From a virus, in the IMG/VR virus record IMGVR_UViG_3300042156_000080, positions 1 through 37,699 of that record: a stretch of DNA of 37,699 nt; one strand, written 5' to 3'. The position numbers and the translations under genes were made by a program. Of this stretch, positions 1 to 37,699 are shown in pieces. The notes below the pieces were generated by a model. That model saw only the letters and a program-made list of their open reading frames with translations. It ran no database searches and had not been told where the DNA came from. Every line of letters starts with the position of its first letter. Position 1 is the first letter of the stretch.

Positions 1-58
1 CTATAGCGCGGATCATGCCTGCCTTGATCCTCCGTTGCGTGCGCGGGTGGCCTATGTT
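1..58. repeat. Terminal direct repeat, left copy (assembly overlap of a circular genome)
   Basis: These 58 bases are identical to 37642-37699. A small leftward gene continues without interruption from one copy into unique sequence on the other side, so joining the two ends through a single copy restores an intact gene. The repeat is therefore most simply the overlap left when a circular or circularly permuted molecule was assembled. A true short terminal repeat is not excluded. Confidence 0.9.
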
Positions 59-76
59 GGTTCGATTGAAGTTCAT
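1..76 (-). CDS. 5' part of a 76-aa unknown phage protein that spans the contig junction
   Basis: This is the beginning of a leftward gene that continues at 37487-37699. The start codon at 76 has an AGGAGGT ribosome binding site a few bases upstream and overlaps the stop of the DUF4406 gene as ATGA. Joined through one copy of the 58-bp repeat, it encodes 76 residues beginning MNFNRTNIGHPRTQRRIKAG, rich in Arg and Lys at the N-terminus. No family is recognised. It belongs to the leftward early operon. Its uninterrupted reading is the main evidence that the genome is circular. Confidence 0.8.
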   Translation of the reverse strand, partial: MNFNRTNIGHPRTQRRIKAGMIRAI

Positions 77-459
77 GCTGTTACCTCCTGGCATACAGGG
101 CATTGGTCGTCGACAAGCTCCATGCCGTCGCAGCAATACCAGCAATTTGGATCTGCTTTGCGTGGCTGGTACTCAGCGCACGGCCGCGCCTTGATCCCGA
201 GGCTGACGGCCAGGCCGTTCTCGATCAGCGCCCCGCGGCTGTTCTGCCAGCCAGGCAACAGGGCCACGGCATCGCACTTCATCATTTGGGTGACGGCCTG
301 GCGCATGTAGGCCTGCCATGTTTCCTGTTCCGGGTTCTCGGCCGGGTTCTCGACGTGATAGCCGATGGCGCGCAGGCGGGCGGCTTCGGCGTGGAAGGCG
401 GGGTAGTTCGATTCGGGCAGGCCAGAGCATGGGCCCGCAATATATATACGCGGCTTCAT
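73..459 (-). CDS. DUF4406 protein (nucleoside deoxyribosyltransferase-like fold) with C-terminal zinc ribbon
   Basis: The 128-aa protein opens with IYIAGPCSG, followed by a conserved NPAE, a W..YMR segment, CDAVALLPGW and S.GA..E, the signature of the DUF4406 family. That family is related in fold to nucleoside 2-deoxyribosyltransferases. A nucleotide-metabolism role is therefore plausible but not demonstrated. The last 25 residues carry CWYC and CPVC, a likely zinc ribbon added to the domain. The start at 459 is chosen because it overlaps the HNH gene stop as ATGA and follows an AGAGG site; an in-frame ATG 10 codons further upstream lies inside the HNH gene. It is translationally coupled to its neighbours on both sides. 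Confidence 0.75.
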   Translation of the reverse strand: MKPRIYIAGPCSGLPESNYPAFHAEAARLRAIGYHVENPAENPEQETWQAYMRQAVTQMMKCDAVALLPGWQNSRGALIENGLAVSLGIKARPCAEYQPRKADPNCWYCCDGMELVDDQCPVCQEVTA

Positions 460-986
460 AAGCAAACCTCTGGGGTTAGGTGCGCCCAAAGGCGACCAGT
501 TTTTATTGCACTGACTAGTGGAATTGATATCCCAAAATCCATAGCTATTGAGGATTGAAGCTCGCCAAGCCAGGCGCGTATATATACTTCACGCGCCTTA
601 GCCTCGGTTAGGACTGCCATTCCGTGTTGTTCTCCACGGTGGGATACAACAACTCGCCGCCCCTTTCGATCCATGTCTCTTACGTTGTCCTCGTTTGTTC
701 CTAGGAACAGGTGCTCAGGGTTAACGCAACTCGGGTTGTCGCAGCTATGAAGCACACACATCCCATGAAAGCTTTCGTGCTGTGGTATTGGGCCATTAGC
801 TAACTCGAAAGAGTGCCTATGCGCGGACTTCATACTGTTTCGCGATCCATCCGGCCTGTATTTCCCGCCAATCGAAAACTTCCCGTAGCCCTTCCTGTCT
901 TTGCCAGCAAGCCATATCCAGCACTTCCCGGACTTGTCTACTTTTGACCAGAAGCGCTCAGTGGCTGTTATCTTTGGCTTGCTCAT
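456..986 (-). CDS. HNH endonuclease (free-standing homing-type)
   Basis: The 176-aa protein has a zinc-bound HNH core at about residues 55-105. Visible are the A-H-R-H-S-F segment, then C77, H80, C82 and C87 with N89, P90 and H92, followed by LFLGTNEDN. This arrangement is typical of HNH homing endonucleases and of HNH nucleases found near phage packaging or replication genes. The C-terminal 50 residues look like a helix-turn-helix DNA-binding tail. The gene is visibly poorer in GC than its neighbours, which suggests recent acquisition. Even so, it is joined to the upstream and downstream genes by ATGA overlaps. Its cleavage target cannot be deduced. It probably acts on DNA as a selfish element, or to favour this phage over rivals. 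Confidence 0.85.
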   Translation of the reverse strand: MSKPKITATERFWSKVDKSGKCWIWLAGKDRKGYGKFSIGGKYRPDGSRNSMKSAHRHSFELANGPIPQHESFHGMCVLHSCDNPSCVNPEHLFLGTNEDNVRDMDRKGRRVVVSHRGEQHGMAVLTEAKAREVYIRAWLGELQSSIAMDFGISIPLVSAIKTGRLWAHLTPEVCL

Positions 987-1276
987 TTGGCAGCCCCCGT
1001 AACAATCGGGCCATTCAGTGATTCAGCGGTAATTCCCAGGCGTTCAAGGTGCTGCTTGCGCAGCTGCTTGCGGCGATAGCTGACGATCACGCGCAGCTGA
1101 CAGATCAGCTCGTCGCGGCGCGGGTAGTCAATCAGACCCAGCTTGTAAGCCATGGTGATTTCGCCGGCAGCGCCTTCAAAGGTTGGCGCCTCGCTTGCTG
1201 CTACGGCTGTCAGGGTTTTGCTGATATGGCGTTCGGCCTCGTCCGCCAACTTGATTTTGTATTCACTGATTCCCAT
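983..1276 (-). CDS. Unknown phage protein, 97 aa
   Basis: The protein begins MGISEYKIKLADEAERHISK and is largely helical by composition, with a basic segment (YRRKQLRKQHLERLG) in the C-terminal half. The start at 1276 is preferred over longer in-frame options because AGGGAGA stands 6 bases before the ATG. It overlaps the upstream gene by 14 bases, and its TGA overlaps the HNH start. I do not recognise a family. The basic stretch could contact nucleic acid, but this is a guess. Confidence 0.65.
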   Translation of the reverse strand: MGISEYKIKLADEAERHISKTLTAVAASEAPTFEGAAGEITMAYKLGLIDYPRRDELICQLRVIVSYRRKQLRKQHLERLGITAESLNGPIVTGAAK

Positions 1277-1553
1277 CGCTATCTCCCTGCTCGTCATACC
1301 TGGCCCAAATGGCCGCTTCGATCTCGGCGCCGTGCCTGTCTGCGATTCGTTCCAGCCACTTAGGCAGCTGGCCGCACTCGTCAATCTTGCCTTTCTCGTT
1401 GTGGTGGGTGGCATACACCAGGCGCCATTCCACTTCGCGGGTGCCGCGGAAATCGTCGGCGCTGTCGCGGCACATCGGGTCTGGCGGATCGTTGATCAAG
1501 CGGATGATTTCAACGTCAAGCTTGTAGGCGTCCAGCTCTATGGTGATTTCCAT
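1263..1553 (-). CDS. Unknown phage protein, 96 aa
   Basis: The small acidic protein begins MEITIELDAYKLDVEIIRLI and contains a CRDSADDF segment and a WARYDEQGDSDGNQ tail. No domain is recognised. An alternative ATG at 1571 would add six residues and overlap the upstream gene; neither start has a strong ribosome binding site. It lies second in the leftward operon, between the exported protein and the 97-aa gene, and overlaps the latter. Confidence 0.55.
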   Translation of the reverse strand: MEITIELDAYKLDVEIIRLINDPPDPMCRDSADDFRGTREVEWRLVYATHHNEKGKIDECGQLPKWLERIADRHGAEIEAAIWARYDEQGDSDGNQ

Positions 1554-1560
1554 CGCCGGT

Positions 1561-1869
1561 CTACCGGGCATCGCCGTTGACGGTTTGCATGCAGCCGGTC
1601 AGAAGGCCGCCGCGCACCTCGTCAGGGCTCAGATGGGAATAGCGGTAGGTGATGGCGGCGGCCTGGTCGAAGGCTTCAAGCATCACGCCTTCCGAGCGCT
1701 CGGCGTTGATCTCTTTGATCGCAGCAAGGCGAACGCCAGCGTCCCGAAGATCGGCAACACCCTTGGCGTAATCGGCGAGGATGACGCAGCGTTCGGCGGC
1801 GGTGCCCATGGATGCCTGGGCGCTTGCCGAGGCGATGAGCAGAACAGAAAGCAGCAGTGCGGTTTTCAT
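1561..1869 (-). CDS. Small exported protein, first gene of the leftward operon
   Basis: The 102-aa product has a clear Sec signal peptide: MKT, a hydrophobic core ALLLSVLLIASASA, then a probable cleavage after AQA near residue 19. The mature part is about 80 residues with two cysteines (about 28 and 94) that could form a disulfide in the periplasm. No family is recognised. The start at 1869 has an AAGGGG site 8-9 bases upstream. It is the first gene behind the strong leftward promoter and so is probably made early. An early, exported phage protein is often a superinfection-exclusion factor, but nothing in the sequence proves that here. Confidence 0.7.
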   Translation of the reverse strand: MKTALLLSVLLIASASAQASMGTAAERCVILADYAKGVADLRDAGVRLAAIKEINAERSEGVMLEAFDQAAAITYRYSHLSPDEVRGGLLTGCMQTVNGDAR

Positions 1870-1916
1870 AGTGTTGCCCCTTGGTCGTGCCGACTGGGTG
1901 TCGGCGGGTGAGACGA

Positions 1917-1945
1917 ACTCTAGGCGACCAACAAAACCACGTCAA
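1917..1945 (-). promoter_or_regulatory. Leftward sigma70-type promoter
   Basis: Read leftward there is TTGACG (1945-1940), a 17-base spacer and TAGAGT (1922-1917). The -35 box matches consensus at five of six positions and the -10 box at four of six. It stands about 50 bases before the start of the exported-protein gene and is the best promoter candidate for the whole leftward operon. The -35 box is about 10 bases from the inverted repeat at 1957-2000, so repression by a bound regulator is plausible. Confidence 0.6.
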
Positions 1946-1956
1946 CTATTTTTTAT

Positions 1957-2000
1957 GGTTGATTACGCAAAGGCCATAAGCTAAGGTTGCGCAATCAACC
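1957..2000. promoter_or_regulatory. Candidate operator: 14-bp inverted repeat in the divergent control region
   Basis: GGTTGATTACGCAA at 1957-1970 and TTGCGCAATCAACC at 1987-2000 are inverted copies with one mismatch, separated by 16 bases. Each arm itself has TTG...CAA symmetry. The pair lies between the divergent leftward promoter and the Cro-like gene, where a phage repressor would be expected to bind. A weaker related half-site, GTCAAC, lies at 1941-1946 in the leftward -35 region. Confidence 0.55.
1959..1987 (+). promoter_or_regulatory. Possible rightward early promoter
   Basis: TTGATT at 1959-1964 and TAAGGT at 1982-1987 are separated by 17 bases. The -10 match is poor (three of six). 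The position, 30 bases before the Cro-like gene and inside the inverted repeat, fits a promoter that is blocked when the operator is occupied. Confidence 0.3.
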
Positions 2001-2017
2001 ACCAGCGAGGCACCCAA

Positions 2018-2221
2018 ATGAACATAGCTAAATCGATCCGCGTGGCGCAGGCCAAGCACGACATTAACCGCCAGGTGCTGGCCGAACGCACGGGCATCCA
2101 TGAGACCAATATCAGCAAGATGGTAAACGGCAAGCACGGCATAAGCTCGCTGCAGGTTGAACTGTTCGCGAAGGCTTTTGACATGAAGGTCAGCGAGTTC
2201 GTCGCCCTTGGGGAGGACTGA
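2018..2221 (+). CDS. Cro/XRE-type helix-turn-helix regulator
   Basis: The 67-aa protein is a single lambda-repressor-like helix-turn-helix domain: SIRVAQAKHDINRQVLAERTG, then the recognition helix region HETNISKMVNGK and GISSLQVELFAKAFD. The length suits Cro or a minimal C2-type repressor with no cleavable C-terminal domain. It is the first gene of the rightward operon, with GAGG about 8 bases before the ATG, and probably binds the inverted repeat just upstream. No partner CI-like repressor was found on the other strand, so it may be the only master regulator. Whether it represses one or both divergent promoters cannot be told. Confidence 0.8.
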   Translation: MNIAKSIRVAQAKHDINRQVLAERTGIHETNISKMVNGKHGISSLQVELFAKAFDMKVSEFVALGED

Positions 2222-2223
2222 GC

Positions 2224-2544
2224 ATGAACAGGGCGTCGGCAAAAAAAATAGCGGCAAATATTACCCGCGATCAGCTTTCGGAAATGATGGATCGCGCAAA
2301 GCGCGGGGTTCGCAACTGGGAATCGGTAAGCAGTGTCAATCCGTACCTTACAAAGGGCGCGGCATGGAACATTTTTTACCCAGTGCTCAAAAGTGGTAGG
2401 CCTATGTCGATGCCAGCCATGGTCAATATGGTATGGGAGTTTGGCGATTACCTTGCCGAAGATCTTAAGCCCAATAAATCCGAGCGCCCCAAAGCCGCTG
2501 TTACCCCACACCACGAAGAGCCTATCTTTGGGGGGCGGATGTAA
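2224..2544 (+). CDS. Unknown early protein, 106 aa
   Basis: The gene starts two bases after the stop of the regulator gene, with GGGGAGGA as ribosome binding site, and ends in a TAATG overlap with the replication initiator. The product begins MNRASAKKIAANITRDQLSE and contains NWESVSSVNPYLTKGAAW. No family is recognised. Its position between a regulator and the replication initiator is where lambdoid phages keep CII-type or helper proteins, but no helix-turn-helix is evident. GC content is lower than in the late genes. Confidence 0.65.
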   Translation: MNRASAKKIAANITRDQLSEMMDRAKRGVRNWESVSSVNPYLTKGAAWNIFYPVLKSGRPMSMPAMVNMVWEFGDYLAEDLKPNKSERPKAAVTPHHEEPIFGGRM

Positions 2545-3287
2545 TGTCGAGCTGGGTAAAGCTATCAAGAAAGCTTGCCACCAGCGCCATAGCGTCTAAG
2601 CCTGAATACCTGGCGGTGTGGGTGCATTTGCTGCTTTCTGCCTCATACAAGGAAGGGGAAATACTCGTAGGGCGCCAGGTTGTCAGGTTAAATCCCGGTC
2701 AATTGGTGTTCGGGCGGCATAAATTTTCTGAAAAAACGGGGGTATCCGAGAGTATTGTTCGTGCGGCTTTAAAAGTGCTCGAAAGCCTCCAGCAGATAAC
2801 CATCAAATCTCACTCGAAATTTTCAGTAATAACAATAACTAAATGGAGCCACTACCAGATAGAAACGCCAGCAGATAACCAGCAAGTGACCAGCAAGCGA
2901 CCAGCAGATGACCACAATAAAGAAATACAAGAAATACAAGAACAAGATAAACAACTCTTGTCGTCTGGAGACGACGAGGGAAAGAAGCGAATCAGGAAAA
3001 AAGACGAGACGCCTTACGAGCTTTTCATTGCGACGTACCAGGCGCGGTGCGCTGGCAGATTGAAACCAGCCGAGAAGCTGAACGACAAACGAAAGGCGGC
3101 TATTCGACGAGCCTGGAATTTCAAGGCGCGCGATCAACTCCCGTTTCGGCAAGACGGTTTTCTTGAGCGCTATCTTGACAAGCTTATGGCTGACCCATTC
3201 AAGACGGGACAAAACCCTACCGGGTGGCGGGCCGATATTGAATACGCATTCCGCGAAAAAACCATGACCGACGTGATAGGGGTTTGA
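2544..3287 (+). CDS. Replication initiator (lambda O / DnaD-like)
   Basis: The 247-aa protein begins MSSWVKLSRKLATSAIASKPEYLAVW and continues with LLLSASYKEGEILVGRQVVRLNPGQLVFGRHKFSEKTGVSES, a winged-helix domain shared by phage O-like and primosomal initiators (residues about 1-110). A hydrophilic linker (about 112-155) follows. The C-terminal part is basic (KLNDKRKAAIRRAW) and ends in a helical segment before the stop. The linker DNA holds the iterons described separately, exactly as the lambda origin lies inside O. The helicase gene follows after one base, so this protein probably binds the origin and loads the phage DnaB. Confidence 0.8.
   Translation: MSSWVKLSRKLATSAIASKPEYLAVWVHLLLSASYKEGEILVGRQVVRLNPGQLVFGRHKFSEKTGVSESIVRAALKVLESLQQITIKSHSKFSVITITKWSHYQIETPADNQQVTSKRPADDHNKEIQEIQEQDKQLLSSGDDEGKKRIRKKDETPYELFIATYQARCAGRLKPAEKLNDKRKAAIRRAWNFKARDQLPFRQDGFLERYLDKLMADPFKTGQNPTGWRADIEYAFREKTMTDVIGV
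2868..2975 (+). other. Probable replication origin: four 11-bp iterons, AT-rich region and dyad
   Basis: CCAGCAGATAA (2868), CCAGCAAGTGA (2879), CCAGCAAGCGA (2890) and CCAGCAGATGA (2901) stand head to tail with no spacer. A decayed fifth unit beginning CCAC follows at 2912. An isolated exact copy of the first unit lies at 2789-2799. The period of 11 is not a multiple of three, so the repeats are conserved as DNA, not as peptide. An AT-rich stretch with AAATACAAG twice (about 2919-2957) and a dyad GTCGTCT/AGACGAC (2960-2975) follow. Iterons, an AT-rich element and a dyad inside the initiator gene is the lambda ori design. Confidence 0.7.
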
Positions 3288-3288
3288 C

Positions 3289-4653
3289 GTGAGTACAAGA
3301 GACCCGTACAGCCAGGAAGCCGAACAAGGCCTGCTTGGCGCAATGCTCCTAAAGCCCGAACTGATCGACGTGCTGAGCGCCGACCTGAAGGCCGAAGATT
3401 TTTTCTTTTCGTACAACCGCGATGTGTTCAAGGCGATCATGAAGCTGCAGGCCAAAGGTGCCGGCGTTGATTTCCTGACGGTCGCCGAGCGCATGGGCAC
3501 TCTGGACAACGGCGACAGCGCCTTGGCCTATGTCGCCGAGCTTCACCGCAACACGCCGAGCGCAGCAAACGCCAAGACCTATGCCGGGATTGTCTTGGAG
3601 CGCAGCATTGACCGTTCGCTGATCGCTGCTGCCGAAGCCGTCCACGAACTGGCAACGACCGACGCCAGCGCCGAAGACAAGATCGCCAGGGCTCATGCCG
3701 AGATACTGGCGATCAACGCGGAGTCGGCAGCGCCGGAGACGATCACCGCCAACGATGCCTTGCGCGTTCACATCGAAGAGCTGGAGCGCCGCGAAGAACT
3801 CGGCGGCGCCATGGATGGTCTGGCCACCGGTATCAAGGCGCTCGACGCCAAGCTGATGGGCCTCAAGCCCGAACAGTTCATCGTCATAGCCGGGCGCCCA
3901 AAGATGGGCAAAACGACCCTGGTGATGAACATCGCCGACAACGTGGCGGTAAAGCAGGGCAAGCAGGTTTTGGTCTTCAGTCTGGAAATGAGCCACCGCC
4001 AGCTGATGGACAAGTCTTTGTCGTCGCTTGGCGGTATTCCTCTGGACAACCTGAAGAACGGGACGGTGTTCAACACGCACCCCAAAGAGCTGGTGGACAC
4101 TTCGTCGTTGCTCGCAAATTCCGGGCTGGTGCTTTACGACCGCAAGGGCGCGACGATCAACCGGATTAGATCAGTAGCCCGCCGGCACAAGATGCGCCAC
4201 GGCCTTGACCTGCTGGTTGTCGACCATATCGGCCTGGTCGATGTCGACGACTTCCGCGCCAACCCCGTGCAGCGGGTCAGCGAGGTGACGCGACAGCTCA
4301 AGCTGTTGGCGAAAGAGCTGGATGTCCCGCTGATCGCCCTGTCGCAACTGAACCGCCAGCTTGAGCAGCGCCCGAACAAGCGCCCCATCCCATCCGATCT
4401 GCGCGACAGCGGCACCATCGAGCAAGACGCGGACATGATTATTTTCGTGTACCGGGACGAGGTTTACAGCCCGGACACCGAACAGCGCGGGGTCGCCGAA
4501 ATCATCGTCGGCGTTGCGCGGGAGATCGAGCCCTGCACTGTGCTGGCTCGCTACCAGGGCAAATACAGCCTGTTCAGCGACCTGGCAGACGACTACGAAC
4601 CACCGGCCCCAAGATCGGGCAGGACATACGCCAGCAGCTCTCTGCTGGACTAG
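3289..4653 (+). CDS. dnaB: Replicative DNA helicase, DnaB family
   Basis: The 454-aa protein has the DnaB N-terminal helical domain (residues about 5-105, with YSQEAEQGLLGAML) and a RecA-like ATPase. Walker A is GRPKMGKT at 202-209, the catalytic Glu region is SLEMS at 231-235, Walker B is LLVVDHIGL at 308-316 and the sensor segment is ALSQLNR. It would form the hexameric 5'-3' helicase that unwinds DNA at the fork. The length is that of bacterial DnaB. The start is GTG, one base after the initiator stop, with AGGGG upstream. Carrying its own helicase makes the phage independent of host DnaB loading. Confidence 0.95.
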   Translation: MSTRDPYSQEAEQGLLGAMLLKPELIDVLSADLKAEDFFFSYNRDVFKAIMKLQAKGAGVDFLTVAERMGTLDNGDSALAYVAELHRNTPSAANAKTYAGIVLERSIDRSLIAAAEAVHELATTDASAEDKIARAHAEILAINAESAAPETITANDALRVHIEELERREELGGAMDGLATGIKALDAKLMGLKPEQFIVIAGRPKMGKTTLVMNIADNVAVKQGKQVLVFSLEMSHRQLMDKSLSSLGGIPLDNLKNGTVFNTHPKELVDTSSLLANSGLVLYDRKGATINRIRSVARRHKMRHGLDLLVVDHIGLVDVDDFRANPVQRVSEVTRQLKLLAKELDVPLIALSQLNRQLEQRPNKRPIPSDLRDSGTIEQDADMIIFVYRDEVYSPDTEQRGVAEIIVGVAREIEPCTVLARYQGKYSLFSDLADDYEPPAPRSGRTYASSSLLD

Positions 4654-4661
4654 GAGGCGTC

Positions 4662-4793
4662 ATGGCCGAGCGAGTCGATGTGATCATGTTGCGCGTTGTC
4701 GAGACCATGGCCAGGAACTGCAAGACGGCTGATGGCCGGGAAAGACTCAAAGCAAAGGCTGCCGAATTGCGCAGCAAACTAAACCAGGGGTGA
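4662..4793 (+). CDS. Small unknown protein, 43 aa
   Basis: An ATG at 4662 is preceded by AGGAGG at ideal spacing and opens a 43-codon frame beginning MAERVDVIMLRVVETMARNC, ending in a Lys/Ala-rich helical tail. It fills the space between dnaB and the next gene and ends next to that gene's start. The very good ribosome binding site is the main support. No family is recognised. Confidence 0.6.
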   Translation: MAERVDVIMLRVVETMARNCKTADGRERLKAKAAELRSKLNQG

Positions 4794-4798
4794 CCAGC

Positions 4799-5065
4799 AT
4801 GCAAAAAACAAAACCGCAGGAAAACGACCAGGCAGCAGAAAACCGTCTGCTCAAAACCCATTGTGCCGTACTCGCCGAGCTGGCAGACGTGCGCGAACGC
4901 AAGTGCCAGCAGCTACAGCGGGCAGCCAGCGCGGCAGGGGAAGAGCTTCGCCGGTTGCAGGAGAAGAGCCGCAGCGACCGCTCGTCCTTGGTATGGGTCT
5001 GCGCGACCGTTGGCCTTGGCGCCGGGTTTATCGGCTGGCAGGTTGCTCAGCGGGTGCTGTCGTGA
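4799..5065 (+). CDS. Membrane-anchored coiled-coil protein, about 89 aa
   Basis: The product starts MQKTKPQENDQAAENRLLK. It has a Glu/Arg/Gln-rich helical segment that should form a coiled coil (residues about 10-60) and ends in one hydrophobic helix (LVWVCATVGLGAGFIGWQVA) that would anchor it in the inner membrane. AGGGGTGA lies 5 bases before the ATG at 4799; a GTG at 4790 would add three residues. Its stop overlaps the RusA start. The function is unknown. Confidence 0.6.
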   Translation: MQKTKPQENDQAAENRLLKTHCAVLAELADVRERKCQQLQRAASAAGEELRRLQEKSRSDRSSLVWVCATVGLGAGFIGWQVAQRVLS

Positions 5066-5502
5066 GCGTGCTTGTGTGCGTGCCAGGCGAGGCCGTTGGC
5101 AAGGGCAGGCCGCGGGTTGCGGTTCGAGGCGGGCGCCCATCGCTGTACACGCCAGCGCCGACCCTGGCCTATGAATCCGCCGTAAAGGCCGAGGCCGTAG
5201 CCTCGATGCAGGGCCGCGCCGTGTTCGCTGGCCCGGTAGAACTCAAGCTGCAGATTTTCATGGGCATACCGGCGAGTTTTCCAAAGAAACGCCGGGAGGC
5301 TGCCAGCCTTGGACACATCGTCCCGACCAAGAAACCGGACATGGACAACGTGGTTAAGATCGTCTGCGATGCGTTCAACGGCGCGGTGTGGGTCGACGAC
5401 ACCCAGGTTGTCGATTTGCATGTCACGCGGCGCTATGCCGAAGAGCCGTGCATTGTGGCAATTGTCACTGAGCTGGATTTCTCGGCCAAGACTGACGATT
5501 AA
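5062..5502 (+). CDS. rusA: RusA-like Holliday junction resolvase
   Basis: The 146-aa protein has the RusA pattern: an N-terminal strand followed by GKGRPRVAV, YTPAPTLAYESAV, the segment KKPDMDNVVKIVCDAFNG with its two conserved aspartates, then VWVDDTQVVDLHVTRRY. RusA dimers cut four-way junctions, and the two Asp in PDMDN together with those in DDTQV form the metal site. Phages use it to resolve recombination intermediates before packaging. The GTG at 5062 overlaps the previous stop as GTGA. It acts with the RecT/YqaJ pair encoded in the leftward operon. Confidence 0.88.
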   Translation: MSVLVCVPGEAVGKGRPRVAVRGGRPSLYTPAPTLAYESAVKAEAVASMQGRAVFAGPVELKLQIFMGIPASFPKKRREAASLGHIVPTKKPDMDNVVKIVCDAFNGAVWVDDTQVVDLHVTRRYAEEPCIVAIVTELDFSAKTDD

Positions 5503-5638
5503 AACAAGCGCCAAGGCGCCCAGCGCGACGCAGGTGAGGCGAAAGCAGGCAAAGGCAAGCCACCATAGCTAGTAGGTGGTGGACGAGCCTTAAAAACGAT
5601 TACAGAGATTCATTGACCACAAACGAATAGGTGACCAG

Positions 5639-5764
5639 ATGGAAAACAAAGAAGTGGAGCGCTGGACTCGCGCGGCAGCAGTATTGCCGGTGAATGCGAA
5701 TATTGAATCAAGCCTGCTCAAGCGCATCGACGCCAAGCTCGCCGAGCTGCGCAATATCGGCTAG
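5639..5764 (+). CDS. Small unknown protein, 41 aa
   Basis: An ATG at 5639 with AGGTGA five bases upstream opens a frame beginning MENKEVERWTRAAAVLPVNA and ending KRIDAKLAELRNIG. It stands alone between the RusA gene and the terminator at 5853. The 136 bases before it (5503-5638) contain no gene but can fold (AAGGC 5552-5556 with GCCTT 5587-5591, and CCACC with GGTGG inside). No family is recognised. Confidence 0.45.
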   Translation: MENKEVERWTRAAAVLPVNANIESSLLKRIDAKLAELRNIG

Positions 5765-5805
5765 CATTGTCTCGCCCCACTCGGCTGGTCACCTGCGGGC
5801 CGACT

Positions 5806-5873
5806 TGCCGCCGTAAGCGGCACACGAACAACCAACGCCGCGCCGACAAGTGCCCGCACAAGCGGGTTTTTTT
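5806..5873 (+). terminator. Hairpin followed by intrinsic terminator between early and late genes
   Basis: A first hairpin, TGCCGC-CGTAA-GCGGCA, lies at 5806-5822. A second, CCCGC-ACAA-GCGGG, at 5853-5866 is followed directly by seven T (5867-5873), a standard rho-independent terminator. It separates the replication genes from the gpZ-like and packaging genes, so late expression probably needs antitermination or a separate promoter. Confidence 0.65.
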
Positions 5874-5920
5874 ATGCCCGTGCGTTTACGATCAGAGCCA
5901 ACGCACCAGAGGCCGCGGCC

Positions 5921-6673
5921 ATGATCGAAGTCAAAGTAACCTCAAACATCGAGCAGCTCAGCAGGGCACTGCGCGAGGTCGGAGAAAAGCAGCTGCCAAA
6001 GACCATGGCCAGGGCGGCGACCCGAACAGCCTGGGTTGTTCGAGAACGGATAATCGAGGCCATAACAAAAGATTTTGACCGGCCCACGCCGCTGACACTC
6101 AAGTCGCTCTATGTGAAAGCCGCAAAGCCTGGTGGCGCCCCTGCGCGCGTTTGGTTCAAAGATGCGTTCACAAGCGGAATCCCCGCCGACAAGTACCTGC
6201 AGCCGCAAGTGCAGGGCGGGCCACGTGGCCACAAGCGTTTCGAAAAAGCCCTGATAGCCCGCGGCCTGATGAGTTCGAGCGAATACGCCATACCAACCAA
6301 GGACGTGCTCAACGCCTTCGGCAACGTTCCGGGCGGATTGTCTATGCGGATACTGTCAGGCCTTGGCGCTGCCGAAACGGTTGCAGGCGTGACCGCCAAC
6401 GCATCCAGTAGCAGGCGATCACGCAAGAAGGGCAACAAGGCCCGGTTCTTCATAGCCAAGATCAAAAACACCAGGGCCATATGGGAGCAGAAGACAACAG
6501 CCCTAGGCCGAGGCATTCGCCCCGTGTTCGTGTTTGTGACCAAGGCGCCGAGCTACAGCAGCAAGCTCGATTTCAGGGGCATAGCAGAGCGCACCATCGA
6601 ACGGGAATACCTGGCGCAGTTCTCGGCGGCGATTGATGAAGCAATTGTGTGGGCTATGGAGAAAAAGACTTGA
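5921..6673 (+). CDS. Minor tail / tail completion protein (gpZ-like)
   Basis: The 250-aa protein begins MIEVKVTSNIEQLSRALREV. A helical N-terminal region with many Arg (RAATRTAWVVRERI) is followed by PLTLKSLYVKAAKP and a basic middle (SSRRSRKKGNKARFF). This organisation resembles lambda gpZ and related tail-completion proteins, which act at the head-proximal end of the tail. The match is by pattern only. The gene stands between the early terminator and the packaging genes, away from the rest of the tail cluster. AGAGG lies about 8 bases before the ATG. Confidence 0.5.
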   Translation: MIEVKVTSNIEQLSRALREVGEKQLPKTMARAATRTAWVVRERIIEAITKDFDRPTPLTLKSLYVKAAKPGGAPARVWFKDAFTSGIPADKYLQPQVQGGPRGHKRFEKALIARGLMSSSEYAIPTKDVLNAFGNVPGGLSMRILSGLGAAETVAGVTANASSSRRSRKKGNKARFFIAKIKNTRAIWEQKTTALGRGIRPVFVFVTKAPSYSSKLDFRGIAERTIEREYLAQFSAAIDEAIVWAMEKKT

Positions 6674-6870
6674 CAGGGGCGGCGGGGGCACCCCACCCCC
6701 ACCCCTTAGGTTCTTCCGCGGGGGGAGGCCCCTTGCGGGTTATTCGCGCCGTGTTGCTCGCGCTCTGCCACTATTTTGTAACTGTTACAACTACTCACCA
6801 GGCCGGAAGCTGATAGGCTTTGCTAGTAGCGACCAAAAGCCCAGTGGGCGCGGAACTGGACAAGTTACAA
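6674..6870 (+). other. Non-coding packaging region, candidate cos site
   Basis: No gene is seen in these 197 bases. TTGCGGGTTATTCGC at 6733-6747 resembles the sequence to the right of the lambda nick site, where CGCGGGTTTTCGC follows the 12-base cohesive end, and it is preceded by a GC-rich GGGGAGGCCCC (6722-6732). A perfect dyad TTGTAAC-T-GTTACAA lies at 6776-6790, and another GTTACAA lies at 6864-6870. The location just upstream of the small terminase gene, together with a lambda-type large subunit, fits cosN plus terminase-binding sites. The exact nick positions cannot be read from sequence alone. Confidence 0.4.
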
Positions 6871-7533
6871 ATGGCCCTGACCAACCTGTACGAGTATTCA
6901 AAAATACGGAAATGTTCGCGGCAGGCGGTGCAAAAGGCCGTCGACAGCGGGCGGCTTAAGGCGTGCATCGAGTACGGCGCCAACGGCAAGCCGTACATCA
7001 ACGATGTGGCTTTGGCGCATGAGGAGTGGGACAAGAACACAGCGAGCAAACACCGGCCGGCGAGTGTTGCCGAGTTCACGCCGCCGGCAGCGGCCACCGC
7101 TGGTAAGCCAAAGGCGCAAAAGTCGACGCCAGCAAAGGCAAAGCCAGCAGCAAAACCCAAGACGCCAGCCGTCGCGCAGATCCCGCCAGCATTCGAAGAC
7201 CCCGAAGAGTCAGCCATTGATCCGCAAAGCGGTCTGCCTCGCCTTCACGTCAGCCGCCAGCGCCAGGCCCACTTCGACGCCATTGCAGCCCAGGCCAGAG
7301 CCGAAGCGCTTGCCGGTTCTCACGTTCCACGCGAAGAGGTGGCCAAGGCCGCGTTCGGCGTGGCCCGCCAGGTGCGTGACTGCCTGCTGCTGATCGAGGA
7401 ACGCCTACCCGACCAGCTGGCCTCGATCACAGATCCTGCCCGGATACGGGAAATGCTTCACCGCGAGTTCCGCGCAGCACTGAACAAGCTGTCGACGGAG
7501 GTGGCAGCGGATGACCAATCTAGCGCAGCCTGA
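6871..7533 (+). CDS. terS: Terminase small subunit (Nu1-like)
   Basis: The 220-aa product begins with a helix-turn-helix resembling lambda Nu1: NLYEYSKIRKCSRQAVQKAV, then DSGRLKACIEYG (residues 4-36). A Pro/Ala/Lys-rich linker follows (about 60-110). The helical C-terminal part (about 130-215) probably contacts the large subunit. It recognises phage DNA at the packaging site. No strong ribosome binding site precedes the ATG; GTG at 6844 or TTG at 6820 are alternatives. It overlaps the large subunit gene by 23 bases. Confidence 0.75.
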   Translation: MALTNLYEYSKIRKCSRQAVQKAVDSGRLKACIEYGANGKPYINDVALAHEEWDKNTASKHRPASVAEFTPPAAATAGKPKAQKSTPAKAKPAAKPKTPAVAQIPPAFEDPEESAIDPQSGLPRLHVSRQRQAHFDAIAAQARAEALAGSHVPREEVAKAAFGVARQVRDCLLLIEERLPDQLASITDPARIREMLHREFRAALNKLSTEVAADDQSSAA

Positions 7534-9445
7534 TTTTAAGCGGCCGCTATCAGCCGAGCAGGAATACCGCCAGGCGTTCGCCGCCGGCTTGCTGCCCGAC
7601 GAGGTTTTGACCGTCAGCCAGTGGGCGGACGCAGAACGAAAGCTCGACTCCCGCGGCTCGCCAGAGCCTGGTGACTGGCGCACCGACCGCACGCCGTATC
7701 TGCGCGAGATCATGGATAACCTGTCTGTGACCTCTGGCGTAGAGGAATCGGCCGTGATGAAGGCGGCGCAGCTCGGGTTTACCGAGGCTGGCAATAACCT
7801 CGTTGGCTACGTCATCCACCACGCCCCCGGCCCCGGCCTGTTCCTTGAGCCGTCGCAGGATCTGGCAAACAGGAACGTGCGCCAGAAGATCAACCCGATG
7901 ATCGAATCGACGCCGGCCCTGGCCGAGCGGGTGCCAAAGGCGCGGTCGGCAACCGGCGGCAACACGCTGGAGGAAAAAGAATTTCCCGGCGGAATCTGGA
8001 TGTTCAAGTGGGCCAGCTCTACCGCTGGCCTGCGCTCGGCCACCATCCGCTTTCTGGTGATGGACGAGATCGACGAGTACGCCGTGGAGATCGGCCAGCA
8101 GGGCGACCCGGAAATGCTGGCCCGTGCTCGAACAAACGCCTACGGCCGGCGCAAGAAGATTTACATCCCGTCGACGCCGACCGTCGAAGGGCACAGCCGC
8201 ATAGCCGACCTTTTCGAAGACAGCGACCAGCGCCGCTTCTACATGCCATGCCCGTGCTGTGGCCAGAGCATCCGATTCGAGTTCAAGCAGCTGAAGTGGG
8301 TGGCCGGCGATCCGTCGACCGCGCATTACGAATGCCAGCGCTGCTTTGGAAAGATCCACGAATGGCAGAAAACGGAAATGCTGGAGCGCGGCGAGTGGGT
8401 CGCCGAGAACCCGGAGAACACCCGGCGCCGCGGCTACCACATCAACGGGCTCTACAGTCCTGTGGGCTGGTTGTCCTGGGCGGAGATCGCCGAACTGTGG
8501 GAGGACGCCCAAGGCAACCCCGGCAAGCTCAAGGTTTTCGTGAACACGGTGCTCGCCGAAACTTGGAAAGAGCGCGGCGAGGCACCGGATTGGAAGCGGC
8601 TCTATGAGCGGCGCGAGGATTACCAACTGGGCGTTGTCCCGCGCGGCGGCCTGATCATCACCGCGGCGGCGGACGTTCAGCGCGGCCCGGACGGTGCCGG
8701 CTGGATTGAAGTCGTAACCTATGCCTGGGGCCGTAACCTTGAGCGCTGGGTTATTGATCACCGGCAATTCCACGGCGACACCAGCGACATAAGCATTCCG
8801 GGCGGGCCGTGGGAGCAGTTGCAGAAGCTGCGCGAAAGCTACTACCCGCACGAACACTCAGGCGTTGCGATGCCCATAACCATGATGGCCGTCGACTCAG
8901 GCGACCAGACCATGACCGTCTACGATTGGTGCGCCAGCCAGCCGCACGGCACCGTTATGGCGGTCAAAGGGCAGCAGACGGGCAGCCTGTTGATCAGCAA
9001 CGCCAAGCCGGTTCAGATCAAACAGAACGGAAAGCGCAAGGCCAGGGCAACAAAGCTTTGGCTTGTGTCGCTGAACATCGCAAAGGCTGAGCTGTTCGCC
9101 CAGCTGCGTTATGTGCGAGACCCTGAAAAGCCTTTAGGCCGCGGTTATATCCACTTCCCGGAGCTGGATCAGGAGTTTTTCGAGCAGCTGACGGGCGAAC
9201 AAATGCTAGTCAAGCGGGTGAAGGGTCGGCAGGTCAGTTCCTGGGAGCCTACCCGGTCGCGCGTGGAAGTCCTAGACTGCACGGTATATGCTCGGGCCGC
9301 GGCCTACCTGCTCGGGATTGACGGCTGGTCAGAGGAAAACTGGTTAGCGCTGGAGGAATCACTGGGGATTGTCGGCGATGACGGCAATCAAACGCCCGCC
9401 GACAAGCCGCAGAGGCGAAAGTCAAACTACTGGAACCGCAGATAA
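7511..9445 (+). CDS. terL: Terminase large subunit, lambda gpA family
   Basis: The 644-aa packaging motor and nuclease has its ATPase near the N-terminus: a variant Walker A KAAQLGFT at 84-91, in which the lysine leads the loop as in lambda gpA, and Walker B LVMDEID at 182-188. CPCC...CQRC at about 253-278 forms a zinc ribbon. The C-terminal nuclease shows AAADVQ, then MAVDSGDQT and RGYIHF. It docks on the portal, translocates DNA and cuts at the packaging site. The start has GGAGG at good spacing inside the small subunit gene. Confidence 0.93.
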   Translation: MTNLAQPDFKRPLSAEQEYRQAFAAGLLPDEVLTVSQWADAERKLDSRGSPEPGDWRTDRTPYLREIMDNLSVTSGVEESAVMKAAQLGFTEAGNNLVGYVIHHAPGPGLFLEPSQDLANRNVRQKINPMIESTPALAERVPKARSATGGNTLEEKEFPGGIWMFKWASSTAGLRSATIRFLVMDEIDEYAVEIGQQGDPEMLARARTNAYGRRKKIYIPSTPTVEGHSRIADLFEDSDQRRFYMPCPCCGQSIRFEFKQLKWVAGDPSTAHYECQRCFGKIHEWQKTEMLERGEWVAENPENTRRRGYHINGLYSPVGWLSWAEIAELWEDAQGNPGKLKVFVNTVLAETWKERGEAPDWKRLYERREDYQLGVVPRGGLIITAAADVQRGPDGAGWIEVVTYAWGRNLERWVIDHRQFHGDTSDISIPGGPWEQLQKLRESYYPHEHSGVAMPITMMAVDSGDQTMTVYDWCASQPHGTVMAVKGQQTGSLLISNAKPVQIKQNGKRKARATKLWLVSLNIAKAELFAQLRYVRDPEKPLGRGYIHFPELDQEFFEQLTGEQMLVKRVKGRQVSSWEPTRSRVEVLDCTVYARAAAYLLGIDGWSEENWLALEESLGIVGDDGNQTPADKPQRRKSNYWNRR

Positions 9446-9738
9446 TGGCCGAATACACACCGATGACGATGGAAAATTACCTAGAGTTGCGCGCCGCGAT
9501 CTTCGAGGGCGCGCAGTCTGTCAGCTACTCACACCCAGGCGGCAATAAATCCGTCACCTACCGAAGCCTTGACGACATGCTGCGCCTGCTGAAACTGCTG
9601 GCCCAAGAGCTTGGCATCAAGAGCACCGCGCCGCGCCGCACCCTGGCCAGCTTTTCCAAGGGCTACAACCCGCGGGCGGCAGATAGCGTGGCAGAGGGCG
9701 GCGAGTGCTTCAGCACCGATGGGCGGTGCTGCCCATGA
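9445..9738 (+). CDS. Head-tail joining protein, gpW-like
   Basis: The 97-aa product lies between terminase and portal, the place of gpW in lambda. It has the typical short helix-strand-helix content: YLELRAAIFEGAQSVSYS, GGNKSVTYRSLDDMLRLLKLLAQEL. gpW-type proteins seal filled heads under the portal. A tail of about 30 residues (from RRTLASFSKGY) is rich in Cys and Gly near the end. The start overlaps the terminase stop as TAATG, and its end overlaps the portal start. Confidence 0.75.
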   Translation: MAEYTPMTMENYLELRAAIFEGAQSVSYSHPGGNKSVTYRSLDDMLRLLKLLAQELGIKSTAPRRTLASFSKGYNPRAADSVAEGGECFSTDGRCCP

Positions 9739-11243
9739 ACCTTTTGGATTCGATCGTATCCGCGTTCAACCCGCGCGCCGGCCTGCAGCGAGCACTAGCC
9801 CGCAAGGCGCTGCGCAGCTTCGAGGCCGCCAGCCGCAGCCGGCGAACGGATGGATGGCGCACCAGCAGCAGCGATGCCAACCGCGAGATAGGTCAGGGCC
9901 AGCAGCTGCTACGCGACCGAGCGCGAGCCATGCGCCGAGACAACCCCTACGCCGAGCGCGGAATATCGGCGATTGCCTCGAACGTGGTTGGCTATGGGAT
10001 CGTCCCTGATCCGCAGGGCCGCACCAGGCAGAAGCGGCACGCGCTGAAGATGTGGAAGGCCTGGGCAGAAACCCCCGCATGCGATGCGGCCGGCATGTCC
10101 GGCTTCTACGGCCTGCAAAACCTAGCGATGCAGAGCGTTGCCGAGAGCGGCGAGGTGTTGCTGCGCCGCGTGTGGACACCAGGCGCCAACGCCCTGAACT
10201 TCCAAGTGCAGATGCTGGAAGCCGACTATCTCGACGACTCCAAAAATATGGCGCTTGGCGATGGCGGATATATCGAACTTGGCATCGAGTACAACAGCGC
10301 CGGGGTGAGGACGCACTTCTGGCTTTTCCCGCAGCACCCCGGCGGAACCACAAAATCCCTGCGCTCTGGCGTGGTCAGTGAGCGCGTGCCGGCTGAGGAC
10401 GTGGCCCACATCTTCCTGCGCAAGCGCCCAGGCCAGACCCGCGGCTATTCGTGGATGGCGCCGGTTATCTTGCGGATGCGCAACTTTGACGAAATGGAAG
10501 ACGCGGTAATTGAACAGGCCAAGATTGCCGCCTGTTTCGCTGCGATCATCCAAGAGGATGAAGGCGGCAGCGGCGGCGCCAGCCCGACAAAGCCAAGCCT
10601 GATCGAGCGCATGGAACCCGGCATGATTGAACGCATCGGCGCTGGGGAGTCTGTGCAGTTCGGAACCCCGCCAACCTTCAACGGGTACGAGGCATACAGC
10701 CGCCAGTCGCTGCGCGCTACCGCTGTCGGCCTTGGTCTGCCCTACGAGGTGTTGGCCGGTGACCTGTCCGGCGTGAACTTCACCAGCGGCCGCATGGGCT
10801 GGCTGGAGTTCGGCCGCAATATAGACGTGTGGCGCTGGCACATGCTGATTCCGCAGATGTGCGCGCGCGTTTGGGATTGGTTCAACGAGGCCGCCAGCGT
10901 ATCGCCGGGCGGGTGGGAAACCGCGATCCCGTGCGGTTGGGTGGCCCCGCGCCGCGACCTGATCGACCCGACCAAAGAGCTAGACGCGTTGTCGAGGGAA
11001 ATGCGGATAGGCGCCCTGAGCTTCAGCGGCATGCTCAAAGAGCGCGGCATAAACGACACCGACGCGCACATTTCGCAGATGGTCGAGGACAACGCCGCAA
11101 TCGACAAAGCCGGCCTGGTGCTGGACAGCGACCCGCGCAAAGTGGCGTCCCAAGGGATGATGCAGCCAGCCACCGCGCCGGCCGCAGATATTGCGCCTGG
11201 GGCTGATGCTGATACACTCGCCGCATCAAGAGGAAGCGCCTAA
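9735..11243 (+). CDS. Portal protein, lambda gpB family
   Basis: The 502-aa protein starts MNLLDSIVSAFNPRAGLQRA and carries the family pattern: ARAMRRDNPYAERGISAIASN, FQVQMLEADYLD, RVPAEDVAHIF, RPGQTRGYSW and GLPYEVLAGDLSGVNFTSGRMG. Portals of this type form the dodecameric ring through which DNA enters and leaves the capsid, and nucleate head assembly. The start at 9735 overlaps the gpW-like stop as ATGA. The C-terminus is Ala-rich, and the stop overlaps the next ATG. Confidence 0.92.
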   Translation: MNLLDSIVSAFNPRAGLQRALARKALRSFEAASRSRRTDGWRTSSSDANREIGQGQQLLRDRARAMRRDNPYAERGISAIASNVVGYGIVPDPQGRTRQKRHALKMWKAWAETPACDAAGMSGFYGLQNLAMQSVAESGEVLLRRVWTPGANALNFQVQMLEADYLDDSKNMALGDGGYIELGIEYNSAGVRTHFWLFPQHPGGTTKSLRSGVVSERVPAEDVAHIFLRKRPGQTRGYSWMAPVILRMRNFDEMEDAVIEQAKIAACFAAIIQEDEGGSGGASPTKPSLIERMEPGMIERIGAGESVQFGTPPTFNGYEAYSRQSLRATAVGLGLPYEVLAGDLSGVNFTSGRMGWLEFGRNIDVWRWHMLIPQMCARVWDWFNEAASVSPGGWETAIPCGWVAPRRDLIDPTKELDALSREMRIGALSFSGMLKERGINDTDAHISQMVEDNAAIDKAGLVLDSDPRKVASQGMMQPATAPAADIAPGADADTLAASRGSA

Positions 11244-13351
11244 TGCCAAAGCGCATAAAAAGCAAGATCAATCTCCCGCAGCGCGCAACCCGCGCCGCGT
11301 TCGTCCCGGCATCGATTAACGAAGAAGACCGCACGATAGAAATCGTCTGGACTACCGGCGCCGAAGGTGAGCGCTGCGAGTGGGACGGCGAGGTCTATCT
11401 GGAGTCCCTGCGCGTCGACGATGCCAGCGTTCGAATGGGGCGCCTTAATTCTGGCGCCCCAGTTCTTGACGCCCACCAATCCTGGGAACTTCGTAACCAA
11501 ATAGGGGTTGTTGAGAAAGCCTGGCTGGTCGACGGAGTTGGCCATGCCCTGGTTCGCTTCAGCGCCCGCGAAGAGGTCGAGCCATTCTTTCAGGACGTGA
11601 AAGCCGGGATCATTCGGAATATCTCTGTCGGCTATGTTGTCTATCATTACGAGCGAGTGGCCGGCGAAGACGGTTCCCCGGATCGGATGATCGCTGTCGA
11701 CTGGGAGCCATTAGAACTAAGTTTCGTGCCAGTGCCTTTTGACGCTGGCGCGCAAGTCCGCGGCGGCGTGACGCCCCGCACGTTTACCGCAGATGTCACT
11801 AATCGAACCAAGGGGAACCCCAAAATGCCACGCGAACTCAAAGTAATCCGCGCCGCTCTGGTGCAAGCACGCGACACGCTGGCGAAAGCCCGCGAGGTCG
11901 AAGACGAAACCAAAATCGCCGAAGCGCAAACCATCCTCGCAGCCGTAGAGGATGAGCTGGAGCAGGCGCTGGATGCTCTGGACGAAGGCTTGGGCGATGG
12001 CTCGGAAGAAGCCGCACCGGATGCCGAAACCGTCACCAAATCTGCCGACGAAGACCCGGAGCAGCGCGGTATCAAATCCGAGCGCCAGCGCCAAGTGAGC
12101 ATTCGCGCACTCGGCCAGCGGTTCAAGGCCGACGCCGTTACCGTCGAAGCGTTGATCGAACGCGGCTTGACTGTCGACCAAGCCAAGCTTTCCATCCTCG
12201 CCACCTTGGCCGAGCGCCAGGCAGGCATTAACACCCATGCAGGTGCCAACGTGCCACAGAAGAACATCGAGAAAGCCCGCAGCCATATAGAGGCTGCAAT
12301 CCTGCACCGCGCCGCGCCCGGTAAGCACAAGCTGCCGGAAGAGGCCCGCGGGTTCCGTGGTCTCACCCTGATGGATATGGCGCGCGAGTGCATCGAAATG
12401 GCCGGCGGCAACGTCCGCGGCATGGATCGCCACCAGATCGCCCGTCTGTCCCTGAACATCGGTGGCCACTCTGCACAGCGCGCCGCCGGCATGCACAGCA
12501 CCAGCGATTTCCCGCTGATCCTGGGGAACACAATCAACCGTTCGCTCCGTGCCGCCTACGATGAAGTGGCGCAAACCTGGCTGCCGCTGGGCCGCCAGGC
12601 CAACTTTGCCGACTTCCGCGCGCGCATGTCGGTTGCCTTGGGCGAAGCGTCCCGCCTGGAGATCGTCAAGGAGGGCGGCGAATACAAATATGGCACCCTC
12701 CCGGAAGATGGCTCCAGCATCAAGGCCGAGAAGTGGGGCAAGATCATTGCCTTGACCTGGGAGGCGATCATCAACGACGACCTCAACGCCTTCGACAAGA
12801 TCCCGACCGCGCTGGCAAATTCTGCGCGCCAGACCGAATCGAACGTTATTTGGGATCTGTTCATCAAGGATGTGAAGTACTCGGACGGCGTGAACATCTT
12901 CAACAGCGCCCACGGGAACCTGGCCGGCACTGCTGCTGCGATCACCGTCGAATCCCTGGCAGCTGCTCGCGCCTCGATGCGCAAGCAGAAAGGCCTCGAC
13001 AAGACGACCTTTATCAACGTCACGCCGAAGTACTTGGTTGTTGGCCCGGACAAGGAGCTTGAGGCGTACCAGTTCACCAGCCCCAACTATTTCCCGGTCA
13101 CCGCAGGAACCATCAACCCGACGCCTAACACTCAGCTGACCGTGATTGTAGAGCCGCGCATCACTGGCAATCAGTGGTTCTTGGTGGGCGATGGCGAGAC
13201 CTTCGAATATGGCTACCTCGACGGCGAAGGCGGCTTGATGACCGACACCCGCGAAGGCTTCGAAGTCGACGGCCTGGAAGTCAAAGCCCGCCTGGTGTTC
13301 GGGGCTGGCTGGGTCGACTACCGCGCGGCCTACAAGAACGCAGGCGCCTAA
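11243..13351 (+). CDS. Prohead protease fused to scaffold and Mu gpT-like major capsid protein
   Basis: The 702-aa ORF holds three parts. Residues 1-175 are a serine protease of the HK97 prohead type, with His78 in VLDAHQS and Ser128 in RNISVGY. Residues about 195-330 are a charged helical region typical of scaffolds. From about 365 to the end is a Mu-like major head protein (RAAYDEVAQTWLPLGRQANF, ALTWEAIINDDLNAFDKIP, NAHG-type loop, C-terminal RLVFGAGWVDYRAAYKN). The protease would remove the scaffold during maturation. An in-frame ATG with its own ribosome binding site lies at codon 195. Equal amounts of protease and capsid would be wasteful, so internal initiation is likely. Confidence 0.9.
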   Translation: MPKRIKSKINLPQRATRAAFVPASINEEDRTIEIVWTTGAEGERCEWDGEVYLESLRVDDASVRMGRLNSGAPVLDAHQSWELRNQIGVVEKAWLVDGVGHALVRFSAREEVEPFFQDVKAGIIRNISVGYVVYHYERVAGEDGSPDRMIAVDWEPLELSFVPVPFDAGAQVRGGVTPRTFTADVTNRTKGNPKMPRELKVIRAALVQARDTLAKAREVEDETKIAEAQTILAAVEDELEQALDALDEGLGDGSEEAAPDAETVTKSADEDPEQRGIKSERQRQVSIRALGQRFKADAVTVEALIERGLTVDQAKLSILATLAERQAGINTHAGANVPQKNIEKARSHIEAAILHRAAPGKHKLPEEARGFRGLTLMDMARECIEMAGGNVRGMDRHQIARLSLNIGGHSAQRAAGMHSTSDFPLILGNTINRSLRAAYDEVAQTWLPLGRQANFADFRARMSVALGEASRLEIVKEGGEYKYGTLPEDGSSIKAEKWGKIIALTWEAIINDDLNAFDKIPTALANSARQTESNVIWDLFIKDVKYSDGVNIFNSAHGNLAGTAAAITVESLAAARASMRKQKGLDKTTFINVTPKYLVVGPDKELEAYQFTSPNYFPVTAGTINPTPNTQLTVIVEPRITGNQWFLVGDGETFEYGYLDGEGGLMTDTREGFEVDGLEVKARLVFGAGWVDYRAAYKNAGA
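11810..11827 (+). promoter_or_regulatory. Internal ribosome binding site and in-frame start for scaffold-capsid
   Basis: AAGGGG at 11810-11815 stands 9 bases before an ATG at 11825, which is in frame with the protease-capsid ORF (codon 195). The site lies exactly between the protease domain and the helical scaffold region. Initiation here would make a 508-aa scaffold-capsid protein beginning MPRELKVIRAALVQARDTLA, in excess over the full fusion. Confidence 0.6.
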
Positions 13352-13359
13352 ACAATTCT

Positions 13360-13382
13360 GCCGCACGGACGCGGCTTTTTTT
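13360..13382 (+). terminator. Intrinsic terminator after the capsid gene
   Basis: GCCGC (13360-13364), a six-base loop and GCGGC (13371-13375) are followed by seven T. It lies in the 44-base gap between the capsid gene and the decoration-protein gene. It probably lowers transcription of the tail genes relative to the capsid or is read through by an antitermination complex. Confidence 0.7.
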
Positions 13383-13395
13383 CTGAGGGTTCAAA

Positions 13396-13776
13396 ATGAA
13401 AACTTTCGTGCAGCATGGTTCGATCATCGACTTGACGGTTCCGGCCGGCGGTGTCGTCTCTGGTGCGGCTATCAAGGTCGGCACCTTCCTCGCAATCCCA
13501 CAATGCACCGTCACCGCGGCGGAAGTAACCGAAGCGGGCGCGGGCGTACTCAAGTTCGCCGGCAAGCTTGATGGCGTGTTTGAGCTGGCGAAGATCAGCG
13601 CGCAGGCCTGGGCCGAAGGCGACGTGATCTACTTCAACACTAGCACCGGCCTGATGACCAACGTCAGCGCTACCGGCGTGTTCCTCGTCGGTGCCGCTAC
13701 CGAAGCCGCGGCCAACCCTACCGCAGTTGGTCGCGTGCGCCTGAACGCCGTAAGCCTGCCGGCTGCACAAGCGTAA
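13396..13776 (+). CDS. Capsid decoration / cement protein (DUF2190-like)
   Basis: The 126-aa protein begins MKTFVQHGSIIDLTVPAGGV, then VVSGAAIKVGTFLAIP, GVFELAKISAQAWAEGDVIYF and GVFLVGAATEAAANPTAVGRVRLN. This beta-rich pattern is that of DUF2190 proteins, which decorate or stabilise phage heads and usually follow the capsid gene, as here. GAGGG lies about 9 bases before the ATG. Confidence 0.78.
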   Translation: MKTFVQHGSIIDLTVPAGGVVSGAAIKVGTFLAIPQCTVTAAEVTEAGAGVLKFAGKLDGVFELAKISAQAWAEGDVIYFNTSTGLMTNVSATGVFLVGAATEAAANPTAVGRVRLNAVSLPAAQA

Positions 13777-14123
13777 TGGGCTGGTCTGCAATGGCTGATC
13801 GGACTTTACGAAAGGCCTTGCGGACTTTCCGGCAAGACCTGGGCGCCGTCTATGTGCGCTCAGGTTTTCCAGATACGCCGCTGCAAGATGTGATTTTCGA
13901 CGACACCTATTTTTCAGTGGACACCAACACGGGGGCCGAGGTATCGAGCCAGAGCCCGGTGATGGGTGTCCGCACGGCTGACCTCCCGACTGGACGGAAA
14001 GCCACGACCGACCGCGTTCTGTTGACGCGCAACGGCATCGATTACGAGTTCACCATCACGGATGTGCAGCCGGACGGCGAGGCAGGCACCACCCTGTTCC
14101 TGTCCAAATCGCCGAGGGCATAA
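13776..14123 (+). CDS. Head-tail connector protein (gpFII-like)
   Basis: The 115-aa product has a helical N-terminus (LRKALRTFRQDLGAVYVR) followed by beta-strands. FDDTYFSVDTNTGAEVSSQSPVMGVRTADLP and IDYEFTITDVQPDGEAGTTLFLS resemble the lambda gpFII / ATP-binding sugar-transporter-like head-tail joining family. It would close the connector and provide the surface for tail docking. Start at 13776 uses a TAATG overlap; a second ATG at 13791 (MADRTL) is an alternative. Confidence 0.68.
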   Translation: MGWSAMADRTLRKALRTFRQDLGAVYVRSGFPDTPLQDVIFDDTYFSVDTNTGAEVSSQSPVMGVRTADLPTGRKATTDRVLLTRNGIDYEFTITDVQPDGEAGTTLFLSKSPRA

Positions 14124-14125
14124 CC

Positions 14126-14656
14126 GTGCATAAGCGCCTGACCATCCGAAACAAGTTTGTCGAGCTGCTGACGGGTAACACCGACTGCGGCGCCAACGTG
14201 TTTAAGAGCCGTGCACGCCCGTTCATCCAGGCCGAAGGCTGGCAGGAAGAGTTGCCCGCGATCATCGTCTACACCAGCGACGAGACCGTCACCAAATACG
14301 ACGATGCACCGGCATGCTGGCGCAGAACGCCAAACGTAGTGGTCGAGATCCACGCCGCAGCCGACGAAGACACCGACGACTTCCTAGACCACGTTGCCGA
14401 GCAGGTCGAGCACCTGATAAGCCGCTACAACTGGGAAGCCGAGGACATTGATTTTGGCCTGTCTGGCACCCGCATGCAGCTGGTGGATGCTGGCGCCTCG
14501 CAGATCAACGGCGCTTTAGCTGTCACGTTTGATATGGCGTACTATTCCTACCTGCCAGACGAAGGCAAAACCGACGCCCTGGACGATTTCCTAACGGCCA
14601 AAAATACCTACCTTGTGGGAACGGCCGAATCACTGCAAACGGTGGAATTACCATGA
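14126..14656 (+). CDS. Tail terminator / minor tail protein
   Basis: The 176-aa product shows LTIRNKFVELLTGNTDCGANVFKSRARP, LPAIIVYTSDETV, VVVEIHAAADEDTDDFLDHVAEQVEHLI and a closing strand LAVTFDMAYYSYLPDE. This alpha/beta order is that of phage tail terminator (gpU-like) and neck proteins that cap the finished tail tube. Position between connector and sheath supports it. The start is GTG at 14126; the stop overlaps the next ATG. Confidence 0.6.
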   Translation: MHKRLTIRNKFVELLTGNTDCGANVFKSRARPFIQAEGWQEELPAIIVYTSDETVTKYDDAPACWRRTPNVVVEIHAAADEDTDDFLDHVAEQVEHLISRYNWEAEDIDFGLSGTRMQLVDAGASQINGALAVTFDMAYYSYLPDEGKTDALDDFLTAKNTYLVGTAESLQTVELP

Positions 14657-14841
14657 CTGAGCGCATACGCATTAAGCCGGCCGGGGCCAACCTCGTCCGC
14701 AACCCTGACAACGGGAACCGCCATTTGCAGTCTGACGGCGAGACCCTGGTAATCACCCCGTACTGGCGCCGCCGTATCGCCGATGGTGATGTGGTGGTGG
14801 AAAAACAAACCCCAGCAATGCCCGCCAAGGAGCGTAAATAA
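14653..14841 (+). CDS. DUF2635 family protein (Mu gp38-like)
   Basis: The 62-aa protein contains RIRIKPAGANLVRNPDNGNR, DGETLVITPYWRRRIADGDVV, the hallmark of DUF2635. Members are found just before the sheath gene in Mu-like tail clusters. The role is unknown, presumably in tail assembly. It is coupled on both sides (ATGA before, TAATG after). Confidence 0.8.
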   Translation: MTERIRIKPAGANLVRNPDNGNRHLQSDGETLVITPYWRRRIADGDVVVEKQTPAMPAKERK

Positions 14842-16304
14842 TGGCCATTTCGTTCAACCGCGTGCCGGCCAACCTACGGGTGCCTGGCGTCTATTCCGAG
14901 ATCGACAACAGCAAAGCGATCCGTGGCGCTCAGTTGCTGGAATACCGGCGCCTGATCATCGGCACGATGTTGCCAGCCGGTAGCGCCACGCCAGAAGTCG
15001 CCGTGCAGTGTCTCAGCGAAGCCCAGGCTATCGGCCTGTTCGGCGCTGGCTCTGTCGCTGCCGGGATGGTCGCCGCTGCTGTCGCTCAAGATTCGTTTAC
15101 CGACCTCTACGTTCTGCCGCTGGCAGACCCTGGTGCCGGCGCAGCAGCGACCGCAACCATCACCGTTACTGGCACTGCCACCGCAGCCGGTACGCTCTCG
15201 CTGTACGTCGCAGGTCGCCGTGTGCAAGTTGGCGTTGCTGCTGCCGACACGCCGACCGTTATCGCCGCCAGCATCGTTACCGCGCTCACCGCTGAAACCT
15301 CGCTGCCGGTTACCGCCGCTGCTGTCGCTGGCGTTGTCACGCTGACTGCACGCAACAAGGGCGAGACTGGCAACAGCCTGGACGTGCGCGCCAACTACTA
15401 CGGCGAGACGCTGCCGGCTGGCACCGCCTACGCCTTCACCGCCTTCACTGGTGGCACCGGCAACCCTGATATTGCCGACGCCCTGGCTGCGCTTGGTGAT
15501 AGCTGGTTCCAGGCCTGGGCAACCGCCTACACCGACACCGCCAACTTGGTGCTGATCGAGACCGATCAATATGACCGATGGGGGCCGCTGCGCGCTGTCG
15601 AGGGCCATGCCTTCGGCGCGCTCAAGGGCACGGTCGGAAGCCTGGGCACCATCGGCAACGGCCGCAACAGCGAACACCTCACCCTTGTCCAGGCAATCGC
15701 AGAGCCGACACCGGCTTATGAGAAGGCCGCCGAGACTATGGCTATGTGGGCGTTCGCCGTTTCGAATGATCCAGCCCGCCCGGTGCAGAACCTGCCTTAC
15801 CTGTGGTCGCTGCCTGCTGAAGAGTCGGCCCGCCTGACCCTGCAAGAGCGGAACATTCTGCTGTTTGATGGCATCGCCACCACCAAGGTTACGACCAGCG
15901 GAGTTATGCAGGCCGAGCGCCTGATTACCACCTACCAGCTCAACGAAGCTGCAGGCGCTGACGTTTCCTACCTCGACAGCGAAACACTGGCCACGCTGCT
16001 GTTCCTGCGCCACGACTGGGAAGACACCCTGCGCCGCAAGTATCCGCGCAGCAAGCTTGCCGGCGACGGCAATCGATTTGGCCCTGGCCAAGATATCGTC
16101 ACACCCAAGAGCATGAAGGCGGAAATGGTCGCCAAGGCCATGGAGTGGGAAGAAATCGGCCTTGTCGAGAACGTCGACAGCTTCAAAGAGCTGAGCATCA
16201 GCGAGCGCAACCTCGCCGACATGAACCGCTTGGATAACCTGCTCGCGCCGGATCTGGTCAACCAGCTTCGAATCGTAGCCAATAAAATCCAGTTCTTACT
16301 GTAA
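14841..16304 (+). CDS. Contractile tail sheath protein (Mu gpL-like)
   Basis: The 487-aa protein starts AISFNRVPANLRVPGVYSEI, the conserved opening of Mu gpL-type sheaths, and contains LIIGTMLPAGSA. A variable Ala/Thr-rich middle with a Gly-rich repeat-like segment (about 90-200) follows. The conserved C-terminal domain includes RLITTYQLNEAAGADVSYLD and LRHDWEDTLRRKYPRSKLA. Its end LAPDLVNQLRIVANKIQFLL supplies the strand exchanged between rings. The protein makes the sheath that contracts to drive the tube through the envelope. Its presence defines the phage as a myovirus. Confidence 0.93.
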   Translation: MAISFNRVPANLRVPGVYSEIDNSKAIRGAQLLEYRRLIIGTMLPAGSATPEVAVQCLSEAQAIGLFGAGSVAAGMVAAAVAQDSFTDLYVLPLADPGAGAAATATITVTGTATAAGTLSLYVAGRRVQVGVAAADTPTVIAASIVTALTAETSLPVTAAAVAGVVTLTARNKGETGNSLDVRANYYGETLPAGTAYAFTAFTGGTGNPDIADALAALGDSWFQAWATAYTDTANLVLIETDQYDRWGPLRAVEGHAFGALKGTVGSLGTIGNGRNSEHLTLVQAIAEPTPAYEKAAETMAMWAFAVSNDPARPVQNLPYLWSLPAEESARLTLQERNILLFDGIATTKVTTSGVMQAERLITTYQLNEAAGADVSYLDSETLATLLFLRHDWEDTLRRKYPRSKLAGDGNRFGPGQDIVTPKSMKAEMVAKAMEWEEIGLVENVDSFKELSISERNLADMNRLDNLLAPDLVNQLRIVANKIQFLL

Positions 16305-16316
16305 GGAGCCCCACCC

Positions 16317-16691
16317 ATGGCAATTCAAAACAACCGTGTTCGGGGCGGCCTGCTGGCGGTGAAGATCGACGGCGTTGCATATTCCGGCGTCGGCAACTTC
16401 ACCTACAATGCAGGCCTTCCGGTGCGCACTGCGCTGGTTGGCGCTACCGGCGTCGACGGCTACAGCGAGGCGCCGCAAACGGCCTTCATCGAGGGCGAGT
16501 TCCGTGACGGCGAGTTGGTGGACACCGAGGCCTTGGTGTCGGCTACCAACGTCACCGCCACCCTGGAGCTGGCCAACGGCAAAACCTTTGTGCTGGCGAA
16601 TGCCTGGTATGAAGGCGAGGGCACCGGTAACACCCAAGAGGGGAATTTCCCCGTTCGATTCGCAAGTGATAAACCAGGGACATTTGTATGA
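16317..16691 (+). CDS. Tail tube protein (Mu gpM-like)
   Basis: The 124-aa protein begins MAIQNNRVRGGLLAVKIDGV, followed by NFTYNAGLPVRTALVGATGVDGYSE and GEFRDGELVDTEALVSATNVTATLELANGKTFVLANAWYEGEG. This is the Mu tail-tube family, hexameric rings that stack inside the sheath. AAGGAG lies upstream. It lies directly after the sheath gene, and its stop overlaps the chaperone start. Confidence 0.9.
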   Translation: MAIQNNRVRGGLLAVKIDGVAYSGVGNFTYNAGLPVRTALVGATGVDGYSEAPQTAFIEGEFRDGELVDTEALVSATNVTATLELANGKTFVLANAWYEGEGTGNTQEGNFPVRFASDKPGTFV

Positions 16692-16951
16692 CCGACAAAA
16701 CCGTCACCATCAAACTTCAGTACCCAGTCGAGTTCGCCGACGAATTGATCGACGAGATCACCCTGCGTCGGGCAACCGGTAAAGACCTGCGCAGCATGAA
16801 GGGCCAGAACGGCGTAGCTGATTCTCTGGCCCTGGCCTCCCGCTTGTCTGGCTGCCTTCCTGCCGTGTTCGACCTGATGGACGCCGCGGACGTTTCCGCG
16901 GTGTTGGAAGAAGTGGGAAACTTAGTAGCGCCTGGCCGGGCGACTGGGTAA
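16688..16951 (+). CDS. Tail assembly chaperone, zero-frame product (Mu gp41-like)
   Basis: The 87-aa protein begins MTDKTVTIKLQYPVEFADEL and contains EITLRRATGKDLRSMKGQNG, the tail-chaperone family placed between tube and tape-measure genes. It binds the tape measure during tail polymerisation. Codons 77-78 form the slippery site GGGAAAC, and an open frame in -1 continues to the tape-measure gene, so a longer form is expected. Confidence 0.88.
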   Translation: MTDKTVTIKLQYPVEFADELIDEITLRRATGKDLRSMKGQNGVADSLALASRLSGCLPAVFDLMDAADVSAVLEEVGNLVAPGRATG

Positions 16952-17097
16952 CCGGTTATACACTGCTGGCAGGCGCTCTACGAATCCAGCCAAGCGAAAT
17001 TGACGCCATGGACGCGGAAGATTTCGCGTTTTGGCTTGAACGGGCTCAGGAGTGGGGCAAATGGCAGCAGCAGGCGCAGGACGATCCTACCCTTTAA
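16688..17097 (+). CDS. Tail assembly chaperone, -1 frameshift fusion (about 136 aa)
   Basis: After slippage at 16915-16921 reading continues at 16921 as L-S-S-A-W-P-G-D-W-V-T-G-Y-T-L-L-A-G, then RIQPSEIDAMDAEDFAFWLE and a short Gln/Asp-rich tail, ending at TAA 17095-17097. This second part matches the pattern of the T-type extension of gpG-T chaperones (Y-T-L..A..., I..PSEI..M...D F..WL). The extension normally recruits the tube protein while the shared N-terminal part coats the tape measure. The last 37 bases overlap the tape-measure gene. Confidence 0.82.
16915..16921 (+). promoter_or_regulatory. Programmed -1 frameshift site GGGAAAC
   Basis: In the zero frame the bases read G-GGA-AAC, an exact X-XXY-YYZ slippery heptamer. 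The -1 frame has no stop from 16921 to 17095, while the zero frame ends at 16949-16951. A GC-rich stretch that can form a small stem (CGCC/GGCG, about 16929-16942) follows a short spacer. Such sites are conserved in tail-chaperone genes of long-tailed phages. Confidence 0.85.
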
Positions 17098-18680
17098 GCG
17101 TCGTGATTCAGGCGGTCGACAAGATAACCGGCCCACTGAAGAAAATTAGCGGCGCTGTTTCAGCGGTCGGCGGCAGGTTCTCTGCCCTCGGCTCTCGCAT
17201 TCGCGGCATGTCCGACCGGGCAGGCCTTCCAGTTCTGGCAAACGCTTTCGGCCAGGTCGGCAAGTCGGCCGGCGCCCTGGTGGGCAAGATCGCCGGGATA
17301 GGTAAGACGATTGCCACCATGGCGGCCGGCGCAGTCGTATCGCTCGGGCTACTCAGCACCGCATACGCAGACACCACGGGAGCCATAGGCGATATGGCGG
17401 AACGCACGGGGGCAACTCGCGTGCGATTCCAAGAGCTGAGCTATGCGGCGATACAGACCGGGGCCACCGGGGAAGCCGTGGCGGATGCGTTCCGCAAGAT
17501 GACGCTCACCGTAGGCCAGGCAGCCAAGGGCGACAAAGGCCTGACGGAAATGTTCCAAGGCCTGCAGATCAATCTCAAGAACGCCAACGGCGAGCTTAAG
17601 ACCTCTGACGAGCTGTTTGACATGTTCGTCAACAGAATCTCGCGCATCAAAAACCCTGCACTGCAGGCGACCGCAGCGACCAAGATTTTCGGCCGAGGCG
17701 CTGCCGATCTTCTGCCGCTGATCAGGCTTGGCACTATGGGCATAGCCGAGCTGTCGGAGCAGGCGCACCGGCTAGGTGTTGTGATTTCTGATGATGCTGT
17801 TCGTCAGGGTGAAGAGTTCGGCGACACCCTGGACAACCTCAAGGCGGCCGGTCGCGGTGTGTTCTACACCATCGCCGGGCAGCTGGTGCCGGCGCTGTCC
17901 AAGCTGGCAAAGCAGCTGATCGAAACCATCGTCAAGTACCGCCCGCAGATCGAAGCGTTCGCGGCCGCTTTCGCCAAGAATCTGCCCGGCTACATCGACC
18001 GAGTGAGCGCTGGATTCACAAGCCTCTACGACAAGTTGGCACCCATCGGCAATGCCATCGTCACGGTATCCGAGAACATCGGCGCGCTTAATACGGTGCT
18101 GGTTGCCATCGGCACATACATGACGGTTGCCCTGGCCGGCGCCATCCTCAACGTGGCGCTTGCCATCAAGGGACTGGGCATCGCGATTGCAATCACGCCG
18201 CTCGGCTGGTTCCTGATCACCATCACCGCCATTGCCGCGGCCGCGTTCCTGATTTACAAGAACTGGGACGGCATCGCCAAATTCTTCACCGACAAGTTCA
18301 CTGCCGTTAAGGATGCATTCAAGACCGGGATGATTGACGGAATGCTCAGCCTTTGGCGCGAGTTCAGCCCCATCAATTTGATCCTCGATCAGTTCAACGC
18401 CCTGATCAAATTCATGACCGGGGTCGACCTCGGGGGGATGTTCAAGAGTAAGTTCAGCTTTGGCACGCCGGGCGCTCCAGCAGCTGCGCCAGGGCCAAAC
18501 CAGAACTACACCGCAGTGCCGGAAGGTGGGCCAATCGCTGCAGGCCTGGCCAGCGCCAAGGCTGCCATTACTGTCGACTTCAAGAACATGCCGCAGGGCA
18601 CCAGCGTTGACACCAGCGCAACCCGCGGCGCCAACATCAAGACCAACCAGGGCTACTCAATGATGAGCGCAACGCAATGA
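17061..18680 (+). CDS. Tail tape measure protein (short, 539 aa)
   Basis: The protein begins MAAAGAGRSYPLSVVIQAVD and has long helical stretches, SAVGGRFSALGSRIRGMSDR. One hydrophobic segment lies near residues 75-95, and a larger hydrophobic region near 345-400 (LNVALAIKGLGIAIAITPLG, then FLITITAIAAAAFLIYKNWD). This layout is standard for tape measures, which set tail length and later help DNA cross the inner membrane. At roughly 0.15 nm per residue, it predicts a tail of about 80 nm. The start at 17061 lies within the frameshift extension, with AGGAG 8 bases upstream; a GTG at 17052 is an alternative. Confidence 0.88.
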   Translation: MAAAGAGRSYPLSVVIQAVDKITGPLKKISGAVSAVGGRFSALGSRIRGMSDRAGLPVLANAFGQVGKSAGALVGKIAGIGKTIATMAAGAVVSLGLLSTAYADTTGAIGDMAERTGATRVRFQELSYAAIQTGATGEAVADAFRKMTLTVGQAAKGDKGLTEMFQGLQINLKNANGELKTSDELFDMFVNRISRIKNPALQATAATKIFGRGAADLLPLIRLGTMGIAELSEQAHRLGVVISDDAVRQGEEFGDTLDNLKAAGRGVFYTIAGQLVPALSKLAKQLIETIVKYRPQIEAFAAAFAKNLPGYIDRVSAGFTSLYDKLAPIGNAIVTVSENIGALNTVLVAIGTYMTVALAGAILNVALAIKGLGIAIAITPLGWFLITITAIAAAAFLIYKNWDGIAKFFTDKFTAVKDAFKTGMIDGMLSLWREFSPINLILDQFNALIKFMTGVDLGGMFKSKFSFGTPGAPAAAPGPNQNYTAVPEGGPIAAGLASAKAAITVDFKNMPQGTSVDTSATRGANIKTNQGYSMMSATQ

Positions 18681-19930
18681 GCTGGCGAGACCGGCTACGC
18701 CCGGCGACGTTTCGCGGCGTCCCGTTTTTTGTTCTCAGCGATGAGGCCGAGTTCGGCCGCCGGCAGGTAACGCACACCGCCGCACTCGTCGACGTGCCAA
18801 CCCTCGAAGACCTGGGCCGCGCTGCTGACGTGTTCCAAATCGAAGGCTATCTGGTCGGCGAGGATTACGACCTGGCCATGCTCGAGCTGGTGAAGGCGAT
18901 CCGCGATACGCCAGGGGAAGGCGTACTGGTTCACCCTCGCTACGGTGAGCGGTCGGTGGGCGCGTCCGGTTTCCGCATCAAGCACGATTCGAAAGAGGGC
19001 CGGATGTGCCGCTTTGTCGTGACCTTCGGCGAGGCCGGTGAACTCAGCCAGCCAACTGAGAGCGTCGACGGCATAAGCGTCCTGTCCAGCCGAGCCGGCA
19101 TGATCCTTGATGAGTCACAGGGTGACTTTGCCAGCCGCTTCAGCGTTGACGGCCTGGCTCAGTTCGTGCGCGATGCCGCTGCAAGCCCGCTGAACTCCAT
19201 AGCCGACTACCTGACAAACCCGTCCATGTTCGCTGGCGACGTGTTTACCGATGACCTTGGCGTATTTGGTTCGGTCGCCAATCTGATCGACGTGACTGGC
19301 GATGCCCTGGCGGGATATCAGCGGCTTGTCTCCATCTACCGCGACGGTATACCAGGGTTGATGGGCTCGCCGTCTGGCTTGGCCGGATCAATCGTAGGTC
19401 TCGTCCAGGGCATCCGTGGGGCATTTGGCAGCAGCGCAGGCGGTGTTCTCGCCGGACTTTACAGGCGCTTGCCAGACGAACCGCAGGGCGCCCCTGTAGG
19501 CCTTACGCCTTCGCGGACGCAGATCATCCTCAACCGCCAGGCCATCGCGCAGCTCGTCAAACAGAACGCTGTCGCGCAGCTGGCAATCGTCAGCGCGTCG
19601 ACCGAATACGAAACCATTGACGATGCGATCCAGACACGCGACGCCCTGGCCGACTTGCTCGACCAGCAGGCAGAGACGACACCATCCGACACCATGTACA
19701 GCCAGCTCACCCAGGCCCGCGCAGAGGTAATTGCGGCGATCCCGGCAGCAGAGCAGAGCGCGGCGCGTATCGTCCCATACACCCCGGCGGCGACACTGCC
19801 GGCCCTGGTTATAGCGCAGACCCTTTACGACGATGGCACGCGAGACGGCCAGATCGTTGCCCGGAACTCTGTTCGCCACCCTGGTTTTGTGCCGGGCGGC
19901 CAAGCGCTGCAGGTGCTGAGCGATGGTTGA
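18677..19930 (+). CDS. DNA circularisation N-terminal domain protein (Mu gp43-like)
   Basis: The 417-aa protein opens MSWRDRLRPATFRGVPFFVL, followed by RRQVTHTAALVDVPTLEDLGR and FQIEGYLVGEDYD, then LVHPRYGERSV and FVVTFGEAGE. This is the DNA_circ_N family, found after the tape measure in Mu-like tails, where it is a baseplate component near the tube tip. The name comes from an old observation on DNA circularisation, and a direct DNA role is not established. The C-terminal half is helical and less conserved. Confidence 0.85.
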   Translation: MSWRDRLRPATFRGVPFFVLSDEAEFGRRQVTHTAALVDVPTLEDLGRAADVFQIEGYLVGEDYDLAMLELVKAIRDTPGEGVLVHPRYGERSVGASGFRIKHDSKEGRMCRFVVTFGEAGELSQPTESVDGISVLSSRAGMILDESQGDFASRFSVDGLAQFVRDAAASPLNSIADYLTNPSMFAGDVFTDDLGVFGSVANLIDVTGDALAGYQRLVSIYRDGIPGLMGSPSGLAGSIVGLVQGIRGAFGSSAGGVLAGLYRRLPDEPQGAPVGLTPSRTQIILNRQAIAQLVKQNAVAQLAIVSASTEYETIDDAIQTRDALADLLDQQAETTPSDTMYSQLTQARAEVIAAIPAAEQSAARIVPYTPAATLPALVIAQTLYDDGTRDGQIVARNSVRHPGFVPGGQALQVLSDG

Positions 19931-21035
19931 CGACCTGGCGCTGTACATCAACGGCAAGCAATACCGCGGCTGGACTGAAATCGGCGTCACCCGCGCCATG
20001 GATGCTGTGGCCGGCGCTTTCTCTATCAGCCTGACGGAGCGCTGGGCAGGTGATGGCAGGGTTCCGACCCAGGCCACGCCATGGCCGATCCTGAACGGCG
20101 ACGCCTGCCAGATACGACTAGGCAGCGATGTTGTTATCGATGGGTACATCGACCAGTTCCGGCCGAGCTTTTCGCCAACCGATCACACCATCGAGGTGCA
20201 GGGCCGGGACAAGACCGGCGACTTAGTGGACTGCTCGGCCTTCCACCAGCCAGACCAGTGGAAAAGCCTAGACCTGCTGCAGATTTCGAAGATCCTGTGC
20301 GCCCCGTTCGGGGTGTCTGTCCGTGCCGATGTGCCGGTTGGCGACAAGTTCCCAGTCATCAAGCTGCAGCAGGGCGAGACGGTGTTCAGTGCCCTAGACC
20401 GGCTGGCCAGGTTTCGTAAGTGCATCCTTTCGCCCGATATCGGTGGCGGCCTGCTGATCACCAGGGCCGGCAATGTTCGCGCAAGCATAGCGCTGGTGCA
20501 GGGCGTCAACATAAAGAGCGCCAGCGGCGTGCTGGACACCTCGCAGCGGTATAGCAATTACATCGTAAAGGGGCAGAACGCCTCGTCCCTGACCAGTGAC
20601 GGCGAACTGGAGGCTTTGGCCGAGGCGCGCACTACAGACCGCGGCGTCACCCGCTACCGGCCGTTGCTCGTCATGGGCGAGGCAGGCACCACAAATGCCA
20701 GCGCGAGCGACCGTGCGATATGGGAGGCCAACGTCAGGCTCGGCCGTTCGGCAACCGCTCAGGTGACTGTGCGCGGCTGGAGGCAGCAGCCTGGCGGTAA
20801 GTTGTGGGCGCCCAATCAGTTGGTTGCCGTGCGCTCCAGCTTCCTGCGAATGGATGGCGACATGTTGATTCGGCAGGTAACCTACAGGCGCACCCCTTCA
20901 GACGGGACGATTTGCGAGCTTGATCTAGTGAGCCCCCAGGCATTCAGCCCGGAGCCGCCAGACAAGGCGAAGGCGCCGAAACAAGAAGGCGTCAATATTT
21001 GGCGGGAGGCGCTGGGCGATGAGCCGAATTCTTAA
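19923..21035 (+). CDS. Baseplate hub protein (Mu gp44 / gpP-like)
   Basis: The 370-aa protein starts MVDDLALYINGKQYRGWTEI, with FSISLTERWAG, IDGYIDQFRPSFSPTDHTIEV and GRDKTGDLVDCSA. KLQQGETVFSALDRLAR and VRGWRQQPGGKLWAPNQLVAVRSS lie further on. This is the Mu gp44 family, equivalent to the T4 gp27 hub and P2 gpD, which joins tube and spike. It overlaps the gp43-like gene by 8 bases and the gp45-like gene by 17 bases. Confidence 0.88.
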   Translation: MVDDLALYINGKQYRGWTEIGVTRAMDAVAGAFSISLTERWAGDGRVPTQATPWPILNGDACQIRLGSDVVIDGYIDQFRPSFSPTDHTIEVQGRDKTGDLVDCSAFHQPDQWKSLDLLQISKILCAPFGVSVRADVPVGDKFPVIKLQQGETVFSALDRLARFRKCILSPDIGGGLLITRAGNVRASIALVQGVNIKSASGVLDTSQRYSNYIVKGQNASSLTSDGELEALAEARTTDRGVTRYRPLLVMGEAGTTNASASDRAIWEANVRLGRSATAQVTVRGWRQQPGGKLWAPNQLVAVRSSFLRMDGDMLIRQVTYRRTPSDGTICELDLVSPQAFSPEPPDKAKAPKQEGVNIWREALGDEPNS

Positions 21036-21570
21036 CGCACTGGCCAAGGCCGTGGCCAGGCTGGTGACCGACACCGGGCCGCGCCAGACGATGCAGGTCG
21101 AGGTAACCAAGGGCGAGACCATCGACGATATCGAGCGCATGCAGGAATACGGGTTCACGTCCGTGCCACCAGTTACCGGCACCGATTGCCTGGTTGCGTT
21201 TCTGGGCGGCAACCGTGAGCAGGGGATTATCATCGTTGCGGAAAACCGGGGGTTCCGCCTGAAGGGCCTGGAGTCTGGCGAGGTCGCCATCTTCGACGAC
21301 CTGGGCAACGTGGTGAAACTCGGCCGCGACGCTCTATCCATCACGGGTGTATCAAAGATCATCGCCGAGGCGCCAGAGATCGAGGCTTCTGCCACTATCA
21401 AAATAACCGCAACTGCGCCGGCCATCGAGCTGGTGGGGGCTGTGACAATCACCGGCCCGCTGACAGTAAACGGGAACGTAGCCACCACTGGCACGCTTAC
21501 AAACAACACCAAAGACGTGGGGTCGACCCATTACCATGTTGGCAGCCCAAACACGGCGGTGCCCGTATGA
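21019..21570 (+). CDS. Baseplate central spike protein (Mu gp45 / gpV-like)
   Basis: The 183-aa protein has the OB-fold of the family (TVEVTKGE-like strand, QEYGFTSVPPVTGTDCLVAF, NREQGIIIVAENRGFRLKGL). A repeat-rich region follows (ASATIKITATAPAIELVGAV, TGPLTVNGNVATTGTLT) that should wind into a triple beta-helix. Near the C-terminus is THYH with His171 and His173. An HxH motif at this place binds an iron ion at the spike apex in related phages. The trimer pierces the outer membrane when the sheath contracts. Confidence 0.9.
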   Translation: MSRILNALAKAVARLVTDTGPRQTMQVEVTKGETIDDIERMQEYGFTSVPPVTGTDCLVAFLGGNREQGIIIVAENRGFRLKGLESGEVAIFDDLGNVVKLGRDALSITGVSKIIAEAPEIEASATIKITATAPAIELVGAVTITGPLTVNGNVATTGTLTNNTKDVGSTHYHVGSPNTAVPV

Positions 21571-22034
21571 GCAGTGATTACGGACTGTTCCTCGACAGCT
21601 ATGGCGTGATCGATATCAAGCTGTTGACGGGCGATGTGGCGCCAGACGATGGCCTAGAAACGGCAGTCCTGATCAGCCTTTTCAGCGATGCTCGGGCTAA
21701 CGAGGATCAGATAGCGGCCATCGACAGAGACGGCGACCTTCGAGGGTTTTGGGGTGACCTGCAGGGGCCAGACAAAACAGGCTCTCTGCTCTGGACTATC
21801 AAGCGCGCCAAGCAACTTGCATCTGTTCTAGCCGCCGCTCGCTCCTATGCGGCCGCCTCCCTGCAATGGCTTGTGGATGATCTGGTTGCTGATCGGGTAG
21901 AGGTCAGGACAAGCTACCCGAGCCGAGGCTGGATGCTGCTAGAGGTTTTTATCTACCGCCCAGGCGCAAGCAATCCGGTAGTGTTCCGCTACAACTACGA
22001 GTGGGCCGCACAAATTATTAAGGTAGCCAGCTGA
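21567..22034 (+). CDS. Baseplate protein, phage GP46 family
   Basis: The 155-aa protein contains ETAVLISLFSDARANEDQIA, RGFWGDLQGPDKTGSLLWTIKRAKQ, and WLVDDLVADRVEVRTSYP, the signature of Mu gp46, related to T4 gp25 wedge proteins. It would sit in the baseplate wedge and start sheath polymerisation. It is coupled by ATGA to the spike gene and by TGATG to gp47. Confidence 0.9.
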   Translation: MSSDYGLFLDSYGVIDIKLLTGDVAPDDGLETAVLISLFSDARANEDQIAAIDRDGDLRGFWGDLQGPDKTGSLLWTIKRAKQLASVLAAARSYAAASLQWLVDDLVADRVEVRTSYPSRGWMLLEVFIYRPGASNPVVFRYNYEWAAQIIKVAS

Positions 22035-23110
22035 TGCCATTCACAAGACCAACGTTAACAGAGCTGATTGACCGGGTATCTACCGACATAGCCAGCCGCT
22101 TGCCTGGGGTTTCCACTACCCTGCTGCGCCGCTCCCTGGCCGGCATTCTAGCCAGGGCAGAGGCTGGCGCTGTCCACTCGCTCTACGGTTACCTTGATTT
22201 CATCGCGCGACAGGCCATACCGGACACCGCCGAGGATGAATATCTGTTGCGCTGGGCGGCCATCTGGCTTCCCGCTGGGCGCAAGGGCGCAACTTTCGCC
22301 AGCGGCACGGATGCGGTGCAGGTAACCGGTACCATCGGCGCGATCATGCCGGCGGGCACCGTGGTTGTACGGTCGGATGGCCTTCAGTTCCAGACCACGG
22401 CAGATCTCACGCTGGCGGCATCAACCGGGCTTGTCTCGGTTGATGCCTTGGCGCCTGGTTCGGGTAGCAACACCGAGGCAGGAATCTCGCTGTCGCTGCT
22501 GGTTCCCGTTACTGGATTCCAATCGTCGGCCATTGTTGTCTCGCCTGGCATATCCGGCGGCGTCAACATCGAGTCACTGGATGCGCTGCGCTCTAGACTT
22601 ATATCCCGCATACAGCAACCGCCGCAGGGAGGCAGCGAGGCCGATTACGAAACCTGGGCGCTTGAAGTGCCAGGAGTTACACGCGCCTGGGTTTATCCGC
22701 TGACGCCAGACCTTGGCCAGGTCACCGTGATTATTGCGAACGATGAGGGCGGAACCGCGCCAATTCCCGACGCGCCGACTGTCGCCGCAGCGCTCGCCTA
22801 TATCGAAGAAAAGCGGCCGGTCACTGCCGAGGTTTTTGTACTGCCTCCTACCGTGCTAATCGTCGACATGGATGTTTCCCTAAACCCCAATACAGCAGCA
22901 ACCCAGGCCGCCGCCCTCGCAGAACTGGAGGACTTATTCTTGCGCGAAGCGGAGCCGGGCGGCGTCATATACCTAAGCAAGATGTGGGAGGCGGTGAGCA
23001 TATCGGCCGGGGTTATGGATAGCGCAATCACTGACCCAGTTGCAAACGTGACGGGGGCCACCGGTCAAATCCCTGTGCTCGGAACTGTGACATGGAGCGC
23101 GTTGCCGTGA
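22034..23110 (+). CDS. Baseplate J-like wedge protein (Mu gp47)
   Basis: The 358-aa protein shows the baseplate-J pattern: PTLTELIDRVSTDIASRLPG, GAVHSLYGYLDFIARQAIPD, LRWAAIWLPAGRKGATFASG, then IQQPPQGGSEADYETWALEV, PGVTRAWVYP and the C-terminal LIVDMDVSLNPNTAATQAAA. These proteins are the equivalent of T4 gp6 and form the wedge ring around the hub. It ends in a GTGA overlap with gp48. Confidence 0.92.
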   Translation: MPFTRPTLTELIDRVSTDIASRLPGVSTTLLRRSLAGILARAEAGAVHSLYGYLDFIARQAIPDTAEDEYLLRWAAIWLPAGRKGATFASGTDAVQVTGTIGAIMPAGTVVVRSDGLQFQTTADLTLAASTGLVSVDALAPGSGSNTEAGISLSLLVPVTGFQSSAIVVSPGISGGVNIESLDALRSRLISRIQQPPQGGSEADYETWALEVPGVTRAWVYPLTPDLGQVTVIIANDEGGTAPIPDAPTVAAALAYIEEKRPVTAEVFVLPPTVLIVDMDVSLNPNTAATQAAALAELEDLFLREAEPGGVIYLSKMWEAVSISAGVMDSAITDPVANVTGATGQIPVLGTVTWSALP

Positions 23111-23784
23111 GCCATACGCCTGAGGATTACGGCAAGCTCCTACGCGACCTATTGCCGCCAGGCCAGGCATTCAGCCGCGAGCCAGGGACAGACCTTGAGC
23201 AGCTTCTTTTGGGCATGGGCGTTGAGCTGTCGCGTGTAGAGGCTCGCGCGGATGTGCTTGCGCTTGAGGTAGTCCCGAGCACCACAAGCGAGCTATTGCC
23301 GGACTGGGAGCGCGCAGCGGGGTTGCCTGACAATTGCTCAATGGCCCTTGAAGACACCGCGCAGGGCCGCAGAAATTCCCTAATTGCGAAGCTGTCTAGC
23401 CTGGGCGGGCAGTCTATATCCTACTTTGTGGGGGTTCTCGCGGGGCTTGGATATCAAACGACAATTACAGAGTTCCGCCAGTTCCGCGCAGGCCTAGCGG
23501 TGGCCGGCGACCCGCTGACTAACGGCGAATGGATTTATGTCTGGCGCGTGAACGCCCCGGAGACGACGATAATCGAGTTCCGCGCCGGGCTTTCGGCCGC
23601 AGGCGAGCCGCTGCGCAGCTGGGGGAATGAGGCGCTGGAGTGTAAGATTAATGCGTTAAAGCCTGCACACACTCTGGCGCTGTTCGGGTACGGTGCGACA
23701 GAAGCCGAAGAAACTTATCTCGCGGCTGACCGTTTATTCTACGTTGCAAACTACGTAATACCAGCTGATGTGGGGACTATATGA
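23107..23784 (+). CDS. Tail protein DUF2313 (Mu gp48-like)
   Basis: The 225-aa protein begins SHTPEDYGKLLRDLLPPGQA, then REPGTDLEQLLLGMGVELSR, VPSTTSELLPDWERAAGLPD, the DUF2313 pattern of Mu gp48. It probably links baseplate wedge and tail fibres. Two related segments, EFRAGLAVAGDPL and EFRAGLSAAGEPL (after one gap-like change in the first), occur about 37 residues apart. Start at GTG 23107 is favoured by GTGA coupling; ATG 23092 is possible. Confidence 0.85.
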   Translation: MSHTPEDYGKLLRDLLPPGQAFSREPGTDLEQLLLGMGVELSRVEARADVLALEVVPSTTSELLPDWERAAGLPDNCSMALEDTAQGRRNSLIAKLSSLGGQSISYFVGVLAGLGYQTTITEFRQFRAGLAVAGDPLTNGEWIYVWRVNAPETTIIEFRAGLSAAGEPLRSWGNEALECKINALKPAHTLALFGYGATEAEETYLAADRLFYVANYVIPADVGTI

Positions 23785-25547
23785 GCATTGAAGATCGGCT
23801 AGATGCGGCAGCAACAAAGGCGGAAAACGCCAGCGAGATAATGCGCAAGTTTTCCAATGACCCGGCCGGGACATTCATAGACACAGAATCGGGGCCGACT
23901 CCAAGCCTTAAGGAGTGGCTGCAAGATAAAGAGTCGACGCTTTCCGAATACACCGACGAGTTGCGCGACGACCTATTAAGCGAGGATGCAGGCAAGGGCG
24001 TAGACCTTGTGCGCGGCGCCGTGCAGTCTCTTGGCGGAATTGTTGAACTGGTCGGCAAGGTAGGAGTATCCGACGATCAGACTGTAACGGTCAGTTCATT
24101 TTATGCAGACCCTGACGCCGAGGCAGACAGCGTATACGGCGGCGAGGCTTATACATGGAAATCGGGCCAACCGAAAAGTGGGCATAATGGAAGTACTATC
24201 GTCAGCCCAACAGTGCCATGGGATGGAACCCCAGCAACTCTGGCTAGCTACATTTCGGCAGCCGGCGAAACAGACGGTTTAGGTTTTGGTTGCTGGGTTC
24301 GATTCGAACAACGGGTTATCGACGTAAACAAGTACGGAGTTATTGCGGACGGAACAGACCGGACGGCTCAAATTCAAGCCGTGATTAATGCTTTTGATGG
24401 CGCAGGAAAGTCCCTGCTAGTAGTTATCGCGGATAACATTAAGTTCACGTTGTCCGCATTGACTCACAATGCCACAAGCGCCTTGGCGGTTAAGTACCGT
24501 TTTAACGACGATCTGGCATTTCCTAACAACGCGGTCGGCGGAAGCCAGCAGCATATGCTTTACGTTGATAGCGGCGTGTCGGGCATATCTGACAACGTGA
24601 TGCGTTACGACTCCGCGCCCTACCACCCAGCCCATATACTTGATATGCGCAGCGACATTAACAGCCTATGGCGCAGCGCAGCACAGCAGCGCACCTCCAT
24701 TAACGGCAGCTATATAATCAGCCGCGAGGGGTATACCCGTCTCCAGCTAACTTATCGGGACTTTGATCTAGACGGCAGCGACAACCCCGACACTGACGCC
24801 CGTAAGTCCGGGGTTGACTTCGGGCTATGGCGTGCGCAGTGGACTATCACTGGCATAACGAGCGCAAGCTGGGTATCCCCTCCGGCCGAAGGTAATCTAG
24901 TAAAGACGGCAGACGGGCGGCTGTTCGTCGTGCGCTTTATCGATGGGGCCGGGATGGTTCTTTACCACCGCAAGGGTAATATCCAGGCGGGTGATGCCCT
25001 GATTTTCAACGGTGTCACATCTAGCACCACTGTTACCGGCACCCCTGCGCGAGTTCTAACCAGCCTGCTCAATCGGATGTGTGTGAGCGGTTACAATGGC
25101 GCGGTAGGTTTCAACATGCCGCCAGAGCGGATAAGGAACGCGAATGTCGGAATTGGTGGCGTTCTCGGTGTAGAGAAAGCCAGTGGCAGTTTGTACGGCA
25201 CTTCTGATCCGGTCCTGTACTGCGTCGACGTGCTTTCCGCTCCTACTAAGGGATGGTACGAGAAATACAACGTAACGACCGGGGCGTTTGAGCTTTACAC
25301 CCACGCTAACGTGCTGATGTGTGCGATTAGTCCAACTGGCAGCATGCTGTTAGGTGGAAATATAATTCCGAAGGTTTACAGTAGCGCGCAACTTAACGAC
25401 ATTACGCACCCGGTAAATACGACAAATAAAGTCCAGGGCGTGGAGGTCACTCGTATTTCGGATACGCGGCCGGTTTACGCCACGGGCAGCGCCGCAGCTG
25501 CGACATGGGTATTTTCTGACGGAACCCTGGCTCATACGCCGGTCTAG
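23781..25547 (+). CDS. Tailspike / tail fibre with beta-helix-type domain
   Basis: The 588-aa protein has an N-terminal attachment region with helical content and the segment FIDTESGPTPSLKEWLQDKE (residues 32-51), common near fibre N-termini. VNKYGVIADGTDRTAQIQAV at 182-201 is a typical start of a right-handed beta-helix in tailspikes and pectate-lyase-like enzymes. The C-terminal part is rich in Gly, Thr and Asn. It probably recognises, and perhaps cleaves, a surface polysaccharide. No catalytic residues can be named. The lower GC content compared with the baseplate genes points to exchange with other phages. Confidence 0.78.
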   Translation: MSIEDRLDAAATKAENASEIMRKFSNDPAGTFIDTESGPTPSLKEWLQDKESTLSEYTDELRDDLLSEDAGKGVDLVRGAVQSLGGIVELVGKVGVSDDQTVTVSSFYADPDAEADSVYGGEAYTWKSGQPKSGHNGSTIVSPTVPWDGTPATLASYISAAGETDGLGFGCWVRFEQRVIDVNKYGVIADGTDRTAQIQAVINAFDGAGKSLLVVIADNIKFTLSALTHNATSALAVKYRFNDDLAFPNNAVGGSQQHMLYVDSGVSGISDNVMRYDSAPYHPAHILDMRSDINSLWRSAAQQRTSINGSYIISREGYTRLQLTYRDFDLDGSDNPDTDARKSGVDFGLWRAQWTITGITSASWVSPPAEGNLVKTADGRLFVVRFIDGAGMVLYHRKGNIQAGDALIFNGVTSSTTVTGTPARVLTSLLNRMCVSGYNGAVGFNMPPERIRNANVGIGGVLGVEKASGSLYGTSDPVLYCVDVLSAPTKGWYEKYNVTTGAFELYTHANVLMCAISPTGSMLLGGNIIPKVYSSAQLNDITHPVNTTNKVQGVEVTRISDTRPVYATGSAAAATWVFSDGTLAHTPV

Positions 25548-25585
25548 CGCGACAAGTCCATCCTATTAATTTTAAGGGGTACACC

Positions 25586-26377
25586 ATGCACAGAATTGAC
25601 ACGCCATCCGCCACGGTAGACGAGCAGTTTACAGAGGGAAGCCCAACTGGCGGGGTTCCGGCAACTGTAGTATCAGCGGACTGGCTGAACTCAATACAAG
25701 AAGAAATAGCAAATGTCGTTGAGTCGGCAGGCCTAACGCTTGAGAAAGAAAACAACGAACAACTGCTTAGCGCAATAATTGGAATTGCCGGGCTTGACTA
25801 CCTAAACAGTATTCGCGCAAACGTCGCGAGTGCTTCGGCCGTAAACCTGACGACTGGAGCCCCAAACACTCGGCACATAGACCTTACCGGAACAACAACA
25901 ATAAACTCGTTTACTGTTGTTGCTGGCCGTTGTTATTTTGTTCGCTTCACTGGCGTGTTACAGCTGACTAACAGCGCGTCCATTAATACGCAGCGCGGCG
26001 CAAATATAACAACCGCCGCAGGTGATACCTGCATAATCCGAGCTACGGCAGCGGACACCGTGGAAATTCTGTGCGGCGACTTTAAAGCGGATCGCGGTAT
26101 TGGATCAGGCCAAACATGGCAAGACGTTGCCGCAAGTCGCGCCATATCGACCACCTACACAAACACCACTGGGCGCCCTATTCAAGTCGCGCTTGGTATA
26201 TTTAACACCGCAGAGGCGAATTTAAATTTCTTTATAAACGCAGTCCGCATAGTTACAACCTTCATAGCAGCCGGACAAACATCGGCTATGACTATTATTA
26301 TTCCAGCGGGCAGCACATATTCCATAACTGTCTCGACTGGATCGCCAACGATTAACACCTGGCAAGAGCTGCGATAA
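25586..26377 (+). CDS. Second tail fibre-like protein, 263 aa
   Basis: The N-terminal motif MHRIDTPSATVDEQFTEGSP followed by TGGVPATVVSADWLNSIQEE is widespread at the start of phage fibres (residues 1-50). The rest is Thr/Asn/Ala-rich beta-structure, with LTNSASINTQRGANITTAAG and a closing domain rich in Ile and Thr that may be a lectin-like head. AAGGGG lies 8 bases before the ATG. Base composition is the most AT-rich of the late region. It probably forms a side fibre or a cap for receptor binding, together with the tailspike. Confidence 0.7.
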   Translation: MHRIDTPSATVDEQFTEGSPTGGVPATVVSADWLNSIQEEIANVVESAGLTLEKENNEQLLSAIIGIAGLDYLNSIRANVASASAVNLTTGAPNTRHIDLTGTTTINSFTVVAGRCYFVRFTGVLQLTNSASINTQRGANITTAAGDTCIIRATAADTVEILCGDFKADRGIGSGQTWQDVAASRAISTTYTNTTGRPIQVALGIFNTAEANLNFFINAVRIVTTFIAAGQTSAMTIIIPAGSTYSITVSTGSPTINTWQELR

Positions 26378-26440
26378 TTTAGGCGGGTGAGCCGCGCATG
26401 CTAGTCTAGCCGGAACTAAGATGGCTAAGAGGGGTCGCCA

Positions 26441-26815
26441 ATGCACGATCACAGTTCTACCGGGGTGTACTTGCTCGGGATACTTGCTGCTTTCTTCGCT
26501 CCAGTGCATCCATGGGCAGCAGCAGGCGCGGCTTTCGGGTGCTGCTTTTTCCTGGCCTCGCCGGCATGGACAACGACAAGTCAGCGGTGGCTGCTTGGCG
26601 TGTTCAGCTGGGGAATAGGGTATTCGGCCGGCGTTTACTGGTTCGGCGAGGGGCCGCCATGGAGCACTAAGGCCATGCTGATCTCCGTCACGTTGTCCGC
26701 GCTTGCTGCAGTCCTGTTCACGGCATGGTTCGGCATTATCGCCAGCAATGGAACTTTGCCGCCGTGGCTTACCTCCCTATTTGAATTGATCAAATTCAGG
26801 AAAAGGGGGCCGTAA
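26441..26815 (+). CDS. Holin-like membrane protein 1, 124 aa
   Basis: Three to four hydrophobic segments can be seen: YLLGILAAFFAPVHPWAAAG, AAFGCCFFLA, LLGVFSWGIGYSAGVYWFG and MLISVTLSALAAVLFTAWFG. A basic C-terminus (KFRKRGP) follows. The protein lies just before a second holin-like gene and the lysozyme, so it is probably a holin or antiholin that times lysis in the inner membrane. GAGGGG lies upstream of the ATG. Overlap TAATG couples it to the next gene. Confidence 0.65.
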   Translation: MHDHSSTGVYLLGILAAFFAPVHPWAAAGAAFGCCFFLASPAWTTTSQRWLLGVFSWGIGYSAGVYWFGEGPPWSTKAMLISVTLSALAAVLFTAWFGIIASNGTLPPWLTSLFELIKFRKRGP

Positions 26816-27114
26816 TGTCAATCCTTGATAACCCGTTATCTCTGTTGCAGGTGTTGTTCCACATAGGGACGCTGCTTATCGTCGCAAGCTTCAGGGACGA
26901 GGGCGCTACATATCGGCCAGGGGTCAGCCTGTTGGCCTGCATTATCGCCGGATCATCGCTCGCCATGGCCTTCATGCTACTGTTCCCTGCGCAGTCAGCA
27001 TGCACACGGCCAGAGCCTGGTGCACTGCTGCAGGCCGGGCTAGTCTTCTTTCTCATAGCAACCACGCGCGGCAATGTCGCCAGGCTGCTACCGCGCAGGA
27101 AATGGGGGGCATAG
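26815..27114 (+). CDS. Holin-like membrane protein 2, 99 aa
   Basis: The protein has hydrophobic helices LLQVLFHIGTLLIVASF, VSLLACIIAGSSLAMAFMLL and LLQAGLVFFLIATTRGNVA, ending in a basic tail. The pattern resembles the LydA/Phage_holin_3 type common in Pseudomonas phages. It is translationally coupled to the preceding membrane protein. Which of the two forms the lethal hole cannot be decided. Confidence 0.7.
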   Translation: MSILDNPLSLLQVLFHIGTLLIVASFRDEGATYRPGVSLLACIIAGSSLAMAFMLLFPAQSACTRPEPGALLQAGLVFFLIATTRGNVARLLPRRKWGA

Positions 27115-27117
27115 GCC

Positions 27118-27546
27118 ATGATCGTAAACGACAGCTACAGCCAGCTTAAGCGTGACGAGGGCGAGATTCTGCACGCCTATCAAGATCACCTGGGGTTCTG
27201 GACGATTGGCGTCGGCATCCTGATTGACGCCCGCAAAGGTGGCGGCCTACTCCCAGAAGAATCTGAGTTTATTTTCAAGAACCGCCTTCGCCTGATCGAT
27301 GAATCCCTATCGAAACGCGTTCCTTGGATCAAGAGGCTTGACCCAGCCAGGCGCGGAGTACTGCTCAACATGGCTTTCCAGATGGGCATTGACGGATTGC
27401 TGGGATTCAAAAACACCCTAGCCACAATCGAGGCGGGCCAATACCAGAAAGCAGCGGGTGAAATGCTAAACAGCAAGTGGGCCAAGCAGACGCCCGCCAG
27501 AGCGCAGCGGTTGAGCAATCAAATGCGCACTGGCGACTGGCAGTGA
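27118..27546 (+). CDS. Endolysin, T4-type lysozyme (GH24)
   Basis: The 142-aa enzyme has E14, D23 and T29 in DEGEILHAYQDHLGFWTIGV, the E-8aa-D-5aa-T spacing of T4 lysozyme (E11, D20, T26). FQMG and the closing TPARAQRLSNQMRTG also match the family. It hydrolyses the MurNAc-GlcNAc bond of peptidoglycan. There is no signal peptide or N-terminal anchor, so it needs a holin to reach the wall. The stop overlaps the Rz start as GTGA. Confidence 0.93.
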   Translation: MIVNDSYSQLKRDEGEILHAYQDHLGFWTIGVGILIDARKGGGLLPEESEFIFKNRLRLIDESLSKRVPWIKRLDPARRGVLLNMAFQMGIDGLLGFKNTLATIEAGQYQKAAGEMLNSKWAKQTPARAQRLSNQMRTGDWQ

Positions 27547-28049
27547 TCGCCCTGCTTTCGCAATACCGCCTAGCGCTGATCGCCGCAGCAGTTGCCGGGC
27601 TTATGGCGTTTTCTGCTGCTGGTGCTTGGCAGTGGCAGGCCAACGCCTACGGCCGGCGGATAGCCGACGTCCAAACCGCCCAGGCTCAGGCGCTCGCCGA
27701 GGCCCAGGCCCAGGCCCGCGCCGAAGAGCAGCGCCGCCAAATCGCAATCGAGGGGATACGCCGTGACGCACAAAACCACATCGAGCAAGCCGCTGCTGAT
27801 GCTGCTGCCGCTGATGCTCTGGCTCTCAGCCTGCAGCAACAAGCCGACAAGCTCGCCCGTCGCACCGCCAGCTGTCCAGGCTCTTCCGCTGGAAGCGAGG
27901 CAGCCGACCCCGCCAAGCTACTGCTTGCCGACCTGCTCAGCCGGATTGACGCGCGAGCGGGAGAGCTGGCGGCGTATGCTGATCGAGCACGAATAGCTGG
28001 TGCCGCGTGCGAGAAGTCGTTCGACGCAATCCAGACAAGGAACGATTGA
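27543..28049 (+). CDS. Rz: Inner-membrane spanin (Rz-like), 168 aa
   Basis: An N-terminal transmembrane helix (LALIAAAVAGLMAFSAAGAW) is followed by a long Ala/Gln/Glu-rich coiled coil (AQAQALAEAQAQARAEEQRR) in the periplasm. This is the Rz architecture. The GTG at 27543 overlaps the lysozyme stop. A proline-rich lipoprotein is encoded inside in another frame, as in lambda. Together they bridge and fuse the two membranes at lysis. Confidence 0.85.
   Translation: MIALLSQYRLALIAAAVAGLMAFSAAGAWQWQANAYGRRIADVQTAQAQALAEAQAQARAEEQRRQIAIEGIRRDAQNHIEQAAADAAAADALALSLQQQADKLARRTASCPGSSAGSEAADPAKLLLADLLSRIDARAGELAAYADRARIAGAACEKSFDAIQTRND
27763..27996 (+). CDS. Rz1: Outer-membrane spanin lipoprotein (Rz1-like), nested in Rz
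   Basis: The 77-aa frame starts at GTG with GAGGGG upstream. It has a lipoprotein signal: MTHKTTSSKPLLMLLPLML followed by the lipobox LSAC with the lipidated Cys24. The short mature part is rich in Pro and Ser (NKPTSSPVAPPAVQALP). It lies wholly inside Rz in a different frame, the classical embedded arrangement. Confidence 0.85.
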   Translation: MTHKTTSSKPLLMLLPLMLWLSACSNKPTSSPVAPPAVQALPLEARQPTPPSYCLPTCSAGLTRERESWRRMLIEHE

Positions 28050-28057
28050 CCCAAAAG

Positions 28058-28082
28058 AAAGCCCCTGGAGACAGGGGCTTTT
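28058..28082. terminator. Bidirectional intrinsic terminator between convergent operons
   Basis: GCCCCTG (28061-28067), loop GAGA, CAGGGGC (28072-28078), flanked by A-tract on the left and TTTT on the right. It serves the late rightward unit after Rz and the leftward unit after the coiled-coil gene; leftward reading gives TTTCTTTT after the stem. Confidence 0.85.
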
Positions 28083-28084
28083 GT

Positions 28085-28825
28085 TTATCGAGCCGAGTTG
28101 CCAGGCCCGTTGCCGCCGATCTGTAGCAACAAAAGCTGCTGGTCTTTGGCTGCCAGGGCATCACGCAAACGGCTCTGCTCGTTGCTGGCAATCAGCTCGC
28201 GAGTCGCAGAGTTTTCAGCTCGCACCAGCTCCTTCATTTCGCAGCAGCATTCCGCCACCTGGGCGGCGATCTTAGCGGCGTTCTCCGATGCCTGGAGCTG
28301 GGCGCGCGATGCGTTCTCAGCGGCTTGCAGGGTGAGCGAGTGGGTGTTCTTGCAGGAGTCCAGCATGATCTCTGCTTTGTTGTCGCTTGCCTCCTTGCGA
28401 ACGTCGCAGATATCGCGGGCCAGGGATATTTGCAGCCGATCCATATGGGCGCGCGTCTCGCCATGGCCGCGGGCTACTTCGGCGCGAATCTCGCCGCTGT
28501 TACGCTCAACGCGAGCGCCAACTTCACCGGAGGCCCTCTCTACGCCTGCGCGTATTTCGCCGCCGTTGCGCTCGGTGGCGCCGAGGTTGGTTGACCCCTG
28601 GCGAGCAGTCTCTTGAATTCCGGCCAAGCCGTTGTGCTCAACGGAACTCATGACGTTGACGGTGCTGTCGTGGATCGTGCTCAGTGTGTCGCGGAAACCG
28701 CCGCCGATCTGGTTGCTCAGGATCAGCTCTTCCAACCCGTCACGGTCTCTGCCGTGCGGGTGGTGATGGCTGGAGTGGGTGTAGACGCCTGGGTACGTCT
28801 GAGGAATGAAAGCCGCGTGATCCAT
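28085..28825 (-). CDS. Coiled-coil protein with 11-residue repeats and a CCC motif, 246 aa
   Basis: The protein has a His-rich N-terminus (HSSHHHPHG, 17-25) and a Gly-containing segment QIGGGFRDTLST. Four 11-residue repeats at 85-128 (ERNGGEIRAGV, ERASGEVGARV, ERNSGEIRAEV, ARGHGETRAHM) suggest a right-handed, hendecad-type coiled coil. A long Ala/Glu/Gln helix carries AECCCEMKEL with Cys193-195, then RLRDALAAKDQQLLLLQ. No family name can be given. GAGGCG lies before the ATG. It is the last gene of the leftward operon, next to the late genes, and could be either a structural or a host-interaction protein. Confidence 0.7.
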   Translation of the reverse strand: MDHAAFIPQTYPGVYTHSSHHHPHGRDRDGLEELILSNQIGGGFRDTLSTIHDSTVNVMSSVEHNGLAGIQETARQGSTNLGATERNGGEIRAGVERASGEVGARVERNSGEIRAEVARGHGETRAHMDRLQISLARDICDVRKEASDNKAEIMLDSCKNTHSLTLQAAENASRAQLQASENAAKIAAQVAECCCEMKELVRAENSATRELIASNEQSRLRDALAAKDQQLLLLQIGGNGPGNSAR

Positions 28826-28846
28826 TTTTAACGCCTCGCTATACGG

Positions 28847-29125
28847 ATGATTGAATTGCCGGTGAATTGCCCGGTCTGTGCATTATCCGTAACCGTGCTG
28901 GCGCTAAAGCAGATGGGGAAAAATGTCACGCATAGCCGCTGCACATGCTGCGGCGCTCGTCTTGTCGCTTGCGTGGAGTGCGGCGAGTTGTTCAGCCCGT
29001 TACGTTCTGATCAGGTTTACTGCCGCGGCCGGTGCAGGACAAGAAAGCGCAGGCGGATAGCTGCTGTAGCTGCCTGCGCCGATCCAGTTATTCAGGCTGA
29101 AGCATGTGATACCGATCACGCCTAG
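28847..29125 (+). CDS. Zinc-finger protein on the opposite strand, up to 92 aa
   Basis: Cysteine pairs are placed as in two zinc sites. NCPVC is followed 25 residues later by CTCC, an Ogr/Delta-like spacing. Then CVECGELFSPLRSDQVYC and CRTRKRRR resemble treble-clef fingers that end in a basic patch. Binding of nucleic acid is likely. The gene points rightward inside the leftward operon, shares 38 bases with the end of a leftward gene and has only 21 bases to the divergent neighbour. The ATG at 28847 lacks a good ribosome site; GTG at 28862, giving an MNCPVC start, is equally likely. A late-gene activator role is possible but unproven. Confidence 0.65.
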   Translation: MIELPVNCPVCALSVTVLALKQMGKNVTHSRCTCCGARLVACVECGELFSPLRSDQVYCRGRCRTRKRRRIAAVAACADPVIQAEACDTDHA

Positions 29126-29342
29126 TTGGCCCGGGTGCTGCTCGGGTTGCCTGGCTATCCCTGCACTCGAATGAAAGCCGTGCAGCGCCGGAGACTTTGG
29201 CGGATAGCGCGCCAGCTATTGCCGGCCTTGCTATCTCGCACAGAGCCCCACCCACATCGGCTTGCGGGAAGATGGCCAGCGTCTCGTCTGCGCAAGGTTC
29301 GCCGGCCAGGCAATACGTCATCACCAGGGCAAACACTTGCAT
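29088..29342 (-). CDS. Small Cys-containing protein, 84 aa
   Basis: The product begins MQVFALVMTYCLAGEPCADE and has four cysteines in the first 60 residues and a basic tail. It overlaps the upstream small membrane protein by 22 bases, with GGTGGGGG before the ATG. The short hydrophobic N-terminus could be a weak signal sequence. No family is recognised. The convergent zinc-finger gene overlaps its end. Confidence 0.55.
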   Translation of the reverse strand: MQVFALVMTYCLAGEPCADETLAIFPQADVGGALCEIARPAIAGALSAKVSGAARLSFECRDSQATRAAPGPTRRDRYHMLQPE

Positions 29343-29473
29343 GCCCCCACCGCAACCCAGGCAGCCACCATGCCGCCCATGGCGAAGGCCAGCACGGCAC
29401 CGCCAGCGATTGCCGCAAGTACCGGGTGGCGCCGCTCCCATTCGGCCAGCTCAACCTCTTCCCTGTCGATCAT
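29321..29473 (-). CDS. Small single-span membrane protein, 50 aa
   Basis: The frame reads MIDREEVELAEWERRHPVLA, then one hydrophobic helix AIAGGAVLAFAMGGMVAAWV, and ends AVGACKCLPW. It starts in an ATGA overlap with the 51-aa gene and overlaps the next gene by 22 bases. The function is unknown. Such small membrane proteins in early operons often modify the host envelope. Confidence 0.55.
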   Translation of the reverse strand: MIDREEVELAEWERRHPVLAAIAGGAVLAFAMGGMVAAWVAVGACKCLPW

Positions 29474-29625
29474 GCTACCCGCCTCCACACTTCGCTTCTG
29501 TCCAGCACCTCGCGCCGCACATCGATCACGCGCCGGTCGATACCTTCAAGGGTGCACAGGCCGCTGAACTCCCGGATCAGCAGGTAGCGCCTGCCGCTGG
29601 TGGTGTTCTCGTAGCGCTCGCCCAT
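29470..29625 (-). CDS. Small unknown protein, 51 aa
   Basis: The frame begins MGERYENTTSGRRYLLIREF and continues with GIDRRVIDVRREVLDRSEVW. Alternating hydrophobic and charged residues suggest a small beta-barrel-like fold. It lies two bases after the exonuclease stop and is coupled to the membrane protein by ATGA. No family is recognised. Confidence 0.55.
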   Translation of the reverse strand: MGERYENTTSGRRYLLIREFSGLCTLEGIDRRVIDVRREVLDRSEVWRRVA

Positions 29626-29627
29626 GA

Positions 29628-30350
29628 TCAAAACCCCGCGCGTTTGAACGCTTCCAGATAGTACGGATCGGTTTCGGCCTGGCCGCGATACCAGCGGACA
29701 TAGCCGGCGTCCAGCTGGCCGCGCGCAATCTTGGTGCCCTTGTGCTTGCCGAACCCCATCACCGTTGGGATGCGCGCTATCTCGCTCAGCGCGTGAACCT
29801 CTTCCCAGGTGTCGCACGGGTGGCCCTTGTCCATGGCCGCGCTCAGCAGGAAGAGCAGCAGACCGGCGCAGTTGTGCACATCATCAAGGGCGGCGTGTGC
29901 GTTCCTCAGTGCCTCGCGCGCTGCCTCTTCCATGCTGCTGCGACGGCCCATCATGTAGATCATGGCGCTTTGCGTGTGGCTGTCTTTGTCCGGGAACAGG
30001 AACCGGCTCAGGGCCAGGGTGCAGATCCGGCGCAGGTGCATGGCGTCTGCAAAGCGTGCATCAAAATCGACGTTGTGGCCGATCAAAATATCCACATCGT
30101 TCGGCAGGGCGAAGTCAGCGGACGGCCGGCAGTCTTTCAGGTCGGCGGTGAGAATGTGGTGCACGGCCTGCGCGCCAAGGCTGATCGGCACGCTTGGGCG
30201 GAATCGCTCGCAGTAGTTCGGCAGCTCAGTCCGGATCGAATTGGCGAACTCGCAAGGCTTGCCGGGCAGCTCAAGCCAGGCCGCCTCAATGATCTGGTCT
30301 TTTTCGTGGTCGGTGCCGGTGGTTTCGGTGTCGAAAATGTATGGCTTCAT
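29628..30350 (-). CDS. DnaQ-like 3'-5' exonuclease (DEDDh) with DUF3820-like tail
   Basis: The 240-aa protein has the exonuclease motifs D7-T-E9, GHNVDFD at 91-97 and H152 with D156/D157 in HAALDDV, the DEDDh pattern of exonuclease X and DnaQ epsilon. After about residue 195 comes MGFGKHKGTKI and GYVRWYRGQ, a small domain that often follows such exonucleases in bacteria. It degrades DNA (or RNA) from the 3' end. AAAGG lies upstream, and the ATG overlaps the methyltransferase stop as ATGA. It may work in recombination with the Rad50-like ATPase or process ends. Confidence 0.85.
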   Translation of the reverse strand: MKPYIFDTETTGTDHEKDQIIEAAWLELPGKPCEFANSIRTELPNYCERFRPSVPISLGAQAVHHILTADLKDCRPSADFALPNDVDILIGHNVDFDARFADAMHLRRICTLALSRFLFPDKDSHTQSAMIYMMGRRSSMEEAAREALRNAHAALDDVHNCAGLLLFLLSAAMDKGHPCDTWEEVHALSEIARIPTVMGFGKHKGTKIARGQLDAGYVRWYRGQAETDPYYLEAFKRAGF

Positions 30351-31408
30351 GGTCGTGGTTTTCCTTTGGTGGTGAGTGTTTCAAGGTATGCGGCTATAAA
30401 TTCTTTCGCCGCTTCAGCGTTGATAGCGTTTCCATAGGCGCGCAATCGTCCCACTCGGGAGGTAGCCCCATTAGCCAGCGGGAATGTGCCGGGTTCAACT
30501 GGCCGCCACTTTCCATCCCGGCAGAAGAGCCAGTCAGCATCTGCCCACAGGCCGTTAACCGGGCCGCCTGGGTTTTGTCGATCAATGTGAACGCCTGCTC
30601 GCTCAGAGGCTTCCCTCTTGACTGCTGTGCTCGCTCTGCCAGGAATTCCGCTGACGCTGACGCTGACGCTGACGCTGACGTCCAGTCCCGGGCTGCTGGT
30701 GTTGCCCATCCTGAAAGCGGCGCTGTCTCGCTCAGCCCCATCATCCCAGGCCGCGGGCTTACCGATCCGCCCTTGATCGCGTCCGTCGCTGTGCAGGTCG
30801 GCCATCCCGACAGGCATGCTGCTGCTAGATCTGGCCCATGGTTTCGCATTGCTTCCAATAGCCCGCCCTCGAAAGTTCGGACGCCCTTGTCCGCCAGCGC
30901 CGCTGTCGGAGTCGGCCACCCAATAAAGCCTGTCTCTGATGTGCGGAGCACCGACGCCCGCAGCCGGAAACGGGATAGCCCCGAAGGCGTAACCCATGGC
31001 TTCCACGTCAGCTTGTACAAGGTCGACCCAAGGGCCTGCGTCCTTGCTCGCAACTTGCTCTCCAAAGACGACTGAAGGTTGGCGCTCTGCGATGAGCCAG
31101 GCAAAAGCTGGCCAGAGGTGGCGCGCGTCATCAAACCCAGCTCCTTGGCCTGCCGCGCTGAAAGGTTGGCACGGACAGGAACCAGTCCAAACAGGTCGAT
31201 CATCTGGCCACCCGGCTCGGCGCAGGGCGTAACTCCAAACGCCGACGCCGGCAAAGAAATGGCATTGGGTGAAGTCTCGCAAGTCATTAGGATGCACATC
31301 CTCGATAGATCTTTCATCGACAACACCGGGCGCGATATGCCCGGCGCTGATCAGATTGCGCAGCCATTGGGCGGCGTATGGGTCGTGCTCGTTGTAATAC
31401 GCCGTCAT
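30347..31408 (-). CDS. DNA C5-cytosine methyltransferase
   Basis: The 353-aa enzyme has motif I FFAGVGVW (51-58), the catalytic motif IV SCPCQPFS with Cys80, motif VI as GEQV in place of the usual ENV (116-119) and motif VIII RDRLYWV (158-164). A variable target-recognition region runs to about residue 300. The motif IX/X region includes RVGRLRAYGNAINAEAA near the C-terminus. It transfers methyl groups to C5 of cytosine and probably protects phage DNA from host restriction. Its target is unknown, and no restriction enzyme lies beside it. A tandem Ser-Val repeat (243-254) lies in the recognition region. A second long frame overlaps it. Confidence 0.88.
   Translation of the reverse strand: MTAYYNEHDPYAAQWLRNLISAGHIAPGVVDERSIEDVHPNDLRDFTQCHFFAGVGVWSYALRRAGWPDDRPVWTGSCPCQPFSAAGQGAGFDDARHLWPAFAWLIAERQPSVVFGEQVASKDAGPWVDLVQADVEAMGYAFGAIPFPAAGVGAPHIRDRLYWVADSDSGAGGQGRPNFRGRAIGSNAKPWARSSSSMPVGMADLHSDGRDQGRIGKPAAWDDGAERDSAAFRMGNTSSPGLDVSVSVSVSVSGIPGRASTAVKREASERAGVHIDRQNPGGPVNGLWADADWLFCRDGKWRPVEPGTFPLANGATSRVGRLRAYGNAINAEAAKEFIAAYLETLTTKGKPRP
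30394..31203 (-). CDS. Overlapping same-strand reading frame of GWPTP type within the methyltransferase gene
   Basis: A 269-codon frame, shifted against the methyltransferase, starts at an ATG (31203) with GGGTGG upstream and reads MIDLFGLVPVRANLSARQAK. It contains GSTLYKLTWKPWVTPSGLSR, repeated GW(P/A)TP segments (GWPTPTAA, GWPTCTA, GWATPAARDW) and closes with NPAHSRWLMGLPPEWDDCAP. I recall proteins of this type annotated beside cytosine methyltransferases in prophages. It is either a true overprinted gene or an alternative frame preserved by constraint on the methyltransferase. Function unknown. Confidence 0.4.
   Translation of the reverse strand: MIDLFGLVPVRANLSARQAKELGLMTRATSGQLLPGSSQSANLQSSLESKLRARTQALGSTLYKLTWKPWVTPSGLSRFRLRASVLRTSETGFIGWPTPTAALADKGVRTFEGGLLEAMRNHGPDLAAACLSGWPTCTATDAIKGGSVSPRPGMMGLSETAPLSGWATPAARDWTSASASASASAEFLAERAQQSRGKPLSEQAFTLIDKTQAARLTACGQMLTGSSAGMESGGQLNPAHSRWLMGLPPEWDDCAPMETLSTLKRRKNL
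30649..30680. repeat. Hexanucleotide tandem repeat (CGCTGA, five copies)
   Basis: Five perfect copies of CGCTGA plus two bases occupy 32 bp. On the coding strand they give alternating Val-Ser in the methyltransferase and Ala-Ser in the overlapping frame. A change in copy number keeps both frames open, because the unit is six bases. Confidence 0.9.
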
Positions 31409-31417
31409 GGCCTAGCC

Positions 31418-33160
31418 CTACTGTGGGTCTGTTTCGGCGATTCCGTTGGCTATCCAGACCGCGCGCACCTGGGAAGGCAGGCCGGCGGGAATCGCCTTCA
31501 TGGTTCCACAGATGATCATTGTGTCCATGGCCTTCAGCTTGGCCAGCTCGACGAGCATGCCGAGCAGCTGCGAGCGTCCAGCCAGGTCGAGCACGTCGAA
31601 GCGATCCAAAACCACGAACCTCAATTGGCTGATCTGCGCAATGGCCAGGGCCAGCAGGGTATCCGCGCGCCACTTGGCTGACTCGCTGCACAGTCCGTAG
31701 GTGCGCCCGTCAATGGTCACGTCCATATCGGCGGTTATGCAGACGCGCTTCCACTTGGCCAGGCTCGACAGCATGGCCAGCGAGTCGTTGACCGGGGTCA
31801 GTGCGCTGCTGAGTATGTCGGCCGGTATGCCGTCTGGCGCCAGGGCGTCGGCGATCAGCAGCCAGGCTTTGACCTCGGCGTGATGCTTGGCGGCCTGTTC
31901 TATGGTCTGGGCGCGCGTTGCTATGGCTTGCTCGGCGTCGCCCAGCGCAGTGACCTTCGCCGCTATCGCGTCGTGCTGCTGGCGCAGATCGTTGATCAGC
32001 TCTTCGGCGTTGGCTATTGCCTCGGCGCTTGGTGCCTTTTCCTGTTCAGCCTTGAGCGCAACAACCTGGGCGGCTGCGTCCTGGCTTTCCTTGAGGTCGC
32101 GCTGGCTGTTGCCCACTGCGCGCTGGGCACTGTCACGGTAGCCGCGGTACTCGTCGGCGCGTTGGGCTGCGTCAGGGTCTGCGACTGTTTCCGGCGCGGT
32201 GTAGGCGTGCAGCTCGATCATGGCGCCAGGTGTGCGCTTAAGTTCTATCATCCCCTGACAGTGCGGGCATTCGTGCGGCGTAACCGCTGGCGCGCCACTT
32301 GCTGCAGCCTCGGCCGCTGCCAGCTTCTCGGCCCACTCCGCCAGGTTCTTCTCGTCGACCGCCAATTTTGTGGCGCGACGATCAACCAGGCCGGCGAGTT
32401 CTTCTAGGTTCTGGATGTTGGCGGCGCGCTCGCTGGCGCTCTTGGCCGATTGCTTGGCGGCGCCGAGCGACTGCTGGGCCTCGGACAGATCGGCTGCCAG
32501 TACGGCCAGTTGCTCGCGGCTTGCGGCCAGGTCTTCGGCGTCGACGGCAACAGTAGGCAGCTCTGGCTCCCAGCCTTCTGCCTTGTCGCTGCCCCAGTTC
32601 TCGCCAGTCACCGCGCGCCACGCTCCTTTGGCCTGGGTCGCGCGCTCTTTGGCGTCGGCGCAGGCGGACGGGAATCCGGCGCGCAGCATGGGCTTGATCT
32701 CGGCCGCCAGCTTCTCCTCAGCGCCGCGCTTGATCAGCATTTGTTCCGTGGCATCCGGGCTGGCCTTGCAGTTGGTCAGCTTGAAAAGCGTGGTGCGGCG
32801 GTCGGCTTCGCTCTGGCGGGCGAATAGGCCTGGGTCTAGCACGAACTCGACGAACTGAACGCCCGCGATTCCCTCTGCCTGCAAGTGCTGGCCACCGGGT
32901 AACTTGAAGTCGCCGATAGCCTCGCCGCCGGCAATCACGGTAACGCGGCCCTTGCTGGCGCCGTCATGCAGCAGCTGGCCGAGTTCCTTTTTCAGCTTCA
33001 CGCGGCGCGGGCTGCCGATGATCGCCATACTGATGGCGTCTGCGAGGGTGCTTTTCCCTGCCTCGTTGTTGCCGGCAATTACCATCACCGGAGTACTGCA
33101 AACAATGTCCGCGCGGGCCAGGCCCAGGACGTTAACAACTTCGATTTTCTGAATGTGCAT
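31418..33160 (-). CDS. Rad50/SbcC-like AAA ATPase with CxxC hook, 580 aa
   Basis: The N-terminus has an SMC-type start and Walker A GNNEAGKST (30-38). Two helical arms rich in Ala, Glu and Gln (about 205-290 and 325-425) flank CPHC at 298-301, the position of a zinc hook. The C-terminal lobe has a signature-like segment and Walker B LRFVVLDRFDVLD (513-525). The arms are short compared with SbcC. Such ATPases hold or remodel DNA ends, usually with an SbcD/Mre11 nuclease, which is not present here. Likely partners are the DnaQ-like or YqaJ nucleases of the same operon. AGGAAAG precedes the ATG. Confidence 0.85.
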   Translation of the reverse strand: MHIQKIEVVNVLGLARADIVCSTPVMVIAGNNEAGKSTLADAISMAIIGSPRRVKLKKELGQLLHDGASKGRVTVIAGGEAIGDFKLPGGQHLQAEGIAGVQFVEFVLDPGLFARQSEADRRTTLFKLTNCKASPDATEQMLIKRGAEEKLAAEIKPMLRAGFPSACADAKERATQAKGAWRAVTGENWGSDKAEGWEPELPTVAVDAEDLAASREQLAVLAADLSEAQQSLGAAKQSAKSASERAANIQNLEELAGLVDRRATKLAVDEKNLAEWAEKLAAAEAAASGAPAVTPHECPHCQGMIELKRTPGAMIELHAYTAPETVADPDAAQRADEYRGYRDSAQRAVGNSQRDLKESQDAAAQVVALKAEQEKAPSAEAIANAEELINDLRQQHDAIAAKVTALGDAEQAIATRAQTIEQAAKHHAEVKAWLLIADALAPDGIPADILSSALTPVNDSLAMLSSLAKWKRVCITADMDVTIDGRTYGLCSESAKWRADTLLALAIAQISQLRFVVLDRFDVLDLAGRSQLLGMLVELAKLKAMDTMIICGTMKAIPAGLPSQVRAVWIANGIAETDPQ

Positions 33161-33162
33161 GG

Positions 33163-33354
33163 TCAGTGCTTTCCTGTTTGGCTGGTGCTGGATTCGCCGA
33201 GCACTTCGCTCAGCTTGAAACGGATGGTGTCGCCGATGCGGTGCTCTTTGATCTTGCCGGCCTTGCGCATGCGGCGGATTGTTTCGCGGGTTACCTGCAG
33301 CTTCTCGGCCAGCTGCGCGATGGTGAGTAGTGGTTCGGTTTCGTCGTGCTGCAT
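33163..33354 (-). CDS. Small helix-turn-helix protein (excisionase/MerR-like), 63 aa
   Basis: The protein begins MQHDETEPLLTIAQLAEKLQ and continues VTRETIRRMRKAGKIKEHRI, GDTIRFKLSEVLGE, the HTH_17 pattern of excisionases and small phage regulators. AGGG lies 8 bases before the ATG at 33354; a longer in-frame start at 33423 lies against the terminator and is less likely. It stands two bases before the Rad50-like gene, right behind a terminator, so it could regulate this second part of the leftward operon. Confidence 0.75.
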   Translation of the reverse strand: MQHDETEPLLTIAQLAEKLQVTRETIRRMRKAGKIKEHRIGDTIRFKLSEVLGESSTSQTGKH

Positions 33355-33423
33355 GGTTGTGCCCTGTTGTTTGGTTTTGCGAAGTGTGGCATCGGTTTGC
33401 ATGGTGTGCAATAGGTCTAGCAT

Positions 33424-33450
33424 AAAAAAGCCCCAGCGGATGCCGGGGCT
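33424..33450 (-). terminator. Leftward intrinsic terminator inside the operon
   Basis: Leftward reading gives AGCCCC, an inner stem with one mismatch, GGGGCT and a run of six T (33429-33424). It lies between the FtsK-gamma-like gene and the HTH gene. Downstream genes then need their own promoter in 33355-33423 (only weak candidates seen), read-through or antitermination. Confidence 0.7.
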
Positions 33451-33467
33451 CTTGTGTCGCTTTGCCG

Positions 33468-34490
33468 TTATGCGGCGCTGTACACCTCGCGAGTGCCCAG
33501 GTCGCTCTCTTCGCTGATCACGCCTTCCAGTTCCAGGCGGTCGATCAGGTCGGCGGCTACCGGGTCGGTCAGGTCGAAGGCCACGGCCAGGCCGCCGGCA
33601 GAGACCGTTTGATCCTTGATCACTTTGGCCTTGGCCAGCTCGAACAGGGCAGTACTCATGATCGGTAGGCCGTCAGCACCGCACGGCAGGGGGGCCAAGG
33701 CGTGCTGGTCTGGCGTCTCTTCGGTTTCGGCGGTTGCCTCTGCCTCGGTTGTCGCCTCTGCTGCCGGTGCCGCGGCCTTCACCCGCACAAGCGCCCGGTT
33801 GCCGTCCTTGTCCTTCTCGGTGATAACGCCGCGATCTTCCAGCGCCTGCAGCAAAGCCTCGGCCTTCTCGAAATTGATCTTGAATTGGTTCTGCACGCCG
33901 GCATGGGTGGCGGTCTGGATGTTGCGCACGAACGCTTCGGCCTGGTCGATCAGGGCCGGCGGCAGCTCGATAACCTTGGCCGCGGGGTCACCCTTGGCGC
34001 TGGCTTTACCCTTCGGCTTACCGCCGTCCGCTTCGCCTTCCAGCGGCAGCGCCTTTTGATCCTTCTCGCCTTTGATCACGTCCATGCCCTGCATGTAGTC
34101 GCGCTCATGCAGAACAATCAGCACATCGCTCTGATCGTGGGTCTTGTCCATAAGTTCGTGGATGAAGTCCTGGGCCTTATTGACGGTGCCGGTTATTTGG
34201 TAATCCTTGCCTACCGCCATCTTCTTGAGCGTCATGCGGATGGTGTGGGTGCTCTGCGAGCAGATCACCTCTATGGCCGTGGCAACAGCTGGGGCCATTT
34301 CCTTTTTCAGATCCTCGATAACCGATTCCTGCTGCTGCTGGCTCATCTTGGAGAACGCAACGGCGGGCTTGCTGATGCTGGTGACCATCGCTTTCAGCAG
34401 GTCATGGCCCAACAATTCCTTGGCCAGCTCTGCCGGTGTTTTGCCTTCGCGGGCGGCGGCGTCGACGATTGCTTTATGCTCATATTTCAT
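33468..34490 (-). CDS. Protein with two FtsK-gamma-like winged helices, 340 aa
   Basis: The N-terminal 150 residues are helical and unknown (MKYEHKAIVDAAAREGKTPA). After a Gly/Lys-rich linker, residues 178-237 (ALIDQAEAFVRNIQTATHAG, INFEKAEALLQALEDRGVIT) resemble the FtsK gamma winged helix, which in FtsK reads the KOPS sequence. An acidic linker (241-262) leads to a second similar unit at 277-338 (DPVAADLIDRLELEGVISEE). No ATPase motor is present. It lies directly downstream of the RecT region and is probably an early DNA-binding protein of unknown purpose. AAGGA lies 11-12 bases before the ATG. Confidence 0.65.
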   Translation of the reverse strand: MKYEHKAIVDAAAREGKTPAELAKELLGHDLLKAMVTSISKPAVAFSKMSQQQQESVIEDLKKEMAPAVATAIEVICSQSTHTIRMTLKKMAVGKDYQITGTVNKAQDFIHELMDKTHDQSDVLIVLHERDYMQGMDVIKGEKDQKALPLEGEADGGKPKGKASAKGDPAAKVIELPPALIDQAEAFVRNIQTATHAGVQNQFKINFEKAEALLQALEDRGVITEKDKDGNRALVRVKAAAPAAEATTEAEATAETEETPDQHALAPLPCGADGLPIMSTALFELAKAKVIKDQTVSAGGLAVAFDLTDPVAADLIDRLELEGVISEESDLGTREVYSAA

Positions 34491-34556
34491 CTGTGTTTTT
34501 CCTTGGTCAGTGGGTGTTGCGTTGGGTGATGGTTCGGCCGCGTGTGCGGCCCTGGG

Positions 34557-34799
34557 TTAGTGCTTCACTACTTCTTCAAACCGTGCATATTTGCCGCGTT
34601 GCGCCACGTACTGAGCTGTTGCTTCAAGTCGCCCGGCCGCGTCACCAGCGCCAACGCCTGCCGCCATAACCAAGCCGGCGAGGCTGCACAGCTTCATCAA
34701 AACGTTCGCAACATCCTGTCGGCTTTTGCAGTCACAGGCGGTTATGTATTCCGCGACCAACTTGCCGGCCAGGTCTTCAGCTTCCTTTTCGCTAAGCAT
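34557..34799 (-). CDS. Unknown phage protein, 80 aa
   Basis: The product begins MLSEKEAEDLAGKLVAEYIT, helical and acidic at first, with CDCKSRQDV and a Gly/Ala-rich middle (LAGLVMAAGVGAGDAAG). GGAG precedes the ATG, three bases after the RecT stop. The 66 bases after it contain a hairpin GGCCGC-GTGT-GCGGCC without a T-run. No family is recognised. Confidence 0.6.
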   Translation of the reverse strand: MLSEKEAEDLAGKLVAEYITACDCKSRQDVANVLMKLCSLAGLVMAAGVGAGDAAGRLEATAQYVAQRGKYARFEEVVKH

Positions 34800-34802
34800 T
34801 GG

Positions 34803-35666
34803 CTACTCCATTGTGGGGATTTCTTCGGTCGATGCTGGCGTGATTTCGCCGGTGCCAGTGTTGACGGTTTCAGCTGCGCCCATTTCTTTTGCTGGCGTGC
34901 TGGTGTTGGTGGGCTGGTCTTGCTGGTCTAGGTCAATAACGAAACCATTTTCGATCAGAGCGCCGCGGCCTTCCTCGGCGGCGTGGCTGATCTGGATAGC
35001 GTTGGACATCTCAACCGAGGCCGGCATGTACTTGAGAACCTGCAGCAGCGGGACTTTGCGCGCGTACATTTCCCAGTCGCGGAAGCTGTAGTGTTTCTTG
35101 CCAACCTTGTTGTACTTGTCGCGGTGCTTCTCAATCTTCGCTACAGACCAGAGTTCAATGATCGGCATTGAGGCGTCTTTGACCCAGCCAACCGCGTAGG
35201 CGTGGGTGATGTCTTCCGGGGCATCGAGGTCGGTTTCGTTGTGGATAACCAGATCTCGGCGGGCGCCGTCCGTGTAGGTGTATTTCTGGTCTTTGAAGAT
35301 GACCCCGGTGAAGACTGTTCCTCGACCGCTGCGCGATACCAGATCCACCAGGCCTTTCCAGCCAGGCACAAAGGTGCAGGTCGTGCCATAGGGGATCAAG
35401 TAGCCGGCGCCGTTTACGCCAGGCTCAAGGCCGAGCTGGCCGGCCGTCATGATCGATGCGGCAATGCTCTGGTGTGAGCAGCGCTGAAGTGCGGGGCTGG
35501 TGCTGAAGGCAGTCAGGGCAAGGCGTGACATGCGGTCGGCGGTCAAGTGCTTTGGCAGGGCAAGGCCAAGTTGTGGCTTGAGCTTGTCCATGAAGCTGGA
35601 GAACTGCTTGACCGGCGTAAGGTTCTGCGAGCCGGTAGCGGCTTCGCGTAGCTGGTTAGCTGACAT
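34803..35666 (-). CDS. recT: RecT-type single-strand annealing protein
   Basis: The 287-aa protein carries the RecT core: RLALTAFSTSPALQRCSHQS, IMTAGQLGLEPGVNGAGYLI, PYGTTCTFVPGWKGLVDLVS and the SFRDWEMYARKVPLLQVLKY helix (residues about 45-230). A disordered acidic tail follows. It anneals complementary single strands made by the YqaJ exonuclease upstream in the same operon, the phage equivalent of lambda Red. The pair is probably used for DNA repair and concatemer formation. Confidence 0.93.
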   Translation of the reverse strand: MSANQLREAATGSQNLTPVKQFSSFMDKLKPQLGLALPKHLTADRMSRLALTAFSTSPALQRCSHQSIAASIMTAGQLGLEPGVNGAGYLIPYGTTCTFVPGWKGLVDLVSRSGRGTVFTGVIFKDQKYTYTDGARRDLVIHNETDLDAPEDITHAYAVGWVKDASMPIIELWSVAKIEKHRDKYNKVGKKHYSFRDWEMYARKVPLLQVLKYMPASVEMSNAIQISHAAEEGRGALIENGFVIDLDQQDQPTNTSTPAKEMGAAETVNTGTGEITPASTEEIPTME

Positions 35667-35679
35667 AACGGTGAATCTC

Positions 35680-36576
35680 CTATTTCAAACGCAGCACGCG
35701 GCTGGTGCTGACCTTGGTGAACTTCTCGGCGATGGCCGGGTGTTTGGTGCGGAAGGCTTCAATGTCGAAGCGGTTGGCGGTCTGTGATTTCCAAGTGCAA
35801 AGAGGCTTGCCGCCGAACATCAACGTCGCGTGCTCGGCCATGAACAGTTTGATCTGTTCGGCCGCGTCGTCGGCGTCGGATTCCAGCATCTTCAATTCTT
35901 TCTTGAGGCGCTTCAGGGTGCCGACGACCTGGGCCAGCTCGCTGCTGGCTTCGACAGCGGTGCCGTAGTCGCGTGCAAACAGTCGCTCAATATCGCTAAC
36001 GGCAGTGGCCGGCGGCGGGTCGCGGCGCTGGATGCGATCCCAGAATTCGACCTCCTTGGCGCGGATCGCCGTTATGGTTTCCTCGTCGCGCTCGACACGG
36101 TAAACCCGGAAATCATCGCTGCCGATCAGCACCGGAAATATCGTGGCCGGCGCGCCAGTAACCATCATGCCGTGCATGCCTTGGGCGGTGTAATAGACCG
36201 GAATGTCGTCAGTCCACTCTGCGCCCCAGTGCTTGGCTGCGAACTGGTTGGCTGACTTGGCCTCGATGTTCTCGCCGCTGGCTGCCTCGGCGTCGATCTC
36301 GGCGGCGATGAAATCGTGGGTCTTGTCGCGGTAACGCTGGCCGCGCTGGACGATTTCAATCCCGTGCTCTTCGGCCAGCAGGTCGAGGATGTAAGGCTCC
36401 ATGCGCGCACCGCGTCGGAAGATTTGCGCCTTGCTTGGGTCTTCTGGGCGCTTGCCTTCGACCTTATCCAGATACACATCCAGCGGCGTGCGCCACGGGC
36501 TGATGCCCAGGATGGCGGCAATGTCGCTGCCGCCCAGGTATTTCTGTCGATCCATATTGCCGGTCACTTGTTGCAT
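35680..36576 (-). CDS. YqaJ-type phage exonuclease (lambda-exo family)
   Basis: The 298-aa protein has GGSDIAAILGISPWRTPLDV at 15-34, the YqaJ N-terminal motif, RRGARMEP with Glu60, and the PD-(D/E)XK core AAEIDAEA (Asp95) then NIEAKSA (Glu105, Lys107). The C-terminus is helical with a coiled segment (LKRLKKELKMLESD). It degrades double-stranded DNA 5' to 3' to load RecT, encoded 13 bases downstream. AAAGGGAAG lies before the ATG at 36576; a start seven codons later has no ribosome site. Confidence 0.93.
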   Translation of the reverse strand: MQQVTGNMDRQKYLGGSDIAAILGISPWRTPLDVYLDKVEGKRPEDPSKAQIFRRGARMEPYILDLLAEEHGIEIVQRGQRYRDKTHDFIAAEIDAEAASGENIEAKSANQFAAKHWGAEWTDDIPVYYTAQGMHGMMVTGAPATIFPVLIGSDDFRVYRVERDEETITAIRAKEVEFWDRIQRRDPPPATAVSDIERLFARDYGTAVEASSELAQVVGTLKRLKKELKMLESDADDAAEQIKLFMAEHATLMFGGKPLCTWKSQTANRFDIEAFRTKHPAIAEKFTKVSTSRVLRLK

Positions 36577-36607
36577 GGTCAGTGCTTCCCTTTGTCGCGT
36601 TGATTGT

Positions 36608-36838
36608 TTATCGGCGGTACCAGTTCAGCTGGTAGCACCTGGCATCTGGTGGTATCTGATCAGGCGGCCAGCGCAGGCAGTTAAGGTACAGCCGATCTGG
36701 TTTGCCCTTGCTTACCCTGGCCACCTGAACCAAGTAGGCAGACCCGCCAGAGGTAACGATGTAGTCGCCTGCACTCAGCCCTTGCGCCCCGTCGATGTAA
36801 AGCTTGCAAGGGGTGTATGGGCTGCGTCGGCTTGTCAC
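36608..36838 (-). CDS. Small unknown protein, 76 aa
   Basis: The GTG at 36838 overlaps the upstream stop as GTGA and has AAGGGG upstream. The product reads MTSRRSPYTPCKLYIDGAQG, then LSAGDYIVTSGGSAYLVQVA and ends in NWYRR. It looks like a small beta-rich domain with GDYIV...YLV strands, not a known enzyme. It precedes the exonuclease gene by 31 bases. Confidence 0.55.
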   Translation of the reverse strand: MTSRRSPYTPCKLYIDGAQGLSAGDYIVTSGGSAYLVQVARVSKGKPDRLYLNCLRWPPDQIPPDARCYQLNWYRR

Positions 36839-37119
36839 TGCTGCCCCTTCGCCGCTTTCGGATCGATGCCAAGCAGCTTCAGCAGGTTGAACACGCCGCG
36901 CCCGTGCTTGCTGGTGCGGCGGGTGATGTATTTGCCGGTGCCTGGCCAGAAGTCGACCGTAACGCCGTTGTGCTTGACGATCAGGTGTGCGCCATCGTTG
37001 CGGGTCTCGAACTCGACGCCGAGCGCGACAAGCATTTGGCTGCTGCGTTCGCGGTTTGACTTGCGGCGGGCGGCGCTTTCGGCTTTCAGGTCGGCGATAA
37101 CTTCGATTGCTTCGCTCAT
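36835..37119 (-). CDS. Small unknown protein, 94 aa
   Basis: The protein starts MSEAIEVIADLKAESAARRK and contains a strand-rich part: VEFETRNDGAHLIVKHNGVT, VDFWPGTGKYITR, then GVFNLLKLLGIDPK. The helix followed by short strands ending in a W-P-G-T-G-K-Y motif recalls small phage proteins next to recombination genes, but no name can be given. ATGA coupling to the 124-aa gene. Confidence 0.6.
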   Translation of the reverse strand: MSEAIEVIADLKAESAARRKSNRERSSQMLVALGVEFETRNDGAHLIVKHNGVTVDFWPGTGKYITRRTSKHGRGVFNLLKLLGIDPKAAKGQQ

Positions 37120-37490
37120 GGCTTGGCCTTCTGCAGTTGGCGACCAACAGAAACAATGCCGCGCTTTATGTTCCCCGCCTGCACGCGTAGTGCGGCTTTC
37201 TGATCGAGCAGCGCGGCAAGTGCACGTTGGTCATCCGTAATTGGTGTCAGCGTTTCCGCATCACGGAACCCTTCAATCACCTCAATAGCCCATGCCCATC
37301 CGCGCCAGCGGTCGCCTTCTTCAAGGTATTCCGTCCGTACGCTGCTCAGGTCAACGCCTTTGTCTGGCCGCTGCCAGTCGGTCAGCACGTCGATTTGTTT
37401 GTTGAGCAGATTCAGATCGGCGCGGTTCTGCGCATATCTGGCGGCGAGATCTGCGGCTTTCTGATGAAGCGCATGCAAGGTTCCGCTCAT
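37116..37490 (-). CDS. Unknown phage protein, 124 aa
   Basis: The product is mostly helical: MSGTLHALHQKAADLAARYA, DLNLLNKQIDVLTDWQ, then WAWAIEVIEGFRDAETL and LAALLDQKAALRVQAGNIKR. Two long amphipathic helices suggest a coiled-coil or helical-bundle protein. ATGA overlaps join it to both neighbours in the leftward operon. Confidence 0.6.
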   Translation of the reverse strand: MSGTLHALHQKAADLAARYAQNRADLNLLNKQIDVLTDWQRPDKGVDLSSVRTEYLEEGDRWRGWAWAIEVIEGFRDAETLTPITDDQRALAALLDQKAALRVQAGNIKRGIVSVGRQLQKAKP

Positions 37491-37699
37491 GACCGCGCCA
37501 CCTCGCGCAAGGCCTTCACAAACTGCGCGGTAACGTCCTGGCAGTCGCGCCAGAAGGTCAGTCCAGGAAACGCCGTGCGGTCGTGGATGATGGTCACCAG
37601 CTCGCGTCCAGAACTGGTCATAACTGCCCCGGCGCCGAACTCTATAGCGCGGATCATGCCTGCCTTGATCCTCCGTTGCGTGCGCGGGTGGCCTATGTT
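37487..37699 (-). CDS. 3' part of the 76-aa protein that spans the contig junction
   Basis: This is the continuation of the gene that starts at 76. It includes the second copy of the repeat and then unique sequence: EFGAGAVMTSSGRELVTIIH, then FPGLTFWRDC and ending LREVARS. The stop overlaps the next gene as ATGA. The function is unknown. Confidence 0.8.
   Translation of the reverse strand, partial: NIGHPRTQRRIKAGMIRAIEFGAGAVMTSSGRELVTIIHDRTAFPGLTFWRDCQDVTAQFVKALREVARS
37642..37699. repeat. Terminal direct repeat, right copy
   Basis: Identical to bases 1-58. Removing one copy gives a 37,641-bp circle with an intact gene at the junction. Confidence 0.9.

What the first reader, a model, noticed from the sequence alone, without database searches (positions are those of the whole stretch)
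2789..2975. Iteron origin embedded in the replication initiator gene
Four adjacent 11-bp units with consensus CCAGCARRTRA lie in the linker of the O-like gene, with a further exact copy 79 bp upstream. An AT-rich stretch with two AAATACAAG units and a dyad follow. Eleven bases is one helical turn and not a codon multiple, so the repeats are conserved as DNA sites. Lambda O and its origin have the same architecture, but the unit here is much shorter than lambda's.
Basis: partly seen in the sequence, partly recalled or inferred. Interest (0 to 1): 0.7.

Follow-up and report, generated by a model that had tools for sequence, protein, structure and literature searches.

The report
Phage replication origin inside initiator gene
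A phage's likely DNA-copying start site, four 11-letter repeats beside an A-rich stretch, lies inside the gene for the protein that probably recognises it, and the same 11-letter spacing recurs in related genes from phages and prophages of very different bacteria.

Summary
Five CCAGCA-type 11-mers (2789; 2868, 2879, 2890, 2901) and two 9-bp A-rich units (2923-2940) lie in the linker of a 247-aa initiator gene (2544-3287) that precedes a DnaB helicase gene. The array is the strongest 11-bp period in the 37.7-kb window, and the window's two most AT-rich 45-mers flank it. Synonymous-codon shuffling never reproduced it (0 of 5000).

In 74 non-redundant relatives picked by protein similarity alone, 11 bp was the best linker period in 60. 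In 12 close relatives, synonymous-codon identity rises from 0.48 to 0.89 (iterons) and 0.99 (A-rich box). Arrays occur in all three reading frames. DNA scans gave 295 array loci; 294 lie inside a family gene. In the other, the winged-helix domain is a separate gene and the array lies 146 bp downstream.

The encoded linker is predicted disordered, between a winged-helix domain and a C-terminal domain that is swapped in some relatives.

Verdict: very probably an initiator-bound origin, lambda-like in layout but not detectably homologous to lambda O. HK620 and Sf6 records annotate this repeat type as an origin. Binding and start site are unproven. I found no description of the 11-bp class as a whole in the open literature searched.

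The parts
2544..3287 (+). initiator gene (247 aa): winged-helix N-domain, disordered linker, helical C-domain
   Evidence: PHROG 2514 E 2e-31, PHROG 345 'O-like' E 1e-24; AlphaFold model with confident domains 9-106 and 158-247
2568..2861 (+). winged-helix domain (residues 9-106), presumed iteron reader
   Evidence: model pLDDT mostly above 90; binding itself inferred
2789..2799 (+). solitary upstream iteron copy CCAGCAGATAA
   Evidence: synonymous-codon identity 0.79 over codons 79-88 against 0.48 background; not family-wide
2794..2846 (+). upstream AT-rich segment between solitary copy and array
   Evidence: second most AT-rich 45-mer of the window starts at 2794; 74% AT at 2813-2846; raised codon conservation over codons 92-100
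2868..2911 (+). array of four 11-bp iterons
   Evidence: synonymous-codon identity 0.89; pitch kept across the family
2912..2945 (+). closing half-unit CCACA and A-rich box with AAGAA repeats at 9-bp pitch (AAATACAAG at 2923 and 2932); presumed unwinding element
   Evidence: most AT-rich 45-mer of the window starts at 2914; synonymous-codon identity 0.99; box in all three codon phases in relatives
2957..2978 (.). dyad CTTGTCGTCT/AGACGACGAG; not shown to belong to the origin
   Evidence: z -2.2, weak in relatives
3015..3284 (+). C-terminal domain (residues 158-247), presumed helicase contact
   Evidence: confident helical domain; replaced in L007, L012, L013, in two of them with a P-like loader as next gene
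3289..4653 (+). DnaB-type replicative helicase gene
   Evidence: DnaB_C E 8e-80, DnaB N E 2e-25

Best explanation
Positions about 2789-2945 are the phage's replication origin, embedded in the gene of its own initiator. Shown: the repeats exist, are under selection as DNA, keep an 11-bp pitch across a large initiator family, and code for part of a linker predicted to be disordered. Inferred: the winged-helix domain binds each 11-bp unit; since 11 bp is about one turn, protomers line up head to tail on one face of the DNA; the adjacent A-rich AAGAA repeats melt first; the C-terminal domain then brings in the DnaB helicase encoded by the next gene.
For: Array and flanking AT-rich DNA are the strongest such features of the window, and synonymous shuffling never reproduces the array. 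Codon conservation jumps exactly there in close relatives. Period 11 is best in 60 of 74 relatives chosen by protein only. The box sits in all three codon phases. 294 of 295 array loci lie inside a family gene, and the exception L061 keeps the array 146 bp downstream of a stand-alone winged-helix gene. The linker is disordered in the model. The gene precedes DnaB. HK620 and Sf6 records mark the same repeat type as rep_origin.
Against: No binding or start-site data exist for this phage or, as far as found, for any phage of this family. Some members (A118, Vibrio 1.189, SL25) lack a clear 11-bp period. Covariation between recognition helix and iteron could not be separated from descent. PDB fold matches are not significant.
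Confidence: 0.87

Rival explanations
1. The repeats are a by-product of a peptide repeat or codon bias in the linker and have no function as DNA.
For: The array is in coding sequence and the linker is low in complexity.
Against: 0 of 5000 synonymous shuffles; 58 of 74 relatives at p<=0.01; three codon phases; array outside the initiator gene in L061; minor codons CCA and GCA used.
Confidence: 0.02
2. The array is an operator or partition site: the winged-helix protein binds it to regulate its own gene or to segregate a plasmid prophage, as TubR or ParR do on short direct repeats.
For: Non-significant Foldseek matches to TubR and AspA centromere binders; short-pitch arrays are typical of centromeres (general knowledge).
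Against: The array is inside the initiator gene, not upstream of it; the gene is followed by helicase or helicase-loader genes; C-domain swaps follow the partner gene in two cases. No partition gene was seen, but none was searched for systematically.
Confidence: 0.06
3. The array binds the initiator but strands open, and replication starts, elsewhere; the array is a loading or copy-control site.
For: No start-site mapping; SPP1 gp38 binds two origins about 13 kb apart (PMC6316719).
Against: No second array in the window; the most AT-rich DNA of the window abuts this array.
Confidence: 0.05

Closest known systems
HK022/HK620/Sf6-type O proteins of E. coli and Shigella phages
   Same: Same family by profile, same place in the gene, 11-bp units; HK620 even has CCAGCAGATTA, and its record and that of Sf6 annotate rep_origin over the repeats.
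   Different: Units come in two blocks in HK620 and Sf6 rather than one row of four; origin is a prediction there too ('putative' in Sf6).
Phage lambda O and ori lambda
   Same: Iterons plus AT-rich tract in the middle of the initiator gene; N-domain binds iterons, O also binds ssDNA of the AT-rich tract (PMC7466680).
   Different: No detectable homology (hhalign probability 0.2%; no profile match); iterons 18 bp, spaced 20-24 bp.
RepA_N plasmid initiators such as pSK41 Rep
   Same: Winged-helix N-domain binds four boxes inside rep; the linker coded by the origin is dispensable; separate C-domain that contacts the replication machinery (PMC5703833).
   Different: No RepA_N match in Pfam for the window protein or 47 family members.
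SPP1 G38P and oriL
   Same: Initiator binds direct repeats beside an AT-rich element inside its own gene (PMC6316719).
   Different: SPP1 record not held, so pitch and homology were not compared.

Membership tests
PHROG 2514 / PHROG 345 phage initiators (DnaD-like, O-like) | significant match to the family profile | tested here: met
   E 2.2e-31 and 1.4e-24
PHROG 2514 / PHROG 345 phage initiators (DnaD-like, O-like) | next to helicase or helicase-loader gene | tested here: met
   DnaB gene at 3289-4653
Initiator-embedded iteron origins (a kind, not a protein family) | direct repeats inside the initiator gene, selected as DNA | tested here: met
Initiator-embedded iteron origins (a kind, not a protein family) | adjacent AT-rich element | tested here: met
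   most AT-rich 45-mer of the window starts at 2914
Initiator-embedded iteron origins (a kind, not a protein family) | initiator binds the repeats and replication starts there | not testable with these tools
   needs footprinting and start-site mapping
Lambda O family | sequence homology to lambda O | tested here: not met
   hhalign probability 0.2%; no profile match
Lambda O family | 18-bp iterons with 20-24-bp spacing | tested here: not met
   11-bp units, 11-bp spacing against lambda features
RepA_N plasmid initiators | RepA_N domain | tested here: not met
   absent from Pfam matches of the window protein and of 47 family members
Phage_rep_org_N (PF09681) | match above the curated cut-off | tested here: not met
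   16.8 bits against a cut-off of 23.3; 15 of 47 family members match at E<=0.01, so a distant link is possible

The most novel reading that the evidence does not exclude
This is one of a very widespread and so far unnamed class of phage origins: a winged-helix initiator plus an 11-bp (one-turn) iteron array and an AAGAA-repeat unwinding box, in phages and prophages from Pseudomonas and coliphages to staphylococci, bacilli, lactobacilli, clostridia and deltaproteobacteria. The pitch is fixed while core sequence, reading frame and C-terminal partner domain change, which suggests one initiator protomer per helical turn.
Probability: 0.5. Interest if true: 0.68.

Novelty: new variant of a known kind. 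Interest (0 to 1): 0.55.

Why it matters
A short DNA signature (three or four NCARCA units 11 bp apart, then CACANACAAGAA) would point to the likely origin in many phages and prophages whose initiators are annotated only as DnaD-like or hypothetical. It sets up a simple testable geometry, one initiator per DNA turn, and is a clear case of DNA sites and protein sequence evolving inside the same bases. It may also explain why initiator halves are exchanged at the origin boundary.

Tried and rejected
Covariation of recognition-helix residue 75 with iteron base 1: associated, but only four changes on the tree, so not separable from descent. DnaA boxes at 2301-3400: none with up to one mismatch. 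GC skew: no clear turning point. Dyad at 2957-2978: marginal and weak in relatives. Profile search of PDB sequences: only weak winged-helix hits; Foldseek PDB hits not significant. First genome-contig scan with the single protein found nothing; the alignment scan gave 28 loci. SPP1 record not held under two accession numbers. A likeness of the AAGAA repeats to DnaA-trio elements was considered and dropped, since letters and spacing fit poorly (own knowledge).

Full report
What was checked. The window is an IMG/VR virus record of 37,699 bp. The nearest named phages by the initiator gene are Orimi01 and Orisa01-03 of Pseudomonas syringae (76% DNA identity over 400 bp), so a Pseudomonas-type host is likely but inferred. 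The finding lies in gene 2544-3287 (247 aa), which matches PHROG 2514 'DnaD-like helicase loader' (E 2e-31) and PHROG 345 'replication initiation O-like' (E 1e-24) and is followed by a DnaB helicase.

Four units (2868, 2879, 2890, 2901) and an exact further copy of the first at 2789 are present, then two AAATACAAG units (2923-2940) and a dyad. The 11-bp period at 2868 scores 26/33, against 19/33 for the next best place in the window. The top 9-bp period is right beside it at 2913, and the two most AT-rich 45-mers of the window start at 2914 and 2794, one on each side of the array. Shuffling synonymous codons while keeping the peptide gives a mean of 17.4 and never reaches 26 in 5000 trials.

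Close relatives. The 13 viral contigs found by protein similarity keep the array and the upstream copy, although single units have decayed in some. In 12 aligned close relatives, codon identity among pairs with the same amino acid is 0.48 over codons 1-78, 0.79 over codons 79-88 (upstream unit), 0.89 over codons 109-123 (array) and 0.99 over codons 125-134 (A-rich box). The codons CCA and GCA of the array are minor ones in this phage, 24% and 19% of their codon families.

The family at large. To avoid choosing relatives by the repeats, I collected them by protein similarity only and reduced them to 74 genes at 85% identity. Period 11 was the best linker period between 7 and 16 bp in 60, and 58 beat synonymous shuffling at p<=0.01. 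These shuffle results are per gene and the genes are related, so they are not 58 independent events. Members come from phages or prophages of Pseudomonas, Escherichia, Shigella, Yersinia, Cronobacter, Staphylococcus, Bacillus, Lactobacillus, Enterococcus, Clostridia, Deltaproteobacteria and Anaerolineae. The core drifts (CCAGCA, GACAACA, TGTCAATCA, TGACAACCC, GTCCAACG) while the pitch stays; in register the common form is close to [CA]CARCANNNNA. Clear exceptions are A118, Vibrio phage 1.189 and SL25.

DNA, not peptide. The box that closes the array (CAC...AAGAA) was found in 47 of the 74 genes and falls in all three codon phases (23, 3 and 21). Whole arrays also change frame. DNA-pattern scans of IMG/VR gave 295 array loci (119, 176 further ones). 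In 294 the array lies inside a family gene (118 of 119; 176 of 176). The remaining one, L061, is a natural experiment: the winged-helix domain is a separate 117-aa gene (family profile E 4e-35) ending just after the conserved YQ motif, and the array with its AAGAA box lies 146 bp downstream, outside that gene, with 32/33 periodicity. A small open frame of 69 aa crosses it there, so 'non-coding' is not claimed.

Protein anatomy. The AlphaFold model has a confident winged-helix domain (9-106), pLDDT below 50 at 111-127 and 132-147, and a confident helical C-terminal domain (158-247). Iterons and A-rich box code for residues about 109-134, the start of the disordered linker. In L007, L012 and L013 the C-terminal domain is replaced just past the box; in L007 and L013 the next gene is then a P-like helicase loader (PHROG 109) rather than DnaB. 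This fits a model in which the C-domain contacts the helicase or its loader. Fold search in PDB gave no significant match; the weak ones are winged-helix proteins, among them the centromere binders TubR and AspA and an entry named only 'Structure of initiator', 4pt7. Fold search in viral models gave replisome organizers and DnaD-domain proteins.

Mechanism proposed. The winged-helix domain binds the 11-bp units in a head-to-tail row on one face of the helix, helps open the flanking A-rich repeats, and the C-domain brings in DnaB. Selection on DNA, the fixed pitch, the flexible linker (predicted) and the C-domain swaps are shown here. Binding, opening and recruitment are inferred from lambda O (PMC7466680), SPP1 (PMC6316719) and pSK41 Rep, where the N-domain binds boxes inside rep and the origin-encoded linker is dispensable (PMC5703833).

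Relation to known systems. The layout is that of lambda, but lambda O, P22 gp18 and 80alpha gp20 neither match this family nor show an 11-bp period. The same family and pitch occur in HK022, HK620 and Sf6. The HK620 and Sf6 records carry rep_origin features over these repeats, the Sf6 one described as 'putative; repeat region reminiscent of the phage lambda origin; similar to phage HK620'. So this origin type has been noticed locally as a prediction. Ten literature searches found no account of the 11-bp class as a whole. The main review of phage replication modules (Weigel and Seitz 2006) is not in the library, so priority is unsettled.

Conclusion. It is one of a large set of initiator-embedded origins with one-turn iterons: a known kind of thing in an apparently undescribed variant.

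Noticed in passing
L061 1352-1950 (IMGVR_UViG_2881717282_000002): The winged-helix domain is a stand-alone 117-aa gene and the 11-bp array with AAGAA box lies 146 bp downstream, outside it.
   Followed up: yes
window 2958-3284; L007, L012, L013: The initiator's C-terminal domain is exchanged just past the A-rich box; in L007 and L013 the next gene is a P-like helicase loader instead of DnaB.
   Followed up: partly
L252 (Listeria phage A118), L250 (Vibrio phage 1.189.B), L251 (Pseudoalteromonas phage SL25): Family members whose linker shows no clear 11-bp period; the A118 linker seems to carry ACAACG units about 12 bp apart, judged by eye.
   Followed up: partly
L138 (MZ361826): The record is named vB_LmoS_C996, as for Listeria phages, and has Listeria-phage neighbours in the search, yet its host is given as Hydrogenophilus thermoluteolus; the host entry may be wrong.
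   Followed up: no
window 34803-36576 (-): RecT annealing protein and YqaJ exonuclease genes lie on the minus strand near the right end, away from the replication genes in this linear record.
   Followed up: no
plasmid records NZ_CP137560 (Segatella), LR134256 (Klebsiella), NZ_AP022466 (Enterobacter) and others: Eleven plasmid records encode N-domain relatives; whether they are phage-plasmids and carry 11-bp arrays was not checked.
   Followed up: no
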